Origin: Mycobacteriales bacterium
Lineage (GTDB): Bacteria > Actinomycetota > Actinomycetes > Mycobacteriales > SCTD01
Assembly: GCA_030697205.1 (NCBI GenBank)
Contig: JAUYQP010000034.1
Span: forward strand, 62,001-126,000
Direction: 5' to 3'
DNA: 64,000 nucleotides
The notes under the pieces are model-generated. The model was not told where the DNA came from. It was given only the letters and a program-made list of their open reading frames with translations, and ran no database searches. How positions within the stretch are numbered: position 1 is the first letter of the stretch; each line of letters starts with the position of its first letter. Below are positions 1 to 64,000 of this stretch, one piece after another. A program made the position numbers and the translations under genes.

Positions 1-118
1 GCGTCAGGCGTCCCCTCAGGCGGGCACGGCGCGTCGTCCATCCGCGCACTGTCCCGCGCTCCGCAGACGACCGTCCGCGGTTGTCCACACCCCTCGCTCC
101 AGCCCCTGCCCACTACCC

Positions 119-180
119 CCGCTTGTGCGTGGGTGTCGGCGCTACAGGGTCCCGTAGCGCCGACACCGGCGCACAAGCGG
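119..180. terminator. long interrupted inverted repeat, probable terminator hairpin
   Basis: Two perfectly complementary arm pairs form one hairpin: CCGCTTGTGCG (119-129) with 170-180, and GGTGTCGGCGCTAC (132-145) with 154-167. A 2x2 internal mismatch separates them and the loop is 8 nt. There is no T-run on either side, which is common for actinobacterial terminators. It lies just downstream of the leftward small gene at 242-361, so it could end that transcript. A structured RNA or an element end is also possible. Confidence 0.6.
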
Positions 181-241
181 AAGGTTGGGGGGTGGCGGGC
201 GGGGCGGAGCGGGGCGCCGTGCGGGCGGCGCGGTCGGAGGG

Positions 242-361
242 CTACGCGGCGTCGGGGGCGGTGTCGGCGGCTTCGGCGCGCAGGAGCTCCTCGGAGTGCG
301 GCCCGAAGGCCAGGTCCAGCAGCAGCGACAGGGGGATGCCGCTCTCCAGCAGGTCCATCAC
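242..361 (-). CDS. tiny conserved-looking protein, copy A of a repeated family
   Basis: This 39-codon reading frame starts at GTG 361 (or ATG 358) and is preceded by a good Shine-Dalgarno sequence (GAAGGA, 7 nt away). Its core reads DLLESGIPLSLLLDL, followed by an acidic, Ala-rich tail. The same core occurs in two other tiny genes of the window, at 33507-33617 (DLLEHGVPLTLLLDL) and 34889-35035 (RLLAAGVPLTLLIDL), which makes chance coding unlikely. Unlike those copies, no partner gene overlaps its stop; a hairpin at 119-180 follows instead. The core could be an amphipathic helix with a short hydrophobic face. I do not recognise the family and assign no function. Confidence 0.6.
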   Translation of the reverse strand: MMDLLESGIPLSLLLDLAFGPHSEELLRAEAADTAPDAA

Positions 362-464
362 AGCAACGTCCTTCGTCTACAGGGCCTCGGGGGAAGGCCC
401 TACAGGGATCGACCACTGCCGCCCCCGTTCCGAAGTACCGACCGGGTGACGCTGCACTCACCCG

Positions 465-470
465 TACATT
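465..470 (+). promoter_or_regulatory. -10 box of a leaderless promoter
   Basis: TACATT ends 7 nt before the GTG at 478 and no Shine-Dalgarno sequence precedes that GTG. This is the TANNNT-N6/7-start arrangement expected for a leaderless actinobacterial mRNA, and it recurs elsewhere in the window. Confidence 0.55.
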
Positions 471-477
471 CCTCCAT

Positions 478-900
478 GTGGCCCATGGGAACGCGCGCCT
501 CTGGGTCATCAGCGGGTGGTTCGCGGCCTCTGCCCTCGTGACGGCGTGGTTCGCGACCGGTCACGCGAGCGCCCCGGACGACGGCCTGCTGCAGCTCGAC
601 GTCTTCACCTTGTCCGAGCGGGTCGACGGCCTCGACGCCGTCGACGGCCGCCCCACGATGGTGGTCGTCCCCGGCAGGGGATGCCCCGCGCGGACAGCGC
701 GCCTGTCGTCGTACCCCGTGGTCCTGCGCCAGGACCTCGCCCGTGTCCTCGCCCTGCCACGCGCTGCCACGACGTGCCAGCCCGGCTACGTCCTGCTCGA
801 CGGCAGTGGCACGGTCCGCTACCGCACCTACGACCCCGGCTGGGCCGAGCACGCCGAGGAGCAGGAGATCTTGCTCGAGCACCTGGACGACCACGGATGA
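478..900 (+). CDS. membrane-anchored thioredoxin-fold-like protein
   Basis: The protein is 140 aa from GTG 478, a start supported by the -10 box 7 nt upstream; a longer open frame upstream has no such support. Residues about 8-25 form one hydrophobic signal-anchor. The following domain resembles the redoxin/TlpA fold: a beta strand TMVVVPGRGC sits where these proteins carry the redox motif, and a later segment (GYVLLDGSGTVRYR) looks like the typical central strands. A CxxC pair is not visible; single cysteines sit in GRGCPA and TTCQPG, so redox activity is doubtful. It overlaps the next gene by 4 bp (ATGA), suggesting translational coupling. The role is unknown. Confidence 0.6.
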   Translation: MAHGNARLWVISGWFAASALVTAWFATGHASAPDDGLLQLDVFTLSERVDGLDAVDGRPTMVVVPGRGCPARTARLSSYPVVLRQDLARVLALPRAATTCQPGYVLLDGSGTVRYRTYDPGWAEHAEEQEILLEHLDDHG

Positions 901-1427
901 GTCCCCGGAGCGCCGCCCGCTGGGCCGCCGTCGCAGGGATCGTGGCAGGCATCGTGGCACTGCAGTACGGCATTGCCACCGCCTACCACTCCCGTGGCAC
1001 GTGGTGGCACTACCTGCTCCACCAGCAGGTCGGCTGGGGGCTCGGTCTGGCAGTCGGTGCCACGGTCATGGTGACGACCCGCCGGTGGGTCAACCCGCTC
1101 GGCGCCGCGCTCGCCGGCCAGCTGCTGAGCATCGCGCCCGACCTCGCCTTCCGCTACCTGCGGATGCCGCACGACCCGCTCATGGACGTCTTCGCCGGCC
1201 ACATCTCGATCCACCGCGGCCTCAGCCCGGTGCTGGTCACGTGGGCCTTCCTCACGCTCGGCTGCGCGGCCTGGCTCCTGGCCTCGGTACGACGCGACCG
1301 CTCCGCGGTCGGGGCCGCCGCGCTGGCCGCCCTGCTGCTGACCGTCGCCTGCCTGACGGCCGACCCGCTGCCCGAGCGGCTGGCCGACTTCCCTTCCGAC
1401 AGCACCCCAGTAGCATTCCCATCTTGA
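897..1427 (+). CDS. multi-pass membrane protein of unknown function
   Basis: This is a 176-aa protein with about four to five hydrophobic segments. ATG 897 overlaps the stop of the preceding gene. The second and third segments are separated by a loop with several His and Asp residues (FRYLRMPHDPLMDVFAGHIS), which faintly recalls membrane metal-dependent hydrolases. I cannot place it in a family. The coupling to the thioredoxin-fold-like gene suggests the two act together at the membrane. Confidence 0.65.
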   Translation: MSPRSAARWAAVAGIVAGIVALQYGIATAYHSRGTWWHYLLHQQVGWGLGLAVGATVMVTTRRWVNPLGAALAGQLLSIAPDLAFRYLRMPHDPLMDVFAGHISIHRGLSPVLVTWAFLTLGCAAWLLASVRRDRSAVGAAALAALLLTVACLTADPLPERLADFPSDSTPVAFPS

Positions 1428-1456
1428 TGGTAGCCTCATGGTATGAGAACTACCAT
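1427..1456 (+). promoter_or_regulatory. operator dyad and leaderless promoter of the vapBC-type pair
   Basis: A nested dyad is centred on the promoter and start codon. ATGGTAG (1427-1433) mirrors CTACCAT (1450-1456), and CTCAT (1435-1439) mirrors ATGAG (1443-1447). The -10 box TAGCCT (1431-1436) lies 6 nt before ATG 1443. A dimeric AbrB-fold antitoxin bound here would block its own transcription, as is usual for this class of toxin-antitoxin operon. Confidence 0.75.
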
Positions 1457-1676
1457 CGACAGGGCCGGACGGCTCGTCGTGCCCAAGGAGCTACGTGACC
1501 GCATAGGGCTCGTCCCGGGCGAGGTCGAGATCGAACTCGACGGCGCAGCGCTGCGGCTCGCGCCCGTCGCCGCTGACCGCGTGCACGAGATCGGTGGCCG
1601 CCTCGTCGTGAGCAAGACCGGGGTGCCGTTGTCCGACGACGACGTGCGGGCTCTGCGCGATGCCGACCGTCGCTGA
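1443..1676 (+). CDS. AbrB/MazE-fold antitoxin (VapB type)
   Basis: This 77-aa protein has the swapped-hairpin AbrB DNA-binding domain at its N-terminus: RTTIDRAGRLVVPKELRDRI is the characteristic loop and strand pattern. The C-terminal part (SDDDVRALRDADRR) is the acidic toxin-binding tail. It overlaps the PIN-domain toxin gene by 17 bp. The operator dyad covering its start indicates autorepression. By family knowledge the C-terminal tail neutralises the RNase. Length and order (antitoxin first) are typical. Confidence 0.85.
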   Translation: MRTTIDRAGRLVVPKELRDRIGLVPGEVEIELDGAALRLAPVAADRVHEIGGRLVVSKTGVPLSDDDVRALRDADRR

Positions 1677-2097
1677 GCTGCCGCTGCCGCTGCTGCTACT
1701 GGACACCAGCGTCGCCGTCCCGTGGCTCGTTGAGGATCACGAGAGCCACGTCGCCGTCGTGGAGGCTCTGCACAGCCGCGTCCTGGGGCTCGCCGGCCAC
1801 GCCGCTTTCGAGACGTTCTCGGTCCTGACACGGCTGCCCGGCGACCAGCGGGTCAGCCCCGCCGTGGCCGCTGCTTTGCTAGCGCGCGGCTTCCCCGAGA
1901 CCCGCCACCTCAGCTCCGAGCGCTCGACAGCCCTCCTCGACTCCTTCAGCCGACTGCGGGTCTCGGGCGGTTCGGTCTACGACGCCCTCGTCGCAGCCGC
2001 GGCCGTGGAGCACGGCCTCACGCTTGTCAGCCGCGACGCGCGTGCGCTCGCGACCTATGACGCCGTGGGCGCAGAGGTGCGCTACCTCGACGGCTGA
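1660..2097 (+). CDS. PIN-domain ribonuclease toxin (VapC type)
   Basis: This 145-aa PIN protein shows the acidic metal-binding residues in order: Asp15 in LLLDTSVAV, Glu51 in HAAFETFSVLTRLP, an Asp in VYDALVAAAA and an Asp in LVSRDARAL. These coordinate Mg/Mn for endonucleolytic cleavage of RNA, often tRNA, in the VapC family. It is translationally coupled to the upstream antitoxin by a 17-bp overlap. All four sites are intact, so an active toxin is likely. The RNA target cannot be read from sequence. Confidence 0.85.
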   Translation: MPTVAELPLPLLLLDTSVAVPWLVEDHESHVAVVEALHSRVLGLAGHAAFETFSVLTRLPGDQRVSPAVAAALLARGFPETRHLSSERSTALLDSFSRLRVSGGSVYDALVAAAAVEHGLTLVSRDARALATYDAVGAEVRYLDG

Positions 2098-2231
2098 CCG
2101 GCTCGGTCCAGCGCTTCCCAGTGCTCGTCCTCGAGGTGCCCGCTGCGGCAGATCGCCGCGGTCAGCAGCAGCGCCACGACGGAGAGCACGAGCCAGAGCG
2201 AGAGCACCCACGGGAGCACCGACAGCACCAT
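2082..2231 (-). CDS. small single-pass membrane protein
   Basis: This 49-aa protein starts at ATG 2231, chosen because GGAGG lies 5 nt upstream; an in-frame upstream ATG (2285) has no such site. Residues 2-27 form one transmembrane helix (LSLWLVLSVVALLLTAAIC), followed by a short charged tail. It converges on the toxin gene and overlaps its 3' end by 16 bp. No family is recognised. Confidence 0.5.
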   Translation of the reverse strand: MVLSVLPWVLSLWLVLSVVALLLTAAICRSGHLEDEHWEALDRAGQPSR

Positions 2232-2798
2232 GGCGACCTCCAGGTCAGCGGACCACTGTCCGCCTTCGCGGTCCCATCGGCGCATGACACGCCGGCGTGA
2301 GCGACCCGCGGATTTTCCGATGACAGACCCGGGATCGCGTCGTACCGTGGTCTCACACGGGAGAGGAGGTGGTCCAGAATCAGTACTTCTGGGACTCGTG
2401 AGGTGGCTGTCCGCTAGGACGCCGTAGCAAGGACAGCTTGCTGGATCACCGCGCGCCTTCTACGGGCGTCACGGCGACTCCAACGACAGGCACCAGACCC
2501 CCGGGCGCCGGCCCAGTCCGACCGGCCCTCACCACCAGGTGAGGAAGCGCCCGGGGGTTCGCCATGTCCACACCATGCCCGCTCCGCACGCCAGATGGCT
2601 GACGCCAGGGCCGCCTGCCACATGGTCGGCTGCCGTACGAAGCAGCACCGAGTGTCCTCATGGAGTTCGACCACGTCACCGGCACCGGAAGCGAGACGTC
2701 GGTCGACAGCTCCGCGACGCAGGCATCCTGCAGCGTCTGCTCGGCTAGGGTCTGCGCCACCCGACTCACTGGCGCGAAGCAGACGGAGGTAAGGGCAC
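2232..2798. other. gene-poor region with two hairpins ahead of the polysaccharide operon
   Basis: I see no convincing gene in this stretch of over 500 bp. It holds a possible ten-codon leader ORF at 2369-2401 (ending in Tyr-Phe-Trp-Asp-Ser), a 7-bp stem-loop (2406-2412 with 2431-2437), and a larger compound hairpin (2498-2557). A strong Shine-Dalgarno sequence (GGAGGT, 2785-2790) closes the region just before the first operon gene. It could be a long structured 5' leader. Confidence 0.4.
2498..2557. terminator. compound hairpin in the operon leader
   Basis: The outer stem pairs CCCCCGGGCGC (2498-2508) with 2547-2557. An inner stem pairs CCTCACC (2527-2533) with GGTGAGG (2538-2544) around a 4-nt loop. 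There is no T-run. It may be an intrinsic terminator, an attenuator or a bidirectional boundary. Confidence 0.45.
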
Positions 2799-3779
2799 GT
2801 GGTGGCGGAAGCGCGCCCTCAGAAGGCAGGATTGACCACCACCGTGGTCATCCGGTGCCTCAACGAGGAGGAGCACATCGGCCGGCTGCTGACCGGCCTT
2901 TCCCGGCAGGCCGTACCCCCGGACCAGGTGGTCGTCGTGGACTCGGGCTCCACCGACGCCACCCTCGACATCGCTCGGCGGTTCGACGCCGAGGTCCACC
3001 ACATCGCCCCTGAGTCGTTCTCGTTCGGGAGGGCTCTCAACGTCGGCTGCCGGGCTGCCACTGGCGACGTGCTGCTCTTCGTGTCAGCTCACGTCTACCC
3101 GGTGCACACCTCCTGGCTGCAGGACATGGTGGCTCCCTTCGTCGACCCGGCCGTAGCCCTGTCGTACGGCCGCCAGATCGGCAACGAGCAGACCCGCTTC
3201 AGCGAGCACCGCATCCTCGACCGCTGGTTCCCGCCGCGCAGCGACCCGGCGCAGCGCCACCCCTTCTGCAACAACGCCAACGCCGCGGTGCGCCGTTCGC
3301 TGTGGGAGAGCTGGCCCTACGACGAGGAGTTGACCGGCCTGGAGGACCTCGCCTGGGCGAAGAACGCGATCGAGCACGGTCACAAGGTGGCCTACATCGC
3401 CAGCGCACCTGTCGTCCACGCGCACCGGGAGACCTTCTTGCAGGTCGCCAACCGCTACCGGCGCGAGGCGATCGCGCACAAGGCGATCTACGAGGACCAG
3501 GAGATGCCTGCCGGGGAGGCGGCCTGGCTGGCGCTCCTCAACGCCGGCAGCGACCTAGCCCACGCGACTCGGGAGCGGCGACTCCGGGAGGCTGGCGACA
3601 TCTTGTCCTTCCGGACCGCGCAGTTCCTGGGCACATATCAGGGCTTCCAGCAGGCCGGTCCGGTCCGGGCGGACCTCAAGCGGCGCTTCTACTATCCAGC
3701 CGCTGTCCGCCCCGGCGCGCGCGATCTGGGAACCGACCGTGTCATCGACTACGGAGCGACCCCCGAGGAGGGCGCGTGA
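2799..3779 (+). CDS. family 2 glycosyltransferase
   Basis: This 326-aa GT-A enzyme transfers a sugar from a nucleotide donor to a growing surface glycan. The N-terminal nucleotide-binding region is clear: VVIRCLNEEEHIGRLL, then VVVDSGSTDATLDIA. A central acidic acceptor region (LTGLEDLAWAK) with the ED pair typical of GT2 follows. The start GTG 2799 has GGAGGT 8 nt upstream. No transmembrane segment is seen, so it probably acts at the inner membrane face. It is the first gene of a run in which every junction overlaps by 4-8 bp. Donor and acceptor are unknown. Confidence 0.85.
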   Translation: MVAEARPQKAGLTTTVVIRCLNEEEHIGRLLTGLSRQAVPPDQVVVVDSGSTDATLDIARRFDAEVHHIAPESFSFGRALNVGCRAATGDVLLFVSAHVYPVHTSWLQDMVAPFVDPAVALSYGRQIGNEQTRFSEHRILDRWFPPRSDPAQRHPFCNNANAAVRRSLWESWPYDEELTGLEDLAWAKNAIEHGHKVAYIASAPVVHAHRETFLQVANRYRREAIAHKAIYEDQEMPAGEAAWLALLNAGSDLAHATRERRLREAGDILSFRTAQFLGTYQGFQQAGPVRADLKRRFYYPAAVRPGARDLGTDRVIDYGATPEEGA

Positions 3780-4450
3780 CGCACATCGTCGGCCTGGTCC
3801 CCATGCGGCACTCGAGCGAGCGCGTGCCAGGGAAGAACTACCGGATCCTCCAGGGGCGGCCGCTGTACCACCATGTCGTACAGGCCCTGCTCGACTCCGG
3901 AGTCGTTGACGAAGTGCTCATCGACACCGACAGCGAGCTCATCGCAGAGGACGCCGCCCGCAACTTCCCGCAGGTTCGGGTCGTCCCTCGGCCTGAGCAC
4001 CTGCTCGGCGGTGAGGTGCCGATGAACGCGATCCTGTTGCACGACGTCACGCTTGCCGAGGCCGACCTCTACCTGCAGACCCACAGCACCAACCCCCTCT
4101 TGCAACCCACGACCGTGCGGCGGGCGGTCGAGGCGCTGATGGCGGCTCCGGAGCACGACAGCCTCTTCGGAGTGACATCGCTCCAGACCCGGCTCTGGTG
4201 GGCCGACGGCACGGCCGTCAACCACGATCCGGCGGTGCTCCTGCGCACGCAAGACCTCCCGGCGGTCTACGAGGAGAACAGCAACATCTACCTCTTCCCC
4301 CGGGATGTCTTGGAGCTCCGCGGCAATAGGATCGGCGAGCGGCCGATGCTCTTCCCCATCGACCGTGCAGAGGCATGGGACATCGATGAGCAGATCGACT
4401 GGGACGTCGTGGAGGCGCTGATGGCGCAGAGGGCGGCGGAGCGTGGCTGA
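3776..4450 (+). CDS. acylneuraminate cytidylyltransferase-like enzyme (CMP-sugar synthetase)
   Basis: This 224-aa protein matches the NeuA family fold and length. The N-terminal CTP-binding loop reads GLVPMRHSSERVPGKNYR, equivalent to the PARGGSKGxPxKN loop of CMP-sialic acid synthetases. Also visible are the acceptor-strand DEVLIDTDSE and a C-terminal segment with IDRAEAWDIDEQIDW, where the family has its metal-binding Asp. The expected reaction is activation of an acidic 3-deoxy sugar with CTP. GTG 3776 overlaps the preceding stop. No sialic acid synthase (NeuB) is found in the window, so the substrate is open. The following two dehydrogenases may make or modify it. Confidence 0.75.
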   Translation: MTHIVGLVPMRHSSERVPGKNYRILQGRPLYHHVVQALLDSGVVDEVLIDTDSELIAEDAARNFPQVRVVPRPEHLLGGEVPMNAILLHDVTLAEADLYLQTHSTNPLLQPTTVRRAVEALMAAPEHDSLFGVTSLQTRLWWADGTAVNHDPAVLLRTQDLPAVYEENSNIYLFPRDVLELRGNRIGERPMLFPIDRAEAWDIDEQIDWDVVEALMAQRAAERG

Positions 4451-5402
4451 CCGGGTCCTCATCACCTGCCCGCAGATGGGCGTGAGCTTTCCCCAGTTCG
4501 CGCACCGCTTCCAGTCGCAGGGCGTCCTCGTCGACCTGCCCGAGGTGGTCCAAGCGCTGTCGGAAGCCGAGCTGCTGGACGTGATCGACCGCTACGACGG
4601 CGTCATCGCAGGCGACGACCAGTTCACGGCGGCTGTCTTGGAAAAGGCCGCGGGTCGACTGAGGATCCTGTCCAAGTGGGGGGTCGGCGTCGACGGCATC
4701 GACCGCGACGCCGCTGACCGTCTCGGCATCCTCGTCACCAACACCCCGGGCACCTTCGACGGCGAGGTCGCCGATGTCTGCGTCGGCTACCTCGTCATGC
4801 TCGCGCGACAACTGCACGTGCTCGACGCTGGCATCCGGGGCGGCAGCTGGCCGAAGGTCGAAGGAACGTCGCTCGGCGGAAAGGCGCTCGGCGTGGTCGG
4901 GCTCGGCGGTATCGGCTTCGCGCTGTGCAAGAGGGCCCTCGCCATGGACATGCGGGTGCTCGGCGTCGATGCCGACCCTGCGATGCGCGAGCGCGCTGCG
5001 GCCGCAGGGGTCATCGTGCGCGAACTGGACGAGGTCCTGCCCGAGGTCGACTTCCTCAGCCTCAACTGCCCGCTGACCGCCGCCACCCGCCATCTGCTTG
5101 ACGCGCACTCGCTGTCTCGCATGAAACGGGGTGCCCGCATCATCAACACGGGTCGTGGGCCGCTGATAGACGAGCTTGCCCTGGTCGAGGCCCTGCGTTC
5201 CGGGCAGGTCGGCGGTGCCGCCCTTGACGTCTTCGAGACCGAGCCGCTCCCCTCCGACAGCCCGCTGCGCGACCTGCCCAGGGTCATCTTGGGCTCCCAC
5301 AACGGCAGCAACACCGCGGAAGGAGTGGCCCGAGTCAGTGCCCGCGCGGTCGACAACCTGCTCGCGGGCCTCCGGGCCGAGCGGACCGGGCCCGCCGCGT
5401 GA
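4443..5402 (+). CDS. D-isomer-specific 2-hydroxyacid dehydrogenase
   Basis: This 319-aa NAD-dependent enzyme is of the phosphoglycerate dehydrogenase-like family. The Rossmann motif is VVGLGGIG. The catalytic Arg lies in INTGRGPLIDE, the Glu in LDVFETEPLP, and the His in GSHNGSNT. It interconverts a 2-hydroxy and a 2-keto acid. In a sugar locus beside a CMP-sugar synthetase it may act on a sugar acid rather than in serine synthesis. It lacks the C-terminal regulatory domains of SerA. GTG 4443 overlaps the cytidylyltransferase by 8 bp. Confidence 0.8.
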   Translation: MADRVLITCPQMGVSFPQFAHRFQSQGVLVDLPEVVQALSEAELLDVIDRYDGVIAGDDQFTAAVLEKAAGRLRILSKWGVGVDGIDRDAADRLGILVTNTPGTFDGEVADVCVGYLVMLARQLHVLDAGIRGGSWPKVEGTSLGGKALGVVGLGGIGFALCKRALAMDMRVLGVDADPAMRERAAAAGVIVRELDEVLPEVDFLSLNCPLTAATRHLLDAHSLSRMKRGARIINTGRGPLIDELALVEALRSGQVGGAALDVFETEPLPSDSPLRDLPRVILGSHNGSNTAEGVARVSARAVDNLLAGLRAERTGPAA

Positions 5403-6121
5403 CCCGGACCGCCGTCGTCACCGGGTGTGAGGGCGGCATCGGATCAGCCGTCGTGATGCTCCTGCGCGAGCAGGGCTGGCGGGTCGTGGGCCTTGACCGC
5501 TCTGGGGTGCCGGCGCTCGCCGGGACACACCGTCGGATCGACGTCGACCTGACCGACCCGGCGGACGTCACCCGGGCGGTGGAGCTGCTGGCCGAGGAGG
5601 CGCCCGCCGGTCTCGTCAACAACGCGGCCGAGCAGATCTTGCGGCCGCTACGCGACCTGACGGCGAGCGAGCTCTCGTCGGTCCTCCAGGTCAACGTGGT
5701 CGCTCCGCACCAGCTGACGGCTCGGCTGGCAAACACACTCGAAGCGGTGGTGAACGTCGCTTCCGTGCACGCACTCGCGACAACGGACCAGATGGCCAGC
5801 TACGCAACCAGCAAGGCGGCACTGGTGTCCTACTCGCGCGCAGCGGCGGTAGAGCTCGGGCCCCGCACCCGTGTCAATGCGGTGCTCCCCGGCGCAACGG
5901 ACACCCCCATGCTGCGAGCTGGCTGGGACCGCGACAGCACACGCACACCACAGCAAGCACTCGCCGCGCTGGAGTCACGCACACCTCTCGCACGCATCGC
6001 AGGACCGCGGGAGATCGCCCACACGGTGGCTTTCCTGCTCGACGACGAGCGCAGCGGGTTCATCACAGGGCAGTCGTTCGTCGTGGATGGCGGCGTGACG
6101 GCGAGGCTGGCCTCGGAGTGA
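5399..6121 (+). CDS. short-chain dehydrogenase/reductase
   Basis: This classical SDR of 240 aa has a cofactor motif variant of TGxxxGxG (VVTGCEGGIGSAV), the NNAAE segment, a catalytic Ser in NVASVHA, and YATSK (Tyr and Lys of the active site). The C-terminal FITGQSFVVDGG is typical of the family. It reduces or oxidises a carbonyl with NAD(P)H. GTG 5399 overlaps the dehydrogenase stop by 4 bp, so the cytidylyltransferase, hydroxyacid dehydrogenase and SDR are a coupled three-enzyme block. The substrate is unknown, presumably an intermediate of the CMP-activated sugar. Confidence 0.82.
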   Translation: MTRTAVVTGCEGGIGSAVVMLLREQGWRVVGLDRSGVPALAGTHRRIDVDLTDPADVTRAVELLAEEAPAGLVNNAAEQILRPLRDLTASELSSVLQVNVVAPHQLTARLANTLEAVVNVASVHALATTDQMASYATSKAALVSYSRAAAVELGPRTRVNAVLPGATDTPMLRAGWDRDSTRTPQQALAALESRTPLARIAGPREIAHTVAFLLDDERSGFITGQSFVVDGGVTARLASE

Positions 6122-7068
6122 GCGACGTGGTGTTCGTCTCATGGGTGCACCACGGGCGCAGCTCAGACCTGGCAGAGCGGCTCGGGGCCACCCCTGTCTT
6201 CATCACCTCCGACGCGCGCCGCACGCCAGCGACCGCGTTGTGGCGCTGGACCGTACAGCTGAGTCGGACCATCGCGCTGCTGATGAGACTGCGGCCCAGG
6301 TGCCTCGTCGTGATGGCCCCCCCAATACCTCTCGTCGCGCTCGCGGTCCTGTATCGGCGACTGCCCGGGCGTCGCCTCGCCATCGACGCGCACACCGGTG
6401 CGGTCCTGCGGATGCACTACGGAAACCGACCCAACCGCGTGCTCCCGCTTCTCGCCCGGCACTCCGACGCCGTCATCGTCACCAACGCGCCACTTGCCGG
6501 TCATGTGGAGCGAGCGGGGACATCCGTGCTCGTTCTCCACGACCCGCCGGCACGAGCTGCGCCTGCCGAGGACCCGGACGGCTCCGTGCTGTTCCCCTGC
6601 GCCTGGGCACCCGACGAGCCGCTGGCGGCCGTGGCCGAGGCTGCGAGGTCGATACCGCGAACGCCGTTCGTGTTGACGGGGACGCCGCGCGGCGCCGGCG
6701 CGCAGCTGGACTGGCCACCTAACGTGACCTTGACGGGTTGGCTCCCTGACGAGGACTACGCCAGCCACCTGGCAAGGTGCTCGGTGGTGCTCGCCCTGAC
6801 GACGCGGGAGCACACCATGCAGCGCGCGGGCTACGAGGCCTTGGCCGCGGGCAAGCCGCTCGTCGCAAGCGCAACTACCGCGCTGCGCACCTGGTTCGCG
6901 GGTGGGACGATCTTCGCCGAGCACAGTGCGGCCGATCTCACCGCGGCGGTGACCACGGCACTGGAGCGGGCCGACGAGCTGACCGAGCAGATGGTTGCGC
7001 TGCGTGCGGTGCGCGCGGACGACTTCGAGCGCGACCTCAGCGCGGTGCGCGCCGCCCTCGCGCTCTGA
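6118..7068 (+). CDS. GT4-like (GT-B fold) glycosyltransferase
   Basis: This 316-aa protein has a GT-B layout. The N-terminal Rossmann half includes VVFVSWVHHGRSSDLAERLG. The C-terminal donor-binding half has the pattern LTGWLPDEDYASHLARCSVVL followed, after a gap, by AGYEALAAGKPLVAS, which is where GT4 enzymes hold the EX7E-type donor motif. It is the last gene of the overlapping rightward operon, starting at GTG 6118. Its 3' end overlaps the convergent GT2 gene by 32 bp. Specificity is unknown. Confidence 0.72.
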   Translation: MSDVVFVSWVHHGRSSDLAERLGATPVFITSDARRTPATALWRWTVQLSRTIALLMRLRPRCLVVMAPPIPLVALAVLYRRLPGRRLAIDAHTGAVLRMHYGNRPNRVLPLLARHSDAVIVTNAPLAGHVERAGTSVLVLHDPPARAAPAEDPDGSVLFPCAWAPDEPLAAVAEAARSIPRTPFVLTGTPRGAGAQLDWPPNVTLTGWLPDEDYASHLARCSVVLALTTREHTMQRAGYEALAAGKPLVASATTALRTWFAGGTIFAEHSAADLTAAVTTALERADELTEQMVALRAVRADDFERDLSAVRAALAL

Positions 7069-7960
7069 ACCGACTGCCGCCCTCGCCTGGAACCAGCGGA
7101 GTCGCCAGACCCTGCAGCCGTAGCCGCAGCTCGCCGTCCGCCATCCGACCTGTCCGGGCGCGCAACCGCCAGCTCAGTCGCGCCGCCAATACCCAGACCC
7201 GGGCGGCTCTGGGACCCCGCCAGGTGGCGAGGTAGTGGAGCAGGCTGCGGGTCGGGTGGTCGACGCCGGCGAAGTCGTCCTGGGCGCGCGAGGCCCCACC
7301 GACGTGCTCGGCGACTGCTGTCGCACACAGCTCCACAGTCCATCCGGCCAGCGCCATCCGGTGCGCGAGGTCGATCTCCTCATAGGCGAGGAAGTACGTC
7401 TCGTCGAAGCCGCCCACCGCGTCCAGCGCGGCTACTCGCGCGAGCATCACCGCGCCCTCGACGTAGCCGACCGGCCCGTCGCGGACCTCGTCCACGGGCG
7501 TGCGCCGCGCGGGCAGCAGCCGGCCCACCGGAGCAGGCAAGAGGGGGCGCAGCTCGGTGGCGAGCGTCGGCAACCGACCCGATGACCACGAGGGCCGCGC
7601 GTTGGCGGTCAACCGTGGCGCAACCAGGCCGAGCCGAGGCCGTGCCGAGGCGTAGGCGAGAAGGGCCCGCAGCGCCTTGGCGTCGATCACGGCGTCGGGG
7701 TTGAGCAGCAGGACCCACTCGCACCGGCCAGCGAGGTGGCGCCAGCCGGTGTTGCAGCCCGCGCCGAAGCCGACGTTGCCCTGCTCCAGGACCTCCGCGC
7801 CGAGCAGGCGGGCCACGGCTGCGCTGCGATCCGGGGAGCCGTTGTCGACCACGACGACGCCCGCCAGCTCGTCGCGCGGCAGTGGTGCCAGACAGGCCGG
7901 GAGGTACTCAGCGGAGCGATAGGCGACGACGACGACGCCCACCGGCGCGAGCGCGTGCAT
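7037..7960 (-). CDS. family 2 glycosyltransferase, rhamnosyltransferase-like
   Basis: This 307-aa GT2 resembles the WbbL/RfbF-type rhamnosyltransferases. The N-terminal nucleotide region has VVVVDNGSPDRSAAVA and NVGFGAGCNTGWRHL. The donor-binding LLLNPDAVIDAKAL follows, and then the acceptor region GGFDETYFLAYEEIDLAHR. All hallmark segments are present. The start ATG 7960 lies 6 nt from a CATCAT -10 element, so the message may be leaderless. The gene diverges from the GT4 gene at 8001. Confidence 0.82.
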   Translation of the reverse strand: MHALAPVGVVVVAYRSAEYLPACLAPLPRDELAGVVVVDNGSPDRSAAVARLLGAEVLEQGNVGFGAGCNTGWRHLAGRCEWVLLLNPDAVIDAKALRALLAYASARPRLGLVAPRLTANARPSWSSGRLPTLATELRPLLPAPVGRLLPARRTPVDEVRDGPVGYVEGAVMLARVAALDAVGGFDETYFLAYEEIDLAHRMALAGWTVELCATAVAEHVGGASRAQDDFAGVDHPTRSLLHYLATWRGPRAARVWVLAARLSWRLRARTGRMADGELRLRLQGLATPLVPGEGGSRFRARGRRAPR

Positions 7961-7965
7961 GCGGG

Positions 7966-7972
7966 CATGATG
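7966..7972. promoter_or_regulatory. overlapping divergent -10 elements
   Basis: CATGATG reads as CATGAT (7966-7971) to the right and CATCAT (7967-7972) to the left. The left one is 6 nt from ATG 7960. The right one leaves a leader of about 23 nt with GAGGAGGCAGG before ATG 8001. It is the weakest of several symmetrical -10 sites in the window. Confidence 0.4.
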
Positions 7973-8000
7973 CCAGTCGGGCGACGGATGAGGAGGCAGG

Positions 8001-9062
8001 ATGACGGAAGGGCTTCAGGGGGTTCCCGTCGTCGCGCTCCTGGGCACCAGATGGGCGCAGCTCGAGGGGCACGGCACCCGGTGGCGAGCACTCGTCACCC
8101 GCTGGGCGGATCGGGGTCCGGTCACGGTCGTGGACTTCCCGCGCTTCTCTCGTCGCGTGCTGGGTCCGCGGGTGCGGGAACGTGAGTCGTGGCTGCCCGG
8201 TACGCGACTCCTCGACGTCACCGTGCCGGTCCTGCCGGTCGCGCAGTGGGGACGCACCGCCGACGCTCTGCGACCGCTGCTGCCTCAGGACGCCGTGCAC
8301 GTCGCCGCGACACCCCTGTGGGCCCCGCTACTGCCCCACCTGGCCGGACGATGCGGCTTCGATGCCGTCGATGACTGGCGCGAGCACCCGGCCTTCGCCC
8401 ATCTGCGCGCCAGGGTCGAAGCCGGCTACCGATCGCTGCCCCGGGTGGACGTGGTGACAGCGGTGTCCGACGAGCTGGCGCGCCGGCTGCGGGCCGACTA
8501 CCGGGTCGAGCCTGTCGTGGTGCGCAACGGCGTTGACCTCTCGGCCTACGACGGAGACCGACCCGCCCCTGCAGGCCTGCCGGATGGTCCGTTTGCGGTC
8601 TACGTGGGAGTCATCGAGGACCGGGTGGACCTCACCCTGCTGGCGGAGGTGGCCCAGTACCTCCCGGTGGTCGTCGCCGGCCCGGCCCGGCGCACGCACG
8701 AGGCCGGGCTACTCGCGACCGGGGCGACCTGGCTCGGCCCCGTCGCCACCGGACTGGTTCCAGGGCTGCTGCAGCGGGCCGCTGTCGGGCTGGTGCCGCA
8801 CCGAGCCTCGAGCTTCACGGCGAGCATGGACCCGATGAAGGTCCTCGAGTACTTGGCGGCTGGCCTTCCCGTGGTGGCTACTCCGGGCATCGACCATCCT
8901 GCCGTGGTTACCGTGGAGCCATCGCGCTTCGCGGCGACCGCGGCCCGCCTCGCGGGCGAGGGTCGGAACCGCTCCTCGCACCCCTCGGTCCGGGACCTCG
9001 ACTGGGACGTCGTGGCCAATCAGATCCTCGGCCTACTGCTCGGGGACAGGGGCCCCACGTGA
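8001..9062 (+). CDS. glycosyltransferase, GT4-like
   Basis: This 353-aa GT-B protein has a central AVSDELARRLR (nucleotide-domain crossover), VRNGVDLSAYD (the usual N-G-V-D segment of GT4), and a C-terminal SMDPMKVLEYLAAGLPVVATPG. The last holds the family donor-binding Lys and Glu. The start ATG 8001 has a strong Shine-Dalgarno sequence (GAGGAGG). Its 3' end overlaps the convergent gene at 9033 by 30 bp. The acceptor is unknown; the polysaccharide context suggests repeat-unit assembly. Confidence 0.8.
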   Translation: MTEGLQGVPVVALLGTRWAQLEGHGTRWRALVTRWADRGPVTVVDFPRFSRRVLGPRVRERESWLPGTRLLDVTVPVLPVAQWGRTADALRPLLPQDAVHVAATPLWAPLLPHLAGRCGFDAVDDWREHPAFAHLRARVEAGYRSLPRVDVVTAVSDELARRLRADYRVEPVVVRNGVDLSAYDGDRPAPAGLPDGPFAVYVGVIEDRVDLTLLAEVAQYLPVVVAGPARRTHEAGLLATGATWLGPVATGLVPGLLQRAAVGLVPHRASSFTASMDPMKVLEYLAAGLPVVATPGIDHPAVVTVEPSRFAATAARLAGEGRNRSSHPSVRDLDWDVVANQILGLLLGDRGPT

Positions 9063-10250
9063 GGCCAGCGGTGGCATCCACGACGGCGTAGTGCCGCGCA
9101 CGGACTTGCCCTGCTCCTCACCGATCCGGATGAGCTGCTCGAGCTGCGTCAGGTGGCGGTCGTAGTAGTCGGCGTAGCTGCGGTACCGGAAGAAGGCGGG
9201 ATGGGCCTCGAAGACGTCGTTCATGAGCTGCTGGTCGTACTGCGTACCGGGGTTGTGCTTCCAGAAGTAGTTCTCGGTCGGCTGCCGTCCGTCGCAGCCG
9301 GCGACGTCCACGGAGTCGGCCAGTGCGAAGGCGATCGGCAGCAGGAACTGGGTGAGGATGTTCCCGCTGTCCCTGACCCGAGGCTCCTCCCGCGAGGGGA
9401 TGTTCCAGTCTCCGGCAGTCGCCAGTCCCACCAGCCGGCCGGACAGCTCGGGTACGTGCTCGAGGATGAGAGAAGCCGAGTGCTCTGGTACCACCACCGT
9501 GAACGGCGCCAGCGCGAGGGCCTCCCGGAGGTCCGCTCGGAAGGCGGCCGCGTAGCGGCTCGGACCGAAGTGGAAGATCGGGTCACCGAAGACGACGTGG
9601 GTCGGCTGCAGGCGTGAGATCAGTTCCTTGTTGCGCACGGCAGAGTTGCAGAGAATCCGGACGTCCGCGTCGACCGCGTCGGGGTCCACGAGGGCCGCAG
9701 ACGGACCGGTCCCCATCACGAAGGCCTTCGCGCCGGGGCGGTGACCGGAGAGCATCTCGTCACGCAGCGGGCCCTGGACAAACGGCGCGCAGAAGACCGC
9801 CCGCAGCAGGCGGTAGGGCACGAACTCCGACGTGTAGGACAGCGACGGATCGACGACAAGGCTGCTCCGCAGCACCCTCGCCACGGCCGGCAGGGTCCGC
9901 GGCCGCACGTCGTGCAGCAGGTGCAACGGGGACCCCGCGGCGCCCTGCGACTGCCAGGGCCCTGGGCCCACGAGAGTCGCGTCGAGGTAGGGAGCCGCTG
10001 CCGGGTCGACCTCGGAGACGCCGGGCACCACGACCGGCACATCGCTGCCCCGGAGGTAGAAGCAGATCCGGCCGACGACGTCGGCTGCGGCACGAGCGTC
10101 TGTCGGCGGCGGCCAGTAGACGAGGGTTGCCGCCTGGTCGCGATCAGGTGTTCGAGCAGCGGTCCTGAGTGCCTTGCTGAAGGCCCACCGTGAGTAGAAC
10201 ACCGCCTTGGAACGCGGTCCGTAGGCCGCGCGATTACCCGTCGAAGTCAC
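9033..10250 (-). CDS. GT42/MptE-like Rossmann protein, possible sialyltransferase-like
   Basis: This is a 405-aa protein. After an N-terminal region of about 165 aa comes a domain beginning AFVMGTGPSAALVD, then CNSAVRN, HVVFGDPIFHFG, and SGNILTQFLLPIAFALADSVDVAGCDG. This series (GxGPS, Asn, GDP, then an Ala-rich helix and GID-like motif) is that of Campylobacter CstI-type sialyltransferases (GT42) and of the related MptE/DUF115 proteins. The nearby CMP-sugar synthetase makes a CMP-sugar transferase attractive, but this is inference. GTG 10250 sits 6 nt from a TAGGCT -10 box. Confidence 0.55.
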   Translation of the reverse strand: MTSTGNRAAYGPRSKAVFYSRWAFSKALRTAARTPDRDQAATLVYWPPPTDARAAADVVGRICFYLRGSDVPVVVPGVSEVDPAAAPYLDATLVGPGPWQSQGAAGSPLHLLHDVRPRTLPAVARVLRSSLVVDPSLSYTSEFVPYRLLRAVFCAPFVQGPLRDEMLSGHRPGAKAFVMGTGPSAALVDPDAVDADVRILCNSAVRNKELISRLQPTHVVFGDPIFHFGPSRYAAAFRADLREALALAPFTVVVPEHSASLILEHVPELSGRLVGLATAGDWNIPSREEPRVRDSGNILTQFLLPIAFALADSVDVAGCDGRQPTENYFWKHNPGTQYDQQLMNDVFEAHPAFFRYRSYADYYDRHLTQLEQLIRIGEEQGKSVRGTTPSWMPPLASRGAPVPEQ

Positions 10251-10256
10251 GTCCCC

Positions 10257-10266
10257 AGCCTAGAGT
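10257..10266. promoter_or_regulatory. overlapping divergent leaderless promoters
   Basis: The 10-mer AGCCTAGAGT holds TAGGCT on the minus strand (10257-10262) and TAGAGT on the plus strand (10261-10266), sharing the central TA. Each lies exactly 6 nt from a GTG start (10250 minus, 10273 plus). One site therefore appears to drive two leaderless messages in opposite directions. Confidence 0.7.
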
Positions 10267-10272
10267 GCAAGG

Positions 10273-11721
10273 GTGACCGGCGATGTGATGCGCGTCCGCC
10301 TGGCGTCCGCCGCCGGGCCACTGACGTCCGGGGCTGCCGTCATCGTCGTCTTCGCCGCGACGTCGGGCTTCCTGCCGGCGCCGTTGCTCCTCGGAGCCAC
10401 CGTCGGCGCCTTGCTGGCCCACCTCGCCCTGGCCCGGCCTCGCGCTGCTGTCGCGATCGGCCTCGTCGCGATCGCTTGCGTGCCGGTCTACTACGGTCAG
10501 TACGTCGGTGGCACACAGCTCGGCATCACGCCGGTGGCGGTGGTGTCGGCGCTGCTCCTCCCGCTGGCGCTGCGGGAGTGCCACCGGCTGCGGCTCGGCC
10601 CGCTCGACGTGGCGGTGCTGGTGTTCGTGGGGCTGCGGGCCCTGTCCTACGCACTCAACTTCGAGGGGGCCTTCGGCCTCACCGCTGCGCTCCTGCTGCT
10701 CGTCCTGCTTCCGTACGCGGTATTCCGGGTGGTGCTGCTCCTCCCCGGGGCATTGCGAGCTGCCTCGTGGGCGCTCGCCGCCGCCGCCGTGCCGCTGTGC
10801 GTCGTGGCGCTGCGGGAGCGGGCGGGGAAGCCCAACCCCTTCTTCACGTGGGTCACACCGGAGTACCAGGCCGACGAGTGGGCGAAGGCCACGTCGCGTC
10901 TGTCGACCGCCCGCGTCGAAGCCAGCTTCGGCCATCCGATCGCCTTCGGCATGTTCCTCGCGCTGGCCTTCGTACTCCTGGTCGCCCTCGCCCTCACGAC
11001 GCGCCAGACCTGGGCCAAAGTCGGGTGTTTCGCCGCGATGCCACTTGTCCTCGTCGCGCTCGTGATGACCTTGAGCCGCGGCCCGATGCTCATGGTGGCC
11101 GTCGCGCTTCCCGTCTTCCTGCTGACACAGGCATCCCACCTCGACCCGCGTCGACTGCGCGCGGTCCTGCTCATCGGACTCGCCCTCGGGATCGTCGTGC
11201 TGCAGAACTCCGGCACCCTGGCCGAGTTGCGAGAGGACAGCAGCGGGGAGTCCACAACGGCCAGCAGCGCGCAGTTCCGCCTGGAGATCCTTGAGATCGT
11301 CCGAGACCCGGCCCAGTTCTCCGTGCTCGGGCAGGCAAGCGAGAGCGACACTGGCGTGACGGAGTCGGTCTACTCGCGGGTCGGGGTCGTGTCGGTCGAC
11401 AACGCCTACGCGCTGCTGTACCTGGCGAGCGGGGCGCTCGTGCTACTCGCTTTCGTCGGCGTCGCGGTCCTCGTGTGGCGCTCTGCGGTGGCCCGCGGAC
11501 TCGACGCCCTGCAGCGGGCTTGGGCGGTCTCGGTGGCCGTGGCTCTGCTCAACCTCCTGACGGTCAACCTCCTCACCAGTTACGCCGACCTCTTCTGGAT
11601 CGCGGTCGCGTCCGTCGCGGGAGTCGCGCAGACCACGGTCAGCCGCGGAAAACGGGCACAGGAGCTCCCGCTACCCCAGGATCACAGCGGAAGAGTCCCC
11701 CTGCCTGCGGCTGCCCACTGA
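10273..11721 (+). CDS. O-antigen ligase/polymerase-like membrane protein
   Basis: This 482-aa integral membrane protein has about eleven hydrophobic segments and one large extracytoplasmic loop (about residues 315-370, containing REDSSGE and SAQFRLEIL), as in the WaaL/Wzy superfamily. The short LSRGPML motif before the loop resembles the conserved Arg region of O-antigen ligases. It would polymerise or transfer lipid-linked glycans on the outer face of the membrane. GTG 10273 is supported by the -10 box 6 nt upstream. The last 83 bp overlap the convergent lactonase gene. Confidence 0.72.
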   Translation: MTGDVMRVRLASAAGPLTSGAAVIVVFAATSGFLPAPLLLGATVGALLAHLALARPRAAVAIGLVAIACVPVYYGQYVGGTQLGITPVAVVSALLLPLALRECHRLRLGPLDVAVLVFVGLRALSYALNFEGAFGLTAALLLLVLLPYAVFRVVLLLPGALRAASWALAAAAVPLCVVALRERAGKPNPFFTWVTPEYQADEWAKATSRLSTARVEASFGHPIAFGMFLALAFVLLVALALTTRQTWAKVGCFAAMPLVLVALVMTLSRGPMLMVAVALPVFLLTQASHLDPRRLRAVLLIGLALGIVVLQNSGTLAELREDSSGESTTASSAQFRLEILEIVRDPAQFSVLGQASESDTGVTESVYSRVGVVSVDNAYALLYLASGALVLLAFVGVAVLVWRSAVARGLDALQRAWAVSVAVALLNLLTVNLLTSYADLFWIAVASVAGVAQTTVSRGKRAQELPLPQDHSGRVPLPAAAH

Positions 11722-12478
11722 CGCCAACAGCCGCACTGGTCACCCAGAGCGCGTCGTCGGAGAACGCACAAGAGGTGACCTGTTCCGCTGGAACGTCGAT
11801 CCGGCCAGTCACCGTGCCACGGTCGTCGTAGCGCAAGACGCACCAGCCCCCCCACACCGCGACCCACACACCGCCCTCGTCGTCGAGGGCCAGCCCGTCC
11901 GGGACTCCCGCAACGTCGTCGGGCAGCTCCGCGGCCGTGCGGCGGCCCGTCAGCTCGCCATCCGACGTCACGTCGAACAGATCGACGCGACGCGTCGGCG
12001 AGTCGACGAACCACATGCGCTCGCCCGCACGGTCGAAGGCAAGCCCGTTGCCGATGGAGAGGCCCCGCAGGACAGCGACTGGCTCCTCCTCCCCGTTCCA
12101 CCGCCACAGGGTGCCCGCGCCGGCCGCTCCCGTCCTGTCCATGGTGCTGGCCCAGAACCGTCCTGCCGGATCGCACCCACCATCGTTCATCCGGTGCGTC
12201 GGCAAGCCGCGCTCCACATCGACGACCGGCTCGAGCTCGCCGTCCCGGACCCGTGCGAAGCCGTCGGCCGTCGCAGCGACTAGTCCGCCGTCGAGGGACA
12301 GCACGATGGCGCCGACCTCCATCGGAAGTTCCACCGGCTGCTGCGGGCCTTGAGCTGGGTCGTAGGCGTGCAGTCGCCGCCCCGTGATGTCAAGCCATCG
12401 CAACAGGCCGGCAGACCGGTCCCACAGCGGGCCCTCGCCGAGCTCCGCCCGGGCATCGTGCACCAACTCGGCTCTCAA
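11639..12478 (-). CDS. SMP-30/gluconolactonase/LRE family protein
   Basis: This 279-aa six-bladed propeller has family signatures: AELGEGPLWD (metal-binding Glu near the N-terminus), MNDGGCDPAGRFWASTM (Asn/Asp metal site), IGNGLAFDRAGERMWFVDS, and VPDGLALDDEGGVWVAVWG. These hydrolases open sugar lactones using a divalent metal. I chose TTG 12478 because it overlaps the upstream stop (TTGA) and gives the family length; the frame stays open further upstream without homology. It is translationally coupled to the acetyltransferase gene. The 3' end overlaps the convergent membrane gene by 83 bp. The role in the locus is unclear. Confidence 0.82.
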   Translation of the reverse strand: MRAELVHDARAELGEGPLWDRSAGLLRWLDITGRRLHAYDPAQGPQQPVELPMEVGAIVLSLDGGLVAATADGFARVRDGELEPVVDVERGLPTHRMNDGGCDPAGRFWASTMDRTGAAGAGTLWRWNGEEEPVAVLRGLSIGNGLAFDRAGERMWFVDSPTRRVDLFDVTSDGELTGRRTAAELPDDVAGVPDGLALDDEGGVWVAVWGGWCVLRYDDRGTVTGRIDVPAEQVTSCAFSDDALWVTSAAVGVSGQPQAGGLFRCDPGVAGAPVPVFRG

Positions 12479-13002
12479 CGCAGCGCCCGAGCGGGCACGC
12501 CGACCAGCACCGTGCCTGCGGCGAAGCTCCGCGTCACCACAGCACCGGCGCCCACGACACAACCGGGACCTAGCTCGATCCCACCGACCAGCTGGGCACC
12601 CGGACCGAGGTAACAACCGTCCCCGACGACCGCGGCGCGACCGTCGCTCTCACCGATGTTGACCCCCGCGTGGATGCGGACGTCGGCCCCCACCTGCGCC
12701 TTGCGGCTGACCACGACGGTCCCGACGTGCGCGAGGCAGAGGCCCGGCCCGGTCGTGTTGACGGGGACGGTGAAGCCGAGCCGGGTGCCTGCGCGCAGCA
12801 GCCGGTAGCGCAGCAGCGCGGCACCGGCCCTCCCCCAGGGTCCAGGCCAGCAGTTGCTCGCCCACTCAGCGGCCCGTAAGCGCCGCTGGAACGCCAGCTG
12901 AGGGCGGGTGAGGAGGGCGCCCGGTCGCACCCGGTCCAACCCGTGCGCCGCCGCGTCGCGGCGCAGGTGCTCCCGGTAGTCCATACGGGACGTGATGGGC
13001 AC
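12475..13002 (-). CDS. left-handed beta-helix acetyltransferase (serine acetyltransferase-like)
   Basis: This protein of about 175 aa has a helical N-terminus and then hexapeptide repeats: VGADVRIHAGVNIG, VVGDGCYLGPGAQLVG, IELGPGCVVGAGAVVT, ending FAAGTVLVGVPARALR. The pattern fits acetyl-CoA-dependent O-acetyltransferases of the CysE/WcaB group that decorate sugars. Start GTG 13002 is preferred over ATG 12984 because GGAGGCAGGA precedes it. The gene diverges from the GT2 gene at 13052. Confidence 0.75.
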   Translation of the reverse strand: MPITSRMDYREHLRRDAAAHGLDRVRPGALLTRPQLAFQRRLRAAEWASNCWPGPWGRAGAALLRYRLLRAGTRLGFTVPVNTTGPGLCLAHVGTVVVSRKAQVGADVRIHAGVNIGESDGRAAVVGDGCYLGPGAQLVGGIELGPGCVVGAGAVVTRSFAAGTVLVGVPARALR

Positions 13003-13034
13003 GCTCGTCCTGCCTCCGATCGCCGTCGTTGGAG

Positions 13035-13044
13035 AGTCTAGGGT
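13035..13044. promoter_or_regulatory. overlapping divergent -10 elements
   Basis: AGTCTAGGGT has the same geometry as the site at 10257: TAGACT on the minus strand (13035-13040) and TAGGGT on the plus strand (13039-13044), sharing TA. The plus box lies 7 nt before GTG 13052 (leaderless). The minus one leaves a short leader with a Shine-Dalgarno sequence before GTG 13002. Confidence 0.65.
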
Positions 13045-13051
13045 TGGGGTC

Positions 13052-13927
13052 GTGGGAGGTATGCGCGGCACGACAGAGCACCTGCCCGTCGCCGCAGTGG
13101 TCCTACCAGTGCACGCCGACCCGGGCATCGCCCACACGCTGCGCTCGCTAAGGCGGCTCGACTGGCCGGCCGACCGCCTCCACGTCCTGGTGGCCCTCGA
13201 CGGACCGGACCCGGAGACCGAGCGCGTGGCACGCCAGCACGGTGCGCATGTCGTCGTGCTGCCGACCAACCAGGGCTCGTATGCCGCCCGCAATGCCGCC
13301 GTGGACGCCCTGCCCGACGACGTCGAGATCGTCGCTTTCACCGACGCCGACTGCGAGGTGATGCCGAGGCTCCTGCACGAGCACGCGGCAGCGCTGCGGG
13401 TAGCGGACCTCTCTGGCGGTGCCGTAGAGGTAACGCTGCGGCGACGCGCTTCACCGGCCGAGTGGGTCGACAGCCGCAGACACCTCAGGCAGAAGCAGTA
13501 CGTCGAGGTCGACGGCTATGCTGCCACGGCCAACCTCGCGGTCCGGCGCTCGGTGCTGGGCCAGGTCCGCTTCACATCTGGCCTGCGCAGCGGGGGGGAC
13601 GCCGACTTCTGCCTCAGGGCGCGAGCCGCTGGCCTCTCACTCGTCTACACGGAGGGGGCTCGCGTCTTGCACCCCGCGCGGACCACAGACGCCGAGGTGA
13701 TGAAGAAGGTGCGGAGGATCTGCACCGGCATCGAGGCCAACCCGGCGCGATGGAAGGACAGGGTCATCCGCAAGCCCTCACTGCGGGCCAGCCTCCGCGT
13801 CGTCCGCCAAGCCCACCGGGCGAAGACCTCGCGCGGCCCACTGTGGGACCTACGCGCCTTCCTCCTGGACCAGCGCGCGTCGCGAGCCGTCTTCCGAAGT
13901 GCCGCCCGCGCGAAGAGCCGCACGTGA
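13052..13927 (+). CDS. family 2 glycosyltransferase
   Basis: This GT-A enzyme of about 291 aa shows AVVLPVHADPGIAHTLRSL (N-terminal strand and helix), HVLVALDGPDPETERVA, and TNQGSYAARNAAVDAL. The metal and donor Asp follow in VAFTDADCEVMPRLL and the acceptor domain in SGLRSGGDADFCLRARAAG. The start GTG 13052 is chosen from the -10 box 7 nt upstream; ATG 13061 and an upstream ATG at 12992 are alternatives. GTGA overlap couples it to the ABC permease gene, so it probably acts on the chain exported by Wzm/Wzt. Confidence 0.8.
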   Translation: MGGMRGTTEHLPVAAVVLPVHADPGIAHTLRSLRRLDWPADRLHVLVALDGPDPETERVARQHGAHVVVLPTNQGSYAARNAAVDALPDDVEIVAFTDADCEVMPRLLHEHAAALRVADLSGGAVEVTLRRRASPAEWVDSRRHLRQKQYVEVDGYAATANLAVRRSVLGQVRFTSGLRSGGDADFCLRARAAGLSLVYTEGARVLHPARTTDAEVMKKVRRICTGIEANPARWKDRVIRKPSLRASLRVVRQAHRAKTSRGPLWDLRAFLLDQRASRAVFRSAARAKSRT

Positions 13928-14724
13928 CCTCGGTGCAGAGCATCGTGCGCACGGTGGTTCCCCACCCGCGGCTGCGGTGGACCCTGGGGCTCATCGGCGT
14001 CCTCGCGCGCAAGAACTTCCAGACTCGCTTCAAGCGCAGTTACTTCGGTGTCGCGCTGATCGCGCTGCAGCCCATGGTGCAGGCGCTGGTCTACAGCATC
14101 GTGTTCCTCAAGATCTTCAAGGTGACCCGGGTGGAGCACTACCCGCTCTACATCCTGTCCGGTGTGATGCCCTGGGCGCTGATCACGGCAGGGATCCTCG
14201 GCGCCACGACATCAGTGGTGGAGAACAGTTCCCTCGTGCGCAAGATCGATGTGCCGCGGATGGTGTTCCCGCTCGCGGCGATCGGCGGTGCCTGCCTCGC
14301 CTTCGTCGTCCCGCTCGCGATCCTGCTCGTAGCCGGAGGCGTGACGGGCACGCTGGGGGTCAACACGCTGTGGGTGCTGCTCGCCCTCCCCCTGCAGCTG
14401 GTGCTCATCGCCGCTGTCGGCATCCTCGCCTGCGGGCTCCATGTTGCCTACCGCGACGTCCGCTACGTCTTGGACGCAGCCCTGCTCCTGCTCTTCTACT
14501 CCGTGCCCGTGCTCTACGTCATGGAGATCGTTCCCGAGGGGGGGCGCGACCTGGTGCGAGCCAACCCCTTCACCGGTGTCCTGTCGCTATGGAGGGCGGC
14601 GATCCTCGACCGACCGCTCGACGGGCGTGCCGTGACGATCAGCCTGGTGGTGGCGCCCCTGCTGCTCACGCTCGGCGCCTGGTCCTTCCAACGGCGCTCG
14701 CGCAACTTCGCGGACCTGGTGTGA
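13924..14724 (+). CDS. wzm: ABC-2 type polysaccharide exporter permease
   Basis: This 266-aa protein has about six transmembrane segments typical of TagG/Wzm permeases. The amphipathic N-terminal ARKNFQTRFKRSYFGVALIALQ-like region precedes helix 1, and the family segment ANPFTGVLSLWRAAILD is near the end. With the next gene it forms the ABC transporter that moves undecaprenyl-linked polysaccharide across the membrane. GTG 13924 and the stop at 14724 overlap the neighbours by 4 bp each, as expected for subunits of one complex. Confidence 0.88.
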   Translation: MTSVQSIVRTVVPHPRLRWTLGLIGVLARKNFQTRFKRSYFGVALIALQPMVQALVYSIVFLKIFKVTRVEHYPLYILSGVMPWALITAGILGATTSVVENSSLVRKIDVPRMVFPLAAIGGACLAFVVPLAILLVAGGVTGTLGVNTLWVLLALPLQLVLIAAVGILACGLHVAYRDVRYVLDAALLLLFYSVPVLYVMEIVPEGGRDLVRANPFTGVLSLWRAAILDRPLDGRAVTISLVVAPLLLTLGAWSFQRRSRNFADLV

Positions 14725-15893
14725 CCGCCCCCCTGCTCGTCGCTGAGGGCATCTTCAAGCGCTTCGCGACCGGAGGCACCCGTTCCTTGTTGGCAACGGT
14801 TCGTCGGCGTGAGCGTCCGCCGGACATGTGGGCGCTGCGGGAGGTGGACGCGACCGTCGGACCCGGCGAGGTGCTGGCCATCGTCGGTCGCAACGGTGCC
14901 GGTAAGTCCACGATGCTCAAGGTCTGTGCCGGCGTCACACGGCCGACGTACGGCACCCTGAAGCGCCCACCACGCGTCGCGCCGCTCATCGAGGTCGGCG
15001 CGGGCTTCCACCCCGAGCTCACTGGGCGAGAGAACGTCTTCGTGAACGGCCGACTGCTGGGGATCGGGCAGCGGGAGCTCGAGGCGCGCTTCTCCGAGAT
15101 CGTGGAGTTCGCAGAGCTCACCGACGCCATCGACCGACCCGTGCGCCAGTACAGCTCGGGGATGTTCATGCGGCTCGGCTTCTCGGTCGCTATTCACACT
15201 CGGCCGCAGCTCCTCATCGTCGACGAGGTGCTAGCCGTCGGGGACCTGCCGTTCCAGCTCCGGTGTCTCGACAAGATCCGTGAGCTGCGCGAGCAGGGGA
15301 CTGGCGTGCTCTTCGTCAGCCACAACCTGGCGGCGGTCCTGAGCCTCGCTGACCGTGCGATGCTCCTCGAAGGCGGTCGCGCGACCCTCACCGGTGACCC
15401 GCGCGATGTGGTCGGCGCCTACCACGACAGCCTCGCTGTCACCCAGAGCGCGGCTCGTGACGTGGGCGAGGACGGCGCCTTCGCTGGTGAGGTCGAACTC
15501 GAGCAGGTCACGGTGCTCGATGCTGCCGGCCAGCCGCGTTCGCTGTGGTCACCCGGCGAACGGGCCACCCTCGTGCTTCAGGTCCGGGCCCATGCCGATG
15601 TCCCGGAGTCGGCGCTCGGGATCCGACTCATCAAGGAGGGCGCCGGGATGATCGGCACCTTTCTCGGCACCGACGGTCCCTACGTGGCTCCGCTGCGCCG
15701 CGGCGAGACTGCCCAGGTCCGGGTCGACCTCGACCTCAACGTCGGCGAGGGCTCCTACTTGGTCGACATCGGGATGGGTCTCAAGGACATCTCGCGCGTG
15801 TGGTTCGACCAGAAGGGCGTCGCCCGATTCGGGGTAGCGGCACGGCCGGGTGCGAGCGGCATCGTCGATTTCGCGCCCGTCGTGCGCCCGTGA
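14721..15893 (+). CDS. wzt: ABC polysaccharide exporter ATPase with C-terminal glycan-binding domain
   Basis: This 390-aa protein has an N-terminal ATPase with Walker A GRNGAGKST (residues 56-64), signature YSSGM, Walker B LLIVDEVLAVGD and switch His in FVSHN. The characteristic ELTGRENVFVNG of Wzt/TagH is present. Residues about 255-390 form a beta-rich domain (LVLQVRAHADV, GIRLIKEGAGMIGTF). This matches the Wzt C-terminal domain that binds the modified end of the chain and checks it before export. That implies a terminal modification made by a neighbouring enzyme. It partners with the permease at 13924-14724. Confidence 0.9.
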   Translation: MTAPLLVAEGIFKRFATGGTRSLLATVRRRERPPDMWALREVDATVGPGEVLAIVGRNGAGKSTMLKVCAGVTRPTYGTLKRPPRVAPLIEVGAGFHPELTGRENVFVNGRLLGIGQRELEARFSEIVEFAELTDAIDRPVRQYSSGMFMRLGFSVAIHTRPQLLIVDEVLAVGDLPFQLRCLDKIRELREQGTGVLFVSHNLAAVLSLADRAMLLEGGRATLTGDPRDVVGAYHDSLAVTQSAARDVGEDGAFAGEVELEQVTVLDAAGQPRSLWSPGERATLVLQVRAHADVPESALGIRLIKEGAGMIGTFLGTDGPYVAPLRRGETAQVRVDLDLNVGEGSYLVDIGMGLKDISRVWFDQKGVARFGVAARPGASGIVDFAPVVRP

Positions 15894-17095
15894 TTCGCCC
15901 CGGCCGGTCGGCACCGCCCCTCGAGGTGGCCTACGTGCTCGCGCGCTATGCCCAGCTGTCGCAGACTTTCGTGGATGGCGAGATCTCCGAGCAGCGTCGC
16001 CGAGGCAGCACCGTGCCTGTCCTGGCTCTTCGCCGTGGTGACCGAGATCTCGGGGACGACCCGAGGGTCACCTACCTCGAGGACGTGCCGGACGACTGGC
16101 CGCAGGTCTTCCGGCACAACCTCGCAGCCCTCTTGCGACATCCCCTGGGCTACTCCACGTTCCTGCGGCGGGTCCGGCTGCTGCGCACGGAGATGGGGAG
16201 AAGCCGCCCGGAGCTGTTGCGATGGTGGCGCCTGCCCGGGGTCGCGACAGAGCTCCGCAGCCAGGGGGTCCGGGTGCTGCACGCCCACTTCGCCTGGTCT
16301 GGCGCGGCGGCCGCGGCCTGCCTCAGCCCGCTGCTGGGCGCGCCGTGGTCGATGACCGTGCATGCGAACGACATCCACGCCCGTCGTCGCAACCTCGAGG
16401 TCAAGCTCGCACTCGCCGACCAAGTCGTGACCGTCTGCCGCTACAACCTCGAGGCCCTCCCCGGCACCCGATCGCCCGTCCGTGTTCTCACCTGCGGCAT
16501 CACACTTCCCCAGGAGGCGCCACAGGTCGAGCGTGACCTCGACCTCGTCTGCGTCGGCCGTCTCATCGCGAAGAAGGGTGTGGACCTAGCGGTGGAGGCG
16601 GTGGGGCAGCTGCGCGACCGAGGGATCGCGACGACTCTCCATGTCGTCGGCGATGGTCCCCTCCGATCGGCCTTGGACGAGCAGGTCACCCGGGCAGGCC
16701 TGCAGGACCACATCTGCTTCCACGGTGCGCTGCCCCACGAGGAGGTGCTCGGCCTCGTCGGACGCGCGAAGGTGCTGTGCCTGCCTTGCCGGGTAGCGCC
16801 CGACGGAGATCGGGACGCGATGCCGACCGTGCTCGTGGAGGCGATGGCCCGCGGGGTCCCCGTGGTGTCGACTGACATCGGAGGGATCCCCGAGATGGTC
16901 GACGCCGACGTCGGACGCTTGGTCCCACCCGAGCAGGTGGACGCCCTGGCTGACGCGCTGGCCGAACTGCTCACCGACGCCCCGCTGCGGGAGCGCTTGG
17001 GTAACGCAGGACGTGTGCGAGCCGCAGAGCGCTTCGACGTGCGTCAGCAGACAGCGACGCTCGCGGAGTGGCTGCAGGAGCTGGCGACCCGATGA
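15890..17095 (+). CDS. glycosyltransferase family 4
   Basis: This 401-aa GT-B enzyme has VLARYAQLSQTFVDGEI (a signature of the ExoL/EpsD-like GT4 group) and LHAHFAWSGAAAAA. The donor-site Lys is in VGRLIAKKGVDLAVEA, VVGDGPLRSALDE follows, and the EX7E-type motif is in DAMPTVLVEAMARGVPVVSTDIGGIPE. It retains all usual catalytic segments. GTG 15890 overlaps wzt and ATG 17092 of the acetyltransferase overlaps its stop, so exporter, transferase and acetyltransferase are one unit. Confidence 0.87.
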   Translation: MIRPGRSAPPLEVAYVLARYAQLSQTFVDGEISEQRRRGSTVPVLALRRGDRDLGDDPRVTYLEDVPDDWPQVFRHNLAALLRHPLGYSTFLRRVRLLRTEMGRSRPELLRWWRLPGVATELRSQGVRVLHAHFAWSGAAAAACLSPLLGAPWSMTVHANDIHARRRNLEVKLALADQVVTVCRYNLEALPGTRSPVRVLTCGITLPQEAPQVERDLDLVCVGRLIAKKGVDLAVEAVGQLRDRGIATTLHVVGDGPLRSALDEQVTRAGLQDHICFHGALPHEEVLGLVGRAKVLCLPCRVAPDGDRDAMPTVLVEAMARGVPVVSTDIGGIPEMVDADVGRLVPPEQVDALADALAELLTDAPLRERLGNAGRVRAAERFDVRQQTATLAEWLQELATR

Positions 17096-17715
17096 CCCCT
17101 CTCGACTTCGGCATCGCGCTGCTGCGCCGGCACGCCGACGCGCACCCAGGGGGCGAGGCTCGGCTCAGGAGGCGGTGGAAGCGATCGCAGGAAGCCTCCC
17201 GCGTACGTCGGGGACGCCGCCTGGCCCGCTGGATCCGGCTCTGGGGTGGCACCGTCGGCGAAGGCCTCCGCGTGGAGAGGGGCGTTCACCTGCGCCACCT
17301 GCCCCACGCCGGTTGGGCGCTGGGTGACCACGTCTACTTCGGCCGCGGTCTCGTCCTCGACGTCTGGCCCGGTGCGCGCTTCGAGCTCGGCGATCGCGTC
17401 AAGCTCATGCACTTCGTCGTGGTCAGCGCCGTCGAGCACCTCGCACTGCACGAACGTGCTCAAGTGGGCGAGTGCGCGACGCTGCGAGACAACGATCACG
17501 ACACGGCAGCCGGCACCTCCATGTCCACGGCCCCGGTCGTGTCTTCGCCCACCGTGATCGGGGCCGACGCCTGGATCGCGCGGGGCGTCGCGGTCACGGC
17601 TGGTTCGACCGTCGGATCCGGGACTGTCGTTGGCGCCAACGCGGTGGTGCGAGGCGAACTCCCGTCACACAGCGTGGCTGTCGGCCTGCCGGCGCGCGTC
17701 ATTCGCTCCCGGTAG
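17092..17715 (+). CDS. left-handed beta-helix acyltransferase
   Basis: This 207-aa protein has a basic N-terminal helical part (RLRRRWKRSQEASR) followed by hexapeptide turns: LGDHVYFGRGLVLD, RFELGDRVKLM, TVIGADAWIARGVAVTAGS, TVGSGTVVGANAVV, ending SVAVGLPARVIR. The catalytic-type His is probably in DNDHDT. It resembles WbbJ/MaA-type O-acetyltransferases. It may provide the terminal mark recognised by the Wzt C-terminal domain, but this is only contextual. Its end overlaps the convergent SGNH gene by 51 bp. Confidence 0.78.
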   Translation: MTPLDFGIALLRRHADAHPGGEARLRRRWKRSQEASRVRRGRRLARWIRLWGGTVGEGLRVERGVHLRHLPHAGWALGDHVYFGRGLVLDVWPGARFELGDRVKLMHFVVVSAVEHLALHERAQVGECATLRDNDHDTAAGTSMSTAPVVSSPTVIGADAWIARGVAVTAGSTVGSGTVVGANAVVRGELPSHSVAVGLPARVIRSR

Positions 17716-18720
17716 CGCTCCGGCCAAGTGCTGCACCAGCGCTGCAGCGACGCGTTGTGAGAACGCATCACGCCCCCGACCGTTCAGGTGGACCATGTCC
17801 GCGTAGTAGGACGAGTCCTCGAAGTCGTCGGTGACGTCCATCAACGGCACCTGCTCCTCGGCTGCGAGCCGACGCAGGTCCTCCTTCATCGCGATCCAGT
17901 TGGTCCGGCCACCGACGAACATCTCGTCGAGCATCTCGGTCGGCACAGGCAGCATCAGGTAGACGACCTGCGCCCCCCTGGCGCGGGAGGAACGGGCCAT
18001 CTCGCGCAGGGCGCCGCTCTGCACGCCGCCGTCGTTGAAGTCAGTCTGTGCCTGCTGACGGATCAGCTCACGCATCTTCGGCCCGTTGCGGTAGCTCCGC
18101 TCGAGCAGGTCAGTGCCCTGTCCCAGCGGCCCGAGCCTGCCCTCCACCTCGAGCGGCACCCGCCACCCGAGCAGCCCGGGTCGACGCGCCAGCTCCCGCA
18201 GGGCGCGGGCGAACGCTCGCGGTCGCCGCACGAGCCCGGCGTGCCGCACCGCGTAGGAGCGATCCTCGCACCGGCGACGCAGCCGCTGGCCGCGGCTGAG
18301 CCGATGAGCAGGCGCTGCGAGGTACTCCTCCAGTCGACTGGTCAGCGGGCTGTTGTCATTGACGATGAGCGGCGCGACCTCGATCAGCACGAGCCGCGGT
18401 CGGGCGACGGGGAGCACGACGTCGGTCATCCAACGTGCCGACACGCTCGGGACCCCTCTGTAGATCGACGCGTTGTAGCAACGCAGCCCGGTCGCGCGGA
18501 CGAGCGGATCCGGGTCCACGCCGTACAACGTCATCGACGTGCCGATCACGATGACGTCGATCGGCCCGTTGCGGGCCAGCCGCCGCAGCTGCGCCTCCTT
18601 GCGCTGGGTCACGAGGTCGTGCCACCACAGCGGCTCGTCCACCACCTTGGCCAGACCTCGGGCGAGCAGCTCGAGCGCCAGGGCGAGCGCGACCACGCCC
18701 GAGAGCAGCGCGACCATCAT
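17665..18720 (-). CDS. membrane-anchored SGNH/GDSL-like hydrolase
   Basis: This 351-aa protein has one N-terminal transmembrane helix (residues 3-22) and an extracytoplasmic domain. The nucleophile block is VIVIGTSMTLYGVDP (Ser in GTS), a later block is APLIVNDNSPL, and the C-terminal Asp-His pair is in SSYYADMVHLNGRGRDAFS. The catalytic set looks intact. Such proteins often acetylate or deacetylate surface polysaccharides. ATG 18720 overlaps the stop of the methyltransferase gene by 4 bp. Confidence 0.72.
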   Translation of the reverse strand: MMVALLSGVVALALALELLARGLAKVVDEPLWWHDLVTQRKEAQLRRLARNGPIDVIVIGTSMTLYGVDPDPLVRATGLRCYNASIYRGVPSVSARWMTDVVLPVARPRLVLIEVAPLIVNDNSPLTSRLEEYLAAPAHRLSRGQRLRRRCEDRSYAVRHAGLVRRPRAFARALRELARRPGLLGWRVPLEVEGRLGPLGQGTDLLERSYRNGPKMRELIRQQAQTDFNDGGVQSGALREMARSSRARGAQVVYLMLPVPTEMLDEMFVGGRTNWIAMKEDLRRLAAEEQVPLMDVTDDFEDSSYYADMVHLNGRGRDAFSQRVAAALVQHLAGALPGANDARRQADSHAV

Positions 18721-19472
18721 GGCTGCTTCACCGCAGTGGCCGAGAGCCCGGTCACCATCGTGCCCTCGCGGAACAGCTCAGGCCGCCGATCCTTGGCGGA
18801 GAGCACACGCACCACGGGCACCAGGATCCGACTGAGAACGGCGCGCTTCCAGCGGTTCATCGGTCGACGTCGCACCCAGAGGCCGAGCATCTGCGCGAGG
18901 CTTGCATCCCACCCGCCCATCGCGCGCACCTCGACCTGTGAGAACCCGGCAGAGCCGAGCAGTCGCTCCAGCGCGAAAGGGGTGTAGCGGTACTCGTCGT
19001 ACGGCACCTCGTGCAGCGGCCAGAGGAAGGGCACCGTGAGAAGTAGGCGGCCCCCCGGTGCCAGCACGCGGAAGCACTCGCCGAGCACGGACGCAGGGTC
19101 CTGGCAGTGCTCGAGGACTTCCGTCAACAAGATCTGCTGCACCGCCGCGTCAGGCAACGGCATGACGCGACCGTCCCACGTCAGCTCCTGGTCCGGATAG
19201 CGATCGGACGTCATGTCCAGCCCAAGATGACGCGTTGCACCGCTCGGCGCCACTAGCACGAGCTCGCGGTACGGCGCGGTCCCACAACCCACGTCGAGCA
19301 CGGTTCCGTGCATGCTCGCCAGCTCTCGCACGACGGCCTCCCGCACAGCGGTCCGATGCAGCCAACCGTCGAGGGTCGCGCTCGTGGGACGCCCCGCGAC
19401 GGGGGGCCGAACCGGCACGGGCCGGGGAGGGGGACCATCCGCCGAGCGACTGACTGGGGGGGAAGCGTGCAC
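18717..19472 (-). CDS. SAM-dependent methyltransferase, class I
   Basis: This protein has motif I TVLDVGCGTAPYREL, an acidic residue after the second strand (HLGLDMTSD), and motif IV-like LLTEVLEHCQDPASVL with APGGRLLLTVPFLWP, as in Methyltransf_11 enzymes. I take GTG 19472 as start (251 aa); an upstream start at 19598 would add a Pro/Arg-rich stretch without homology. It probably methylates a sugar or a lipid-linked glycan. It is coupled to the SGNH hydrolase downstream. Confidence 0.75.
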   Translation of the reverse strand: MHASPPVSRSADGPPPRPVPVRPPVAGRPTSATLDGWLHRTAVREAVVRELASMHGTVLDVGCGTAPYRELVLVAPSGATRHLGLDMTSDRYPDQELTWDGRVMPLPDAAVQQILLTEVLEHCQDPASVLGECFRVLAPGGRLLLTVPFLWPLHEVPYDEYRYTPFALERLLGSAGFSQVEVRAMGGWDASLAQMLGLWVRRRPMNRWKRAVLSRILVPVVRVLSAKDRRPELFREGTMVTGLSATAVKQP

Positions 19473-19640
19473 GATGTGGGAGCTCTTTCGCTGGGGGGAT
19501 ACCGCTTCGACGGAGAAGGAGGGCCAGGCGCTCTGCCCAGCCGCCGGCTCCGAGCGTAGGAGCAGAGTCGAGGCCGGGGACGCCGGCGAGGCGCGCAAGA
19601 CCGCCGACCTACGGGCGGGGGTGCTGCGGATGACGGCCTC

Positions 19641-21179
19641 CTAGTGCTGGGTCAGGTCCCTGTAGTCCGCGACCACCGGTTGTATCGGCAGTGACAGCGG
19701 AATGACGTCGGTCGCATCGAGGCCGTCGAGTGCCCCGACCTGCGCACCGAGCCGCTGACCCCCGACGACGACGTCGGCGAGATCACCGTCTGAGACCAAG
19801 AGGCCATCGGCGTCGAGCGCGAGCGGCACAGGCCGCTGGCCCGCGGCGACGGAGAAGCCGAGGTCTTCCGTCGCGCCCGGAGCTGCCAGCCGGTCAGCAG
19901 CCTGGGCGATGGCCCGGACGTAGTCGGGCGCCTGCGACTCCCAGACCCAGTTCTGGTCGAGTCGAGCACGTGCCGCCAGGCCGCGCTGCCGTCTCTCTTC
20001 GGGGTCGAGGAGCAGCCGCGCGGCGACGTCCGCAAGCGCTCCGGGGGTCTGTACCAGGCTGACGGCTGCGGCGCTGCCGGCAACGCGCTGTGTCTCCTGA
20101 AGCGCGTAGCAGACCATCGGCAGCCCGTGCGCCATGTACTCCAAGACCTTGTTGTGCGTGGAGACGTTGGCCAGCGGGTTCGCCGGGTCGGGCGCGATGC
20201 CCAACGACGCTGTCGAGAGGTAGGCCTTGATCTGCTCTGGACCTACCCGTCCCGGCCAGCTGCAGTAGTCCGCCAGCCCGAGCTCCTCAGCTCTCACCAT
20301 GAGCCGTTCGCGCTGGTCTCCGAATCCGAGGAAGGCGCAGTGCACGTCGAGTCGGTGGCGGTGCACAAGCTCGGCCAGGGCGTCGACGGCGTGATCCACG
20401 CCGTCTTGCGGGCCCATCACGCCGAGGTACACGAGCAGGTGCTCGCGCCCCTGAGCGAGTTCGAGCTGCGGGGGGCCAGCTCGCATGCTGTCGCGGCGCG
20501 GGCCACTCATGACGACGTAGGAGGGCACCCGGAGGCGACCGAGGGCTCGGGCTCGTTGCCGATAGGCCTCATTGGGGAAGACCACGACGTCGGCGAGTCG
20601 GAAGGTGAAGCGCTCGAGGAGGACGAGGATGCGGTGAAGCAGCGCTCCGTCAGTGCCCCCGCGCGACAGGAAGATCTCCGGGCAGAGATCGTGCTGGTCG
20701 TACACGAAGCGCGTGCGTTGCCACAGCCGCAACATGCCCGCGATCAGGAACATCGTGTCGGGGGGGTTGCAAGCCTGGACGACATGCACGCGCTCACGAC
20801 GGGCGACCCTGACGACGAGATGGGCCATGCGCAGCAGCGCGACGAGGAACTCGCGGGCGAACCCGAGGGGACCGCGGCCCTCGCGCGGTGCCCGGTAGCG
20901 GTGGATCCGGACGCCGTCGAGCACCTCAGCGCGGACGTCGCCGGCGCCCATCGGGCACACCACCGACACCCGCCACCCTGCGGCCTGGGCCTCCGTGCAC
21001 TCCTGCCACACCCGACGGTCCATGGGCACGCTCAGGTTCTGCACGAGGACCAACAGGTGCGCTCCGGTCGGACGCGAGCGCTCGCGCCGGCGGGAACGCC
21101 GACCACTGTGCGTCACACTCCGTGGTTCGACCAGCGCACCCTCCCTCCCTACGAGGTCGAGCGGCGCAGACCCGGTCAT
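19641..21179 (-). CDS. glycosyltransferase family 4 with a C-terminal extension
   Basis: This is a 512-aa protein with start ATG 21179, chosen for the strong AGGAGGAG just upstream. The GT-B core has VLVQNLSVPMDRRVWQECTEAQ, QACNPPDTMFLIAGML, VYDQHDLCPEIF, LGVMGPQDGVDHAVDAL, and KVLEYMAHGLPMVCYAL. This is the WcaI/Wbu-like group also used for mannosyl- and fucosaminyl-transfer. The GT core ends near residue 440. The last 60-70 residues are a beta-rich tail (LALDADGLLVSDGDLADVVVGG) not usual in the family. A palindrome upstream suggests specific regulation. Confidence 0.8.
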   Translation of the reverse strand: MTGSAPLDLVGREGALVEPRSVTHSGRRSRRRERSRPTGAHLLVLVQNLSVPMDRRVWQECTEAQAAGWRVSVVCPMGAGDVRAEVLDGVRIHRYRAPREGRGPLGFAREFLVALLRMAHLVVRVARRERVHVVQACNPPDTMFLIAGMLRLWQRTRFVYDQHDLCPEIFLSRGGTDGALLHRILVLLERFTFRLADVVVFPNEAYRQRARALGRLRVPSYVVMSGPRRDSMRAGPPQLELAQGREHLLVYLGVMGPQDGVDHAVDALAELVHRHRLDVHCAFLGFGDQRERLMVRAEELGLADYCSWPGRVGPEQIKAYLSTASLGIAPDPANPLANVSTHNKVLEYMAHGLPMVCYALQETQRVAGSAAAVSLVQTPGALADVAARLLLDPEERRQRGLAARARLDQNWVWESQAPDYVRAIAQAADRLAAPGATEDLGFSVAAGQRPVPLALDADGLLVSDGDLADVVVGGQRLGAQVGALDGLDATDVIPLSLPIQPVVADYRDLTQH

Positions 21180-21221
21180 GCTCCTCCTAACGTCGGGGAG
21201 CCCCAATCGTCGCGCCCTGCT

Positions 21222-21235
21222 ACGTAACGTTACGT
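21222..21235. promoter_or_regulatory. perfect 14-bp palindrome, candidate operator
   Basis: ACGTAACGTTACGT is self-complementary and lies 43 bp upstream of the GT gene starting at 21179, between it and the divergent BY-kinase gene. TAACGT inside it could serve as the leftward -10. A dimeric regulator is the simplest reader. Confidence 0.5.
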
Positions 21236-21473
21236 GACGATACGATAACCCTCGGTGAAGGTCCGTCGACATGTCGCCGTTGGGGCACTCCTGGCCTCCT
21301 GCCGCTGAGCCGCCGGTCGTGAGCCGTCACGAAGCAGGATCCGGCGGCCGAGCATCCCCGCGCTCGCGTTGCCGGCCCGTAGGATGTGGTCCCCCGCGCG
21401 GTGCGCCACAGCAGCCCCGCCGCACGGAGCGGCCCCGCGCCGAGCGGCGTTCCATACCGCGGTGGGACGCAGA

Positions 21474-21479
21474 TAGATT
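21474..21479 (+). promoter_or_regulatory. -10 box of a leaderless promoter
   Basis: TAGATT lies 6 nt before ATG 21486 of the BY-kinase gene, with no Shine-Dalgarno sequence between them. Confidence 0.6.
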
Positions 21480-21485
21480 GCAGCG

Positions 21486-22847
21486 ATGGACCCTGTGGCT
21501 TTCCTCGCTCTGCTACGTCGACGCTCGGGCGCACTCGTGCTCTGCGTCGCGGCCGGGGTGGCGGGTGCCCTCGTGTTCACGGCGCAGAGCACCGAGCTCT
21601 ACCGAGCGACGACCCGCGCCTACGTTGACATCCCCAGCGGTGTCAGCACGGTGGTCACGGCCAATCAAGGGCAGCAGCTCGTCACTGACCTCCTGCCGAG
21701 CATCGCGGAGCTGGCGTCGTCGCGAAGGGTCGCCGAGCAGGTGAAGGCTCAGTTGCGACTGCCCGACTCCATCTCTGCCATCCGGTCCAAGCTGTCCGCG
21801 ACGACCAAGCCCCGCACCCTGTTCATCGACATCTCGGCGGTGGATCCGGACCCGATCAGGGCTCGGTCTCTCGCTGATGCAGCAAGCCTCGCGGTCTCGG
21901 GCGTCTTCAGCGACCTGCAGGCCGGCCGGCCGAAGAACACCATGGTGTCGCTCAAGGCACTCGACGGCGCGGTGACACCGGGGCAGCCCTTCGAGCCGAG
22001 GCCCGGATACAACCTCGCGCTCGGGCTCGCGCTGGGCCTCACGTCAGGAATCCTGCTCGCACTGCTCCTCGACGCTCTCGACCGGACGGTGAAGACCTCG
22101 GTTCAAGCAGAAGACGTTACAGGAGCACCCGTGCTCGGTCTCCTACCCCGTTTCAAGCGCGGAGCAAGCACCAACATCACGACGACCGTTCCCGATGACC
22201 CGGCAGCCGAAGCGTACCGGGCCTTACGCACGAGCGTTCGATTCCTGGACCCAGACCATCCGCTCCAGATCATCGCCGTGACCTCGCCTTCGGCGTCTGA
22301 GGGCAAGACCACTACCGCGGTCAACCTCGCTGTGGCCATGGCTCAGAGCGGAGAGCGGGTCATGCTGGTGGACGCGGATCTGCGCCGGCCGAGCGTCGCG
22401 ACGTCGCTCGGCATCGAGGGCGTCGTGGGGCTGTCCAACGTCGTGACGCGCACGGCGACTCTGTCGGATGCAGTCCAGCACTGGGGGGGCCTCCTGGACG
22501 TGCTCCCTGCTGGTCAGCTACCCCCCAACCCTAGCGAGATCGTGGGCTCGCAGAGCATGGGTGCGCTCCTCGAAGAGCTGCGGGAGCGGTACGACGTCGT
22601 CGTTGTCGACGCACCACCCGTGCTCGCTGTGACCGACGCCGTCGTGCTGGCTACGCAAGTGGACGGTGTCCTACTCGTCCTGCGCGCTGGATCGACGCAG
22701 CGCGGGCTCGCTGTCGAGGCGCGGCGTCGCCTTGACGGGGTGGGAGGTTCTGTCGTCGGGTGCGTCCTGAACGCGGTCGCCAACTCGACTGCCCAGGGCT
22801 ACTACGCCGCCTACCGGCACGACCAACACGGGTACCGATCAGCGTAG
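21486..22847 (+). CDS. polysaccharide co-polymerase/BY-kinase (Wzz-Wzc type)
   Basis: This 453-aa protein fuses a chain-length determinant with a bacterial tyrosine kinase. The N-terminal half has transmembrane helices at about 15-33 and 180-198 around an extracytoplasmic domain. The cytoplasmic kinase has Walker A SPSASEGKTTTAVNLA, Walker A' VMLVDADLRRPS and Walker B VVVVDAPPVL. The tail is a tyrosine cluster (QGYYAAYRHDQHGYRSA) for autophosphorylation. It controls polymer length and export. The same module recurs at 52040. The downstream neighbours are a surface protein and a DUF4012 protein. Confidence 0.87.
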   Translation: MDPVAFLALLRRRSGALVLCVAAGVAGALVFTAQSTELYRATTRAYVDIPSGVSTVVTANQGQQLVTDLLPSIAELASSRRVAEQVKAQLRLPDSISAIRSKLSATTKPRTLFIDISAVDPDPIRARSLADAASLAVSGVFSDLQAGRPKNTMVSLKALDGAVTPGQPFEPRPGYNLALGLALGLTSGILLALLLDALDRTVKTSVQAEDVTGAPVLGLLPRFKRGASTNITTTVPDDPAAEAYRALRTSVRFLDPDHPLQIIAVTSPSASEGKTTTAVNLAVAMAQSGERVMLVDADLRRPSVATSLGIEGVVGLSNVVTRTATLSDAVQHWGGLLDVLPAGQLPPNPSEIVGSQSMGALLEELRERYDVVVVDAPPVLAVTDAVVLATQVDGVLLVLRAGSTQRGLAVEARRRLDGVGGSVVGCVLNAVANSTAQGYYAAYRHDQHGYRSA

Positions 22848-22906
22848 AGCCACGCAGTCGAATCGGACGTTTCATGGCGTACGGCGGCTTGAGGAACTCA
22901 TCTCGG

Positions 22907-22962
22907 GTTTCGCGAAACGTTGCTCCGTTTGGCACGTTATGCCTGGTGGGGGACGTTATGCT
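22907..22962 (+). promoter_or_regulatory. promoter region with palindrome and direct repeats
   Basis: GTTTCGCGAAAC (22907-22918) is a perfect palindrome. ACGTTATGC occurs twice, at 22934-22942 and 22953-22961. TATGCT (22957-22962) fits a -10 box about 30 nt before GTG 22993, leaving a short leader with AAGGGGG. Together they look like a regulated promoter for the surface-protein gene. Confidence 0.45.
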
Positions 22963-22992
22963 GACTCGGAACATCTCAAGGGGGAACGCACT

Positions 22993-23751
22993 GTGCGCGG
23001 ACGCGGAGTACTTGTAGCCGGAGGGCTCTGCGCTGCTGTGATCATCGGGCCCGCAGCCATCGCCGCGGGCCCGTATCCGCCGCCCAGCGGCGTATCAGGG
23101 TCAGTCGGCCCCAGTCGGATTCAGGCTGGTGGGTGTGCCGTGTTCACCGGCCAGGGCTTCTCCGCGAACACGGCGATCGCGGTTGCGGAGGACGGCGCGC
23201 CCCTGCCGTCGACCCAGACCGACGCAAGTGGCAAGTTCAGCACTCAGATCTGCTACCCCACCGATGCTCAGCCTGGTGAGCGCACCCTGACCGGCACCGG
23301 CTCAGCGCCAGACGGCACGACCGAGCCCACGGCACTGTCCCGCTTCCTGCTCCCTGCTGCCTCCGCGGACGTGACCCGCACCGTGTCGGTGAAGATCACC
23401 ATCACCGGTGTCTCGCAGAGCAGCCCCAGCCCCAACCCGGGCGGCGGGACCACCGGAGGGACCGGCGGAACCACCGGAACCACCACCGGAGGGACCGGCG
23501 GAACCACCGGAACCAACGACAACGACGACGACGGCGAGCTCATCGAAGGCGGCGGCGGAACCATCATCGGTGGTGGCGGTGGCGACCAGGAGGGCGTGCT
23601 CAGCCCCTCGCCCGTCATCGGGCTGCCGCGTTCCGGGTTCGGCGCCCTCGTGGTGGCTGCTGTCGGCACCGGTCTCGTGGCACTCGGCAGCGGCGCGCTC
23701 CTGTTCGCCGGGCGCCGACGCCGCGCGCACGAGCCGACCGCCACGACCTGA
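22993..23751 (+). CDS. LPxTG-like cell-wall-anchored surface protein with Gly/Thr-rich stalk
   Basis: This is a 252-aa secreted protein. GTG 22993 follows AAGGGGGAA by a good distance; upstream in-frame starts are unlikely. A signal peptide covers residues about 5-24. A small Ig/IPT-like domain follows (GGCAVFTGQGFSANTAIAV). Then come a Gly/Thr-rich repeat stalk (GGTGGTTGT units, about 23445-23515), an acidic patch and a sorting signal: LPRSG, a hydrophobic helix and RRRR. LPxSG is a variant of the sortase LPxTG motif. A similar protein is encoded at 43238-43819, also beside a DUF4012 gene. Confidence 0.75.
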   Translation: MRGRGVLVAGGLCAAVIIGPAAIAAGPYPPPSGVSGSVGPSRIQAGGCAVFTGQGFSANTAIAVAEDGAPLPSTQTDASGKFSTQICYPTDAQPGERTLTGTGSAPDGTTEPTALSRFLLPAASADVTRTVSVKITITGVSQSSPSPNPGGGTTGGTGGTTGTTTGGTGGTTGTNDNDDDGELIEGGGGTIIGGGGGDQEGVLSPSPVIGLPRSGFGALVVAAVGTGLVALGSGALLFAGRRRRAHEPTATT

Positions 23752-23883
23752 CTGGTCCGACCGACCGCCTCGGCCCACAGCCTGCGGCGCAGCACGCCCT
23801 TGCCACTAGCCTGGAACCGGGCCGACCCCGCGTCGTCCCAGACGCCGTCCTAGACAGCCCCTCGCCTGACCTCGGGAGCCGCC

Positions 23884-25707
23884 TTGCTGTCGCGTCGCGC
23901 CCGTCGGTGGCGTCGTCGAGGCCGTCCGGTCTGGATCGCGCTGCTCGCCCTCTCGTCGCTGCTGCTGCTCGGCAGTCTCGTGCTCGCCTTCCAACTGCGA
24001 GGCGTCTCGTCCGATCTCAGCGACGCGGCGGACGACCTGCGTTCGGCCCAGTCTGCGATAGCTGACGGCGACCTCGATGCGGCGCGCCGCGACGTGGCCA
24101 CGGCGCGCACGCATTCTGCGGCGGCGCGCGACACAACAGACGGCCCGCTCTGGCGCGCCTACGGCCGGCTACCCCTGGTCGGCACCGCCGTCAACGAAGT
24201 CCGCGTCGTCTCGACCGCCCTGGCCCTCACCACTGACGAGGTGCTCCCGCGACTGGTCGCCGTCGACGTCCAGCAGTCCCGCTGGACGGGAGCCATCGAC
24301 TCCACACCGTTCGTCAAGGCACAGGTCCCGCTGCGTGCCGCCGGCGCAGCGCTGGCGCGCACCCGCGACCTGCTCGTCCGCACCCCCAGCGCACGCATCA
24401 CCCCGCTGGGCGATGCTCGCGACGAGCTCGAGACGGCCTTGCGTAGCCTGTCCCAGACCGTCGGCGAGGCCTCCGTTGCGGCGGAGGTCGTCCCGTCACT
24501 GGTCGGGTCGGACACTCCACGCCGATACTTCCTCGCGCTGCAGAACACCGCAGAGGCGCGCGCCACCGGCGGCCTCATCGCGACCTTTGGGATCCTGCGC
24601 GCCGACAGGGGGCGCCTCGTGCTCGAGCGGGTCGGCTCCACCCAAGAGCTCGTCGACACAGAGTCGCCCGCGCTCGACCTGGGCGACGAGTACGACCGGC
24701 GCTACTCGCGCTTCGAGACCACGTCCACGTGGCGTGCCGCAAACCTGAGCCCCCACCTCCCGTCGGTCGGCCCGCTGCTCACCGCGCTGTGGGAGCGCCA
24801 GACCGGGCAGCGCCTCGACGGCGCCGTCCTGGCTGACCCCGTGGCCCTGAGCCTGCTGCTGGGGGCAACTGGCCCGGTTTCCCTTTCCGACGGGACGCGG
24901 CTCACTGAGTCCAACGCTGTGGAGACGCTGTTGGCTGGGGTCTATCGACGCTTCCCCGACCGTCAGGAAGCGGAGCGCAACAGCGTCTACCAGGACGCAG
25001 CGCGTGCGGTCTTCGCGCGTCTCGGCCGCCCGGGGCTCAACCCACGGCGCTTGGTCGATCGGGTCGGACGAGCGGCCGCCAGCGGACACCTGCAGGTGTG
25101 GTCCGCGGAGCCCGACGTGGAAGCGCAGTTGGTGCAGTCTCGGGTGGGCGGTGCGCTGCTGTCCGCCGGCCCCTACCTCGAGGTCCTGACGCAGGACGTC
25201 GGGGGTACGAAGCTCGACTACTACCTGCGGCGCGCCGTCACCTACGACGCTCGCCCGACCGATGAGGCCATCGACCTGGGCGAGGGCGCCGAGTTCGAGG
25301 AGGAGGCGGAGGTCACGGTCCGCCTGACCAACGCGGCACCCGTGAACCTCCCCTCCTACGTCACCACGAGACGTGATGTCCGCAATGCCCCGGTGGGCCA
25401 GGCCAAGACGTGGCTGTCGGTCTACCTCGGCCGACGTGCGACGGTGCTCGGTGCCACCCTCGACGGTCGAGAGGTGGCGGTCGAGACGCAGACCGAGCGC
25501 GGGCTCACTGCGGTCTCGCTGTTCTTGACGCTGGACCGTGGGCAGGCGCGTTCCTTCGTGCTGCGCGTACGTCAACCGGCCATGACCTCCCAGCCGCTGC
25601 GCGTCCGCCAGCAACCCCGGACCAGGCAGGACGACGTGGTCGTACGACGACAGGGCGCGCCCGTCCCCGTCGAGCTGGTTTACGCCCCGCCGTCCGGCAC
25701 GTCGTAG
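23884..25707 (+). CDS. DUF4012 family membrane-anchored protein
   Basis: This 607-aa protein has a basic N-terminus and one transmembrane helix (residues about 17-37), so the bulk is outside. Hallmarks of DUF4012 are PRRYFLALQNTAEARATGGL, ATFGILRADRGRL, and the later YLRRAVTYD beta-rich region. It also has the N-terminal RLPLVGTAVNEV segment. The start is read as TTG 23884. The family is common in actinobacterial polysaccharide loci but has no established biochemical function. A paralogue lies at 41385-43166. Position after the BY-kinase and LPxTG genes suggests a role in attaching or organising surface polymer. Confidence 0.82.
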   Translation: MLSRRARRWRRRGRPVWIALLALSSLLLLGSLVLAFQLRGVSSDLSDAADDLRSAQSAIADGDLDAARRDVATARTHSAAARDTTDGPLWRAYGRLPLVGTAVNEVRVVSTALALTTDEVLPRLVAVDVQQSRWTGAIDSTPFVKAQVPLRAAGAALARTRDLLVRTPSARITPLGDARDELETALRSLSQTVGEASVAAEVVPSLVGSDTPRRYFLALQNTAEARATGGLIATFGILRADRGRLVLERVGSTQELVDTESPALDLGDEYDRRYSRFETTSTWRAANLSPHLPSVGPLLTALWERQTGQRLDGAVLADPVALSLLLGATGPVSLSDGTRLTESNAVETLLAGVYRRFPDRQEAERNSVYQDAARAVFARLGRPGLNPRRLVDRVGRAAASGHLQVWSAEPDVEAQLVQSRVGGALLSAGPYLEVLTQDVGGTKLDYYLRRAVTYDARPTDEAIDLGEGAEFEEEAEVTVRLTNAAPVNLPSYVTTRRDVRNAPVGQAKTWLSVYLGRRATVLGATLDGREVAVETQTERGLTAVSLFLTLDRGQARSFVLRVRQPAMTSQPLRVRQQPRTRQDDVVVRRQGAPVPVELVYAPPSGTS

Positions 25708-25778
25708 AGCAGGCCCTCGCCCTATCGGCTGCGCTGTACCCGCCTCATGCGAACCCGTCGTGGGCCAGGCGTGCACCG

Positions 25779-26459
25779 CTACGGACGGGGCGTCCCGGCG
25801 GCGCTGGGGTGCGCTGACTGCACGGCGGTGATCGTCAACGGCACGAGCGGCGGCCAGGAGGTGACCTTCGAACCAGGCCCGGCCAGTCGCCGCACCTCGC
25901 GTCGGCTGAGCAGCCGGTCAGTCGACTGCCAACGGTAGGCGCTTCGCGCGAACAGGCGCTGGTGGAGCCGCCGGGGCAGCCAGTGGACGAAGAACGTCTT
26001 GGTGTGCGTCTCGACCGGCGACCAGCGGTGCGGCGTGGTGTGGAAGACCGCGCAGCGCGCCACGCGGCGGCTCTCGTCGAAGTAGCGCTGCTGGTCCGCT
26101 TCGTCACCTACGTGCTCGATGACCGCGTTGCTGAAGACGTAGTCGAAGCTGTTGTCCGCGAAGGGCAGACGGCTGCCGTCACCGCGAACGACCTCGAAGC
26201 CCAGCTTGCGACGCAGGTCCTTGAGGGGTGGGTAGAAGAGCCCCACGGCGTCGCGGCCCTGGGCGAGCGCGATCTCCACCTGGTTCGTCACAGACGAGTT
26301 GCTGGGGTTCGACAGGCCGACCATCAGCAGCGACACCCCCTTCGGGATGACCGCTTCGACGGCGGCCACCTTTCGGCGGCGGGAGTAGTTGCTCACCTTG
26401 AGCGCGACGGGGTCGAGCAGCACGCGATAACAGTAGGACGGCGGGCACAGGCACGGCAT
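25779..26459 (-). CDS. SAM-dependent methyltransferase-like protein
   Basis: This 226-aa protein has the class I core: LLMVGLSNPSNSSV (a variant of motif I without the usual GxGxG), ARG-Asp pair EVVRGDGSRLPFADNSFDYVF-like motif II/III, and NAVIEHVGD. The later THTKTFFVHWLPRRLHQRLF resembles methyltransferases linked to surface glycans. The divergent motif I raises doubt about cofactor binding. It lies alone between a DUF4012 gene and the coiled-coil pair. Confidence 0.68.
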   Translation of the reverse strand: MPCLCPPSYCYRVLLDPVALKVSNYSRRRKVAAVEAVIPKGVSLLMVGLSNPSNSSVTNQVEIALAQGRDAVGLFYPPLKDLRRKLGFEVVRGDGSRLPFADNSFDYVFSNAVIEHVGDEADQQRYFDESRRVARCAVFHTTPHRWSPVETHTKTFFVHWLPRRLHQRLFARSAYRWQSTDRLLSRREVRRLAGPGSKVTSWPPLVPLTITAVQSAHPSAAGTPRP

Positions 26460-26548
26460 ACCGGGGCCGGGTGGGGCCGGAAGACGTGCGTGGCCTCCTA
26501 GCGCAGCGAACGTGGAGTCGCTGCGCTCCCTGGCGTCCTCGACGCCGA

Positions 26549-26953
26549 CTACTCAGCGGAGGGGGGGAAGTATCCGCTGACCGGCGGGACCGCCTGCACG
26601 CCCTCCTGCGCTCCCCACGGCGACGGGGGTGCGACCGGCACAGCGATCAGTGGGGCGGCCGGTGCGTCCGGCTGAGCCGCGAGCTCCCGCGCGGCAGCGC
26701 TCTCGAGAGCCTCGAGCCGACGATCGATCCCCTCTGCCAGCTCCAGCAGCCGCGCCATCACCTCGGACTGCTCGCGGGCGAGCAGGTCGAGCTTGAGCTG
26801 CACGCGACCCAGGGCACCCAGCAGCGCAACCGTCTGCCCGCGCGCGACTTCGGTGCTGTCGTAGTCCGACGCCGTGGGCGCGGCAGCCGATCCCGAGGCG
26901 GGGGCGGGACGCCCGCGGCGCGCCGGCGCGAGTCCTTCATCGGGTCGTGTCAT
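26549..26953 (-). CDS. small coiled-coil protein of unknown function
   Basis: This 134-aa protein has a low-complexity N-terminus, a central heptad-like segment (LKLDLLAREQSEVMARLLEL then IDRRLEALESAA) and a Pro-rich C-terminus. ATG 26953 overlaps the stop of the long coiled-coil gene by 4 bp. The two products probably act together, perhaps as partners of one structure. No family is recognised. Confidence 0.6.
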   Translation of the reverse strand: MTRPDEGLAPARRGRPAPASGSAAAPTASDYDSTEVARGQTVALLGALGRVQLKLDLLAREQSEVMARLLELAEGIDRRLEALESAAARELAAQPDAPAAPLIAVPVAPPSPWGAQEGVQAVPPVSGYFPPSAE

Positions 26954-28590
26954 GCCTCGTCCTCCCGGGACGTCGGGGACTTCCGTGGAGTACGACGGGG
27001 ACGAGCCGCCTGAGCGGGCGCGTCAGGCGTGGCTGCCGGTGCTGTGGGGCGCACCCGTGCGCGGGTCGCTCGCTTGGGCGCCGGTTCGGTGACTGTCGGC
27101 TCCGGCTCGATCAGGTCAGGCAGGACGTCGCCCGACGGATCAGCGGGCTCCTCAGATCCCGCGGGCGGCGACGCGGCGATGCCCCGTCGCACTCGGTCGA
27201 GCAGCCCTCGGCCCTTGACCCCGCCGCGGGACAGGACGTCCTCCAGCACTCGGACGAACTCGTCCGCGCGGCGGCTCTCGAGCTGCTCGTCCCGGGCTTC
27301 CAGGCGACGGGTCTGCGCGCCCAGCGCGTCGATTGCCGCGGCCAGTCCTGCCTCGACGCGCCCGGCCAGCTCGTGGATCTGCTGGCGACCACGAGCCGTG
27401 GCCGCTGCGTCGCGCTTCTCCTGTGCCCTCAGCCGAGCGCGCAACGAGCCCAGGAAGGCCTCGGAATCCTCGGCCAGCGACGCGGCCCGCTGTTCGGCGT
27501 CTTCCACCAGGGCGCGCGCGGCCTCCGCCATGCTGTGAAGGGCCTCAGCCGCACTGTCCGCCGACTCCTGTCGGCTTCGGATCATCCGCTGCTCGGCGTC
27601 CAGCGCCGCCTCGTCGACCGCGGTGATGGCGAACGACGCAGCCGCCTCGAGTCGGGTCGCCGCCTCGATGCCGGCCAGGCGGATCTGCTCGGCCAAGGCC
27701 GCGCCGGTGCTGCGCAACGCGGTGTCCGAGATCGCCGCCTGCGTCTCGAGCACCGAGCTGACGGCGTCCAGGCGCTGGACCGTGACCTCGGCGGCCCACT
27801 CGAGGGCTGTGCGGGCGTCCTCCGTCCGCACAGCCGCCGCCTCGGCGATGGCTGTGAGGGTCGACGTCGTGAGCCCGAGCTGCGTCAGCACCTGCTGGCT
27901 GCTCTCGGCGGCGTCGTCACGCAGCGCCTGGGTGCTGTCGGTGACCGCAGCCGACAGGCGCTGGGCCAGCGCCTCGATGTCCCCGCCCAGCTGCCAGCGC
28001 AGGTCGGCGCGCATCGCCTCGACCGCCTCGGCAGTGCCAGTCCCCAGCACCTCGGCCACCGCGCCGAGCCGCACCGCCGCGTCGTCGGTGACCTGCCGAG
28101 CAGTTGCGTCGAAGTCCTCGGCGAGAGCTGCCGCCGCGTCGACGATCCGTTGCGCCGTCGCATCAGCGACGGCACACAGGTCGGCCGTGGCATCACCGAC
28201 CTGCCCGGCGGCCGCGTAGGCGGCACCGGCGAGCGAGACGGTCGCCTCCGAGACCTGACGTGCGGCTGCACCCGTGGCCGAGCTCGTGTGCTCAGCCAGC
28301 TGCCGAGCAGCCTGTTCCGCTGCCACCGCCACGGCGACCGCAGCAGCTGCCACCTCGTCAGCGGCTGCGGCGGCCGCACCCTCGGCGGCCACAACAAGAG
28401 CGGCCGTCGCCTCGCTGACCTGCTGGCTGTGCCGTCGGATCGCGGCAGCCGCCGTCTGCAGGGAGTAGAGGGTCTCGGCCTGTCCGTCGGCGACCTGATC
28501 GCGCAGGACGTCGACGAGTCGATCCCCGGCCACCCGGATCTGGCTCATGACTGCGGCCGCCTGCTCCTCGAGGGGGGGCGCTTGGTGCAT
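26950..28590 (-). CDS. long Ala-rich coiled-coil protein
   Basis: This 546-aa protein starts at ATG 28590 with GGAGGA upstream. It is almost entirely Ala/Glu/Asp/Arg-rich helix, with degenerate 11-residue periodicity of the apolipoprotein or methyl-accepting-protein kind, such as QVSEATVSLAGAA and AARQVTDDAAVRL. No transmembrane helix is seen. The C-terminal 90 residues are Pro/Arg-rich and basic. It could be a cytoskeletal, polar or chemosensory-like scaffold. The neighbouring diguanylate cyclase shares its promoter region in opposite orientation. Function is not assignable. Confidence 0.65.
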   Translation of the reverse strand: MHQAPPLEEQAAAVMSQIRVAGDRLVDVLRDQVADGQAETLYSLQTAAAAIRRHSQQVSEATAALVVAAEGAAAAAADEVAAAAVAVAVAAEQAARQLAEHTSSATGAAARQVSEATVSLAGAAYAAAGQVGDATADLCAVADATAQRIVDAAAALAEDFDATARQVTDDAAVRLGAVAEVLGTGTAEAVEAMRADLRWQLGGDIEALAQRLSAAVTDSTQALRDDAAESSQQVLTQLGLTTSTLTAIAEAAAVRTEDARTALEWAAEVTVQRLDAVSSVLETQAAISDTALRSTGAALAEQIRLAGIEAATRLEAAASFAITAVDEAALDAEQRMIRSRQESADSAAEALHSMAEAARALVEDAEQRAASLAEDSEAFLGSLRARLRAQEKRDAAATARGRQQIHELAGRVEAGLAAAIDALGAQTRRLEARDEQLESRRADEFVRVLEDVLSRGGVKGRGLLDRVRRGIAASPPAGSEEPADPSGDVLPDLIEPEPTVTEPAPKRATRARVRPTAPAATPDAPAQAARPRRTPRKSPTSREDEA

Positions 28591-28620
28591 GTAGTGATCC
28601 TCCAGGGTGGGTGCCACCCG

Positions 28621-28630
28621 AGGATACGGT
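28621..28630. promoter_or_regulatory. overlapping divergent -10 elements
   Basis: AGGATACGGT reads TATCCT leftward (28621-28626) and TACGGT rightward (28625-28630) with shared TA, the geometry also seen at 10257 and 13035. The leftward one leaves a leader of about 24 nt with GGAGGA before ATG 28590. Confidence 0.5.
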
Positions 28631-28677
28631 GCCCGTGTCGCCCTCTCACGTCCGCTGGCTGCTGCCGATAGAGGAGC

Positions 28678-30183
<1,506 letters not shown>

Positions 30184-30227
30184 CCTGCGGTCGACGACGC
30201 GCCGCTCACGTCGAGACAGCCCGGAAC

Positions 30228-30461
30228 TCAGGCCGCGTCGATGGTCACCCTGATGAGCCCTGTCTTCGCGGCCGTCGGGGCCTCGCTCCCGGGCTCTGCG
30301 AACGACGACAGGTACTCCCGCAGGGCGTCGACGACGGCAACTCGGGCCGCCGCCTCAGTCGGCGCGCACGTCACCACACCGGGCAGCTCGCGCAGCTGAG
30401 CCTGCGTCCATCCGCCTTCCACCGGCGTGAGCACGACGGTGAAGGCGAGCGTGGTCGACAT
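30228..30461 (-). CDS. HicB-like antitoxin, apparently without a HicA
   Basis: This 77-aa protein from ATG 30461 has the HicB partial-RNase-H fold pattern: FTVVLTPVEGGWTQAQLREL, PGVVTCAPTEAAARVAVVDALREYL. HicB antitoxins normally sit next to a small dsRNA-binding-like HicA toxin, but no such gene is visible here. It may be a solitary regulator or a remnant. It diverges from the ATPase gene across a dyad at 30511-30555. Confidence 0.65.
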   Translation of the reverse strand: MSTTLAFTVVLTPVEGGWTQAQLRELPGVVTCAPTEAAARVAVVDALREYLSSFAEPGSEAPTAAKTGLIRVTIDAA

Positions 30462-30510
30462 GAGGCTGATGCTACGGCGACATGGCCCTGTGACGGGCTT
30501 CCCCAAAGAC

Positions 30511-30555
30511 ACCTAAAGATGCTTGGGTGTAAGTTACTGCTAGCGGACTTTAGGT
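30511..30555. promoter_or_regulatory. inverted repeat flanking a symmetric -10 site
   Basis: ACCTAAAG (30511-30518) is the inverse of CTTTAGGT (30548-30555). Between them lies TAAGTTA, which reads as a -10 box in both directions (TAAGTT at 30530-30535, TAACTT at 30531-30536 on the minus strand). This suggests shared control of the HicB-like gene and the ATPase gene. Confidence 0.5.
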
Positions 30556-30575
30556 GGCAGGGAGCGAGGGCAGCT

Positions 30576-32030
30576 ATGCGATTCGTCGGGCGGGCTCCGG
30601 ACCTAGAGCGTCTTCGCGAGCTGCTCGCGACCGTCGCTGAGCGCGGCACAGGCACGCTGGTGAGCGTCCGTGGACGGCGCCAGGTGGGGAAGTCCCGCCT
30701 GCTGACGGAGTTCCTGTCGAGGGAGGACGTCCCGCACGCGTACTTCACCGCGATCAAGAACGCCTCGACGCAGCAGCAGATGGCAGCGCTCCACACTGAC
30801 GTCTTGGCGTCCCGTCACCCGATCGCGGGCGCAGCCGAGCTCTTCGCGAGCCCGCCCGTCGACTGGTCGGACGCGTTCGGCAAGCTCGCGCTCGCGGCCC
30901 GCCTCGCCGACGGCCCAGTTGTCGTCGTGCTCGACGAGCTTCCGTGGGCGGCCGAGACCGACCCGACCCTCGAAGGACGCCTGCAGAACGCCTGGGACCG
31001 CTCGCTCGAGGCCACGCCTGTCCTCCTGGTGCTCGTGGGCTCCGACCTCGCGGTCATGGAGCGGCTGACCGCTCACGACCGTCCGCTCTACGGCCGCGCG
31101 CGCGAGCTCCAGGTCCGGGCCTTCGACCCGGTCGAGTGCCAGGCCGCACTCGGGCCGGGCTGCAGCGCCCTCGACGCCTTCGACGCCCACCTCGTCACGG
31201 GCGGCTACCCACGTCTGGTCCAGGAGCTCCGGGAGGCCGGCAGCCTCGACCGCTTCGTCCGAGAGGGTCTCAGCGACGACAGCAGCGCCCTCGCTCTGCT
31301 CGGGCAGCGCTCGCTCGACGCCGAGTTCGCCCCGCACCTGCAGGCCCGCAGCGTCCTTCGCGCGATCGGGTCACAACCGGTCGGACGGGCGAGCTTCAGC
31401 AACGCGGTGGCCCTGCTCTCGTCCGACACGGGGCCTGCGCCGCGCACGGCGATCGCCCGCGGGGTCGAGCACCTGCGGGAGAAGGCTGCCGTCGCGGTCG
31501 ATCTCCCCTTCGGTGCACCCACGCGATCCAAGCTCACGCGCTACCGCGTGACTGACCCGTACCTGTCTTTCTGGATGCGCTTCGTCGAAGCCCACCTGGC
31601 CTCGATCGCCCGCGGCCGTACGGACCTCGCCATCGCGGCCTTCACCCGCGACTGGACGACGTGGCGCGGCACCGCCGTCGAGCCGATCGTGCGCGAGGCC
31701 CTCCTCAGGCTCGGCGGTCGTCACCCCGACCTCTCGGGCGTCGAGTCCGTGGGTGGCTGGTGGAACCGCGAGAACAACCCCGAGGTCGACCTCGTCCTCG
31801 GCGACCGCCGAGGCGCCGTCTCCTACCTTGGTTCCGTGAAGTGGCGGGCTCGCAAGGCCGTCACAGCAACCGAGCTGCGCGACCTCAGCTGGGCTCGCAC
31901 TACGGTCCCTGGCTCGGCTGACGCCCGACTGGTGACCGTGTGTCCTGCCGGCCTGGCGCGCGGTGTCGAGTCGGACCTGCACCTCGGTCCCGACGAGCTC
32001 CTCGACGCCTGGCGCCCAGGGCCGCCCTGA
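30576..32030 (+). CDS. AAA+ ATPase with DUF234 nuclease-like domain
   Basis: This 484-aa protein, start ATG 30576, has the N-terminal FVGRAPDLERLRELL that opens these archaeal-type ATPases. Walker A is RGRRQVGKSRLL, Walker B VVVVLDELPWAAE, and a sensor-like LLVLVGSD follows. The C-terminal DUF234 region carries NRENNPEVDLVLGDRRG, an Asp-containing motif related to PD-(D/E)XK nucleases. The usual downstream Lys may be in SVKWRARKA. Such proteins occur as solitary accessory genes of unknown role, possibly defence. Confidence 0.8.
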   Translation: MRFVGRAPDLERLRELLATVAERGTGTLVSVRGRRQVGKSRLLTEFLSREDVPHAYFTAIKNASTQQQMAALHTDVLASRHPIAGAAELFASPPVDWSDAFGKLALAARLADGPVVVVLDELPWAAETDPTLEGRLQNAWDRSLEATPVLLVLVGSDLAVMERLTAHDRPLYGRARELQVRAFDPVECQAALGPGCSALDAFDAHLVTGGYPRLVQELREAGSLDRFVREGLSDDSSALALLGQRSLDAEFAPHLQARSVLRAIGSQPVGRASFSNAVALLSSDTGPAPRTAIARGVEHLREKAAVAVDLPFGAPTRSKLTRYRVTDPYLSFWMRFVEAHLASIARGRTDLAIAAFTRDWTTWRGTAVEPIVREALLRLGGRHPDLSGVESVGGWWNRENNPEVDLVLGDRRGAVSYLGSVKWRARKAVTATELRDLSWARTTVPGSADARLVTVCPAGLARGVESDLHLGPDELLDAWRPGPP

Positions 32031-32138
32031 GAGGAGCGCAGGATCTGGCGCGGACACGAGCACAGCGCGGGGCCGGATCACCGGACGCCCACGCTCTCCA
32101 GCGCCTGCTCGATGGCGTCGAGCAGGGAGCTGCAGGGG

Positions 32139-33206
32139 TCAGAGCTCGCCGGGGCGACCCAGGGCATGGCCCTGCCCGAGGTCCACGCCGAGCGCGCGCA
32201 GGGCGTCGCGCTGCCGGTCGGACTCCACGTGCTCCGCGACCACGAGCGCACCTGCCCGATGGGCGACCTCCACCAGGCCCCTGATGACCGCCGTCGCCCC
32301 GACCGACGGGAGCCGGCGCACCAGCCCGCCGTCGATCTTGATGTAGTCCGGGGTCAGGCTGGCGAACCACTGCAGCGAGCTGTAGCCCTCGCCCAGGTCG
32401 TCCAGGGCGACCTGCAGGCCACGGCTCCGCGCCTCCGCGAGGACCTCCGCGAAGCGCTGCTCGTCGGAGAGGGGACGCCGCTCGGTGACCTCCAGCACCA
32501 CGCGCGACAGCGGCACCCCGGCGTAGAGCGCGGTGCGCTCCAGCAGGGTGAGCAGGCGTCGCAGCGCGTCGGCATTGGAGGCGCTGGTGTTGACGAACAG
32601 CCGCCCCTCGCCGAGCCCGTCCGCGGCCCCCGAGATCGCGGCCACGACGGCGCGCGCGTCCAGCTCGTCGTGCAGCGCCACGGACCCGGCGCCGCCGAAC
32701 AGGGCGCCGGTGTCGAGCAGCCGGCCGTCCAGCCGGACCCGCAGCAGCGCCTCGTGGCCGTGGACCGCACCGTCGACGAGGCTGACGACGGGCTGGTACG
32801 CCGCGGACCACCTGCCCCGCTCCATCACGGCAGCCAGCGCACCGCCCTGCTCGTCGAGCAGGTCGGCCAGCGACCCGGCCGACATCGCCCTGACGACGGC
32901 CGACGTACCGATCGGCCCCGGGGGCAGGACGACGGCGCGGACGTGCGTGGCGCGCTCGTGGTTCACCAGCAGCGACAGGCGCTCCAGCAGCACGTCGAGG
33001 TCGGGGACGCTGAGCAGCAGCGCCTCCTCGACCACCCGGCTCCCGCCGCCCGGCAGGGCGGCCACAGCGTGCCGGACCGCCGTCACCGTGGCGGCGTCCA
33101 CGCCGCTGAGCAGGACGCTCACCGGCGACCCATCCGGGGAGCCGCCGACAGGCACCAGCGGCCTCCTCGTCGACGGGATCGCCGTCGCCGAGGCGTCAGC
33201 AGGCAA
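32139..33206 (-). CDS. EAL-domain c-di-GMP phosphodiesterase
   Basis: This 355-aa protein has an N-terminal region of about 120 residues resembling a DICT-like or sensor module, then an EAL domain. The EAL motif is GHEALLRVR; metal and catalytic residues follow in VLEVTER, LDDLGEGYSSLQW, YIKIDGG and VAEHVES. The DDFGTG motif is altered to DDLGEG but both Asp remain. The protein is therefore probably active in c-di-GMP hydrolysis. The start is read as TTG 33206, overlapping the upstream gene by 11 bp. Confidence 0.83.
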   Translation of the reverse strand: MPADASATAIPSTRRPLVPVGGSPDGSPVSVLLSGVDAATVTAVRHAVAALPGGGSRVVEEALLLSVPDLDVLLERLSLLVNHERATHVRAVVLPPGPIGTSAVVRAMSAGSLADLLDEQGGALAAVMERGRWSAAYQPVVSLVDGAVHGHEALLRVRLDGRLLDTGALFGGAGSVALHDELDARAVVAAISGAADGLGEGRLFVNTSASNADALRRLLTLLERTALYAGVPLSRVVLEVTERRPLSDEQRFAEVLAEARSRGLQVALDDLGEGYSSLQWFASLTPDYIKIDGGLVRRLPSVGATAVIRGLVEVAHRAGALVVAEHVESDRQRDALRALGVDLGQGHALGRPGEL

Positions 33207-33510
33207 GGGGCAGGGCGGGGACGACGCGCCTCCAGGTGACCGCGTCCTCGCCGCAGGCGCGGGCGTCGAGCCAGGTCAGGTGCTGCTGGACCGCGTCGCC
33301 GAAGGGCTCACCCGCCGCACCGAGCAGGTGCAGGGCCGACAGGTCGGGGTCGAGGGCCCGCAGGACGACGATCTCGCGGTGGAGCGCAGCGAGCGCCGGG
33401 TCGAGCGGCAGCCCGGACGGTCGACCGCACAGCGCTGCCGCGAGGCAGGCGTGGTCCGCGTCGAGGCCCCGGACCAGTGCGGCCAGGGACCGCAGCAGGT
33501 CGCCGCTCAT
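33196..33510 (-). CDS. unknown ~105-aa helical protein, partner of tiny copy B
   Basis: This 104-aa protein, start ATG 33510, is predicted mostly helical: LLRSLAALVRGLDADHAC, LDPALAALHREIVVLRAL, and HLTWLDARACGED. The gene at 34551-34892 encodes a clear paralogue (LDTDHVRVAA, LDPALAAL, HLDWLDAR), in the same position behind a tiny gene. Its ATG overlaps the stop of tiny copy B (ATGA) and its 3' end overlaps the EAL gene. A signalling role beside EAL and response-regulator genes is plausible but unproven. Confidence 0.65.
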   Translation of the reverse strand: MSGDLLRSLAALVRGLDADHACLAAALCGRPSGLPLDPALAALHREIVVLRALDPDLSALHLLGAAGEPFGDAVQQHLTWLDARACGEDAVTWRRVVPALPLAC

Positions 33511-33617
33511 GCTGTGCGCTCCTCGAGCAGGGTGAGCTCGGAGGACAGGCGCGGGTCCACCAGGTCGAGCAGCAGCGTCAGCGGTACGCCGTGCTCCAGC
33601 AGATCGAGGACGTTCAC
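33507..33617 (-). CDS. tiny conserved-looking protein, copy B
   Basis: This 36-aa protein from GTG 33617 has GGAGG 5 nt upstream; in-frame ATGs at 33641 and 33650 would lengthen it. It starts Met-Asn like copy C, and its core is DLLEHGVPLTLLLDL. The stop overlaps the start of the partner gene (ATGA), exactly as in copy C. The protein is too short for a classical domain and may be a helix that binds the partner. Family unknown. Confidence 0.6.
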   Translation of the reverse strand: MNVLDLLEHGVPLTLLLDLVDPRLSSELTLLEERTA

Positions 33618-33899
33618 GACCACCTCCACATAATGGGACATGTCGAGCATCCCCCAGTTCGACGGTCATTGCGTCAGCCACTCAGCCGGACCTGATTTCG
33701 CCACCTAGGGGTGGTCTGGCAGGTCGACCGGACACGTCGGCGCTAGTCCGTTTGGCCCTGGCAGTTGACCAGTGACGGCAACACCTTTGACATCAGACCG
33801 TGGCAATCGGGGCGGCACATGGCGTAGAACCTCACCCCGAGTCCGTGCCACTATTATGTCGCCACGACAGTCACCCAGCTCGAGAGCAAGGTCACCACC
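33618..33899. promoter_or_regulatory. divergent intergenic region with possible response-regulator promoter
   Basis: TATTAT (33852-33857) is a likely -10 for the rightward response-regulator gene. I do not see a clear leftward promoter for tiny copy B. No gene is visible. Confidence 0.3.
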
Positions 33900-34526
33900 A
33901 TGGCCAGCACACGCGGCCTCGTCGTCGACGACCACACCTACATGCGCGCCGCGATGGTCGACTGCCTCCAGCAGGCGGGGCTGGAGCCCGTCCTCGACGC
34001 CGACACCCTCGCCGCGGCGCGCGAGATCGCGGCGGGCCCTCCGGTCGGTCTCGTCGTGCTCGACCTCCGGCTGCCCGACGGGTCGGCGCTCGAGATCATC
34101 CCCACGCTGCGCGCGACCGGGGCTCGGGTCCTGTGCTTCACCAGCGCCGACGACGGCTACAGCGTGCGCTCGGCCTACGCCGCCGGGGCGAGCGGCTACC
34201 TGCTGAAGTCCGCAGCGCACGACACGGTGACCCACGCGGTCCGCGAGGTGCTCGCCGGCCGCGTCTACGCCGACCCGACGGTCGCCGCCCTGCTCGTCCA
34301 GGGCGTGCAGGAGGCGCCGAAGGGCGACGGCACCCCGCTCACCCGGCGCGAGATCTCCGTGCTGGAGCTCGTCGCCGAGGGCCTGTCCAACCCCGAGATC
34401 GCCGAGCGGCTCGCCATCGCGCCGCTCTCGGTCAAGAGCCACCTGGCCAGGATCGGCCGCAAGCTCGGGGTCGGCGACCGCACCCAGATGGTGACCGCCG
34501 CGATGCGCGCCGAGGTCCTGCGCTGA
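33900..34526 (+). CDS. NarL/LuxR-family response regulator
   Basis: This 208-aa protein has a receiver domain with acidic pocket VVDDH (Asp10/Asp11), phospho-acceptor Asp55 in VVLDLRLPDG, Ser/Thr in CFTSADD and Lys in GYLLKSA. The LuxR-type HTH is LTRREISVLELVAEGLSNPEIAERL then VKSHLARIGRKL. It should be phosphorylated by a HisKA_3 kinase; the kinase at 35191-36162 is the obvious partner. It sits between two copies of the tiny-plus-partner gene pair, which makes those pairs candidate regulon members. Confidence 0.87.
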   Translation: MASTRGLVVDDHTYMRAAMVDCLQQAGLEPVLDADTLAAAREIAAGPPVGLVVLDLRLPDGSALEIIPTLRATGARVLCFTSADDGYSVRSAYAAGASGYLLKSAAHDTVTHAVREVLAGRVYADPTVAALLVQGVQEAPKGDGTPLTRREISVLELVAEGLSNPEIAERLAIAPLSVKSHLARIGRKLGVGDRTQMVTAAMRAEVLR

Positions 34527-34550
34527 GCCGGGCAGCCTCGCCGAGGGCGG

Positions 34551-34892
34551 TCAGCCCCGGCCGGTGAGCAGGTCGACGGCGACGCGGTCGAGTTGCAGCG
34601 GGATCGCCTCGCCGAGGGTGGCGGGTCGCGCGGAGGTGCGGCGGGCGTCCAACCAGTCGAGGTGCGCGACCACGGCCGCGCCGTGCTCCACCGCCGCCTC
34701 GGCCAGCAGCCCGAGCCCGGTGAGCCCGGGCTCGCGGTAGCGGCGCGACACCAGGTCGGCGCACAGCGCGGCGAGCGCCGGGTCGAGCGGGGGCTGCGCG
34801 ACCAGGTCGCCGGCCAGCACCGCGGCGACCCGAACGTGGTCGGTGTCGAGGTCGCGGACGGCTGCAGCCATCGCCTGGAGCAAGTCGCTCAT
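34551..34892 (-). CDS. unknown ~113-aa helical protein, partner of tiny copy C
   Basis: This 113-aa paralogue of the protein at 33196-33510 shares LLxxMAAAVRDLDTDH, PPLDPALAAL, HLDWLDAR and a similar spacing. ATG 34892 overlaps the stop of tiny copy C by 4 bp. It is mostly helical, with a C-terminal extension not found in the other copy. It converges on the response-regulator gene 24 bp away. Function unknown. Confidence 0.65.
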   Translation of the reverse strand: MSDLLQAMAAAVRDLDTDHVRVAAVLAGDLVAQPPLDPALAALCADLVSRRYREPGLTGLGLLAEAAVEHGAAVVAHLDWLDARRTSARPATLGEAIPLQLDRVAVDLLTGRG

Positions 34893-35035
34893 GACGCGTC
34901 CTGGCTCGGCCCGTCGCCCAGCGCGCCCTTGCCCTCGGCGAGCAGCTCGTCGGCGCTGGGCAGCCGCCAGGCGAGGTCGATCAGCAGGGTCAACGGGACA
35001 CCGGCCGCCAGCAGTCGCATCGCTCGCTCGTTCAC
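34889..35035 (-). CDS. tiny conserved-looking protein, copy C
   Basis: This 48-aa protein from GTG 35035 has GGAGGA upstream. It begins Met-Asn as copy B does, with core RLLAAGVPLTLLIDL and a charged Gly-rich tail. ATGA overlap with the partner gene repeats the arrangement of copy B. The open reading frame continues upstream of the GTG, but only this start has a ribosome site and matches the other copies. Confidence 0.62.
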   Translation of the reverse strand: MNERAMRLLAAGVPLTLLIDLAWRLPSADELLAEGKGALGDGPSQDAS

Positions 35036-35190
35036 GGACGGTTCCTCCCGGTCTGCGTCGTTCTCTCCCTTGACTATCGCCGCAGGAGGGGGGCCATCAC
35101 AGACCCGAGCAGTCGGACCTGAGCGGGTGGGATGACCCCTACCGGTTGGGGCCGGCCGCGTCCGGCCCGCTGCTCCGTACGGCGCAGCGC

Positions 35191-36162
35191 TCAGGCGGAC
35201 TGCAGGCGCGCGTGGGCGCCACCGTGCGCCAGCGGCACCCGGAGCCGGACCGTCGTGCCCTGCCCGGGCCGCGACGCGATCTCGACGCGGCCACCAGCGA
35301 GGCGGGCCCGCTCCCGCGCGATCCGCAGGCCGACGTGGCGCCCGAGGCTGCTGTCGACCTCGTCGAGGCGGAACCCGGGGCCGCGGTCGGAGACGACGAC
35401 CTCCAGCTCCGCGCCCGCGAGGTGCACGTCGAGCCGCACCCCGACGCCGTCGGCGTGCTGGACGGCGTTGAGGAGCGTCTCCTGCACGAAGCGGTACGTC
35501 GTCGTCGCGAGCGTGCCCGACATCGGCACCGACACGTCGGGCCACGTCACGTCGACGTGCACGGCGTAGCGGGCACGCAGCTCGGCACACAGGTCGGCGA
35601 TCGCCGCCGCGAGGTCGCCGCCCGCGAGCTCCGGCGGTCGGATCCGGGCGAGCACCGCCCGGAGCTGGTCCTCGGCCTCGCGGACCGTCTCGATGCCCCC
35701 GAGGCCACCCGCGGGCAGCTCCCTGTCCAGCTGGAGCAAGGCCTGCGCGAGGGTCTGCGCCACCGTGTCGTGCAGCTCCCCGGCCAGCGCGGCCCGGGTC
35801 GCCTCCTCCGCACGGACCAGCTCGGCGAGGATCCGGCCGGTGTTCTGGGTGGCGCTCGAGACGCTCTCCCGCGAGGCCCCCACCACCCGCTTGATGACCT
35901 CGGCGTGGCCCGTGTCGCGGATGACGCGGGAGTGCAGGGCGAGCAGCTCTCGCGAGACGGCGGGCGTGCGCCGGCCGACGGCCCTGACCTCCCTCGCGAC
36001 CGTGGCGCCGCCGGCGAGCGAGACCAGCGCCGCGGCGCTCGCGACCAGCACGGCGTGGTGCGGCAGCAGCACGACCCCCAGCAGAGCGGCACAGGCCGGC
36101 CCGGCGACCAGCAGGGCGAGCGGGACCCGACCGAGGAGCTGGCGCAGCGTCAGGGCGGTCAT
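35191..36162 (-). CDS. sensor histidine kinase, HisKA_3 family
   Basis: This 323-aa protein from ATG 36162 has two transmembrane helices (about 11-30 and 36-55). The HisKA_3 dimerisation motif contains the phospho-acceptor His in ALAGELHDTVAQTLAQ. The HATPase domain has TYRFVQETLLNAVQHA (N box) and VVVSDRGPGF (G1 box), with a later GLRIARERARLAGG. It should pass phosphate to a NarL-type regulator, most likely at 33900. ATGA overlap ties it to the membrane sensor gene upstream. Confidence 0.87.
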   Translation of the reverse strand: MTALTLRQLLGRVPLALLVAGPACAALLGVVLLPHHAVLVASAAALVSLAGGATVAREVRAVGRRTPAVSRELLALHSRVIRDTGHAEVIKRVVGASRESVSSATQNTGRILAELVRAEEATRAALAGELHDTVAQTLAQALLQLDRELPAGGLGGIETVREAEDQLRAVLARIRPPELAGGDLAAAIADLCAELRARYAVHVDVTWPDVSVPMSGTLATTTYRFVQETLLNAVQHADGVGVRLDVHLAGAELEVVVSDRGPGFRLDEVDSSLGRHVGLRIARERARLAGGRVEIASRPGQGTTVRLRVPLAHGGAHARLQSA

Positions 36163-37490
36163 GCCGACTGCCAGCGACCGATGACGACGACGTCGTCCGG
36201 CTCCTGCTCGGCGGGCGACACGAGGTCGGCGAGGAAGGAGCTCAGCTTCTCCTCCGCCGCGAGCAGGTCGTCGGCGAGCGACGTGCGGTGCCGCAGCGAC
36301 ACGACGGTCGCGTCGGTCTCGAGGCGCTGGCGCACCAGCCGGACCGCCTCGAGCGCACCGGCAGCGTCGCCACCGCGGTCGCGCAGGTCGACCAGGGGCG
36401 GGTCGCCGGCGCCCTCCTCGCGGGCCTTCAGCCAGCCCGAGGTCTCGGCGGCGAGGGTCGACAGCAGCACCAGGTCGCTCTGCCGGAACGGCTCTTGCGA
36501 GGGGTCGCGCCACACGCCGATCAGCGCACTCGGGTCGGTCCCGCCGACCGCGATGCCGATCCAGTGGCCGCGCAGGGCCCCGTCCGGCAGGGCGAGCACG
36601 CAGGCCGGCCAGCCGGCCCGGAGGACCTCGTGGGACACGCTCGTGTGGGTCACGGTGCCGTCGACGTCGCGCGTGCGGTTGAGGCGCATGCCGTCCAGGG
36701 CGAGCAGCTCGGTCCTCGAGGCGGCAAGCAGCTCCCGCACGGTGCGGGCGACGAGGGCGGCGCTGTGGTCGCCGCGTCCGGCGTACAGCTCCTTGGCGTG
36801 CCCCGCGAGCGCGAGGCTCACCGACGAGCGCACCCGGCGTCGCGTCGACTGCTCCTGCGACCACAGGATGAGCACCGCGGGGGCGGCGAAGGCCGGGAGC
36901 ATCGCGGGGTCGAGCTCGAAGGTGTGACTCGCGAGCAGGGCCGTCGAGCTGATCGCGACGACGTGGAGCAGCCACGGCCAGCTGGCGCCGGCCAGGGGGC
37001 GGAGGTTGCCCTGCCCGGTGGCGACCCCGAGGACGAGGCGGACCAGCCCGTCGTTGACGAGGACGAAGACCACGAGGCCGAGGATGGTCCCGGCGTCGCC
37101 CGGCACCCTCTCTGCGATGACGCAGGCGAGGGCGGTCGCCACGCCGAACTGCGCGGCGTTGAAGGCGAGCTTGTACGCCGGGAGCTGCCTGCGCACCTGG
37201 GCGAGCACGACAGCCGAGACGAGCACGAGGACGATCCACCGTCCGGGTTCGAGGGCGAGCGCCACGACGAGCGGGCCCTCGGTGAGGGTGAAGGACTGGC
37301 GCTCACCGCCACGGCTGACGTGCACCGGCCGCAGCTCGGTCACCGCGCAGGCGGCCCCGAAGAGCAGCAGGCCGACGATCGAGCCGTGGGCGCCCTCGAT
37401 GGACAGGACCAGGGCGACAGCAGCGAGGCCGGTCGCGACGGTGAGCGCCGCGACCCCCCTGACGCGCTGCGCCTCGGTCCGCAGGGGCAT
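36159..37490 (-). CDS. multi-pass membrane sensor with GAF-like C-terminus
   Basis: This 443-aa protein from ATG 37490 shares its A with the stop of the subtilase gene (TGATG). The N-terminal half has about seven or eight transmembrane helices, resembling MASE-type sensory membrane domains. The C-terminal half (about 230-430) looks GAF-like (SHEVLRAGWPACVLALPD, GHWIGIAVGGTDPSALIGV). It has no kinase, cyclase or HTH domain, so it may present a signal to the coupled histidine kinase. Confidence 0.65.
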   Translation of the reverse strand: MPLRTEAQRVRGVAALTVATGLAAVALVLSIEGAHGSIVGLLLFGAACAVTELRPVHVSRGGERQSFTLTEGPLVVALALEPGRWIVLVLVSAVVLAQVRRQLPAYKLAFNAAQFGVATALACVIAERVPGDAGTILGLVVFVLVNDGLVRLVLGVATGQGNLRPLAGASWPWLLHVVAISSTALLASHTFELDPAMLPAFAAPAVLILWSQEQSTRRRVRSSVSLALAGHAKELYAGRGDHSAALVARTVRELLAASRTELLALDGMRLNRTRDVDGTVTHTSVSHEVLRAGWPACVLALPDGALRGHWIGIAVGGTDPSALIGVWRDPSQEPFRQSDLVLLSTLAAETSGWLKAREEGAGDPPLVDLRDRGGDAAGALEAVRLVRQRLETDATVVSLRHRTSLADDLLAAEEKLSSFLADLVSPAEQEPDDVVVIGRWQSA

Positions 37491-38887
37491 CAGCGCAGCG
37501 ACCAGGAGGTCGCGGACCAGGACGTGGCGGACCAGGACGTCGCCGACCAGGAGGTGGCGGACCACGAGGTCGCCGACCAGGACGACGCCGACCACGAGGT
37601 CGCCGACCAGGAGGTGGCGGTGGGTGCCGGCTCGCCGGCCGTGCCGCTGCCGTCCCACGCGGGCTGGTCCGCCGCGCGCCGGACCTCGGTCGGGATGCGC
37701 AGCAGGCCCGCGCCGTCCGCGGTGCCGGACAGCGGGCTGGCGGCGTGGGCGAAGCTGACGCGCACGTCGTCGGGGCTGAGCCCCTCCCTGCCGGAGAGGA
37801 AGACCGCGACGGCACCCGCGGCGACCGCGGTCGCCTGGCTGGTGCCACTGCCGCTCCACAGTCCGGAATCGGTCTGCGCCTCCGGGTTGCTCTGCGCGAT
37901 CCGCGACGACGGCGGGAGGACCGACAGGACCGAGACGCCGGGCGCGACGAGGTCGGGGCGCTGCAGCCCCGCGACGACGGCGGAGCCGCTGAACGACGCG
38001 GTCGACGCCGCCGTCTGCGTGGTGTCGGCCGCGCCCACCGCCATGAGGAGCGGGTCCTGGCCGGGGTCGCCGACCTGCGAGGGGTCGTTTCCGGTGGCGA
38101 CCGCCACGACGATCCCCGCGTCGCGCAGGCGCTCCGCCCCATCGGTCAGGGGGTCGCGCCCGTAGCCCTCCTCGGGGCGCGCGGCGGACAGGCTGAGGGA
38201 GACGACGTCGATGTCGAGGCGGGCGCGGTTCTGCACCACCCAGTCGAAGCCGTCGAGCACGCGCGAGAGGCTGGTCGAGCCGTCAGCGGTCGCGACCTTG
38301 ACGTCGACGACGCGGGCCGCCGGCGCGACGCCGACCTGCATGCCCTTCCACTTGCCGCCGGCCACCAGGTTGGCCATGAACGTGCCGTGCCCGTGCCCGT
38401 CGCGCGGCCCGTCGCCCTCACCGGAGGTGTCGGCGCCGTCCACGAGCCGGCCGCTCTCGCGGGTCAGCAGCGCGGTGTCGGCGACTCCGGTGTCGATGAC
38501 GGCGACCGTCACCCCGCTGCCCGCGTCGCCCTGCCCCGCGGTGCCTCCGACGGCGGTCGGCGCGAGGACGCCCTCGCCCTTGCCCCCGTTGCCGGCGACG
38601 GAGAGCATCCGGTCGGGCGCGACCCCGCGCACCCCCGGCACCGACCGCAAGGACAGCAGGTCCGCCGGAGCGGCGTCGACCACGACCGCACCCACAGCCG
38701 TCAGCTCCCGGGCGACCGTGACCCCTGCCGGCAGCGCGCCGGTGTCGAAGCCCGGCGCGACGGACAGCACGAAGCGGGCACTGCCCGCGGCTCCGGCCTG
38801 CGGGCGCTCCGGCTGCGCGACCGACGGCGTGGCCGACAGGGCCACTGCGAGGAGACCGGCGGCGCCGGTCAGCGGTACGAATCGCAC
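37490..38887 (-). CDS. secreted S8 family serine protease (subtilisin-like) with C-terminal repeat
   Basis: This 465-aa protein from GTG 38887, with GGAG 8 nt upstream, has a signal peptide (LLAVALSATPSVAQ) and an I9-like propeptide. The catalytic domain has Asp in VAVIDTGVAD, His in GHGHGTFMANL, the oxyanion Asn in VAVATGNDPSQ and Ser in SGTSQATAVAAG. The end is a pentapeptide repeat ATSWS, seven to eight copies. All catalytic residues are present. Coupling to a sensor and kinase gene is unusual for a subtilase; it may activate or cleave an extracytoplasmic signal. Confidence 0.86.
   Translation of the reverse strand: MRFVPLTGAAGLLAVALSATPSVAQPERPQAGAAGSARFVLSVAPGFDTGALPAGVTVARELTAVGAVVVDAAPADLLSLRSVPGVRGVAPDRMLSVAGNGGKGEGVLAPTAVGGTAGQGDAGSGVTVAVIDTGVADTALLTRESGRLVDGADTSGEGDGPRDGHGHGTFMANLVAGGKWKGMQVGVAPAARVVDVKVATADGSTSLSRVLDGFDWVVQNRARLDIDVVSLSLSAARPEEGYGRDPLTDGAERLRDAGIVVAVATGNDPSQVGDPGQDPLLMAVGAADTTQTAASTASFSGSAVVAGLQRPDLVAPGVSVLSVLPPSSRIAQSNPEAQTDSGLWSGSGTSQATAVAAGAVAVFLSGREGLSPDDVRVSFAHAASPLSGTADGAGLLRIPTEVRRAADQPAWDGSGTAGEPAPTATSWSATSWSASSWSATSWSATSWSATSWSATSWSATSWSLR
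37493..37620 (-). repeat. tandem 15-bp repeat encoding Ser-Trp-Ser-Ala-Thr units
   Basis: About eight near-identical 15-bp units make up the 3' end of the subtilase gene. Exact repeats of this kind can change copy number by slippage. Trp-rich terminal repeats are seen in actinobacterial subtilases, but their function is unknown to me. Confidence 0.75.
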
Positions 38888-39005
38888 GGGAATGCTCCAA
38901 CTTCGAGGGGTATGGCAGGCCCGGCAACACTCCCAGCACCGAGGCCTCCCGCAGCAGGTGCAGCCGACCACCGCGCCACTGCTGCGACCGGAGCAGTCAG
39001 CCGGC

Positions 39006-39140
39006 TCAGACGGCCCTGGGGTGTGCGTCGCCCTCGTCCTCGAGCAGCAGCGCGAGCGCGGCCATCAGGTCCTCCGGCCGGCCCCGGCGAGGGGCGGCGA
39101 GCTCTCCGGCGAGCTGGGCGAGTGCGGCGTCGTGCGTCAT
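39006..39140 (-). CDS. tiny protein of unknown function
   Basis: This 44-aa frame from ATG 39140 has AGGAGC just upstream. It begins MTHDAALAQLAGELA and has a helical Leu/Ala stretch (LMAALALLLEDEG). It is not obviously related to copies A to C but is of the same size class and lies just upstream of the subtilase operon. Coding status is suggested only by the ribosome site and codon bias. Confidence 0.4.
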   Translation of the reverse strand: MTHDAALAQLAGELAAPRRGRPEDLMAALALLLEDEGDAHPRAV

Positions 39141-39535
39141 GGTTGCTCCTGGGTCGTCGGGTGACTCGACCAACGCAGCGGCGCCGCGCGAGGCACGGCC
39201 CGCGGCCCGCTTTCACCCGACCGGGCGACGACACACCCGGGCGTTGCGGACAACCGCCCGTAATGGCACGAGTAACTGCTTGCCGATGTTGACGGCACTG
39301 GGCAGCGACCGAGGCTTGGTGTCCGAGGGCTGGCACAGCAGGTGCGCGGCGTCGTCGCCTCGTCTGCGGCGATCTCTGCGACGCCGACTCGCTGCTGGTC
39401 GACGCTGACCTGCGGGCCGCGGGCACGGGCAGATTCGCCCACTGGTGTCTGCGTGGGCACGCTACATTCGCTCCCGTCGGGGGGGGAACCAGGCCGCTGC
39501 CGCGGCCGCGATCATTACACTGGAGTACACGACAG
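39141..39535. other. intergenic region with likely promoters
   Basis: No gene is visible. TACACT at 39516-39521 is a probable -10 for the GT gene at 39536, followed by GGAG about 10 nt before its GTG start. Confidence 0.4.
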
Positions 39536-40807
39536 GTGGTAGAGCAGGGCTTGCGCGGCCTTCGCATCCTCGTCGTCGGGATCAACTACGCGCCGGAGCA
39601 CTCCGGGATCGCTCCCTACACGACGCAGGCGTGTGAGCACTTCGTCGCGCAGGGAGCCGAAGTGTTCGTGCTCGCCGGGGTGCCGCACTACCCCCACTGG
39701 TCGATGCCCGGTGAGTACTCCGGCCGCTTGCGCACCGACGAGGTCCGCAACGGCGTCCCCGTGCGTCGCCTGCGCCACCATGTGCCGGCGAAGCAGTCGG
39801 CTCTCCGCAGGATCGTCTACGAGGTGAGCTTCGGCTCCCACGCCTACACCCAGCGCCTCCCGTTCCGGCCCGATGTCGTGCTCGCGGTGGTGCCCTCCCT
39901 GTTCGGCACGGCTGCCGCCGCACTGCTGGCGCGGCGGCACGGCGCGCGCCTCGTTGTGTGGGTCCAGGACCTGATGGGGCCGGCGACCGCCCAGAGCGGC
40001 ATCGCGGGTGGAGCCAGCATCAGTCGGGTCACGACGCTCATCGAGGGCTGGGCGCTGCGCCGCGCCGCCGCTGTCGGTGTGCTCAACGCCACCTTCCGGC
40101 CCTACGTCGAGAGCATCGGGGTGGCCCCCGAGCGCATCCACGTCGTCCCCAACTGGTCCCATGTGGAGCGGCCCGGAGCCGACCGACGGGTGACGCGCGC
40201 GCGACTCGGCTGGGCCGACGACCAAGTGATCGCGCTGCACAGCGGCAACATGGGCCTCAAGCAAGGCCTGGAGAACGTCGTGGCGGCCGCGCGGCTCGCG
40301 ATGGACGCCGCCCCAGAGCTGCGCTTCGTGCTGATGGGCGACGGCAACCAACGACTCGCGCTGGAGGACATCGGGGGCATGCTCCCGAACCTCGACTTCC
40401 TGCCGCCCGCTGACGACACGGAGTTCACGGACGTGCTGGCGGCGGCCGACGTCCTGCTGATCAACGAACGCGCCGCCACCCTCGACATGAGCCTGCCCAG
40501 CAAGCTCACCTCCTACTTCCGTGCCGGACGACCGGTGCTCGCCGCTGTGCCCGGCCTCGGGACGACCGCCGACGAGATCCGTCGCTCGGGCGGCGGCGTC
40601 GTCGTCGCCCCTGAGGACGCCTTGACGCTGTTGCGTGGGATCCAGGACCTCATGGCCGACGAGGAGCTGCTGTGCCAACTGGCTGCAGCCGCGGCCGCCT
40701 ACAGCGAGGAGCACCTCGGCGAGCAGTCCAGTCTCCGGCGGTTGGCTCGGCTCGTGAGCTTGTCGGGCGCCGGCGTGGACCAGCCCGCCGGACGCGGCCT
40801 CAAGTAG
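39536..40807 (+). CDS. glycosyltransferase family 4, WcaI/WbuB-like
   Basis: This 423-aa GT-B protein begins ILVVGINYAPEHSGIAPYT, the signature start of the WcaI/WbuB group. It has VPHYPHWSMPGEYSG, WVQDLMGPATAQSG and VPNWSHVE (donor-domain linker), then GNMGLKQGLENVV and SLPSKLTSYFRAGRPVLA. The catalytic Lys/Glu positions are recognisable. It probably starts or extends a fucose-containing surface glycan, since gmd and fcl are nearby. GTG 39536 follows GGAG. Confidence 0.85.
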   Translation: MVEQGLRGLRILVVGINYAPEHSGIAPYTTQACEHFVAQGAEVFVLAGVPHYPHWSMPGEYSGRLRTDEVRNGVPVRRLRHHVPAKQSALRRIVYEVSFGSHAYTQRLPFRPDVVLAVVPSLFGTAAAALLARRHGARLVVWVQDLMGPATAQSGIAGGASISRVTTLIEGWALRRAAAVGVLNATFRPYVESIGVAPERIHVVPNWSHVERPGADRRVTRARLGWADDQVIALHSGNMGLKQGLENVVAAARLAMDAAPELRFVLMGDGNQRLALEDIGGMLPNLDFLPPADDTEFTDVLAAADVLLINERAATLDMSLPSKLTSYFRAGRPVLAAVPGLGTTADEIRRSGGGVVVAPEDALTLLRGIQDLMADEELLCQLAAAAAAYSEEHLGEQSSLRRLARLVSLSGAGVDQPAGRGLK

Positions 40808-40832
40808 GTCCTGGACCGGTCGATCCAAGAAC

Positions 40833-41126
40833 GTGGGCAGGCTGCGAGTACGAGAGCTCGGTACGTCGCAGGGTCGCTGTGCCTCGTGCGGGGCCACCGC
40901 GGATCTCCGCCTGACCGAGTTCCGCGACGCCCGCTCGCCACGCGAGTTCCTCGACCGCCGACGCCCGACCCCGGTGTGGCGATCTGTCAGCTGCGCTGCC
41001 TGCGGCGTCAGCTATCCGGTGCGCGGCACCGACCGGACGCCGCGGGGAGCCGAAGACCGGGCAGCGTTCGTCGCACCCGGGCGCGACTGGCACTACGCGG
41101 GCTCTGCTGCTGAGGCCCGCAACTGA
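40833..41126 (+). CDS. small zinc-ribbon-like protein
   Basis: This 97-aa protein has two cysteine pairs (CASCGA near residue 16 and CAACG near 54) suggesting one zinc ribbon in a basic, Arg-rich context. No transmembrane helix is visible. The start GTG 40833 has only weak support. The next gene also encodes a zinc-ribbon-like protein, so the two may act together. Family unknown. Confidence 0.45.
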   Translation: MGRLRVRELGTSQGRCASCGATADLRLTEFRDARSPREFLDRRRPTPVWRSVSCAACGVSYPVRGTDRTPRGAEDRAAFVAPGRDWHYAGSAAEARN

Positions 41127-41137
41127 CTCATACCTGG

Positions 41138-41143
41138 CATGCT
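41138..41143 (+). promoter_or_regulatory. -10-like box 6 nt from a GTG start
   Basis: CATGCT lies 6 nt before GTG 41150. It matches the leaderless spacing seen at other starts, with a C at position 1. Confidence 0.35.
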
Positions 41144-41149
41144 GAGGCC

Positions 41150-41365
41150 GTGACCAGCGAGTCCCTCCCCACCTGTGCCCAGTGCGGGCGTCGCCAAGAG
41201 CGCCTTTTCCCCAGGGCGGAGCTGGGTCAGGTCTGCGCCCACTGCTACGAGTCGCTGAGCCGGTTGCGCCCGGAGTGGTCTCGCCTCGAGTACCTCGGCA
41301 CAGCGGGCCTGCTGGCGGGGTTCGCGCTGGTCGTCGTGGCCGTCGTCGCCTTGCTCGTGCGATAG
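41150..41365 (+). CDS. zinc-ribbon membrane protein, small
   Basis: This 71-aa protein has CAQCG and CAHCY pairs at residues about 9-12 and 28-31 that would bind one zinc. It ends in a transmembrane helix (LAGFALVVVAVVALLV). It lies 20 bp before the DUF4012 gene and may be co-transcribed with it. Confidence 0.6.
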   Translation: MTSESLPTCAQCGRRQERLFPRAELGQVCAHCYESLSRLRPEWSRLEYLGTAGLLAGFALVVVAVVALLVR

Positions 41366-41384
41366 CCATGCAGCTGACAGTCGA

Positions 41385-43166
41385 GTGACAAGGCGACGGC
41401 GCGCGCTCGTCCTGGTCGCGGTCCTCGCGACTCTGCTCCTCGGAGTCGGCAGCTGGCTGGCCGCGCGGGGCGTGATGGCGCGTGACGAGCTCCTGGGTGC
41501 CCGCGCCGATCTGGCCACCGCGCGCGCCGCTCTGATGGCGCACCGCAACGAGGCGGCAGACGTGGCCATCGAGCGAGCTGCGACGCGCACGCGACGCGCG
41601 GTAGCGCTCATGCACGACCCGGTCTTCCGGGCGGCTGCCAGGCTTCCCCTCGTCGGGAGGTCTGTCAGGGTCGGCCAGGAGGTCGCGAGCGCGGCCGAGG
41701 TCGTGGCCGCGGACATCCTCCCTGACGCACTGGTCACGGCGCGTGCCCTCGATCCCTCGCTGCTCCGGCGACCCGACGGGAGCGTGGACGTGATCCGGCT
41801 CCGTGCGGCGTCCCCTCGCGTGACCCAGCTCTCCGTCAGAGCCACGGCGCTGGCGCGTCAGACCGCGGGTCTGCCGCGCGCCAGGGTGCTCGGCGTCGTC
41901 GACCGCGGGCGGGACGACATGCTGGGTCAGCTCGACGAGCTCGCCGAGGGTCTCGACAACGCCTCACGGGCGGTGCGTCTCGCACCGGTGCTGCTCGGCG
42001 CGGACCGGCCCCGGCGCTACTTCGTGCTCGTCCAGCAGACGTCCGAGAGCCGTGGCACCGGTGGGCTCCTGGGGGGGTTCGCGGTGTTGGAAGCGCGCAG
42101 CGGCCGCGTCACCGTGTCGGCGCAGGGCTCGACCGCCGACCTGCGCAACGGACCGGTGAGAGTGCCCGCCGAGGTACCGCAGGACTACCGCGACCTCTAC
42201 ACCGCCGACGGCATCGTCCCGTTCTGGCAGAACATCAACCTGAGCCCGGACCTGCCGATGGTGGCCAAGGTGGTCGCGGCCCGGTGGACGTCGCAGACGG
42301 GTCAGACCATCGACGGCGTGGTCGCGCTCGACGCGATCGCACTCTCCGACATCCTCAGCGGAAGCGGCCTCGTCGACCTCGGCAACCGCACGATCCGTCC
42401 CGAACAGCTGCCCGAGTACCTCGCAGTCGGCCAGTACCGCGAGTTCGTCACCCTCGCGGAGCGCCGCGCGCGAAAGGACAAGCTGGCGGCGGTGTCGCAG
42501 GCCGTCACGTCACGGCTCACCCGGGGGGGCGGGAGCTCCGCCAACCTCGTGCGCGGGCTGGCCAAGGCGGTGAGCAGCGGCCACCTCCGGATGGCGAGCG
42601 AGGATCCGGCGCTGGGCCCCGAGCTGAGAGAGGCCGGGATCGATGGGGGGCTTCCACGGGGACCCGCGCCCGTCGCCTACCCGGTGGTCTACAACTCCTC
42701 GGCCGGCAAGCTCGACTACTTCCTGGACCGGCACGTGCGCTACACGGTCGGGTCCTGCGACGGAGAGCGGCGGGCCAGCACCATCGAGGTGCGGCTGCGC
42801 AACAGCGCACCGGCAACCGGACTCCCGCCGTACCTGACCATCGACTACGACGGCCACGTGGAGAGGCAGAGCTACGACGCGTCGGTCGTCCTGTCGGTCT
42901 ACGGCACCCAGGGCGCCCTGCTCGACACAGCCACCCTGGACGGCGAACCGGTGTCACTCCTGCCGACCGGGCCGGGCGGACCCTTCCTCACACCTGCGAC
43001 GGAGTCCGGCCTGCCGCTCTGGTACCTCGACCTCGACCTACCGCGCGGCACGACGCGCACCCTCACGCTCCACCTGGACGAGCCCGTGGTCGGGGGCCCG
43101 CCACGACTGCCCGAGCAGCCCCTGGCCAGAAGCCTCGAGGCGACGACGTCTGGGCCGACCTGCTGA
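41385..43166 (+). CDS. DUF4012 family membrane-anchored protein, second copy
   Basis: This 593-aa paralogue of the protein at 23884-25707 has an N-terminal transmembrane helix (about 7-27), RLPLVGRSVRVGQEV and the signature PRRYFVLVQQTSESRGTGGL. GGFAVLEARSGRVTV and a C-terminal beta-rich part (KLDYFLDRHVRYTVG) follow. The start is GTG 41385. A hairpin terminator follows, and beyond it a convergent LPxTG surface-protein gene. The pairing of DUF4012 with an LPxTG protein thus occurs twice in the window. Confidence 0.83.
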   Translation: MTRRRRALVLVAVLATLLLGVGSWLAARGVMARDELLGARADLATARAALMAHRNEAADVAIERAATRTRRAVALMHDPVFRAAARLPLVGRSVRVGQEVASAAEVVAADILPDALVTARALDPSLLRRPDGSVDVIRLRAASPRVTQLSVRATALARQTAGLPRARVLGVVDRGRDDMLGQLDELAEGLDNASRAVRLAPVLLGADRPRRYFVLVQQTSESRGTGGLLGGFAVLEARSGRVTVSAQGSTADLRNGPVRVPAEVPQDYRDLYTADGIVPFWQNINLSPDLPMVAKVVAARWTSQTGQTIDGVVALDAIALSDILSGSGLVDLGNRTIRPEQLPEYLAVGQYREFVTLAERRARKDKLAAVSQAVTSRLTRGGGSSANLVRGLAKAVSSGHLRMASEDPALGPELREAGIDGGLPRGPAPVAYPVVYNSSAGKLDYFLDRHVRYTVGSCDGERRASTIEVRLRNSAPATGLPPYLTIDYDGHVERQSYDASVVLSVYGTQGALLDTATLDGEPVSLLPTGPGGPFLTPATESGLPLWYLDLDLPRGTTRTLTLHLDEPVVGGPPRLPEQPLARSLEATTSGPTC

Positions 43167-43179
43167 AGCGGTTCACGAC

Positions 43180-43220
43180 GAAGGCCTCCGCTCCGCCGAT
43201 GTGGCGGTGCGGAGGCCTTC
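43180..43220. terminator. bidirectional intrinsic terminator hairpin
   Basis: GAAGGCCTCCGC (43180-43191) pairs with 43209-43220, and CCGCC (43193-43197) with GGCGG (43203-43207). It sits between convergent genes ending at 43166 and 43238 and can serve both. Confidence 0.8.
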
Positions 43221-43237
43221 ACCTCAAGATGTGAGAG

Positions 43238-43819
43238 CTAGGCAGGTGAGTCGGTCATCCGACGGCGACGACCCGCGATGACAGCGCCGGCGCCGACGCC
43301 GACGAGCGCCAGACCGGTGACGCTCACCAGCGCGATCTCGTTGCCGGTCGCCGGCAGGCCGAGCCCGCCACCAGGCGCACCCGTGCCACCGCGCGCGATG
43401 GCCACGTTGGCTGCGGTGACCGTGATCGGCGTGCTGATCCTGAGCGGTGCGCCAGTGGGCGACACACCGGTCAGGACGATGCTGTGCGCACCCACGCTCA
43501 GGCCGAGCGGGATGGTGACCTCCGCGTCGATGACACCGATGCTGTCAGCGGTGAACGTCCCGAGGAGGATCGGCGTCGACTCCGCGTAGACCTCGACCTG
43601 CGAACCGGGCTTGAAGCCCTCGCCGTGCACCTTGTACTTCTGGCCGGGTACGGGAGTGGGGTCTTCGACGGAGGTCTTGGGCGGGCACTGGCCAGGCGGG
43701 TAGTGCCCAGCCGGGTTGGGGCAGTTGTGCGTCGCGAAGGCGGGCGCCTGGAGTCCGAAGACCGCCAAGCCGCCCAGGGTCACGGCTGCAGCCGCAGATC
43801 CCACACGGGAGACGGACAT
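43238..43819 (-). CDS. LPxTG cell-wall-anchored surface protein
   Basis: This 193-aa protein from ATG 43819 has GAAGGAG upstream. It has a signal peptide (to about FATHNCPNP), a Cys-containing linker, one Ig/IPT-like domain (KYKVHGEGFKPGSQVEVYA, VSPTGAPLRI) and a classical sorting signal: LPATG, hydrophobic helix and RRRR. Sortase would attach it to peptidoglycan. It resembles the LPRSG protein at 22993-23751 and, like it, neighbours a DUF4012 gene. A CRP-like site lies upstream. Confidence 0.82.
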   Translation of the reverse strand: MSVSRVGSAAAAVTLGGLAVFGLQAPAFATHNCPNPAGHYPPGQCPPKTSVEDPTPVPGQKYKVHGEGFKPGSQVEVYAESTPILLGTFTADSIGVIDAEVTIPLGLSVGAHSIVLTGVSPTGAPLRISTPITVTAANVAIARGGTGAPGGGLGLPATGNEIALVSVTGLALVGVGAGAVIAGRRRRMTDSPA

Positions 43820-43896
43820 AGGAACTCCTTCGGTCGAGAAAGTGTGCGGAGAGAGGTTTGAGAGAGTGTCGCACACCGTGAGTGACCGTGGCGGCG

Positions 43897-43912
43897 CGTG
43901 AGCTGAATCACA
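43897..43912 (-). promoter_or_regulatory. candidate CRP/FNR-family binding site
   Basis: On the minus strand the site reads TGTGATTCAGCTCACG, one base from the TGTGA-N6-TCACA consensus of CRP-type regulators. It lies about 80 bp upstream of ATG 43819. Actinobacterial CRP homologues use similar sites. Confidence 0.45.
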
Positions 43913-43942
43913 AACATGTCACGCTGAGGTGAGAGGCCGCTG

Positions 43943-44956
43943 CTAGCGGTCGATGCGCACGTTGCGGCCGGCGAGCTCGTCCTCGAGCTTCTTGACGTCG
44001 CCGTCCACCATCCGGTTCACCAGGTCGGCACCGAAGGTCTGCGCCTTCCAGCCGAGCACGCGCTCAGCCTTGCTGGCGTCGCCGATGAGGGCGTCGACCT
44101 CGGATGGCCGCTCGTAACGGGCGTCGTAGGCGACGTGCTTCTCCCAGTCGAGGTTGACGCGCGCGAAGGCGGCTTGGCAGAAGTCGCGCACCGTCATGGC
44201 GTGTCCGGTCGCGAGCACGTAGTCGGTCGCCTCATCGGCCTGCAGCATGCGCCACATGCCCTCGACATACTCAGGCGCATAGCCCCAGTCCCGCACGGAG
44301 TCGAGGTTGCCGAGCCACACCTTGTCCTGCAGACCCGCGGCGATCCGCGCAACCGCGCGCGTGATCTTGCGCGTCACGAAGGTCTCGCCGCGCCGCTCGG
44401 ACTCGTGGTTGAACAGGATCCCGTTGCAGGCGTACATCCCATACGCCTCGCGGTAGTTCACGGTCGCCCAGTAGCCGTAGAGCTTGGCGACGGAGTACGG
44501 CGAGCGCGGGTGGAACGGCGTCTCCTCATTTTGCGGCGGCGGCGTCGAGCCGTAGAGCTCGCTGCTCGAGGCCTGGTAGAAGCGCGTGTTCACGTGGGCG
44601 GCGCGCAGGGCTTCCAGCAGGCGCATCGTCCCGAGGCCCGTGATGTCGCCGGTGTACTCCGGCATCTCGAAGCTCACCTTGACGTGGCTCTGCGCTCCGA
44701 GGTGGTACACCTCGTCCGGCTTGATCATTGCAAGCAGGTTGACGAGGCCGGTGCCGTCCGACAGGTCGCCGTGGTGCAGGACCAGCTTGCGCTCCGGGTC
44801 GTGCGGGTCCTGGTAGTACTCATCGATGCGATCGGTGTTGAAGGTCGACGCACGTCGGATCAGCCCGTGGACCTCGTAGCCTTTACGCAGCAGCAAATCA
44901 GTCAGGTAGCTCCCGTCTTGCCCTGTAATGCCGGTGATGAGCGCTCGCTTCTTCAT
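43943..44956 (-). CDS. gmd: GDP-mannose 4,6-dehydratase
   Basis: This 337-aa SDR has the NADP motif [14 protein letters not shown], the Gmd hallmark [12 protein letters not shown], catalytic Thr/Ser and Glu in [10 protein letters not shown], and Tyr-Lys in [11 protein letters not shown], then [14 protein letters not shown]. It converts GDP-mannose to GDP-4-keto-6-deoxy-mannose, the first step to GDP-fucose; fcl at 53680 would finish it. The start ATG is 6 nt from a TAGATT box. A second, divergent Gmd-like gene lies at 55810. Confidence 0.93.
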
Positions 44957-44962
44957 CCTTCA

Positions 44963-44968
44963 AATCTA
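44963..44968 (-). promoter_or_regulatory. -10 box of a leaderless promoter for gmd
   Basis: TAGATT on the minus strand lies 6 nt before ATG 44956. The spacer also contains GAAGG, so a very short leader is possible. Confidence 0.55.
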
Positions 44969-45190
44969 GCGCGTTGCGACCCGAAGACAGCTGGCCAGGT
45001 GGATGCTCCAGGCAACCGCAGCCCCCTCTTCCCGCCCGCAAGTCGGGGCCTCAGACCACGAACGGCGCGGCGCCGGAACGGTCCTTCTCCAGTCCCAGCT
45101 GGCGTCTGGCCGCTGCTACCTGAGGCTCTCGCCAGTGACGAACCGCGACCGAACCTCCTCACGAGCCCTCAGCACGCTCCGACGCGTTCC

Positions 45191-46624
45191 TTAAGGAAAT
45201 AGCCGCGCCCGAGAGTGGCGCGGTGTACTAACCAAACTTGGCGGGGGCCCTACCAACCGTGCCGTTGTACGGGGTGACCGCCGCGCGATAGCGCTCATAA
45301 TTACGTATAACAGAACAGTCACGTACAGCATTCTGCAGGCAGTACGGAGATTGTACTGGGCAAACAATATCGCCGCTAAGAAAGCCACGCCCGTGGGGGC
45401 CACCGATATATATACGTACCGCCCGGCCTTTAAAAGCCGTGCAGTGGCGGATTCAGCTAGTCCAAATATGCCACCGGCGAACAGGAAAAAAACGGCCGTG
45501 AACCACGCTCCGTGATTGGCCACTTCGCCGAGACCAGCGTAGGGAACAGATGAAGAAAGTCGCAGCGACGCGCCCGCGGGGGATGCTAGAAGCGACCCAG
45601 GCAAGGGCCCGACCGAGAACCAGAAAGCAGACCAGTCAATGTGACCGGCGCTATAAATTGTGAGCGCTACCACATTAAAGCCGGATAGAAAGTTGGCCAA
45701 GGTCGTCAGGTAGATGTCGTACGCAAAAAAGGTCACGCTCGGCAACGCTTCTATGTTTGGCAATAAGCCCTGCACGGCCAAGCCTCGCATATGAAGCGGT
45801 ATGGGTACGAGAATCAGCGCCGTGCCCACTCCCGCTAGCAAGAGGAATGGCCTCGCCCGTCGGGACCCCAACGCCAGCCCAACGAAGTACATAAGCGCTA
45901 CAAGCGACATCATACGACTTGACAGGGCGAATGAAAATAATTCAAGACCGAAGAACAAGCCTAGCGAGGCCAGACGACCGGGCCACCTGGACGAACGCAG
46001 CGCAAGTCCAAGAAGAGCCGCCGCTGGAATCATCAGATATGTAAGAACACCGCCAAAGGGGGTTGGTATCAAGTAGTCATCGCGTGCCAGCAACTGATCG
46101 AACGGCCGAAGGCTCACGTTGAAGGCCAGAGTGACCACACCGAACGCCAGCGCCCCAGTCGAGCGACGCAAAGCTTCAACGACGGATCGGAGGTCTCCTA
46201 CGGAAACCTGCCGGACCCCTCGTCCACGAGTGATAGCTGCGCCGACGAGCGAGGCCAGCGATGCCAGTTGAAAGGCACCCAGCGCGCCATTGCGTTCCAA
46301 TCCTCCGAACGCGGCAAGGTAACTGGGCATGTGGTGCGTTCTGGCCAAGTATTCCGTGGCGGCAAAGCCAGAGAAGCCGAACAGCGTCAGGGTCAAAGAG
46401 AAAAGGAGTGATGGAGTGAGGAGAGAGCGTCCGCCTCGCGCATACGTGGCCGCGATGGCGTAGGCGTTCAGACATACCAGGACGGCTAGGCGACCCGGCA
46501 AGGCCAAAGCTAGTGCGACAGCCAGTCCTGACCCGAACGCAGCCAGCCGCAGCATCTCCTCCCGAACGTGCTCCGGGGACACGGTTCGGCTGCTTGATAC
46601 ATCGGCGAGTCGTGAAGTCTGCAC
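45191..46624 (-). CDS. O-antigen polymerase-like membrane protein (Wzy type)
   Basis: This 477-aa protein has about eleven to twelve hydrophobic segments and a large loop near residues 300-370 (AYDIYLTTLANFLSGFN, SSVPYAGLGEVANHG). Composition and topology fit Wzy/EpsG-type polymerases, whose sequences are too variable for firm assignment. GTG 46624 has GAGGA upstream. The base composition is clearly less GC-rich than the neighbours. Next to a Wzx-like flippase it completes a Wzx/Wzy pathway. Confidence 0.68.
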   Translation of the reverse strand: MQTSRLADVSSSRTVSPEHVREEMLRLAAFGSGLAVALALALPGRLAVLVCLNAYAIAATYARGGRSLLTPSLLFSLTLTLFGFSGFAATEYLARTHHMPSYLAAFGGLERNGALGAFQLASLASLVGAAITRGRGVRQVSVGDLRSVVEALRRSTGALAFGVVTLAFNVSLRPFDQLLARDDYLIPTPFGGVLTYLMIPAAALLGLALRSSRWPGRLASLGLFFGLELFSFALSSRMMSLVALMYFVGLALGSRRARPFLLLAGVGTALILVPIPLHMRGLAVQGLLPNIEALPSVTFFAYDIYLTTLANFLSGFNVVALTIYSAGHIDWSAFWFSVGPLPGSLLASPAGASLRLSSSVPYAGLGEVANHGAWFTAVFFLFAGGIFGLAESATARLLKAGRYVYISVAPTGVAFLAAILFAQYNLRTACRMLYVTVLLYVIMSAIARRSPRTTARLVGPPPSLVSTPRHSRARLFP

Positions 46625-46898
46625 AGACCGTCCTCAGAACGGATGGGTTGAGCAACGTTTGACGAAGCGGCTACGTGCGGGCGTCGTCATGGAAGTGCAG
46701 TTACAAGCCTACGGACAGTAAGCGGGGAACCCAAAGCCACCACTCGTGCGAGCAACAGCGCGCCCCATGCAGCCAGCGCAAGACGCCGCATGCGCCTCGT
46801 TGCCTCCGCAGTGCCGTTGCCTGCTCGAAGTCAACAACGCGGTGCCCGCCGTCTTGAATACGCCAGGTCGTAACCTACACCCGCCGCCGTCGCAGGCT

Positions 46899-48089
46899 TT
46901 ATATCTGGGCGAGCCCGCGACGATAGGCGATTTGGCTGCCTACGAGGCTTATCGCCGTCGCCCCGGCAAGGGTGATGCCAATCGGGTCGCCGACCACCGT
47001 CGTGGAGGAGGCAGCCAAAATGATCGCACATGCGTAGGCGGCACTCACAAGCCGGGTTATTGCGCCTACTCGCTGCATGCCTAGCGCTTGGGACGCCGCC
47101 TGCCGCGCAGACATCCAGCCGCCGGCCATTGTCGCGACCGCGACGATCAACCATGGTTGCCAAGAGTCGCCTAGGGACATCTGCGCAAAGAGCAGCGCAC
47201 TACCGACTCCGAGGCTCGCCAACATCGCCGCTAGCGCGACGAGTGCAGATGTAGCACGCTTCACCGCCAGGGCGAGCTTTTCGCGGGCATCGGGGAGGCC
47301 TAGTTGCCAGGCGCCGAGCCCGAAGGACATGACCAGCACACCGTTTATCAGGTTCATAGGTGATACAGCCGATTGGGTCACACGATAAGCCGCCACTAGC
47401 GACTGGTCGTAAAAACTGGTGACGAATGTTGGTCCTGCCACCACGAAAGCAGCCAGGCTTGAATCTAGAAGACCCCACTTGCCGAGCGTCCACGAGGAGA
47501 CGAATCGGGTAGCAGGCAAGTCGCTAGCGCTCCTGAAAATTAGAATGACAAATCCAAAGGCTGCCCCTGCAATCCATGCTAGGGAGGCGCTGATAAGACT
47601 TGAACCAAACACAGCCACTAAAGGCAGTGTTATGCAGAGCCAAGCGAGATCGCTAAACAAAACAGCACCGATTTGCGATTCGGACATGCGAACGTATCGT
47701 AAGCCATCTTGACCATAAACGACGACGGGCGCTAAAGAAACAAAAGCCACTTCCCATGCCCTAAGGGACGTGGTCTCGGTGAGGACCCAAGCAACGAGCG
47801 GGGCGCTCGCAGCCGTGAGCGCAATCGACACCGGCAATACCCACCGGACCGGTATTCGCGATCTTCCATGGTGACGTTGGGAACTGAGCGCCGGTCCGTA
47901 TACCGACAGCCGCCCGACACCAATGAGCGTGATAATAGTTAGTTGGACGGTCGCGAACACAGCAAAATCGCCAGTGTCCATCCTCCGAGCCGCTAATAAA
48001 ACTAATAGCGCATTTGATCCGCTTGAAGCCACTTGGTCCAGCAAGAGCGGGCTCAAAAGAAGACGTACGCCTCGGCGGAGCCTCCTCAT
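46899..48089 (-). CDS. polysaccharide flippase-like protein (Wzx type)
   Basis: This 396-aa protein has ten to twelve transmembrane helices with the character of the MATE/Wzx group: LLLDQVASSGSNALLVLLAARRMDTGDFAVFA at the start, and helix-break patterns later. It would move lipid-linked repeat units outwards. ATG 48089 has GGAG upstream; TTG 48110 is an alternative. It lies within the lower-GC cassette. Confidence 0.68.
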   Translation of the reverse strand: MRRLRRGVRLLLSPLLLDQVASSGSNALLVLLAARRMDTGDFAVFATVQLTIITLIGVGRLSVYGPALSSQRHHGRSRIPVRWVLPVSIALTAASAPLVAWVLTETTSLRAWEVAFVSLAPVVVYGQDGLRYVRMSESQIGAVLFSDLAWLCITLPLVAVFGSSLISASLAWIAGAAFGFVILIFRSASDLPATRFVSSWTLGKWGLLDSSLAAFVVAGPTFVTSFYDQSLVAAYRVTQSAVSPMNLINGVLVMSFGLGAWQLGLPDAREKLALAVKRATSALVALAAMLASLGVGSALLFAQMSLGDSWQPWLIVAVATMAGGWMSARQAASQALGMQRVGAITRLVSAAYACAIILAASSTTVVGDPIGITLAGATAISLVGSQIAYRRGLAQI

Positions 48090-48235
48090 TCCAGTTCTCC
48101 ATCGATCCAACCGCGTGGAAGCGGTGCAGTGCAGAACAGACTCTCACCAGCTGCCATCTCAGTCAGCATCTGGAAGTACCTTCCTCCTACCTCCGGGTAG
48201 CAGGTTCCACTAGGCTCCAACACGGCCGACCTAAA

Positions 48236-48799
48236 TCAACGGCGGCTAAGGAGCGCGAGATGCTCCGCACGTTGCGCATCGCTTCCGAATCTGTACGCGA
48301 CGACTCGGGCAGGACATCCTACCGCTATGGCGAACGGTGGAATGTTGTTCGTCACCACCGCTGCGGCGCCAATTATCGCGCCATCCCCGATCGTGACGCC
48401 GCTCAGAACGGTGGCATGACCACCAATCCAAACATCGACGCCGATGCTGACCGCGTCCTCCGGCCGCGCCGGACGATCGCCGACCCATACGGACTCGAGG
48501 ATCGGCGTACCGATTTCGTCGATGGCGTGATCGTGTCTACCGGCGATCTGCACATTCATTCCAATAACGGTGAAGTTTCCAATCGAACCGTCCACCTGAA
48601 TTGTCGTCCGCGGCCCGATTGCCACCCCCCGGCCGATTCGCAGGCCGTGAGGGGAACTAAGGACGACGCCGCGTCCCACCCTCAGGTTTTCTCCGACGGA
48701 AACATTTTCATTGATAGCAAGGAAACGCATGACCTTTCGGAGAAGTCGTTGGCTGACCCGCGGCGCGCCACTTCGGGTCCCTACCGACGGGCTAGTCAC
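48236..48799 (-). CDS. left-handed beta-helix acetyltransferase
   Basis: This protein of about 187 aa has hexapeptide repeats (VSVGENLRVGRGVVL, GLRIGRGVAIGPRTTIQ, VSIGVDVWIGGHATVLSG, VTIGDGAIIGAAAVVT), ending FAIAVGCPARVVAYRF. It is a WbbJ/NodL-like O-acetyltransferase; the GRHDHAIDE stretch probably holds the catalytic His. GTG 48799 gives an 8-bp overlap with the upstream GT gene, while ATG 48898 would give an overlap of over 100 bp. Confidence 0.75.
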   Translation of the reverse strand: MTSPSVGTRSGAPRVSQRLLRKVMRFLAINENVSVGENLRVGRGVVLSSPHGLRIGRGVAIGPRTTIQVDGSIGNFTVIGMNVQIAGRHDHAIDEIGTPILESVWVGDRPARPEDAVSIGVDVWIGGHATVLSGVTIGDGAIIGAAAVVTNNIPPFAIAVGCPARVVAYRFGSDAQRAEHLALLSRR

Positions 48800-49904
48800 T
48801 GGGCCAACCGTCCCTTCCGAGTTGCTGCGGCTGCCCCGAGAGAGCTTTTCCGAGACCTTCTGACATAACTTCTGCCGAGTAAGCGGTCGCGATGGCATCC
48901 GACCATCTTATTCGCTGCCTGTCGGTCGTGGGCTGGCTAGTCTGAGCGCACAGCGCCTCCGAGAGGGCAGATGCGTCGTCGCTAGGGAAGAACGTTATAG
49001 CGCCGGTCCGCACGAGTTCGATCTCCGGCGAATGTCTTTCATTCAAAGCCACGAGAACCGGGACGCCGAAGCCTATGCTCTGCGTCAAGCCGAGGCCTGC
49101 GTAGCCGGGTGAAAGACTGCAAATGGTCCGAGCGTAATGAGCACGCAATCGGTCAGCGTCATAAACCCAGCCAGGAAAATGCACGTTACTTGTTAAACCG
49201 AGCGTTTCTGCCTGCGCGCGAAGGGCTGGCTCATCTGAACCTCCTCCGATAAGGATGAGATTAAACCCTTGCTCGACGAGCTTGGATCGCGCAAAAGCCT
49301 CAATCGCTAACGAGACCTTCTTTTTGGGCTCAAAACGTCCTACATAGAGGAAGTCACGGCGCTGCAGGGTGCCCTTTTCGTGCCGCATGGTAGCGGCTGG
49401 ATAAATGGCGTTAGCCGCGACCCAAACTGGCTGACTCGGGAGAGCCTCCTTAGCGGGAAGAACGCTGTCATACCCGTAGAGGACGGTTCCTTGCGAAAGT
49501 TGACGCATCATGCGTCGCAGCCATGCAGTTCCTGAGCCGGCACCCGCCTGCGGTTCAAGGTGACCCCATACTAAGGAACGTCGCCTCAATACACGGCGTC
49601 CAATTAAGAGCACCCAAGCCGTAAGGCTGCGAGGATTAAGGTCCACGATGGTGGCCCGTGCGGCTAACGCTGTCCTCCAACCGCCCAACTGCAGAAAAGC
49701 TTGCCCATGGAACAGTCGTCGATTCCGCACCTCCACGTACCAATGATCCGGAATGCCGGTCCGAACTGTTGGATCTATGTGTTCCCTGCTACAGAAAAGC
49801 ACGAGTTTGGGGCCAAGCCGATTACGCAACTCCTGTATGCAAGCGTGCCGATACGCAGGCAGGACGGCGGTGTAGATCACGAACTCGTCACGCCTATTAC
49901 CCAC
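48792..49904 (-). CDS. glycosyltransferase family 4
   Basis: This 370-aa GT-B protein has FLYVGRFEPKKKVSLAIEAFARS, LILIGGGSDEPALR, VHFPGWVYDADRLRAHYA, and LGLTQSIGFGVPVLVALNE. The usual second Glu of the EX7E motif is replaced by a looser region, but the fold is clear. GTG 49904 has AAGGAG upstream. It is part of an overlapping leftward set with a GT2 and a WcaF-like acetyltransferase, all less GC-rich than the flanking DNA. Confidence 0.75.
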   Translation of the reverse strand: MGNRRDEFVIYTAVLPAYRHACIQELRNRLGPKLVLFCSREHIDPTVRTGIPDHWYVEVRNRRLFHGQAFLQLGGWRTALAARATIVDLNPRSLTAWVLLIGRRVLRRRSLVWGHLEPQAGAGSGTAWLRRMMRQLSQGTVLYGYDSVLPAKEALPSQPVWVAANAIYPAATMRHEKGTLQRRDFLYVGRFEPKKKVSLAIEAFARSKLVEQGFNLILIGGGSDEPALRAQAETLGLTSNVHFPGWVYDADRLRAHYARTICSLSPGYAGLGLTQSIGFGVPVLVALNERHSPEIELVRTGAITFFPSDDASALSEALCAQTSQPTTDRQRIRWSDAIATAYSAEVMSEGLGKALSGQPQQLGRDGWPSD

Positions 49905-50724
49905 GACGGAACTCCTTTGCCTTCACGCCAACTTGCCATAGATAGAAGGATTGAGCGACTGCGTAGTGGAAGCCGGCCGAGCCGTCGAAACAGCCCCCGC
50001 GCAGCAAATAGGCGTACACAAAAAAGGCAAACGGCCGGAACGGAATGCGCGCGTAGCGTTGCGCCCGAACCGACCGATGCCGCAGAACTTCCTCCGCTGC
50101 CCCGGGCCGAGCTAACAGATGCGCCTCCCAATCGCTGTACCTATTGTGCCTCCCGAAGTAGTCATACAAGCTGTCCAGATCCTCGTGCGCCATCGTCGCC
50201 TTTAAGGCGTCGACCCGACCCTCTACGACAGGTTGGTAATGCCCTTCTACCTCCCACATGTTGACCGCGCCGAGGTCATCTACCTGAGGCCACTGCGTTT
50301 TATCACGGCGTACTAGTACCCGCTTGCTTACTTTGTGCCCGTGACGCAGTTTTCGCCCCATAAAATGGTAGTCTATGGTTACGTCAAACGCCGCGATGCC
50401 CAACGAATCCGCTGTCTCTAAACGATGCCGGATTTCCTCGGAGAGCTCCTTTGTCACGACTTCGTCTGCGTCGAGATACAGCACCCATCCGTGGCGCAAG
50501 GGAGCATGAAGCAGCGCCCACTCCTTCTTTTTCGGGTATCGCCCATTCCATTCAAAGCGGACGACCTCAGCTCCGTGCCCGCGAGCAATATCCTCGGTGC
50601 GATCCTTGCTACCGCTGTCGACCACGACGATCTGATCGAAGTCTGCGACGCTTTGTAAGGTCCGCGCGATCACGGGCTCCTCATTCTTGGTCAAGATCAA
50701 CACGGCAGCGCGGATCTTGCTCAT
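49897..50724 (-). CDS. family 2 glycosyltransferase, WaaE-like
   Basis: This 275-aa enzyme from ATG 50724 begins AAVLILTKNEEPVIARTLQSV, with VVVDSGSKDRTEDIARGHG, WVLYLDADEVVTKEL and the C-terminal HYAVAQSFYLWQVGVKAKE found in LPS core beta-glucosyltransferase-like GT2 proteins. The DAD motif for metal is intact. GGGGGAG precedes the start, which overlaps the stop of the acetyltransferase gene by 4 bp. Confidence 0.83.
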   Translation of the reverse strand: MSKIRAAVLILTKNEEPVIARTLQSVADFDQIVVVDSGSKDRTEDIARGHGAEVVRFEWNGRYPKKKEWALLHAPLRHGWVLYLDADEVVTKELSEEIRHRLETADSLGIAAFDVTIDYHFMGRKLRHGHKVSKRVLVRRDKTQWPQVDDLGAVNMWEVEGHYQPVVEGRVDALKATMAHEDLDSLYDYFGRHNRYSDWEAHLLARPGAAEEVLRHRSVRAQRYARIPFRPFAFFVYAYLLRGGCFDGSAGFHYAVAQSFYLWQVGVKAKEFRRG

Positions 50725-51293
50725 CTCTCCCCCTTCCGTCCATGCACTGAATTCTCCATTTGGCGGGTGACTACGGCGTTGGTTGGTACGTCCCTGCCCA
50801 CTGTGCATCCGGCTGTCACGACAGCCCCGGGCCCTATCCTTACCCCCGGCAGAACTGTCGAGCGAGCGGCGACCCAAGAGGCGTCACCAAGGGTAATGGG
50901 CGCATTGCGGTACTCGAAGGTGGCAGATGTCCAATTGTGCGAGCCTGCGCAGAGGAAGGCCTCCTGCGAAACACAAACCCGCCTACCCAGCGTTACTGGT
51001 TCAAGATTCAAGATCCATACACCTTCGCCGAGCCAGGAGTGGTCCCCAACCTCCAGCTTCCATGGCCAAAGCACTTTCACCCTGTGTCGAATAAACACCC
51101 CCGTACCGATCTTCGCCCCGAAGGCCCTTAACAGGAGGACTCGGAGCCGCGCCGGGCACCACCATTTCTGCACAATCAAATTGGAGCAAGCGAACCAAAG
51201 GGCCTGCAGTGCAACCGGGCGCCCCTTGTCGTAACCCGCTCCCGTAAAATCCTCGAGACGCTGCTCTCGCACCACTCCGCCTTTAGCCGTCAT
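50721..51293 (-). CDS. WcaF-like acetyltransferase
   Basis: This 190-aa protein of the colanic acid acetyltransferase group has GAKIGTGVFIRHRVKVLWPWKLEVGD-type strands, WLGEGVWILNLEPVTLG, SQEAFLCAGSHNW (catalytic His) and VRIGPGAVVTAGCTVG. It probably O-acetylates a lipid-linked sugar. ATG 51293 follows AAGGGA. It is the first gene of the leftward cassette. Confidence 0.8.
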   Translation of the reverse strand: MTAKGGVVREQRLEDFTGAGYDKGRPVALQALWFACSNLIVQKWWCPARLRVLLLRAFGAKIGTGVFIRHRVKVLWPWKLEVGDHSWLGEGVWILNLEPVTLGRRVCVSQEAFLCAGSHNWTSATFEYRNAPITLGDASWVAARSTVLPGVRIGPGAVVTAGCTVGRDVPTNAVVTRQMENSVHGRKGER

Positions 51294-51985
51294 CGCGTCC
51301 CTTCAGGTAAACTCGCGCCATTTTGTTCAGAGTCCCGTCGACGCAAGCGGCGCTCGGCGGAATGTGCCCTTTAACAGGAGTTGACATCGCCACCGAGCGC
51401 CTCTCGCTTCGAACGACGTGCTTGCCTTCAGCGTGCCACAGGCGTGGTGACCAACACTAAGCGTCCGCGCTCTCCGAGCTTCCTCTGTTGCTGGCGGCGC
51501 CGAACGTTCCGCGGCCCGGACCAGGGCGCGCCCGGAGCCGACCCGATGCGCTGCAGGCCGATAAGGCCAAAGCTGCCGCACCCACCGGGCGGGGCTGCGG
51601 CGCCACGGCAATCAAGTTCGTCATCTCCGTTCAGAAGACCAGGTCACAACCGTTAGGCCGATGCGGCGAACGACCGGTCAAGGAACGACCGCACTCTCCA
51701 CAAGAACTGCGGTGTCATAGATCGCGGCTTCAAACTGTTCGAGGCAGTGGCCCAGGCTCGCTGGCCCTACGACCGTCTCGCCCTGCCAGAACTCGGCGGC
51801 GCTGGTCTGCGGGCGCTCATCAACTGGGTCACCCGACTTAAGCGCCACGGACTGTTGGACACCTGCGAAGCATCCACCGCGTCGCGTCGCGCCGCGAACG
51901 GCGTCGCAGTCGTGAGGCGCGGTCGGCCCCTCACGTCCCGCTCGGGCATGATGAGAGTGGTCGCTTCAACAGGCGTGGCAGCCGA
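51294..51985. other. gene-poor scar between cassette and BY-kinase gene
   Basis: Nearly 700 bp without a convincing gene. One stretch (about 51700-51880) translates to a plausible peptide (FKLFEAVAQARWPYDRLAL) without a start or a family match, so it may be a gene remnant. The right end carries promoter elements of the BY-kinase gene. No inverted-repeat mobile-element ends are seen. Confidence 0.35.
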
Positions 51986-52013
51986 CTGGTCGACCATAGA
52001 GTGGTTCGACCAG
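51986..52013 (+). promoter_or_regulatory. dyad operator over the BY-kinase promoter
   Basis: CTGGTCGA (51986-51993) mirrors TCGACCAG (52006-52013) around TAGAGT (51997-52002), a -10 box. TGGTCGACCA (51987-51996) is itself a palindrome. A repressor binding here would occlude the promoter of the gene at 52040. Confidence 0.55.
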
Positions 52014-52039
52014 AGACCCACGCGGCAGTAAGGAACCAG

Positions 52040-53644
52040 TTGAGTATCCGCGACTACCTGCGCGTCCTGCGCGTGCGCTGGCGACTGGTTGTGCTCTGCG
52101 CGCTGTTGACCCTGTTCGCCAGCGCAGTGGCGACCTTCGGGGCGACGCCGATGTATCAGGCAAAGGCTCAGGTGTTCGTGAGCACGACCTCCGGGGCCTC
52201 GGACACCGTGTCGGGTCTCAATCAGGGCGGGCAGTTCGCTCAGCAACGGGTGAAGTCCTACGCGGACATCGTCGATAGTCCGATGGTCACCGAGGCTGTC
52301 ATCCGTGAGCTCGGCCTCACCACGACGCCGCGCAGCCTGGCCAAGCAGATCGCGGCCAGTGCACCGCTGGACACCGTGCTGATCAACATCAACGTCACCG
52401 ACGAGGTCCCCCGCGACGCGCAGCGCATCGCCAACGCGGTGGCGGAGCAGTTCACCCGCGTCGCCACCACGCTCGAGACCCCGACGGGATCCACGACCTC
52501 GCCCGTGAAGGTCAGCGTCGTCCGGCGGGCCGACCTTCCCGAGGCACCCGTCTCCCCCCGCCCGAAGCTCAACGTGGCTCTGGGACTGCTGGTCGGTCTG
52601 GCCGTGGGCGTAGGCGGCGCTGTGCTCCGTGAGGCGATGGACACGAGCCTCAAGGGAGTCGAGGAGGTGCAGGACACCCTCCACCTGCCGACCTTGGGCC
52701 TCATCGGCTTCGACCCAGAGGCGTCCAAGCGGCCACTCATCGTGCACGTGGACCCGCAGTCGACCCGCGCCGAGGCGTTCCGGCAGCTGCGGACCAACCT
52801 GCAGTTCGTCGACGTGGACCGGCCCGCCACGTCGATCGTCGTCACGAGCTCGCTACCGCAGGAAGGCAAGTCCACGACCGCCTGCAACCTGGCCATCGCG
52901 CTGGCGCAGGCGGGGCTGCGCGTCATCCTCGTCGAGGCTGACTTGCGTCGGCCGCGGCTGGCCTCCTACCTCGGCATGGAGGGGGCAGTGGGGCTGACTG
53001 ACGTGCTCGTGGGCCGCGCCGAGCTCGATGACGTGCTGCAGCCGTGGGGGGCCACCGGCAGCCTCAGGGTCCTCGCCAGCGGCCCGACGCCGCCCAACCC
53101 GAGCGAGCTGCTGGGATCCGCTCACATGCGGGACCTGGTCACACGCCTCGAGGCGCAGTCCGACCTGGTGCTGATCGACGCGCCGCCGCTGCTGCCGGTC
53201 ACCGACGCCGCCGTCGTCGCGACCCTCACCAGCGGCTGCATCCTCGTCATCCGCGCAGGCAAGACGACCAAGGAGCAGGCGAGGCGGGCCGTCGAGATCC
53301 TGCAGGCCGTGGATGCGCACCTCTACGGCGTGGTCCTCAACATGGTGCCGACCAGCGGTCCTGGGGCCTACCGCTACGGCTACTACGGCTACGGCTACGC
53401 ATCCGCGACCACCGCGAAGGACACTCCTTCGACTCGTGCTGTGCCAGCCCGACCGTTGCCGGAGCCGGCTCCCGTGCCGCCGAGCCCCCAAGCGCGAGTC
53501 GCCACCGAGACCGTCCTCCCGCACTCCGGCACCACGATCGTCGAGCCTCCCACCGCACCGTCGTTCTCGTGGCCGGCGACGTTCGCGCTCCCGGCCCCGG
53601 CGGAGCCGCCGCCTTCCACCGACGAGCCACGTCGCTTCGAGTAG
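52040..53644 (+). CDS. polysaccharide co-polymerase/BY-kinase, second copy
   Basis: This 534-aa protein is read from TTG 52040, which has AAGGA 5 nt upstream; GTG 52001 overlaps the -10 box. The N-terminal Wzz-type domain has YQAKAQVFVSTTSG and two membrane helices. The kinase has Walker A SLPQEGKSTTACNLA, Walker A' VILVEADLRRPRLA (Glu in place of Asp) and Walker B LVLIDAPPLLPVTDA. The tail begins with a tyrosine cluster (YRYGYYGYGYAS) and a Pro-rich extension not present in the first copy. Confidence 0.87.
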   Translation: MSIRDYLRVLRVRWRLVVLCALLTLFASAVATFGATPMYQAKAQVFVSTTSGASDTVSGLNQGGQFAQQRVKSYADIVDSPMVTEAVIRELGLTTTPRSLAKQIAASAPLDTVLININVTDEVPRDAQRIANAVAEQFTRVATTLETPTGSTTSPVKVSVVRRADLPEAPVSPRPKLNVALGLLVGLAVGVGGAVLREAMDTSLKGVEEVQDTLHLPTLGLIGFDPEASKRPLIVHVDPQSTRAEAFRQLRTNLQFVDVDRPATSIVVTSSLPQEGKSTTACNLAIALAQAGLRVILVEADLRRPRLASYLGMEGAVGLTDVLVGRAELDDVLQPWGATGSLRVLASGPTPPNPSELLGSAHMRDLVTRLEAQSDLVLIDAPPLLPVTDAAVVATLTSGCILVIRAGKTTKEQARRAVEILQAVDAHLYGVVLNMVPTSGPGAYRYGYYGYGYASATTAKDTPSTRAVPARPLPEPAPVPPSPQARVATETVLPHSGTTIVEPPTAPSFSWPATFALPAPAEPPPSTDEPRRFE

Positions 53645-53667
53645 TCCGACGCGCCGCACGACCCACC

Positions 53668-53673
53668 TAGACT
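53668..53673 (+). promoter_or_regulatory. -10 box of a leaderless promoter for fcl
   Basis: TAGACT lies 6 nt before GTG 53680. Confidence 0.55.
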
Positions 53674-53679
53674 GTCGGC

Positions 53680-54639
53680 GTGACCGCGACTCCCCTCGAT
53701 GAGCAGGCCCGCATCTACGTCGCCGGCCACCGAGGGCTTGTCGGCGGCGCCGTTGCGAGGCTGTTGCAGGAGCGTGGCCACGAGGTCATCGGACGGACGA
53801 GCGCGGAGCTCGACCTGCGTGACCGGGCCTGCGTCGAGTCGTTCTTTGGCGAGGTCCGGCCCACCCACGTCGTGCTCGCCGCGGCGAAGGTCGGCGGGAT
53901 CCTGGCCAACTCCACGGCGCCGGCCGACTTCCTGTCGGACAACCTGCGGATCCAGCTCAACGTCATGGACGCGGCGCACGCCTCCGGCGTACAGGATCTT
54001 GTCTTCTTGGGGTCGAGCTGCATCTACCCCAAGCTCGCGCCGCAGCCGATCCACGAGGACTCGCTGCTGACAGGGGCGCTCGAGCCGACGAACGACGCCT
54101 ACGCGATCGCCAAGATCGCCGGCATCATGCAGGTGCAGTCGATACGGCGGCAGCACGGGCGACCCTGGATCAGCGCCATGCCGACCAACCTCTACGGACC
54201 CGGCGACAACTTCGACCTGGAGAAGTCGCACGTCCTGCCCGCGATGATCCGCCGCATGCACGAGGCGAAGGAGTCGGGCGCCCCCTCGGTCACGCTCTGG
54301 GGCACCGGCTCGCCGCGGCGCGAGTTCCTCCACGTCGACGACCTCGCGGAGGCGGTGGTGTTCCTCATGGAGCACTACGACGACCCGCAGACGATCAACG
54401 TCGGCACCGGGGTCGACGTGACGATCAAGGAGCTGGCCGAGCTGGTGCAGCGGGTCGTGGGCTACAGCGGTGAGCTGGCCTGGGACACCTCCAAGCCCGA
54501 CGGCACCCCCCGCAAGCTGCTCGACGTCAGCCGGCTCGAGACACTGGGCTGGAAGGCCTCGATCGAGCTCGAGGACGGCGTGCGGTCGACGTACGCCTGG
54601 TTCCTCGAGCACGTCGCTGACGGGACGCTGCGGCGCTGA
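53680..54639 (+). CDS. fcl: GDP-L-fucose synthase
   Basis: This 319-aa SDR has IYVAGHRGLVGGAVARLL (NADP motif), catalytic Ser-Cys in LGSSCIYPKLAPQPI and Tyr-Lys in NDAYAIAKIAGIMQ. The Fcl signatures MPTNLYGPGDNFD and GTGSPRREFLHVDDLAEA follow. It epimerises and reduces GDP-4-keto-6-deoxy-mannose to GDP-fucose, working with gmd. A decayed copy lies at 56829-57002. Confidence 0.93.
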   Translation: MTATPLDEQARIYVAGHRGLVGGAVARLLQERGHEVIGRTSAELDLRDRACVESFFGEVRPTHVVLAAAKVGGILANSTAPADFLSDNLRIQLNVMDAAHASGVQDLVFLGSSCIYPKLAPQPIHEDSLLTGALEPTNDAYAIAKIAGIMQVQSIRRQHGRPWISAMPTNLYGPGDNFDLEKSHVLPAMIRRMHEAKESGAPSVTLWGTGSPRREFLHVDDLAEAVVFLMEHYDDPQTINVGTGVDVTIKELAELVQRVVGYSGELAWDTSKPDGTPRKLLDVSRLETLGWKASIELEDGVRSTYAWFLEHVADGTLRR

Positions 54640-54683
54640 ACACGCTGGCCTCCGATCGCGCCGGCATCCTCGCCTTCGGGCTG

Positions 54684-54971
54684 ATGTGCGGCGTGCTGAT
54701 GGCTGGCGCTGTCCTGCTGGTGCTCGTGCCGCTGCGGCGCCCAGAGCGGCTCGTCGTCGCGGCCCAGGTGCTCGTCACGGCGTTGACCTGGCTGGTGATG
54801 AACCGGAGCTTCGAGGGGCAGATCCTCGCCGAGCCCTTTCCCGGCAACGGACTGACCCTGGCCGACCTGCTCGCGCTGCCCTCCGCACTGCTCGCCGGAG
54901 CACTGGCGTGGTCGGCTCGCACCGCGCCGGCCCCTCGTCGCAGCTCGGCGACGCACCTTCGGCGGACATAG
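54684..54971 (+). CDS. small membrane protein
   Basis: This 95-aa protein from ATG 54684 has three short hydrophobic segments separated by basic loops (LVPLRRPERLVVAAQ). An unusual CTG at 54636, overlapping the fcl stop, would extend it by 16 residues that look hydrophobic too. It could be a small auxiliary of the BY-kinase or transferase machinery. No family is recognised. Confidence 0.5.
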   Translation: MCGVLMAGAVLLVLVPLRRPERLVVAAQVLVTALTWLVMNRSFEGQILAEPFPGNGLTLADLLALPSALLAGALAWSARTAPAPRRSSATHLRRT

Positions 54972-55022
54972 CCGACCGCTGCGGCCCGCGTGTGGCTGCG
55001 ACGTTTGCGGGCCTGCATCCGG

Positions 55023-55028
55023 CAGACT
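55023..55028 (+). promoter_or_regulatory. -10-like box 6 nt from a GTG start
   Basis: CAGACT lies 6 nt before GTG 55035. It resembles the leaderless -10 boxes elsewhere with a changed first base. Confidence 0.35.
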
Positions 55029-55034
55029 CCCGGT

Positions 55035-55754
55035 GTGCACCTGAGACTGCGTGATGTCGCCCTGGTCCTCGCAGGGATCGCCACAGTCGGTCTCTGCATC
55101 CACGTGGCAACTCGGATACCCCCGACGCCCCAGGGTGCGACCCTGGCGGCGTCCAGCGTCGCGTCACCCCCGCCCCTGGCCGAGACGGTGATCGACGAGG
55201 TCGTCGTGATCGGGGACGACGTCGCCGCGGTCACGGGGCACGGTTTCCCGCTCCAGCTGGCCAACCGGACCGGCTGGCAGATCACGACCGACGCCGTGGA
55301 CGGCTCGGGCTACGTCGCCCTCGGCGCCTCCGGTGCTCCCGGCCTGGCGGCCCGGGCCGCCGCTGCCGCAGCCCGCCGCCCTGACCTGGTGATCCTGGCG
55401 GTCGGGCTCAACGACGCCCGGGACTTCGTCGGCGACCAGGCGCTGCGCGATGCGGCCCGCGACGCCTTCGCCGAGCTCACGAGCCAGCCGACGCTCGTCA
55501 TCGGGCCCTTCTGGCCCGGGACGGCCTCCCGACAGGCCGCTGCTGTGGACGACCTCCTCGCCGCAGAGGCTGCCGCGGCCGGCCTCACCTATGTGAGCCC
55601 GACGGACGAGCGCTGGTTCTCCGGCGTCGCGAGTGACCCCCGGGCGTCCCTGCGCGTCTTCCTGGACGACGACCTCGTGCGTCCGAGCGCAGTCGGGTCG
55701 AAGGTGCTGACCGACCGGATCCAGGAGCACCTGGACACCTTGGCATCAGGCTGA
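55035..55754 (+). CDS. degenerate SGNH/GDSL-like secreted protein
   Basis: This protein of 239 aa (254 aa if GTG 54990 is used) has a signal-anchor helix (about LVLAGIATVGLCIHVA). Its fold blocks fit the SGNH family: VVVIGDDVAAVTGHG (block I), VILAVGLNDARDFV (block III) and LVRPSAVGSKVLTDRI (block V). The nucleophilic Ser of GDS is Asp, and the His of DxxHP is Arg. Hydrolysis by the usual mechanism is therefore unlikely. It may bind sugars or be a scaffold. The gene lies in the fucose region between two membrane or sugar genes. Confidence 0.62.
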   Translation: MHLRLRDVALVLAGIATVGLCIHVATRIPPTPQGATLAASSVASPPPLAETVIDEVVVIGDDVAAVTGHGFPLQLANRTGWQITTDAVDGSGYVALGASGAPGLAARAAAAAARRPDLVILAVGLNDARDFVGDQALRDAARDAFAELTSQPTLVIGPFWPGTASRQAAAVDDLLAAEAAAAGLTYVSPTDERWFSGVASDPRASLRVFLDDDLVRPSAVGSKVLTDRIQEHLDTLASG

Positions 55755-55796
55755 GCACGCTCCCTGTGCGCGGTCCGGATCGCCGCCTCTGCGAAC

Positions 55797-55802
55797 TAGG
55801 GT
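55797..55802 (+). promoter_or_regulatory. -10 box of a leaderless promoter
   Basis: TAGGGT lies 7 nt before GTG 55810, which therefore is a better start than GTG 55801 inside the box. Confidence 0.55.
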
Positions 55803-55809
55803 GGGGCGT

Positions 55810-56799
55810 GTGACGCGGGCACTGATCACGGGGATCTCAGGCCAGGACGGCACCTACCTCGCAGAACTGCTCGCGGCCCGCGGCTACGAGGTGAGCGGGC
55901 TCGTCCGCAGGACGTACGCGCCCGAGAACGACGTGGTGCGGCACCTCGTGCCCGGCGTTCGCCTGCTTGAGGGCAACTTGTGCGACACCCGCAGCTTGAT
56001 CGGCGTCCTCGACGCCGTGCAGCCTGACGAGGTCTACAACCTCGCGGCCTTCTCGGAGGTGGGGCGCTCCTGGGAGCAGGCCGAGCTGGCTGGTGACGTC
56101 AGCGGGCTCGGGGTGCTCCGGCTCCTCGACGCCCTGCGGGTCCACACCAGCGGCGAGATGGCTCGCGTGCGCGTCTACCAGGCCTCCAGCTCGGAGATGT
56201 TCGGCCTCGCTCGCGAGACGCCGCAGACCGAGATGACGGCCTTCCACCCGCGCTCGCCCTACGGCACCGCCAAGGCCTTCGCCCACCACACCGCCGTCAA
56301 CTACCGCGAGAGCTATGGCGCCTTCACCGCGTGCGGCATCCTCTACAACCACGAGAGCCCGCGGCGGCGTCCGAACTTCGTCACGCGCAAGATCTCGCTC
56401 GGCGTCGCGGCGATCTCGCTCGGCCAGGCCGACCACCTCACGCTCGGCAACCTCGACGTGCGACGCGACTGGGGGCACGCCGCGGACTACGTCGACGCGA
56501 TGTGGCGGATGCTGCAGCACGACGAGCCCGGCGACTACGTCATCGCGACAGGCACCACCCACAGCCTGCGCGAGCTCCTCTCCTGCGCGTTCGCCTGCAT
56601 CGGGGTGGACGACTGGACTCCCCATGTCCGGCAGGACCCCTCGCTGCTCCGCCCCGCCGACGTCAGCGTGCTCACCGGGGACCCGACGAAGGCGCGCGAG
56701 GTCCTCGGGTGGACACCCACCCGGGACTTCGACGCCATCGTGCGGGAGATGGTCGAGCACGACGTCGCCTACCTGCGACGCACGGCCGACCTCGGCTGA
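55810..56799 (+). CDS. GDP-mannose 4,6-dehydratase-like enzyme, divergent second copy
   Basis: This 329-aa SDR starts ALITGISGQDGTYLAELL as in Gmd, with VYQASSSEMFGLARETPQTE and SPYGTAKAFAHH (Tyr, Lys), and ILYNHESPRRRPNFVTRKI. The Gmd hallmark loop after the second strand is replaced by a shorter RRTYAPENDVVRHL, so the nucleotide-sugar or oligomer contact differs. It is likely a GDP-sugar dehydratase of related substrate, possibly leading to GDP-rhamnose or talose-type sugars. It is followed by a decayed fcl copy. Confidence 0.8.
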   Translation: MTRALITGISGQDGTYLAELLAARGYEVSGLVRRTYAPENDVVRHLVPGVRLLEGNLCDTRSLIGVLDAVQPDEVYNLAAFSEVGRSWEQAELAGDVSGLGVLRLLDALRVHTSGEMARVRVYQASSSEMFGLARETPQTEMTAFHPRSPYGTAKAFAHHTAVNYRESYGAFTACGILYNHESPRRRPNFVTRKISLGVAAISLGQADHLTLGNLDVRRDWGHAADYVDAMWRMLQHDEPGDYVIATGTTHSLRELLSCAFACIGVDDWTPHVRQDPSLLRPADVSVLTGDPTKAREVLGWTPTRDFDAIVREMVEHDVAYLRRTADLG

Positions 56800-56828
56800 C
56801 CCCTGTGACAGCGCGCCCGCCGGGCGGC

Positions 56829-57002
56829 GACGCCCGCATCTAGGTCGCCCGCCATCGCGGCCTGGTCCGCAGCGCCGTGACCCGCGGGGGACGGGTTCGC
56901 CGCGGCGTGAGCTCCTGCACGTCGACGACCTGGCCGAGGCGGTCGGCTAGAAGGCCACGAGCGCACTGGAAGACGGCGTGCGGTCGACAAACGCCTTACA
57001 TA
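56829..57002 (+). pseudogene. decayed fcl (GDP-fucose synthase) remnant
   Basis: Three segments match the intact fcl at 53680-54639. 56829-56880 reads ARI*VARHRGLVRSAV (fcl ARIYVAGHRGLVGGAV). 56888-56947 reads GTGSPRRELLHVDDLAEAV. 56945-57002 reads G*KATSALEDGVRSTNAL (fcl GWKASIELEDGVRST). Most of the middle is missing and at least two in-frame stops occur, including a Trp-to-stop change. It follows the gmd-like gene directly, so an earlier gmd-fcl pair probably lost its second member. Confidence 0.8.
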
Positions 57003-57024
57003 GAGCCCTATTCGCAGCTCCGAC

Positions 57025-57864
57025 TCACGCCCCGCGATCTGCGCCGGCCCGCAACTCGCGCACGGCAAAGCCGAGGAACTGGGCGTTGCCGATGAGGTAG
57101 CGCCGCCAGAGGCGGCGGGGCTCGCTCGCGAGGCGATGAACCCATTCGAACCCCGTGCCGCGAAGCCGCTCAGGCGCCTCGCGCTTGAGGCCGGCGAGGA
57201 AGTCGAACGCCGCGCCTACGCCGATCAGGACGGCATCGACGTGGTCCACAAGATGCGCGATCGCGTAGTCCTGCTTAGGGGTGCCCAAACCGACCCAGAC
57301 GACATCGGCTCCGCTATCGCGGATCTGCTGCCCCCAGGCAGCGAGCCGATCCTTGTCGAGCGCCGCAAACGGCGGCGCGAGCGAGCCGACGATGTGCACT
57401 TCGGGGTTCAGCGCACGCGCCGCCGCCTCCAGACGAGGGAGCACCACATCGTCACCACCAAGGAAGAAGTGACGCAGGCCTGGCTGCAAGAGCATCTGAC
57501 GCATCAGGCTCGGGCCGCGGACAGGGCCGGGGTTGGGCAACTTGGTCTGCCAGTAGCCGAACCAGCCGACCGGGACCCCGTCAGGCAGGTTGTAGGCCCG
57601 GTGCTGCAGCGCTGCGACGTAGTCGGTGTCCTTGCTCGCGAGGGTCAACGTGTAGGCGTTGCAGAGGTGGACAGCCACGCCGTCACGCGCCCTCGCGCGC
57701 TCCGACAGGACATCGACTGCTCTGCCGCGGTCAACGAGCTGCACCTCGACACCGGCGAAGCGGCACGCGGTGACGTCGACCGTGCTCAGCGCCCCTCCTC
57801 GTTGACACAGGTCGGACTGGGCCGCCGACCGTGGTTCGCCACTGTAACGCTCGATCCTGCTCAC
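57025..57864 (-). CDS. WecG/TagA/CpsF-type glycosyltransferase (GT26)
   Basis: This 279-aa protein shows the GT26 series: AVHLCNAYTLTLAS, NLPDGVPVGWFGYW, FFLGGDDVVLPRLEAAARAL, VVWVGLGTPKQDYAIAHL, VLIGVGAAFDFLAGLKREAPERLRGTGFEWVHRL-like ending. These enzymes add the second sugar to undecaprenyl-linked intermediates (ManNAc or similar). The catalytic Asp is probably in NLPDG. GTG 57864 is the first start, but GAGGAGG before a CTG at 57789 suggests the true start may be there. Confidence 0.87.
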   Translation of the reverse strand: MSRIERYSGEPRSAAQSDLCQRGGALSTVDVTACRFAGVEVQLVDRGRAVDVLSERARARDGVAVHLCNAYTLTLASKDTDYVAALQHRAYNLPDGVPVGWFGYWQTKLPNPGPVRGPSLMRQMLLQPGLRHFFLGGDDVVLPRLEAAARALNPEVHIVGSLAPPFAALDKDRLAAWGQQIRDSGADVVWVGLGTPKQDYAIAHLVDHVDAVLIGVGAAFDFLAGLKREAPERLRGTGFEWVHRLASEPRRLWRRYLIGNAQFLGFAVRELRAGADRGA

Positions 57865-57888
57865 CGGACGACGCTGGCGCAGCGTCGA

Positions 57889-58509
57889 TCACACCGCCTT
57901 GCGGGCACCCCAGGGAGCGTCGTGGGGGCGCAGCGCGGCACCACCACCCGCGCGGACGGCGTGCGCGGCGAGCAGCCCAGCCACAGTGATGGAGTTCTCG
58001 ATGGCACCCGCCAGCACCTGACTGACGGCCTCGTCGAGCGGCAGCCACCCCGTTTCGAGCTCTTGCTCCTCGTGGACGAGCCGTGGGCGCTCGGCGACGG
58101 GGACGTCCACCAGGTCTCGGGCGAGCAGCACGCGGACGGTCTCGTCGGCCATGCCAGGGCTGGTGAGCAGGTCGGTGAGGGCATGCCAGCTGCCGGCCGT
58201 GTAGCCGCCTTCCTCGAGCAGCTCGCGCTGGCCCGCCTCGAGGGCCGACTCGGTCGTGCTATCGAGCAGGCCGGCCGGGATCTCCCAGAGCCGGCGGCCC
58301 ACCGGGTGACGGTACTGCCGGACCAAGAGCACGCGATCGTCGGTATCGAGCGCGACGATCGCCACTGCCCCGGGCAGCTCGACGACATCGCGCTGCGACG
58401 TCACACCGCCCGGCATCGCCACCTGGTCGGACCTCACACGCAGGACCCGCCCGTCGAAGACCCGCTCGGAACGAACGACGGCGTACCCGTGCTCCGGACC
58501 CTGGGTCAC
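57889..58509 (-). CDS. NUDIX hydrolase (ADP-ribose pyrophosphatase-like)
   Basis: This 206-aa protein has a NUDIX box in LLDSTTESALEAGQRELLEE followed by GGY. The REx2EE core is intact, with one extra residue before the first Glu. The N-terminal GYAVVRSERVFDGRVLRV fits ADP-ribose or sugar-nucleotide pyrophosphatases. GTG 58509 begins just after the rfbH stop, so it is the last gene of the dideoxy-sugar operon. It may remove a side product or hydrolyse a nucleotide sugar. Confidence 0.78.
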   Translation of the reverse strand: MTQGPEHGYAVVRSERVFDGRVLRVRSDQVAMPGGVTSQRDVVELPGAVAIVALDTDDRVLLVRQYRHPVGRRLWEIPAGLLDSTTESALEAGQRELLEEGGYTAGSWHALTDLLTSPGMADETVRVLLARDLVDVPVAERPRLVHEEQELETGWLPLDEAVSQVLAGAIENSITVAGLLAAHAVRAGGGAALRPHDAPWGARKAV

Positions 58510-58510
58510 A

Positions 58511-59845
58511 TCAGCCCAGGGAGGCGGTCGCGAGCGCGGGGTCCGCCACGAACGCGCGGATGCACTGCACGACGTAGTCGAGCATCTCGTCGGTGAGCCC
58601 CGGGTAGACACCGACCCAGAAGGTCTGGTCGGTGACGATGTCGGCATTGGTCATGTCGCCGACGACCCGGCACTCGATGTTCGCGTAGGCCGGCTGCCGC
58701 AGCAGGTTGCCGCCGAAGAGCTGGCGGGTACCGATCTTCTTCGCGTCGAGGTACTGCACCATGTCGTGGCGCGAGAAGTGGCTGCCCGGCTGGATGGTGA
58801 TGGCGAAGCCGAACCAGCTCGGCTCGCTGTGGGGGGTGGCCCTCGGCATGATGAGGCAGTCGAGGTCCTCGAGCCCATCATGCAGCGTCTGCCAGTTGCG
58901 GTTGCGTGCCTTGACGAAGCCCTCGAGCTTGGGCATCTGCGCGAGGCCCACGGCAGCCTGCATGTCGCTGGCCTTGAGGTTGTAGCCGATGTGGCTGTAG
59001 GTGTACTTGTGGTCGTAGCCGAAGGGCAGCGTGCCCAGCTGCCACTGGAAGCGCTTGCCGCAGGTGTCGTCGCACCCGGTCTCGCACCAGCAGTCGCGAC
59101 CCCAGTCACGGAAACTCTCGACCAGCCGCTTGAGCTTGGCGCGCTTGATCATGACCGCGCCGCCCTCGCCCATGGTGATGTGGTGGGCAGGGTAGAAGCT
59201 CACCGTCGACAGGTCACCGAAGGTCCCGGTGAGCTTGCCCTTGTAGCGGGCACCGAGGGCGTCGCAGTTGTCCTCGACGACCCACAGGCCGTGCTCCTTG
59301 GCGAGCTTGGTGACGGCCGCGACGTCGAACGGGTTACCGAGCGTGTGGGCCATCATGATGGCCTTCGTCTTGGGCGAGATGGCATCGGCAAGGCGCTCGG
59401 ACTGCACGTCGTAGGTGCCGAGCTCGATGTCGAGGAACACCGGCACGAGGCGGTTCTGGATGATCGGGTTGACCGTGGTCGGGAAGCCGGCCGCGACCGT
59501 GATCACCTCGTCGCCCGGCTTGAGCCGGCGGTCACCGAGCTGCGGCGAGGTCAGGGCCGACAGGGCCACGAGGTTGGCCGAGGAGCCCGAGTTGACGATG
59601 AAGGTGTCGCGCACGCCGAGGTAGTCGGTGAAGACCTTCTCGAAAGCGGTGGAGAAGCGGCCTGCGGTGAGCCAGAAGTCGAGGCCCGAGTCGACGAGGT
59701 AGCTCATCTCGTCGCCGTCGAAGACCTTGCCCGAGACGGGGACGGGGGACTCCCCCGGCACGAAGGTGCGCTCGGGGAAGGCTTCGCTGTGATACTCCCG
59801 GGTCAGCTGGAGGATCTGCTCACGGAGCTCGGCGGCGCGGGTCAA
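58511..59845 (-). CDS. rfbH: RfbH, CDP-6-deoxy-xylo-4-hexulose-3-dehydrase (E1)
   Basis: This 444-aa enzyme of the DegT/DnrJ aminotransferase fold has [17 protein letters not shown] and [16 protein letters not shown]. The PLP Lys is replaced by His in [14 protein letters not shown], the hallmark of the E1 dehydrase. A cysteine-rich segment, [15 protein letters not shown], binds the [2Fe-2S] cluster. It removes the 3-OH of CDP-4-keto-6-deoxyglucose. I chose TTG 59845 (AGGA upstream, family-like N-terminus) over ATG 59920. The cytidylyltransferase and dehydratase for its substrate are not in the window. Confidence 0.92.
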
Positions 59846-59894
59846 TGGAGGTTCCTGTTCAGAGTCGCTGATCGGCCGGTCGGGGATAATTGTC

Positions 59895-60734
59895 TCAGAC
59901 AGCGGTCGCGACGGCCTCACGCGCGTAGGCAGCGGTGCGCTCGACCTGCGCCCGCAGGTCCCTCGGCTCCACGCCGAGCGCCGCGCACGAGCGTAGCCAC
60001 GGCTCCGGGTCGGCGGCGTAGCGGTCGTCGGGCAGCGTCGGGTCGAGCTGGGGCCGCACGATCGGTGAGGTCAGTCCCAGGCACGAGTGGACTGCCTCGG
60101 CGACATCAGCGGCTTCGACCTCCTCGGTCCCTGCCGTGCCCACGCAGACGTCGGTGCCGGCTGCGGCCACGGCCCAGGCAGCGAGGTCGGTCACGTCGAC
60201 GTAGCTGCGGATCACCCGACGGTTGCTCCGCAGCTGCAACGGCTGTCCGCTGAGCCCCTGCTGCACGAGGTCGGTGAGCAGGAACACCTCGGGCTTGGTC
60301 GCATAGGGCCCACCGACGTTGTAGACCCGTGCGACGGCACACCGTCCGCCTGACGCATCACGCAAGACGTGCTCGTCGAGGCGCTTGAGTGCCGCATACG
60401 GGTTGTCGCGCATCCCGCCGGGCTGCTCGGCAGCTCCCGTACTGGCGTAGAACAGCGCCGGCTGGTGGCGGGCCACGGACTGCAGCACGATGTCGGTGAT
60501 GGCGACGTTGGCCGCGACGTAGCGTTCCCAGGAGCCGTCGGCGAGGTGATCGCGCGTCACATAGGCATAGTGCAAGAGGACGTCGTGTGGCACGTCCGGC
60601 AGATCTTCGAGTGCGAGCACGCCCTCACGGGCGCGCGAACCGAAGCAGACGACGTCGTCGCCGCGCTCCCGCAGGAGTGCGGCGGCAGCCCTCCCGAGCC
60701 AGCCCGTCGCACCTGTGACGGCGTAGCGGACCAC
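59895..60734 (-). CDS. NAD-dependent epimerase/dehydratase
   Basis: This 279-aa SDR of the extended type has [17 protein letters not shown] (cofactor), [10 protein letters not shown] (active-site Ser/Thr), a Tyr-Lys pair in [14 protein letters not shown], and VYNVGGPYA later. GTG 60734 overlaps the aldolase stop by 1 base. In a YerE-type cluster it may be the reductase that completes the side chain or the 4-position, like YerF. The substrate is not certain. Confidence 0.78.
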
Positions 60735-61552
60735 TACTCGCGAAGCGACGGCGGGAGGAGCCCGCCCCAGCGACCCTCGAGGGCCGACACGCGCTTGTGG
60801 TCCTCGCGCTGCAGCGCGCTGTAGTAGTCGCGCTTGTTGGTCAGCCAGAGCAGCTCGAACTGGATGGCCTCGAGGAAGCCGTCCTCGACCTGCGCCACGC
60901 CCAAGGCGTCCGCGGAGAAGATGACCTTGCGAGTCTCAAAGCGGGTCAGCTTGACCTTCGCGATCTCGCGCAGGGCGGGGATCGAGTCCACCGACACACC
61001 GCCGCCGACCACGAGGTCAAGACCGTTGTCCGCACACAGCTCGGCAATACCGAGGACGTGCTCGGTGACGCGCGGGTCGTTGATGCCGTCGCTGTCGAGA
61101 CCGAGCGATCCCGCGAAGTCGCTGCGCCCGAAGACGATGCCGGCCACGCCAGCCGCGCCCGGGCGGCGAGCGAGCTCGACCATCGCCTCACGGTTCTCGT
61201 AGCCCGTGATCGTTTCGACGTTGAACAGGAACTGGGTGTCGATTGCCTCGTCGACCGAGTACGCCTTGTTCTTCGCCGCGATGTACTTCGACAGGGCGAA
61301 GGGGGTCTCGACCATCGGTGCGATGATGTAGTTGACGCCGATCTGCTTGGCCTCGAACAGGTCGCGCAGTGCCTCGCAACCGCCGATCTTGACCGCGAGG
61401 CCCATGTCGGCCGAGTGCGCGATCTCGACGAGCCGCAGGAGCTCGTCCATGCGGGTGCCCTCGGCCTCGAACTCGGCCTTGACGGAGAGCCAGCCGTACT
61501 TCTCACGGCCCTTGATGAGGATGTCACGCATCTTGCGCTCGGTGGAGTTCAC
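60734..61552 (-). CDS. HpcH/HpaI aldolase/citrate lyase family protein
   Basis: This 272-aa TIM-barrel protein has SVKAEFEAEGTRMDELLRLVE, IIAPMVETPFALSKYIAA (metal-binding Glu), FGRSDFAGSLG (Asp of metal site) and DLVVGGGVSVDS. These enzymes join or split pyruvate-like keto acids and aldehydes. In a sugar operon it could supply the keto-acid donor for the TPP enzyme. GTG 61552 overlaps the HAD gene by 4 bp. Not a typical HpaI by its internal repeat region. Confidence 0.75.
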   Translation of the reverse strand: MNSTERKMRDILIKGREKYGWLSVKAEFEAEGTRMDELLRLVEIAHSADMGLAVKIGGCEALRDLFEAKQIGVNYIIAPMVETPFALSKYIAAKNKAYSVDEAIDTQFLFNVETITGYENREAMVELARRPGAAGVAGIVFGRSDFAGSLGLDSDGINDPRVTEHVLGIAELCADNGLDLVVGGGVSVDSIPALREIAKVKLTRFETRKVIFSADALGVAQVEDGFLEAIQFELLWLTNKRDYYSALQREDHKRVSALEGRWGGLLPPSLRE

Positions 61553-62244
61553 CCGGACAGGTTAGCCGTGTCTGCCCCAGTTGGTGAGGCCTCCCCGAAG
61601 ACGAGCGCCGCGAGCTGGGTGCTGTCACCGCAGAGCAAGGCACCTGGGACTTGGCGAAGGCCTGCTCCGCCGTAGCCGTAGGCCGCGCCGATGAACGACG
61701 TGCCCGAGTGCGTCGCAGCCTCGAGGTCCTCGACGGTGTCGCCGACGAAGAGCACTTCGGCCGGCACCCAGGCTCGCTGGCCGACGAGCCAGGCCAGCGC
61801 GGCGTCCTTGTCCGGGTGCGTGGGCGGCGAGTCGGGGCTCACCGCGGACGACACCCACCGGTCGAGGCCGTGCAGCGCGAGGATTGCCGCTGTCGGCGTG
61901 GACGGCTTGTTGGTGACGACGTGGCAGGTCGTCCCGGCGGCGACCAGGGCATCGAGGAGGTCGACCACCCCGGGGTAGACCGTGCAGCGGCGCCAGCCCT
62001 CGTCGTCGTACAGCCGCCGGAAGGCCCGACCCACCTCGACGACGACCTCGGGGCCTGCCTGCGGGAGGCAGCGTTCGAACAGTGCGGGGACCCGCGCGCC
62101 GATGTGGTCGGCGAACCCGACCAGGTCGTGGCCCGGGGCGGCGACGAGCGCTGCTTCGCGCGCCGCCCACTCGATGCCCGGCCGGGAGTCGACCAGCGTG
62201 CCGTCGAGATCGAAACCGACGGCCGTCCAGCGTGGGCCCGTCAC
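61549..62244 (-). CDS. HAD-superfamily phosphatase
   Basis: This 231-aa HAD protein has motif I VGFDLDGTLVDSR (DxDGT), motif II HVVTNKPSTPT (VTNK), Lys in THPDKDAALAW and motif IV LFVGDTVEDLEAA. It resembles phosphoglycolate phosphatase-like members. It presumably dephosphorylates an intermediate of the donor branch. ATGA/GTGA-type overlaps link it to the TPP enzyme (62241) and the aldolase (61552). Confidence 0.83.
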   Translation of the reverse strand: MTGPRWTAVGFDLDGTLVDSRPGIEWAAREAALVAAPGHDLVGFADHIGARVPALFERCLPQAGPEVVVEVGRAFRRLYDDEGWRRCTVYPGVVDLLDALVAAGTTCHVVTNKPSTPTAAILALHGLDRWVSSAVSPDSPPTHPDKDAALAWLVGQRAWVPAEVLFVGDTVEDLEAATHSGTSFIGAAYGYGGAGLRQVPGALLCGDSTQLAALVFGEASPTGADTANLSG

Positions 62245-64000
62245 GCGGGCAGGTGCGGCAGGACCGCCCGGTGAACGTCGTCAGGGAGCTCCGGCGAGTA
62301 CAGGTGCAGCGGGTTGGACTCCATGCTCCCCTCCGCGGTCACCCGGCTGGTGATCTTCGGGAAGTAGGTCTGCTCCGGGTCGACCGGCACGACGAACAGC
62401 GCCGGCCCGGGGGCGTCGAAGAGCTCCAGGAAGCCGGGATCGGTCGTCCAGTCGACCGGGAGCACGTAGCTCGGGATGCCGAACGACGACGCGAGCGCCT
62501 GCCAGTCGGGGAAGCCCAGTCCCGTGGCGGTGTCACACCCGAGGTAGGAGCCGCCGAAGTAGTTGCGTTGCGTCATGCGGATCGAGGCGTAGCCCTGGTT
62601 GGACAGCACGAAGGTCTTCACCGCCAGGCCGTTGACCGCGACGGTCCCGAGCTCCTGGAGGTTCTGCGCGAAGCCGCCGTCACCCTCGGTGTGGATCACC
62701 CGACGTCCCGGGTGGGCAATGGCGACGCCGATCGCACCGGAGAGGCCGTAACCCATGCTCGCCAGGGACTTGTCGCTGATGATCACCTGGCCAGCGCGCT
62801 GCAGGAACGACTGGTAGAAGACGGTGAAGGCCCCACCACTGGAGCAGGGGACCACGGCGTCGGAAGGCAGCGCGAGCGACGACAGGTCCAGGTAGAAGTC
62901 GTAGGGGTCGATGAAGCCGTCAGCGTGCTTGTTGCCCTCCTCGGACAGCGGCAGGCGCTTGCGTACGTCGTCGGCGAAGGCGAGCCAGCCGTCGGTGTCC
63001 AGCGGGTCGCCCGACACGAGTCCGCGCAGTACCGCGTCAGCGTCGGCCTCGATGCCGAGGTCGACCCGCGGGTGGCCTTTGCTCAGCTCCAGTGGGTCGA
63101 TGTCGACCTGGACGACCGTCGCGAGCGGAGCGAAGCCCTGCCAGTTGAAGCCGGTCTGCTGCAGCCCGAGGCGCGTCCCGAGTGCCACCACGAGGTCGGA
63201 CTGCTGCAGCAGCACGTTGGCTGAGCGCATACCCCAGGTGTTGGGTCGTCCGAGGTAGGTGCGCGCGTCGGCGTCGACGCGGTCCGCACCGTTGTAGGTC
63301 GTCATGAGCGGCACACCGCGTTCGACCAGACGGGGTACGCACTCGGCCGCGGCAGCCCGCGACACGCCACCGCCGAGGAGCACGACCGGCCGTTCGGCGG
63401 CGTCGAGCAGCCGCTGCACCTCCTGCACCTGCGCGTCGCTGGGCGTGGCGCGTGCAGGCCGGTCGGCGCGACCGTCGTCGAGATCGGCGGGCCGCACTGG
63501 CGCGCCCTGCGCGTCGAGGCAGAGCTCGATGAAGACCGGGCCCGGACGCGGCCCGGTGCCGGCCAGCACGATCTCCTCGAAGACCCGGCGCGACACGGGG
63601 CGCTCGACGCGCTCGCTGCGGACCGTGATCGGGGCAAGAATGCTGACGCCGTCGATCTCCTGGATCCCGCGCTGGCGCAGGCCGTCGGTGGCGAGGTCCG
63701 AGCTCTTGACCTGCCCGCCCAGCACGAGGAGCTCCCGGCTCTCCGCGAAGGCGCCCGCTACCGCGGTCACGATGTTGGTCAGGCCCGGCCCGGCTGTGAC
63801 GAGGGCGAACGCGCGCCCCCGCTCGGCGGACTCGTTGAAGTACTCGACCGCCACACCGGCGGCCACCTCGTGCACGGTCGCCACGCAGGTGAAGCGAGTC
63901 CGACAGGAGTCGAGCATGTGCATGCTGTTGCCACCGGCCAGGAAGAAGCAGTGGGTGTAACCCAGCTCGACGAGCCAGTCGGCGAGCACATCGGCGTACT
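62241..64000 (-). CDS. thiamine-diphosphate enzyme, acetolactate synthase-like (partial at window edge)
   Basis: The frame runs open to the window edge; the first visible start (GTG 63989) is probably 1-5 codons inside the protein, which reads YADVLADWLVELGYTHCFF. The PYR-domain Glu is in TVHEVAAGVAVEYF. The central FAD-like region and PP domain follow, with the ThDP motif TEGDGGFAQNLQEL and VLSNQGYASIRMTQ. It resembles YerE, which transfers an acyl unit from a keto acid to a 4-keto-3,6-dideoxy sugar in yersiniose synthesis. The neighbours RfbH and SDR agree. Confidence 0.8.
   Translation of the reverse strand, partial: YADVLADWLVELGYTHCFFLAGGNSMHMLDSCRTRFTCVATVHEVAAGVAVEYFNESAERGRAFALVTAGPGLTNIVTAVAGAFAESRELLVLGGQVKSSDLATDGLRQRGIQEIDGVSILAPITVRSERVERPVSRRVFEEIVLAGTGPRPGPVFIELCLDAQGAPVRPADLDDGRADRPARATPSDAQVQEVQRLLDAAERPVVLLGGGVSRAAAAECVPRLVERGVPLMTTYNGADRVDADARTYLGRPNTWGMRSANVLLQQSDLVVALGTRLGLQQTGFNWQGFAPLATVVQVDIDPLELSKGHPRVDLGIEADADAVLRGLVSGDPLDTDGWLAFADDVRKRLPLSEEGNKHADGFIDPYDFYLDLSSLALPSDAVVPCSSGGAFTVFYQSFLQRAGQVIISDKSLASMGYGLSGAIGVAIAHPGRRVIHTEGDGGFAQNLQELGTVAVNGLAVKTFVLSNQGYASIRMTQRNYFGGSYLGCDTATGLGFPDWQALASSFGIPSYVLPVDWTTDPGFLELFDAPGPALFVVPVDPEQTYFPKITSRVTAEGSMESNPLHLYSPELPDDVHRAVLPHLPA

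Follow-up and report, generated by a model that had tools for sequence, protein, structure and literature searches.

The window, the whole 64-kb stretch of DNA analysed here, carries two copies of a two-gene unit in which a very short gene overlaps the gene of a larger, predicted helical partner. The unit is derived, in this lineage specifically, from a more widespread family of microproteins. Its small protein belongs to a broad, previously uncatalogued family that is widespread in little-known actinobacteria, and the partner is restricted, among the genomes searched, to two copies in the window genome, the sole representative of its genus in the collection. A conserved small-protein family missing from four profile libraries is brought to light here, and the duplicated, coupled units form a concrete place to test its role, because the neighbouring gene probably encodes an interaction partner.

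Layout of the duplicated unit

Units A and B are both encoded on the minus strand, a detail absent from the earlier note. In unit A, the small gene (33507–33617, −) begins with GTG behind a GGAGG ribosome site and encodes a protein of 36 residues, VNVLDLLEHGVPLTLLLDLVDPRLSSELTLLEERTA; its predicted helical partner (33196–33510, −) has 104 residues. The small gene of unit B (34889–35035, −), also with a GTG start, encodes 48 residues, VNERAMRLLAAGVPLTLLIDLAWRLPSADELLAEGKGALGDGPSQDAS, with three short helices predicted, and its partner (34551–34892, −), likewise predicted helical, has 113. Within each unit the small gene and the partner gene overlap by ATGA. The start contexts are alike in both units, GTG-AAC following GGAGG (GGAGGTGGTC-GTG in A, GGGAGGAACCGTCC-GTG in B). 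Between the units, a LuxR/NarL-type response regulator occupies positions 33900–34526 of the plus strand.

The members of the two units are paralogous. The partners share 47% identity (Smith-Waterman score 176, shuffled sequences averaging 34; z about 22), and the small proteins are also 47% identical (z about 8 against shuffles). At the DNA level the units are 61% identical, with the ATGA overlaps kept in both duplicates; given this value and the partner identity of 47%, the duplication is not recent. The dN/dS between A and B, about 0.7, is compatible with relaxed constraint. The description in the earlier note, of a two-gene unit present twice with ATGA overlaps, common GTG-AAC starts behind GGAGG, paralogous members and a LuxR-type regulator flanked by the copies, is confirmed by the verified coordinates and overlaps, by inspection of the start sites and by the alignment scores, and the regulator is real.

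A shared element lies ahead of both units. The window contains just two perfect copies of the string CAGGTCCGRCTG, placed 66 and 75 nt ahead of the two start codons and represented by CAGGTCCGGCTG at 33683–33694 (−) before small protein A and by CAGGTCCGACTG at 35110–35121 (−) before small protein B. The perfect 13-mer TCAGGTCCGRCTG has three sites in the 4.0-Mb genome and is intergenic solely before units A and B, the third site falling inside a predicted gene. Because this other perfect site is intragenic, the element is specific to the units and not a general promoter; a short string common to duplicates could also be a remnant of the duplication. Two other candidate regulatory sites were rejected. 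The heptamer TAGGGGT adjoins the shared element of unit A (33706–33712, +) and that of unit B (35135–35141, −), and its four occurrences in the window against 1.8 expected are weakly above chance, with the inspected matches in relatives mostly inside genes. A TCCGNNCGG-type operator, considered as a site shared with the regulator promoters of relatives, is not enriched in the regions compared, which are perhaps offset by N-terminal extensions of the regulators.

A class-wide family of small proteins

The pattern G.PL.LL.DL occurs exactly three times in the six frames of the 64 kb: in unit A, in unit B and in a third, solitary member of the family at 242–361 (−), not listed in the earlier note, with the sequence VMDLLESGIPLSLLLDLAFGPHSEELLRAEAADTAPDAA. 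A chance origin of the core from codon bias in GC-rich DNA, as considered in the earlier note, is ruled out by simulation and by codon-position conservation. When the core pattern is made a little stricter, it has 0 occurrences in 3.84 Mb of Markov-simulated sequence with the oligonucleotide content of the window. Identity at the three codon positions across the small family is 0.63/0.72/0.53, against 0.36/0.31/0.43 by chance, and selection therefore acts on the protein.

The family consensus is LLxxG(V/I)PL(T/S)LLLDLxxPxGPxSxExxxxE, and both A and B contain the defining core LLxxG[VI]PL[TS]LL[LI]DL followed by the conserved S and E. Residues L9, G12, P14, L15, L17, L18, D20, L21, S27 and E34 are invariant in 30 aligned members, A and B included. 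The small proteins are acidic, with a pI of 4.1–4.4. In the unit proteins the maximum 19-residue hydropathy is 1.22 and 1.53, with no transmembrane segment apparent, and the helices predicted for small protein B as a monomer extend over at most 11 residues. Neither the small protein nor the partner looks membrane-embedded, and a membrane role, one of the options in the earlier note, is left unsupported by these hydropathy values.

A profile built from the four clear copies of the window genome, used for the search of the class, scores small protein A at E 6.8e-17, and the profile used within the window's own family scores it at E 4.4e-11; both profiles contain small protein A or its paralogues. 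The family is found in about 39 of the 297 class genomes sampled, from about 17 families (E ≤ 1e-4, the numbers varying with the E-value cut-off), and in each of the 24 genomes sampled from the window's own family, often with at least two copies each. The carriers include uncultured Frankiales, Frankiaceae, Nanopelagicales and other actinobacterial assemblies. Outside the class, none was found in a phylum-wide sample whose sensitivity was limited by the scoring of only 18 candidates per genome. The exact core pattern is absent from viral contigs, and a single plasmid match of the small protein was taken as chance. No profile in Pfam, NCBIfam, PHROGs or PADLOC matches the small protein above its curated cut-off, sequence and fold searches of the PDB gave no significant match, and a literature search for the core string returned no paper. 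The absence from the libraries is probably due to the shortness of the protein and to its occurrence mostly in uncultured lineages.

Most members of the family stand alone. At 54 of the 72 distinct small-family loci the downstream gene is convergent, and a same-strand gene follows within 30 nt at 2 of the 72, with gene boundaries at loci outside the window taken from a simple codon-based gene finder. The neighbours are diverse overall, and most copies adjoin unrelated metabolic genes. Conserved synteny sets apart two solitary lineages in the window's family: members of one adjoin aminodeoxychorismate lyase (pabC-like) genes, and those of the other are located close to the genes of an acyl-CoA dehydrogenase and an AMP-ligase-like protein. 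The window genome carries both, at 242–361 in the window and on contig C6; the gene at 242–361 is divergent from a thioredoxin-like gene, a neighbour common to the pabC lineage in relatives. A divergent form of the family, with the core GIPPSLLCDL, is present on contig C40 of the window genome (L121:2557-2817, G000:C40), where there is a 4-nt overlap with the stop of a PD-(D/E)XK nuclease gene, and a similar GIPPSLL form occurs in at least one relative (L114). The window also holds an AbrB-like and PIN-like gene pair at 1443–2097 (+), with an overlap of a few bases and, by its sequence appearance, probably of the VapBC toxin-antitoxin type, as well as an Rfam match to the actinobacterial sRNA Ms_IGR-5 at 2355–2565 (+; 72.3 bits, E 4.7e-14).

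The partner protein

Searches of the window's own family, with the partner protein or with a two-member profile, return no convincing partner, and none is found in 394 class genomes, a GTDB contig scan or plasmids; diverged relatives may escape such searches, A and B themselves sharing just 47% identity. Weak matches, both in the class genomes (best E 3.6e-4) and in the own family, were set aside as noise. In the own family, the top two non-self matches, from genomes G005 and G004, fall within SDR-type enzymes, and those ranked third and fourth within other long genes. Pfam, NCBIfam, PHROGs and PADLOC give no match above cut-off, the best Pfam match of partner B being ptaRNA1_toxin (E 0.01, 16.4 bits, below the cut-off of 27). 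A monomer model predicts partner B to be helical with modest confidence (pLDDT 64). No significant sequence or fold match of the partner was found in the PDB; in the PDB searches of small protein and partner, resemblances to RbcX, DnaG-C and DnaB-N were dismissed at E > 0.8.

That the small protein and the partner represent undescribed families, as the earlier note had supposed, agrees with the lack of matches in the four libraries. Its further proposal of a conserved module formed by the two does not hold: the small protein, though widespread, is encoded by a solitary gene elsewhere, and the partner was found in no other genome. The genome search that it recommended, for the core with an overlapping helical partner, yields a widespread core and a partner pair found just in the window genome.

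Signalling neighbourhood and possible function

The units are surrounded by signalling genes. On the side of unit B, a histidine kinase (35191–36162, −) carries a HATPase_c domain and a HisKA_3 match just below cut-off, and its gene is overlapped by that of a membrane or sensor protein (36159–37658, −; start uncertain) with weak, below-cut-off likeness to MASE9. Downstream of unit A, an EAL-domain phosphodiesterase (32139–33206, −) starts with TTG at 33206 or GTG at 33155, so that its start either overlaps the stop of partner A or falls 40 nt beyond it on the same strand. A GGDEF gene is located at 28678–30183. The sensor-like gene is adjoined by that of a subtilisin-like protein with a long C-terminal WSATSWSA repeat (37490–38971, −), and a 546-residue, alanine-rich, long-helical protein with sub-threshold Pfam matches only is encoded at 26950–28590 (−).

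The regulator between the units is convergent with unit B and divergent from unit A, and consequently shares a transcript with neither. Together with the kinase and the sensor-like gene, it makes up an additional copy, specific to the lineage, of a system that belongs to the core of the family. The core copy in the window genome lies on contig C30 (G000:C30); the two regulators are 52% identical. The inspected core-system loci are without small-partner units, and the units and the duplicated two-component system thus occur together. Of the link to two-component and c-di-GMP control suggested earlier, the setting is real, with kinase, regulator, EAL and GGDEF genes present, but the link is plausible at the window locus only, most other copies of the family lying beside unrelated metabolic genes. 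In a relative (G023) a small-family gene follows an EAL gene by 100 nt, and GGDEF appears in two other scanned neighbours of small-family genes; the association of the family with c-di-GMP is suggestive, without statistical footing. Downstream of the EAL and small-family genes in the same relative, a 230-residue protein without a Pfam match is encoded (L123:4489-5181).

The best explanation, put forward tentatively, is that the family consists of acidic, soluble proteins whose short helices surround an invariant G-x-P turn, and that each pair in the window forms a soluble complex tuning the adjacent signalling proteins. From a class-wide actinobacterial microprotein, mostly encoded by a solitary gene, one copy would have gained a downstream helical partner gene in the window lineage. 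The small protein and the partner would be produced by termination-reinitiation at ATGA, a form of translational coupling, and would then assemble. The pair would have been duplicated as a unit beside the duplicated two-component system, and the common upstream element, kept in both copies, may co-regulate them. The complex is hypothesized to contact the adjacent lineage-specific kinase and response regulator by protein-protein interaction, and that of unit A may also act on the EAL enzyme encoded downstream. Assembly of the pair is made plausible by the ATGA overlaps, because four-nucleotide overlaps couple translation and are over-represented in genes that encode subunits of heteromeric complexes (PMC10666635).

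A precedent for a signalling target is offered by DUF1127 proteins, among them the Agrobacterium SDPs and E. coli YjiS, which resemble the small family in having fewer than 60 residues and several paralogues per genome. Small (<50 aa), multi-copy DUF1127 proteins bind the sensor kinase PhoR (PMC12501420), and by analogy kinase binding by a small protein seems feasible here. In contrast to the acidic proteins described above, however, DUF1127 proteins are arginine-rich and positively charged; the small family is not a member of DUF1127 and has no Pfam match. The setting is also analogous to that of MgrB and SafA, small regulators of sensor kinases, in that a small protein lies near or is controlled by a two-component system. 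MgrB is a membrane protein (PMC8404706), whereas the small proteins here have no transmembrane segment.

The explanation by a tuning complex is weakened by the solitary members, which lack a partner and adjoin unrelated genes; since they function in this setting, the basic function of the family need not be signalling. Counting against it as well are the separate transcripts of the regulator and the units, the modest confidence of the partner model and the A/B dN/dS of about 0.7. In a more far-reaching version, which is rather unlikely, the G-x-P microprotein would be a general interaction module recruited by lineages that add private partner genes, and the pair in the window would directly gate the duplicated two-component system and the c-di-GMP phosphodiesterase. 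Such a gating pair, if real, would represent a novel type of signalling adaptor, a soluble microprotein.

The serious rival, not much less probable than the tuning complex, regards the location as incidental. The solitary members would hold a general cellular role, and A and B would be drifting, lineage-specific derivatives that landed in an island of signalling and polysaccharide synthesis. Such drift is in keeping with a partner that is found nowhere else and diverges fast, and a general role with the diversity of the neighbours and the recurrence of two syntenic solitary lineages across the window's family. It accounts less readily for overlaps, start contexts and upstream elements that are kept in both copies, or for the co-occurrence of the units with a duplicated two-component system.

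A toxin-antitoxin-like pair, in which the small upstream protein would neutralise a toxic partner of about 105 residues, is a quite improbable reading of the sequence. The units share with type II modules two small genes in the same order, shorter first, with a 4-nt overlap, and the sub-threshold ptaRNA1_toxin match of partner B points the same way; yet no toxin or antitoxin domain is recognisable, with no match above noise in PADLOC, NCBIfam or PHROGs, and the supposed antitoxin is a widespread, usually solitary gene of vertical descent in which no DNA-binding domain was found, while the partner was seen neither on plasmids nor in any other genome searched. Least probable, and largely refuted, is a leader (uORF) that controls translation of the partner in cis and encodes a functionless protein: the short ORF does lie directly upstream and overlaps the partner start, but many families of the class have kept its peptide at loci without a coupled downstream gene, as the convergent neighbours at 54 of 72 loci illustrate, and codon-position conservation marks selection on the protein.
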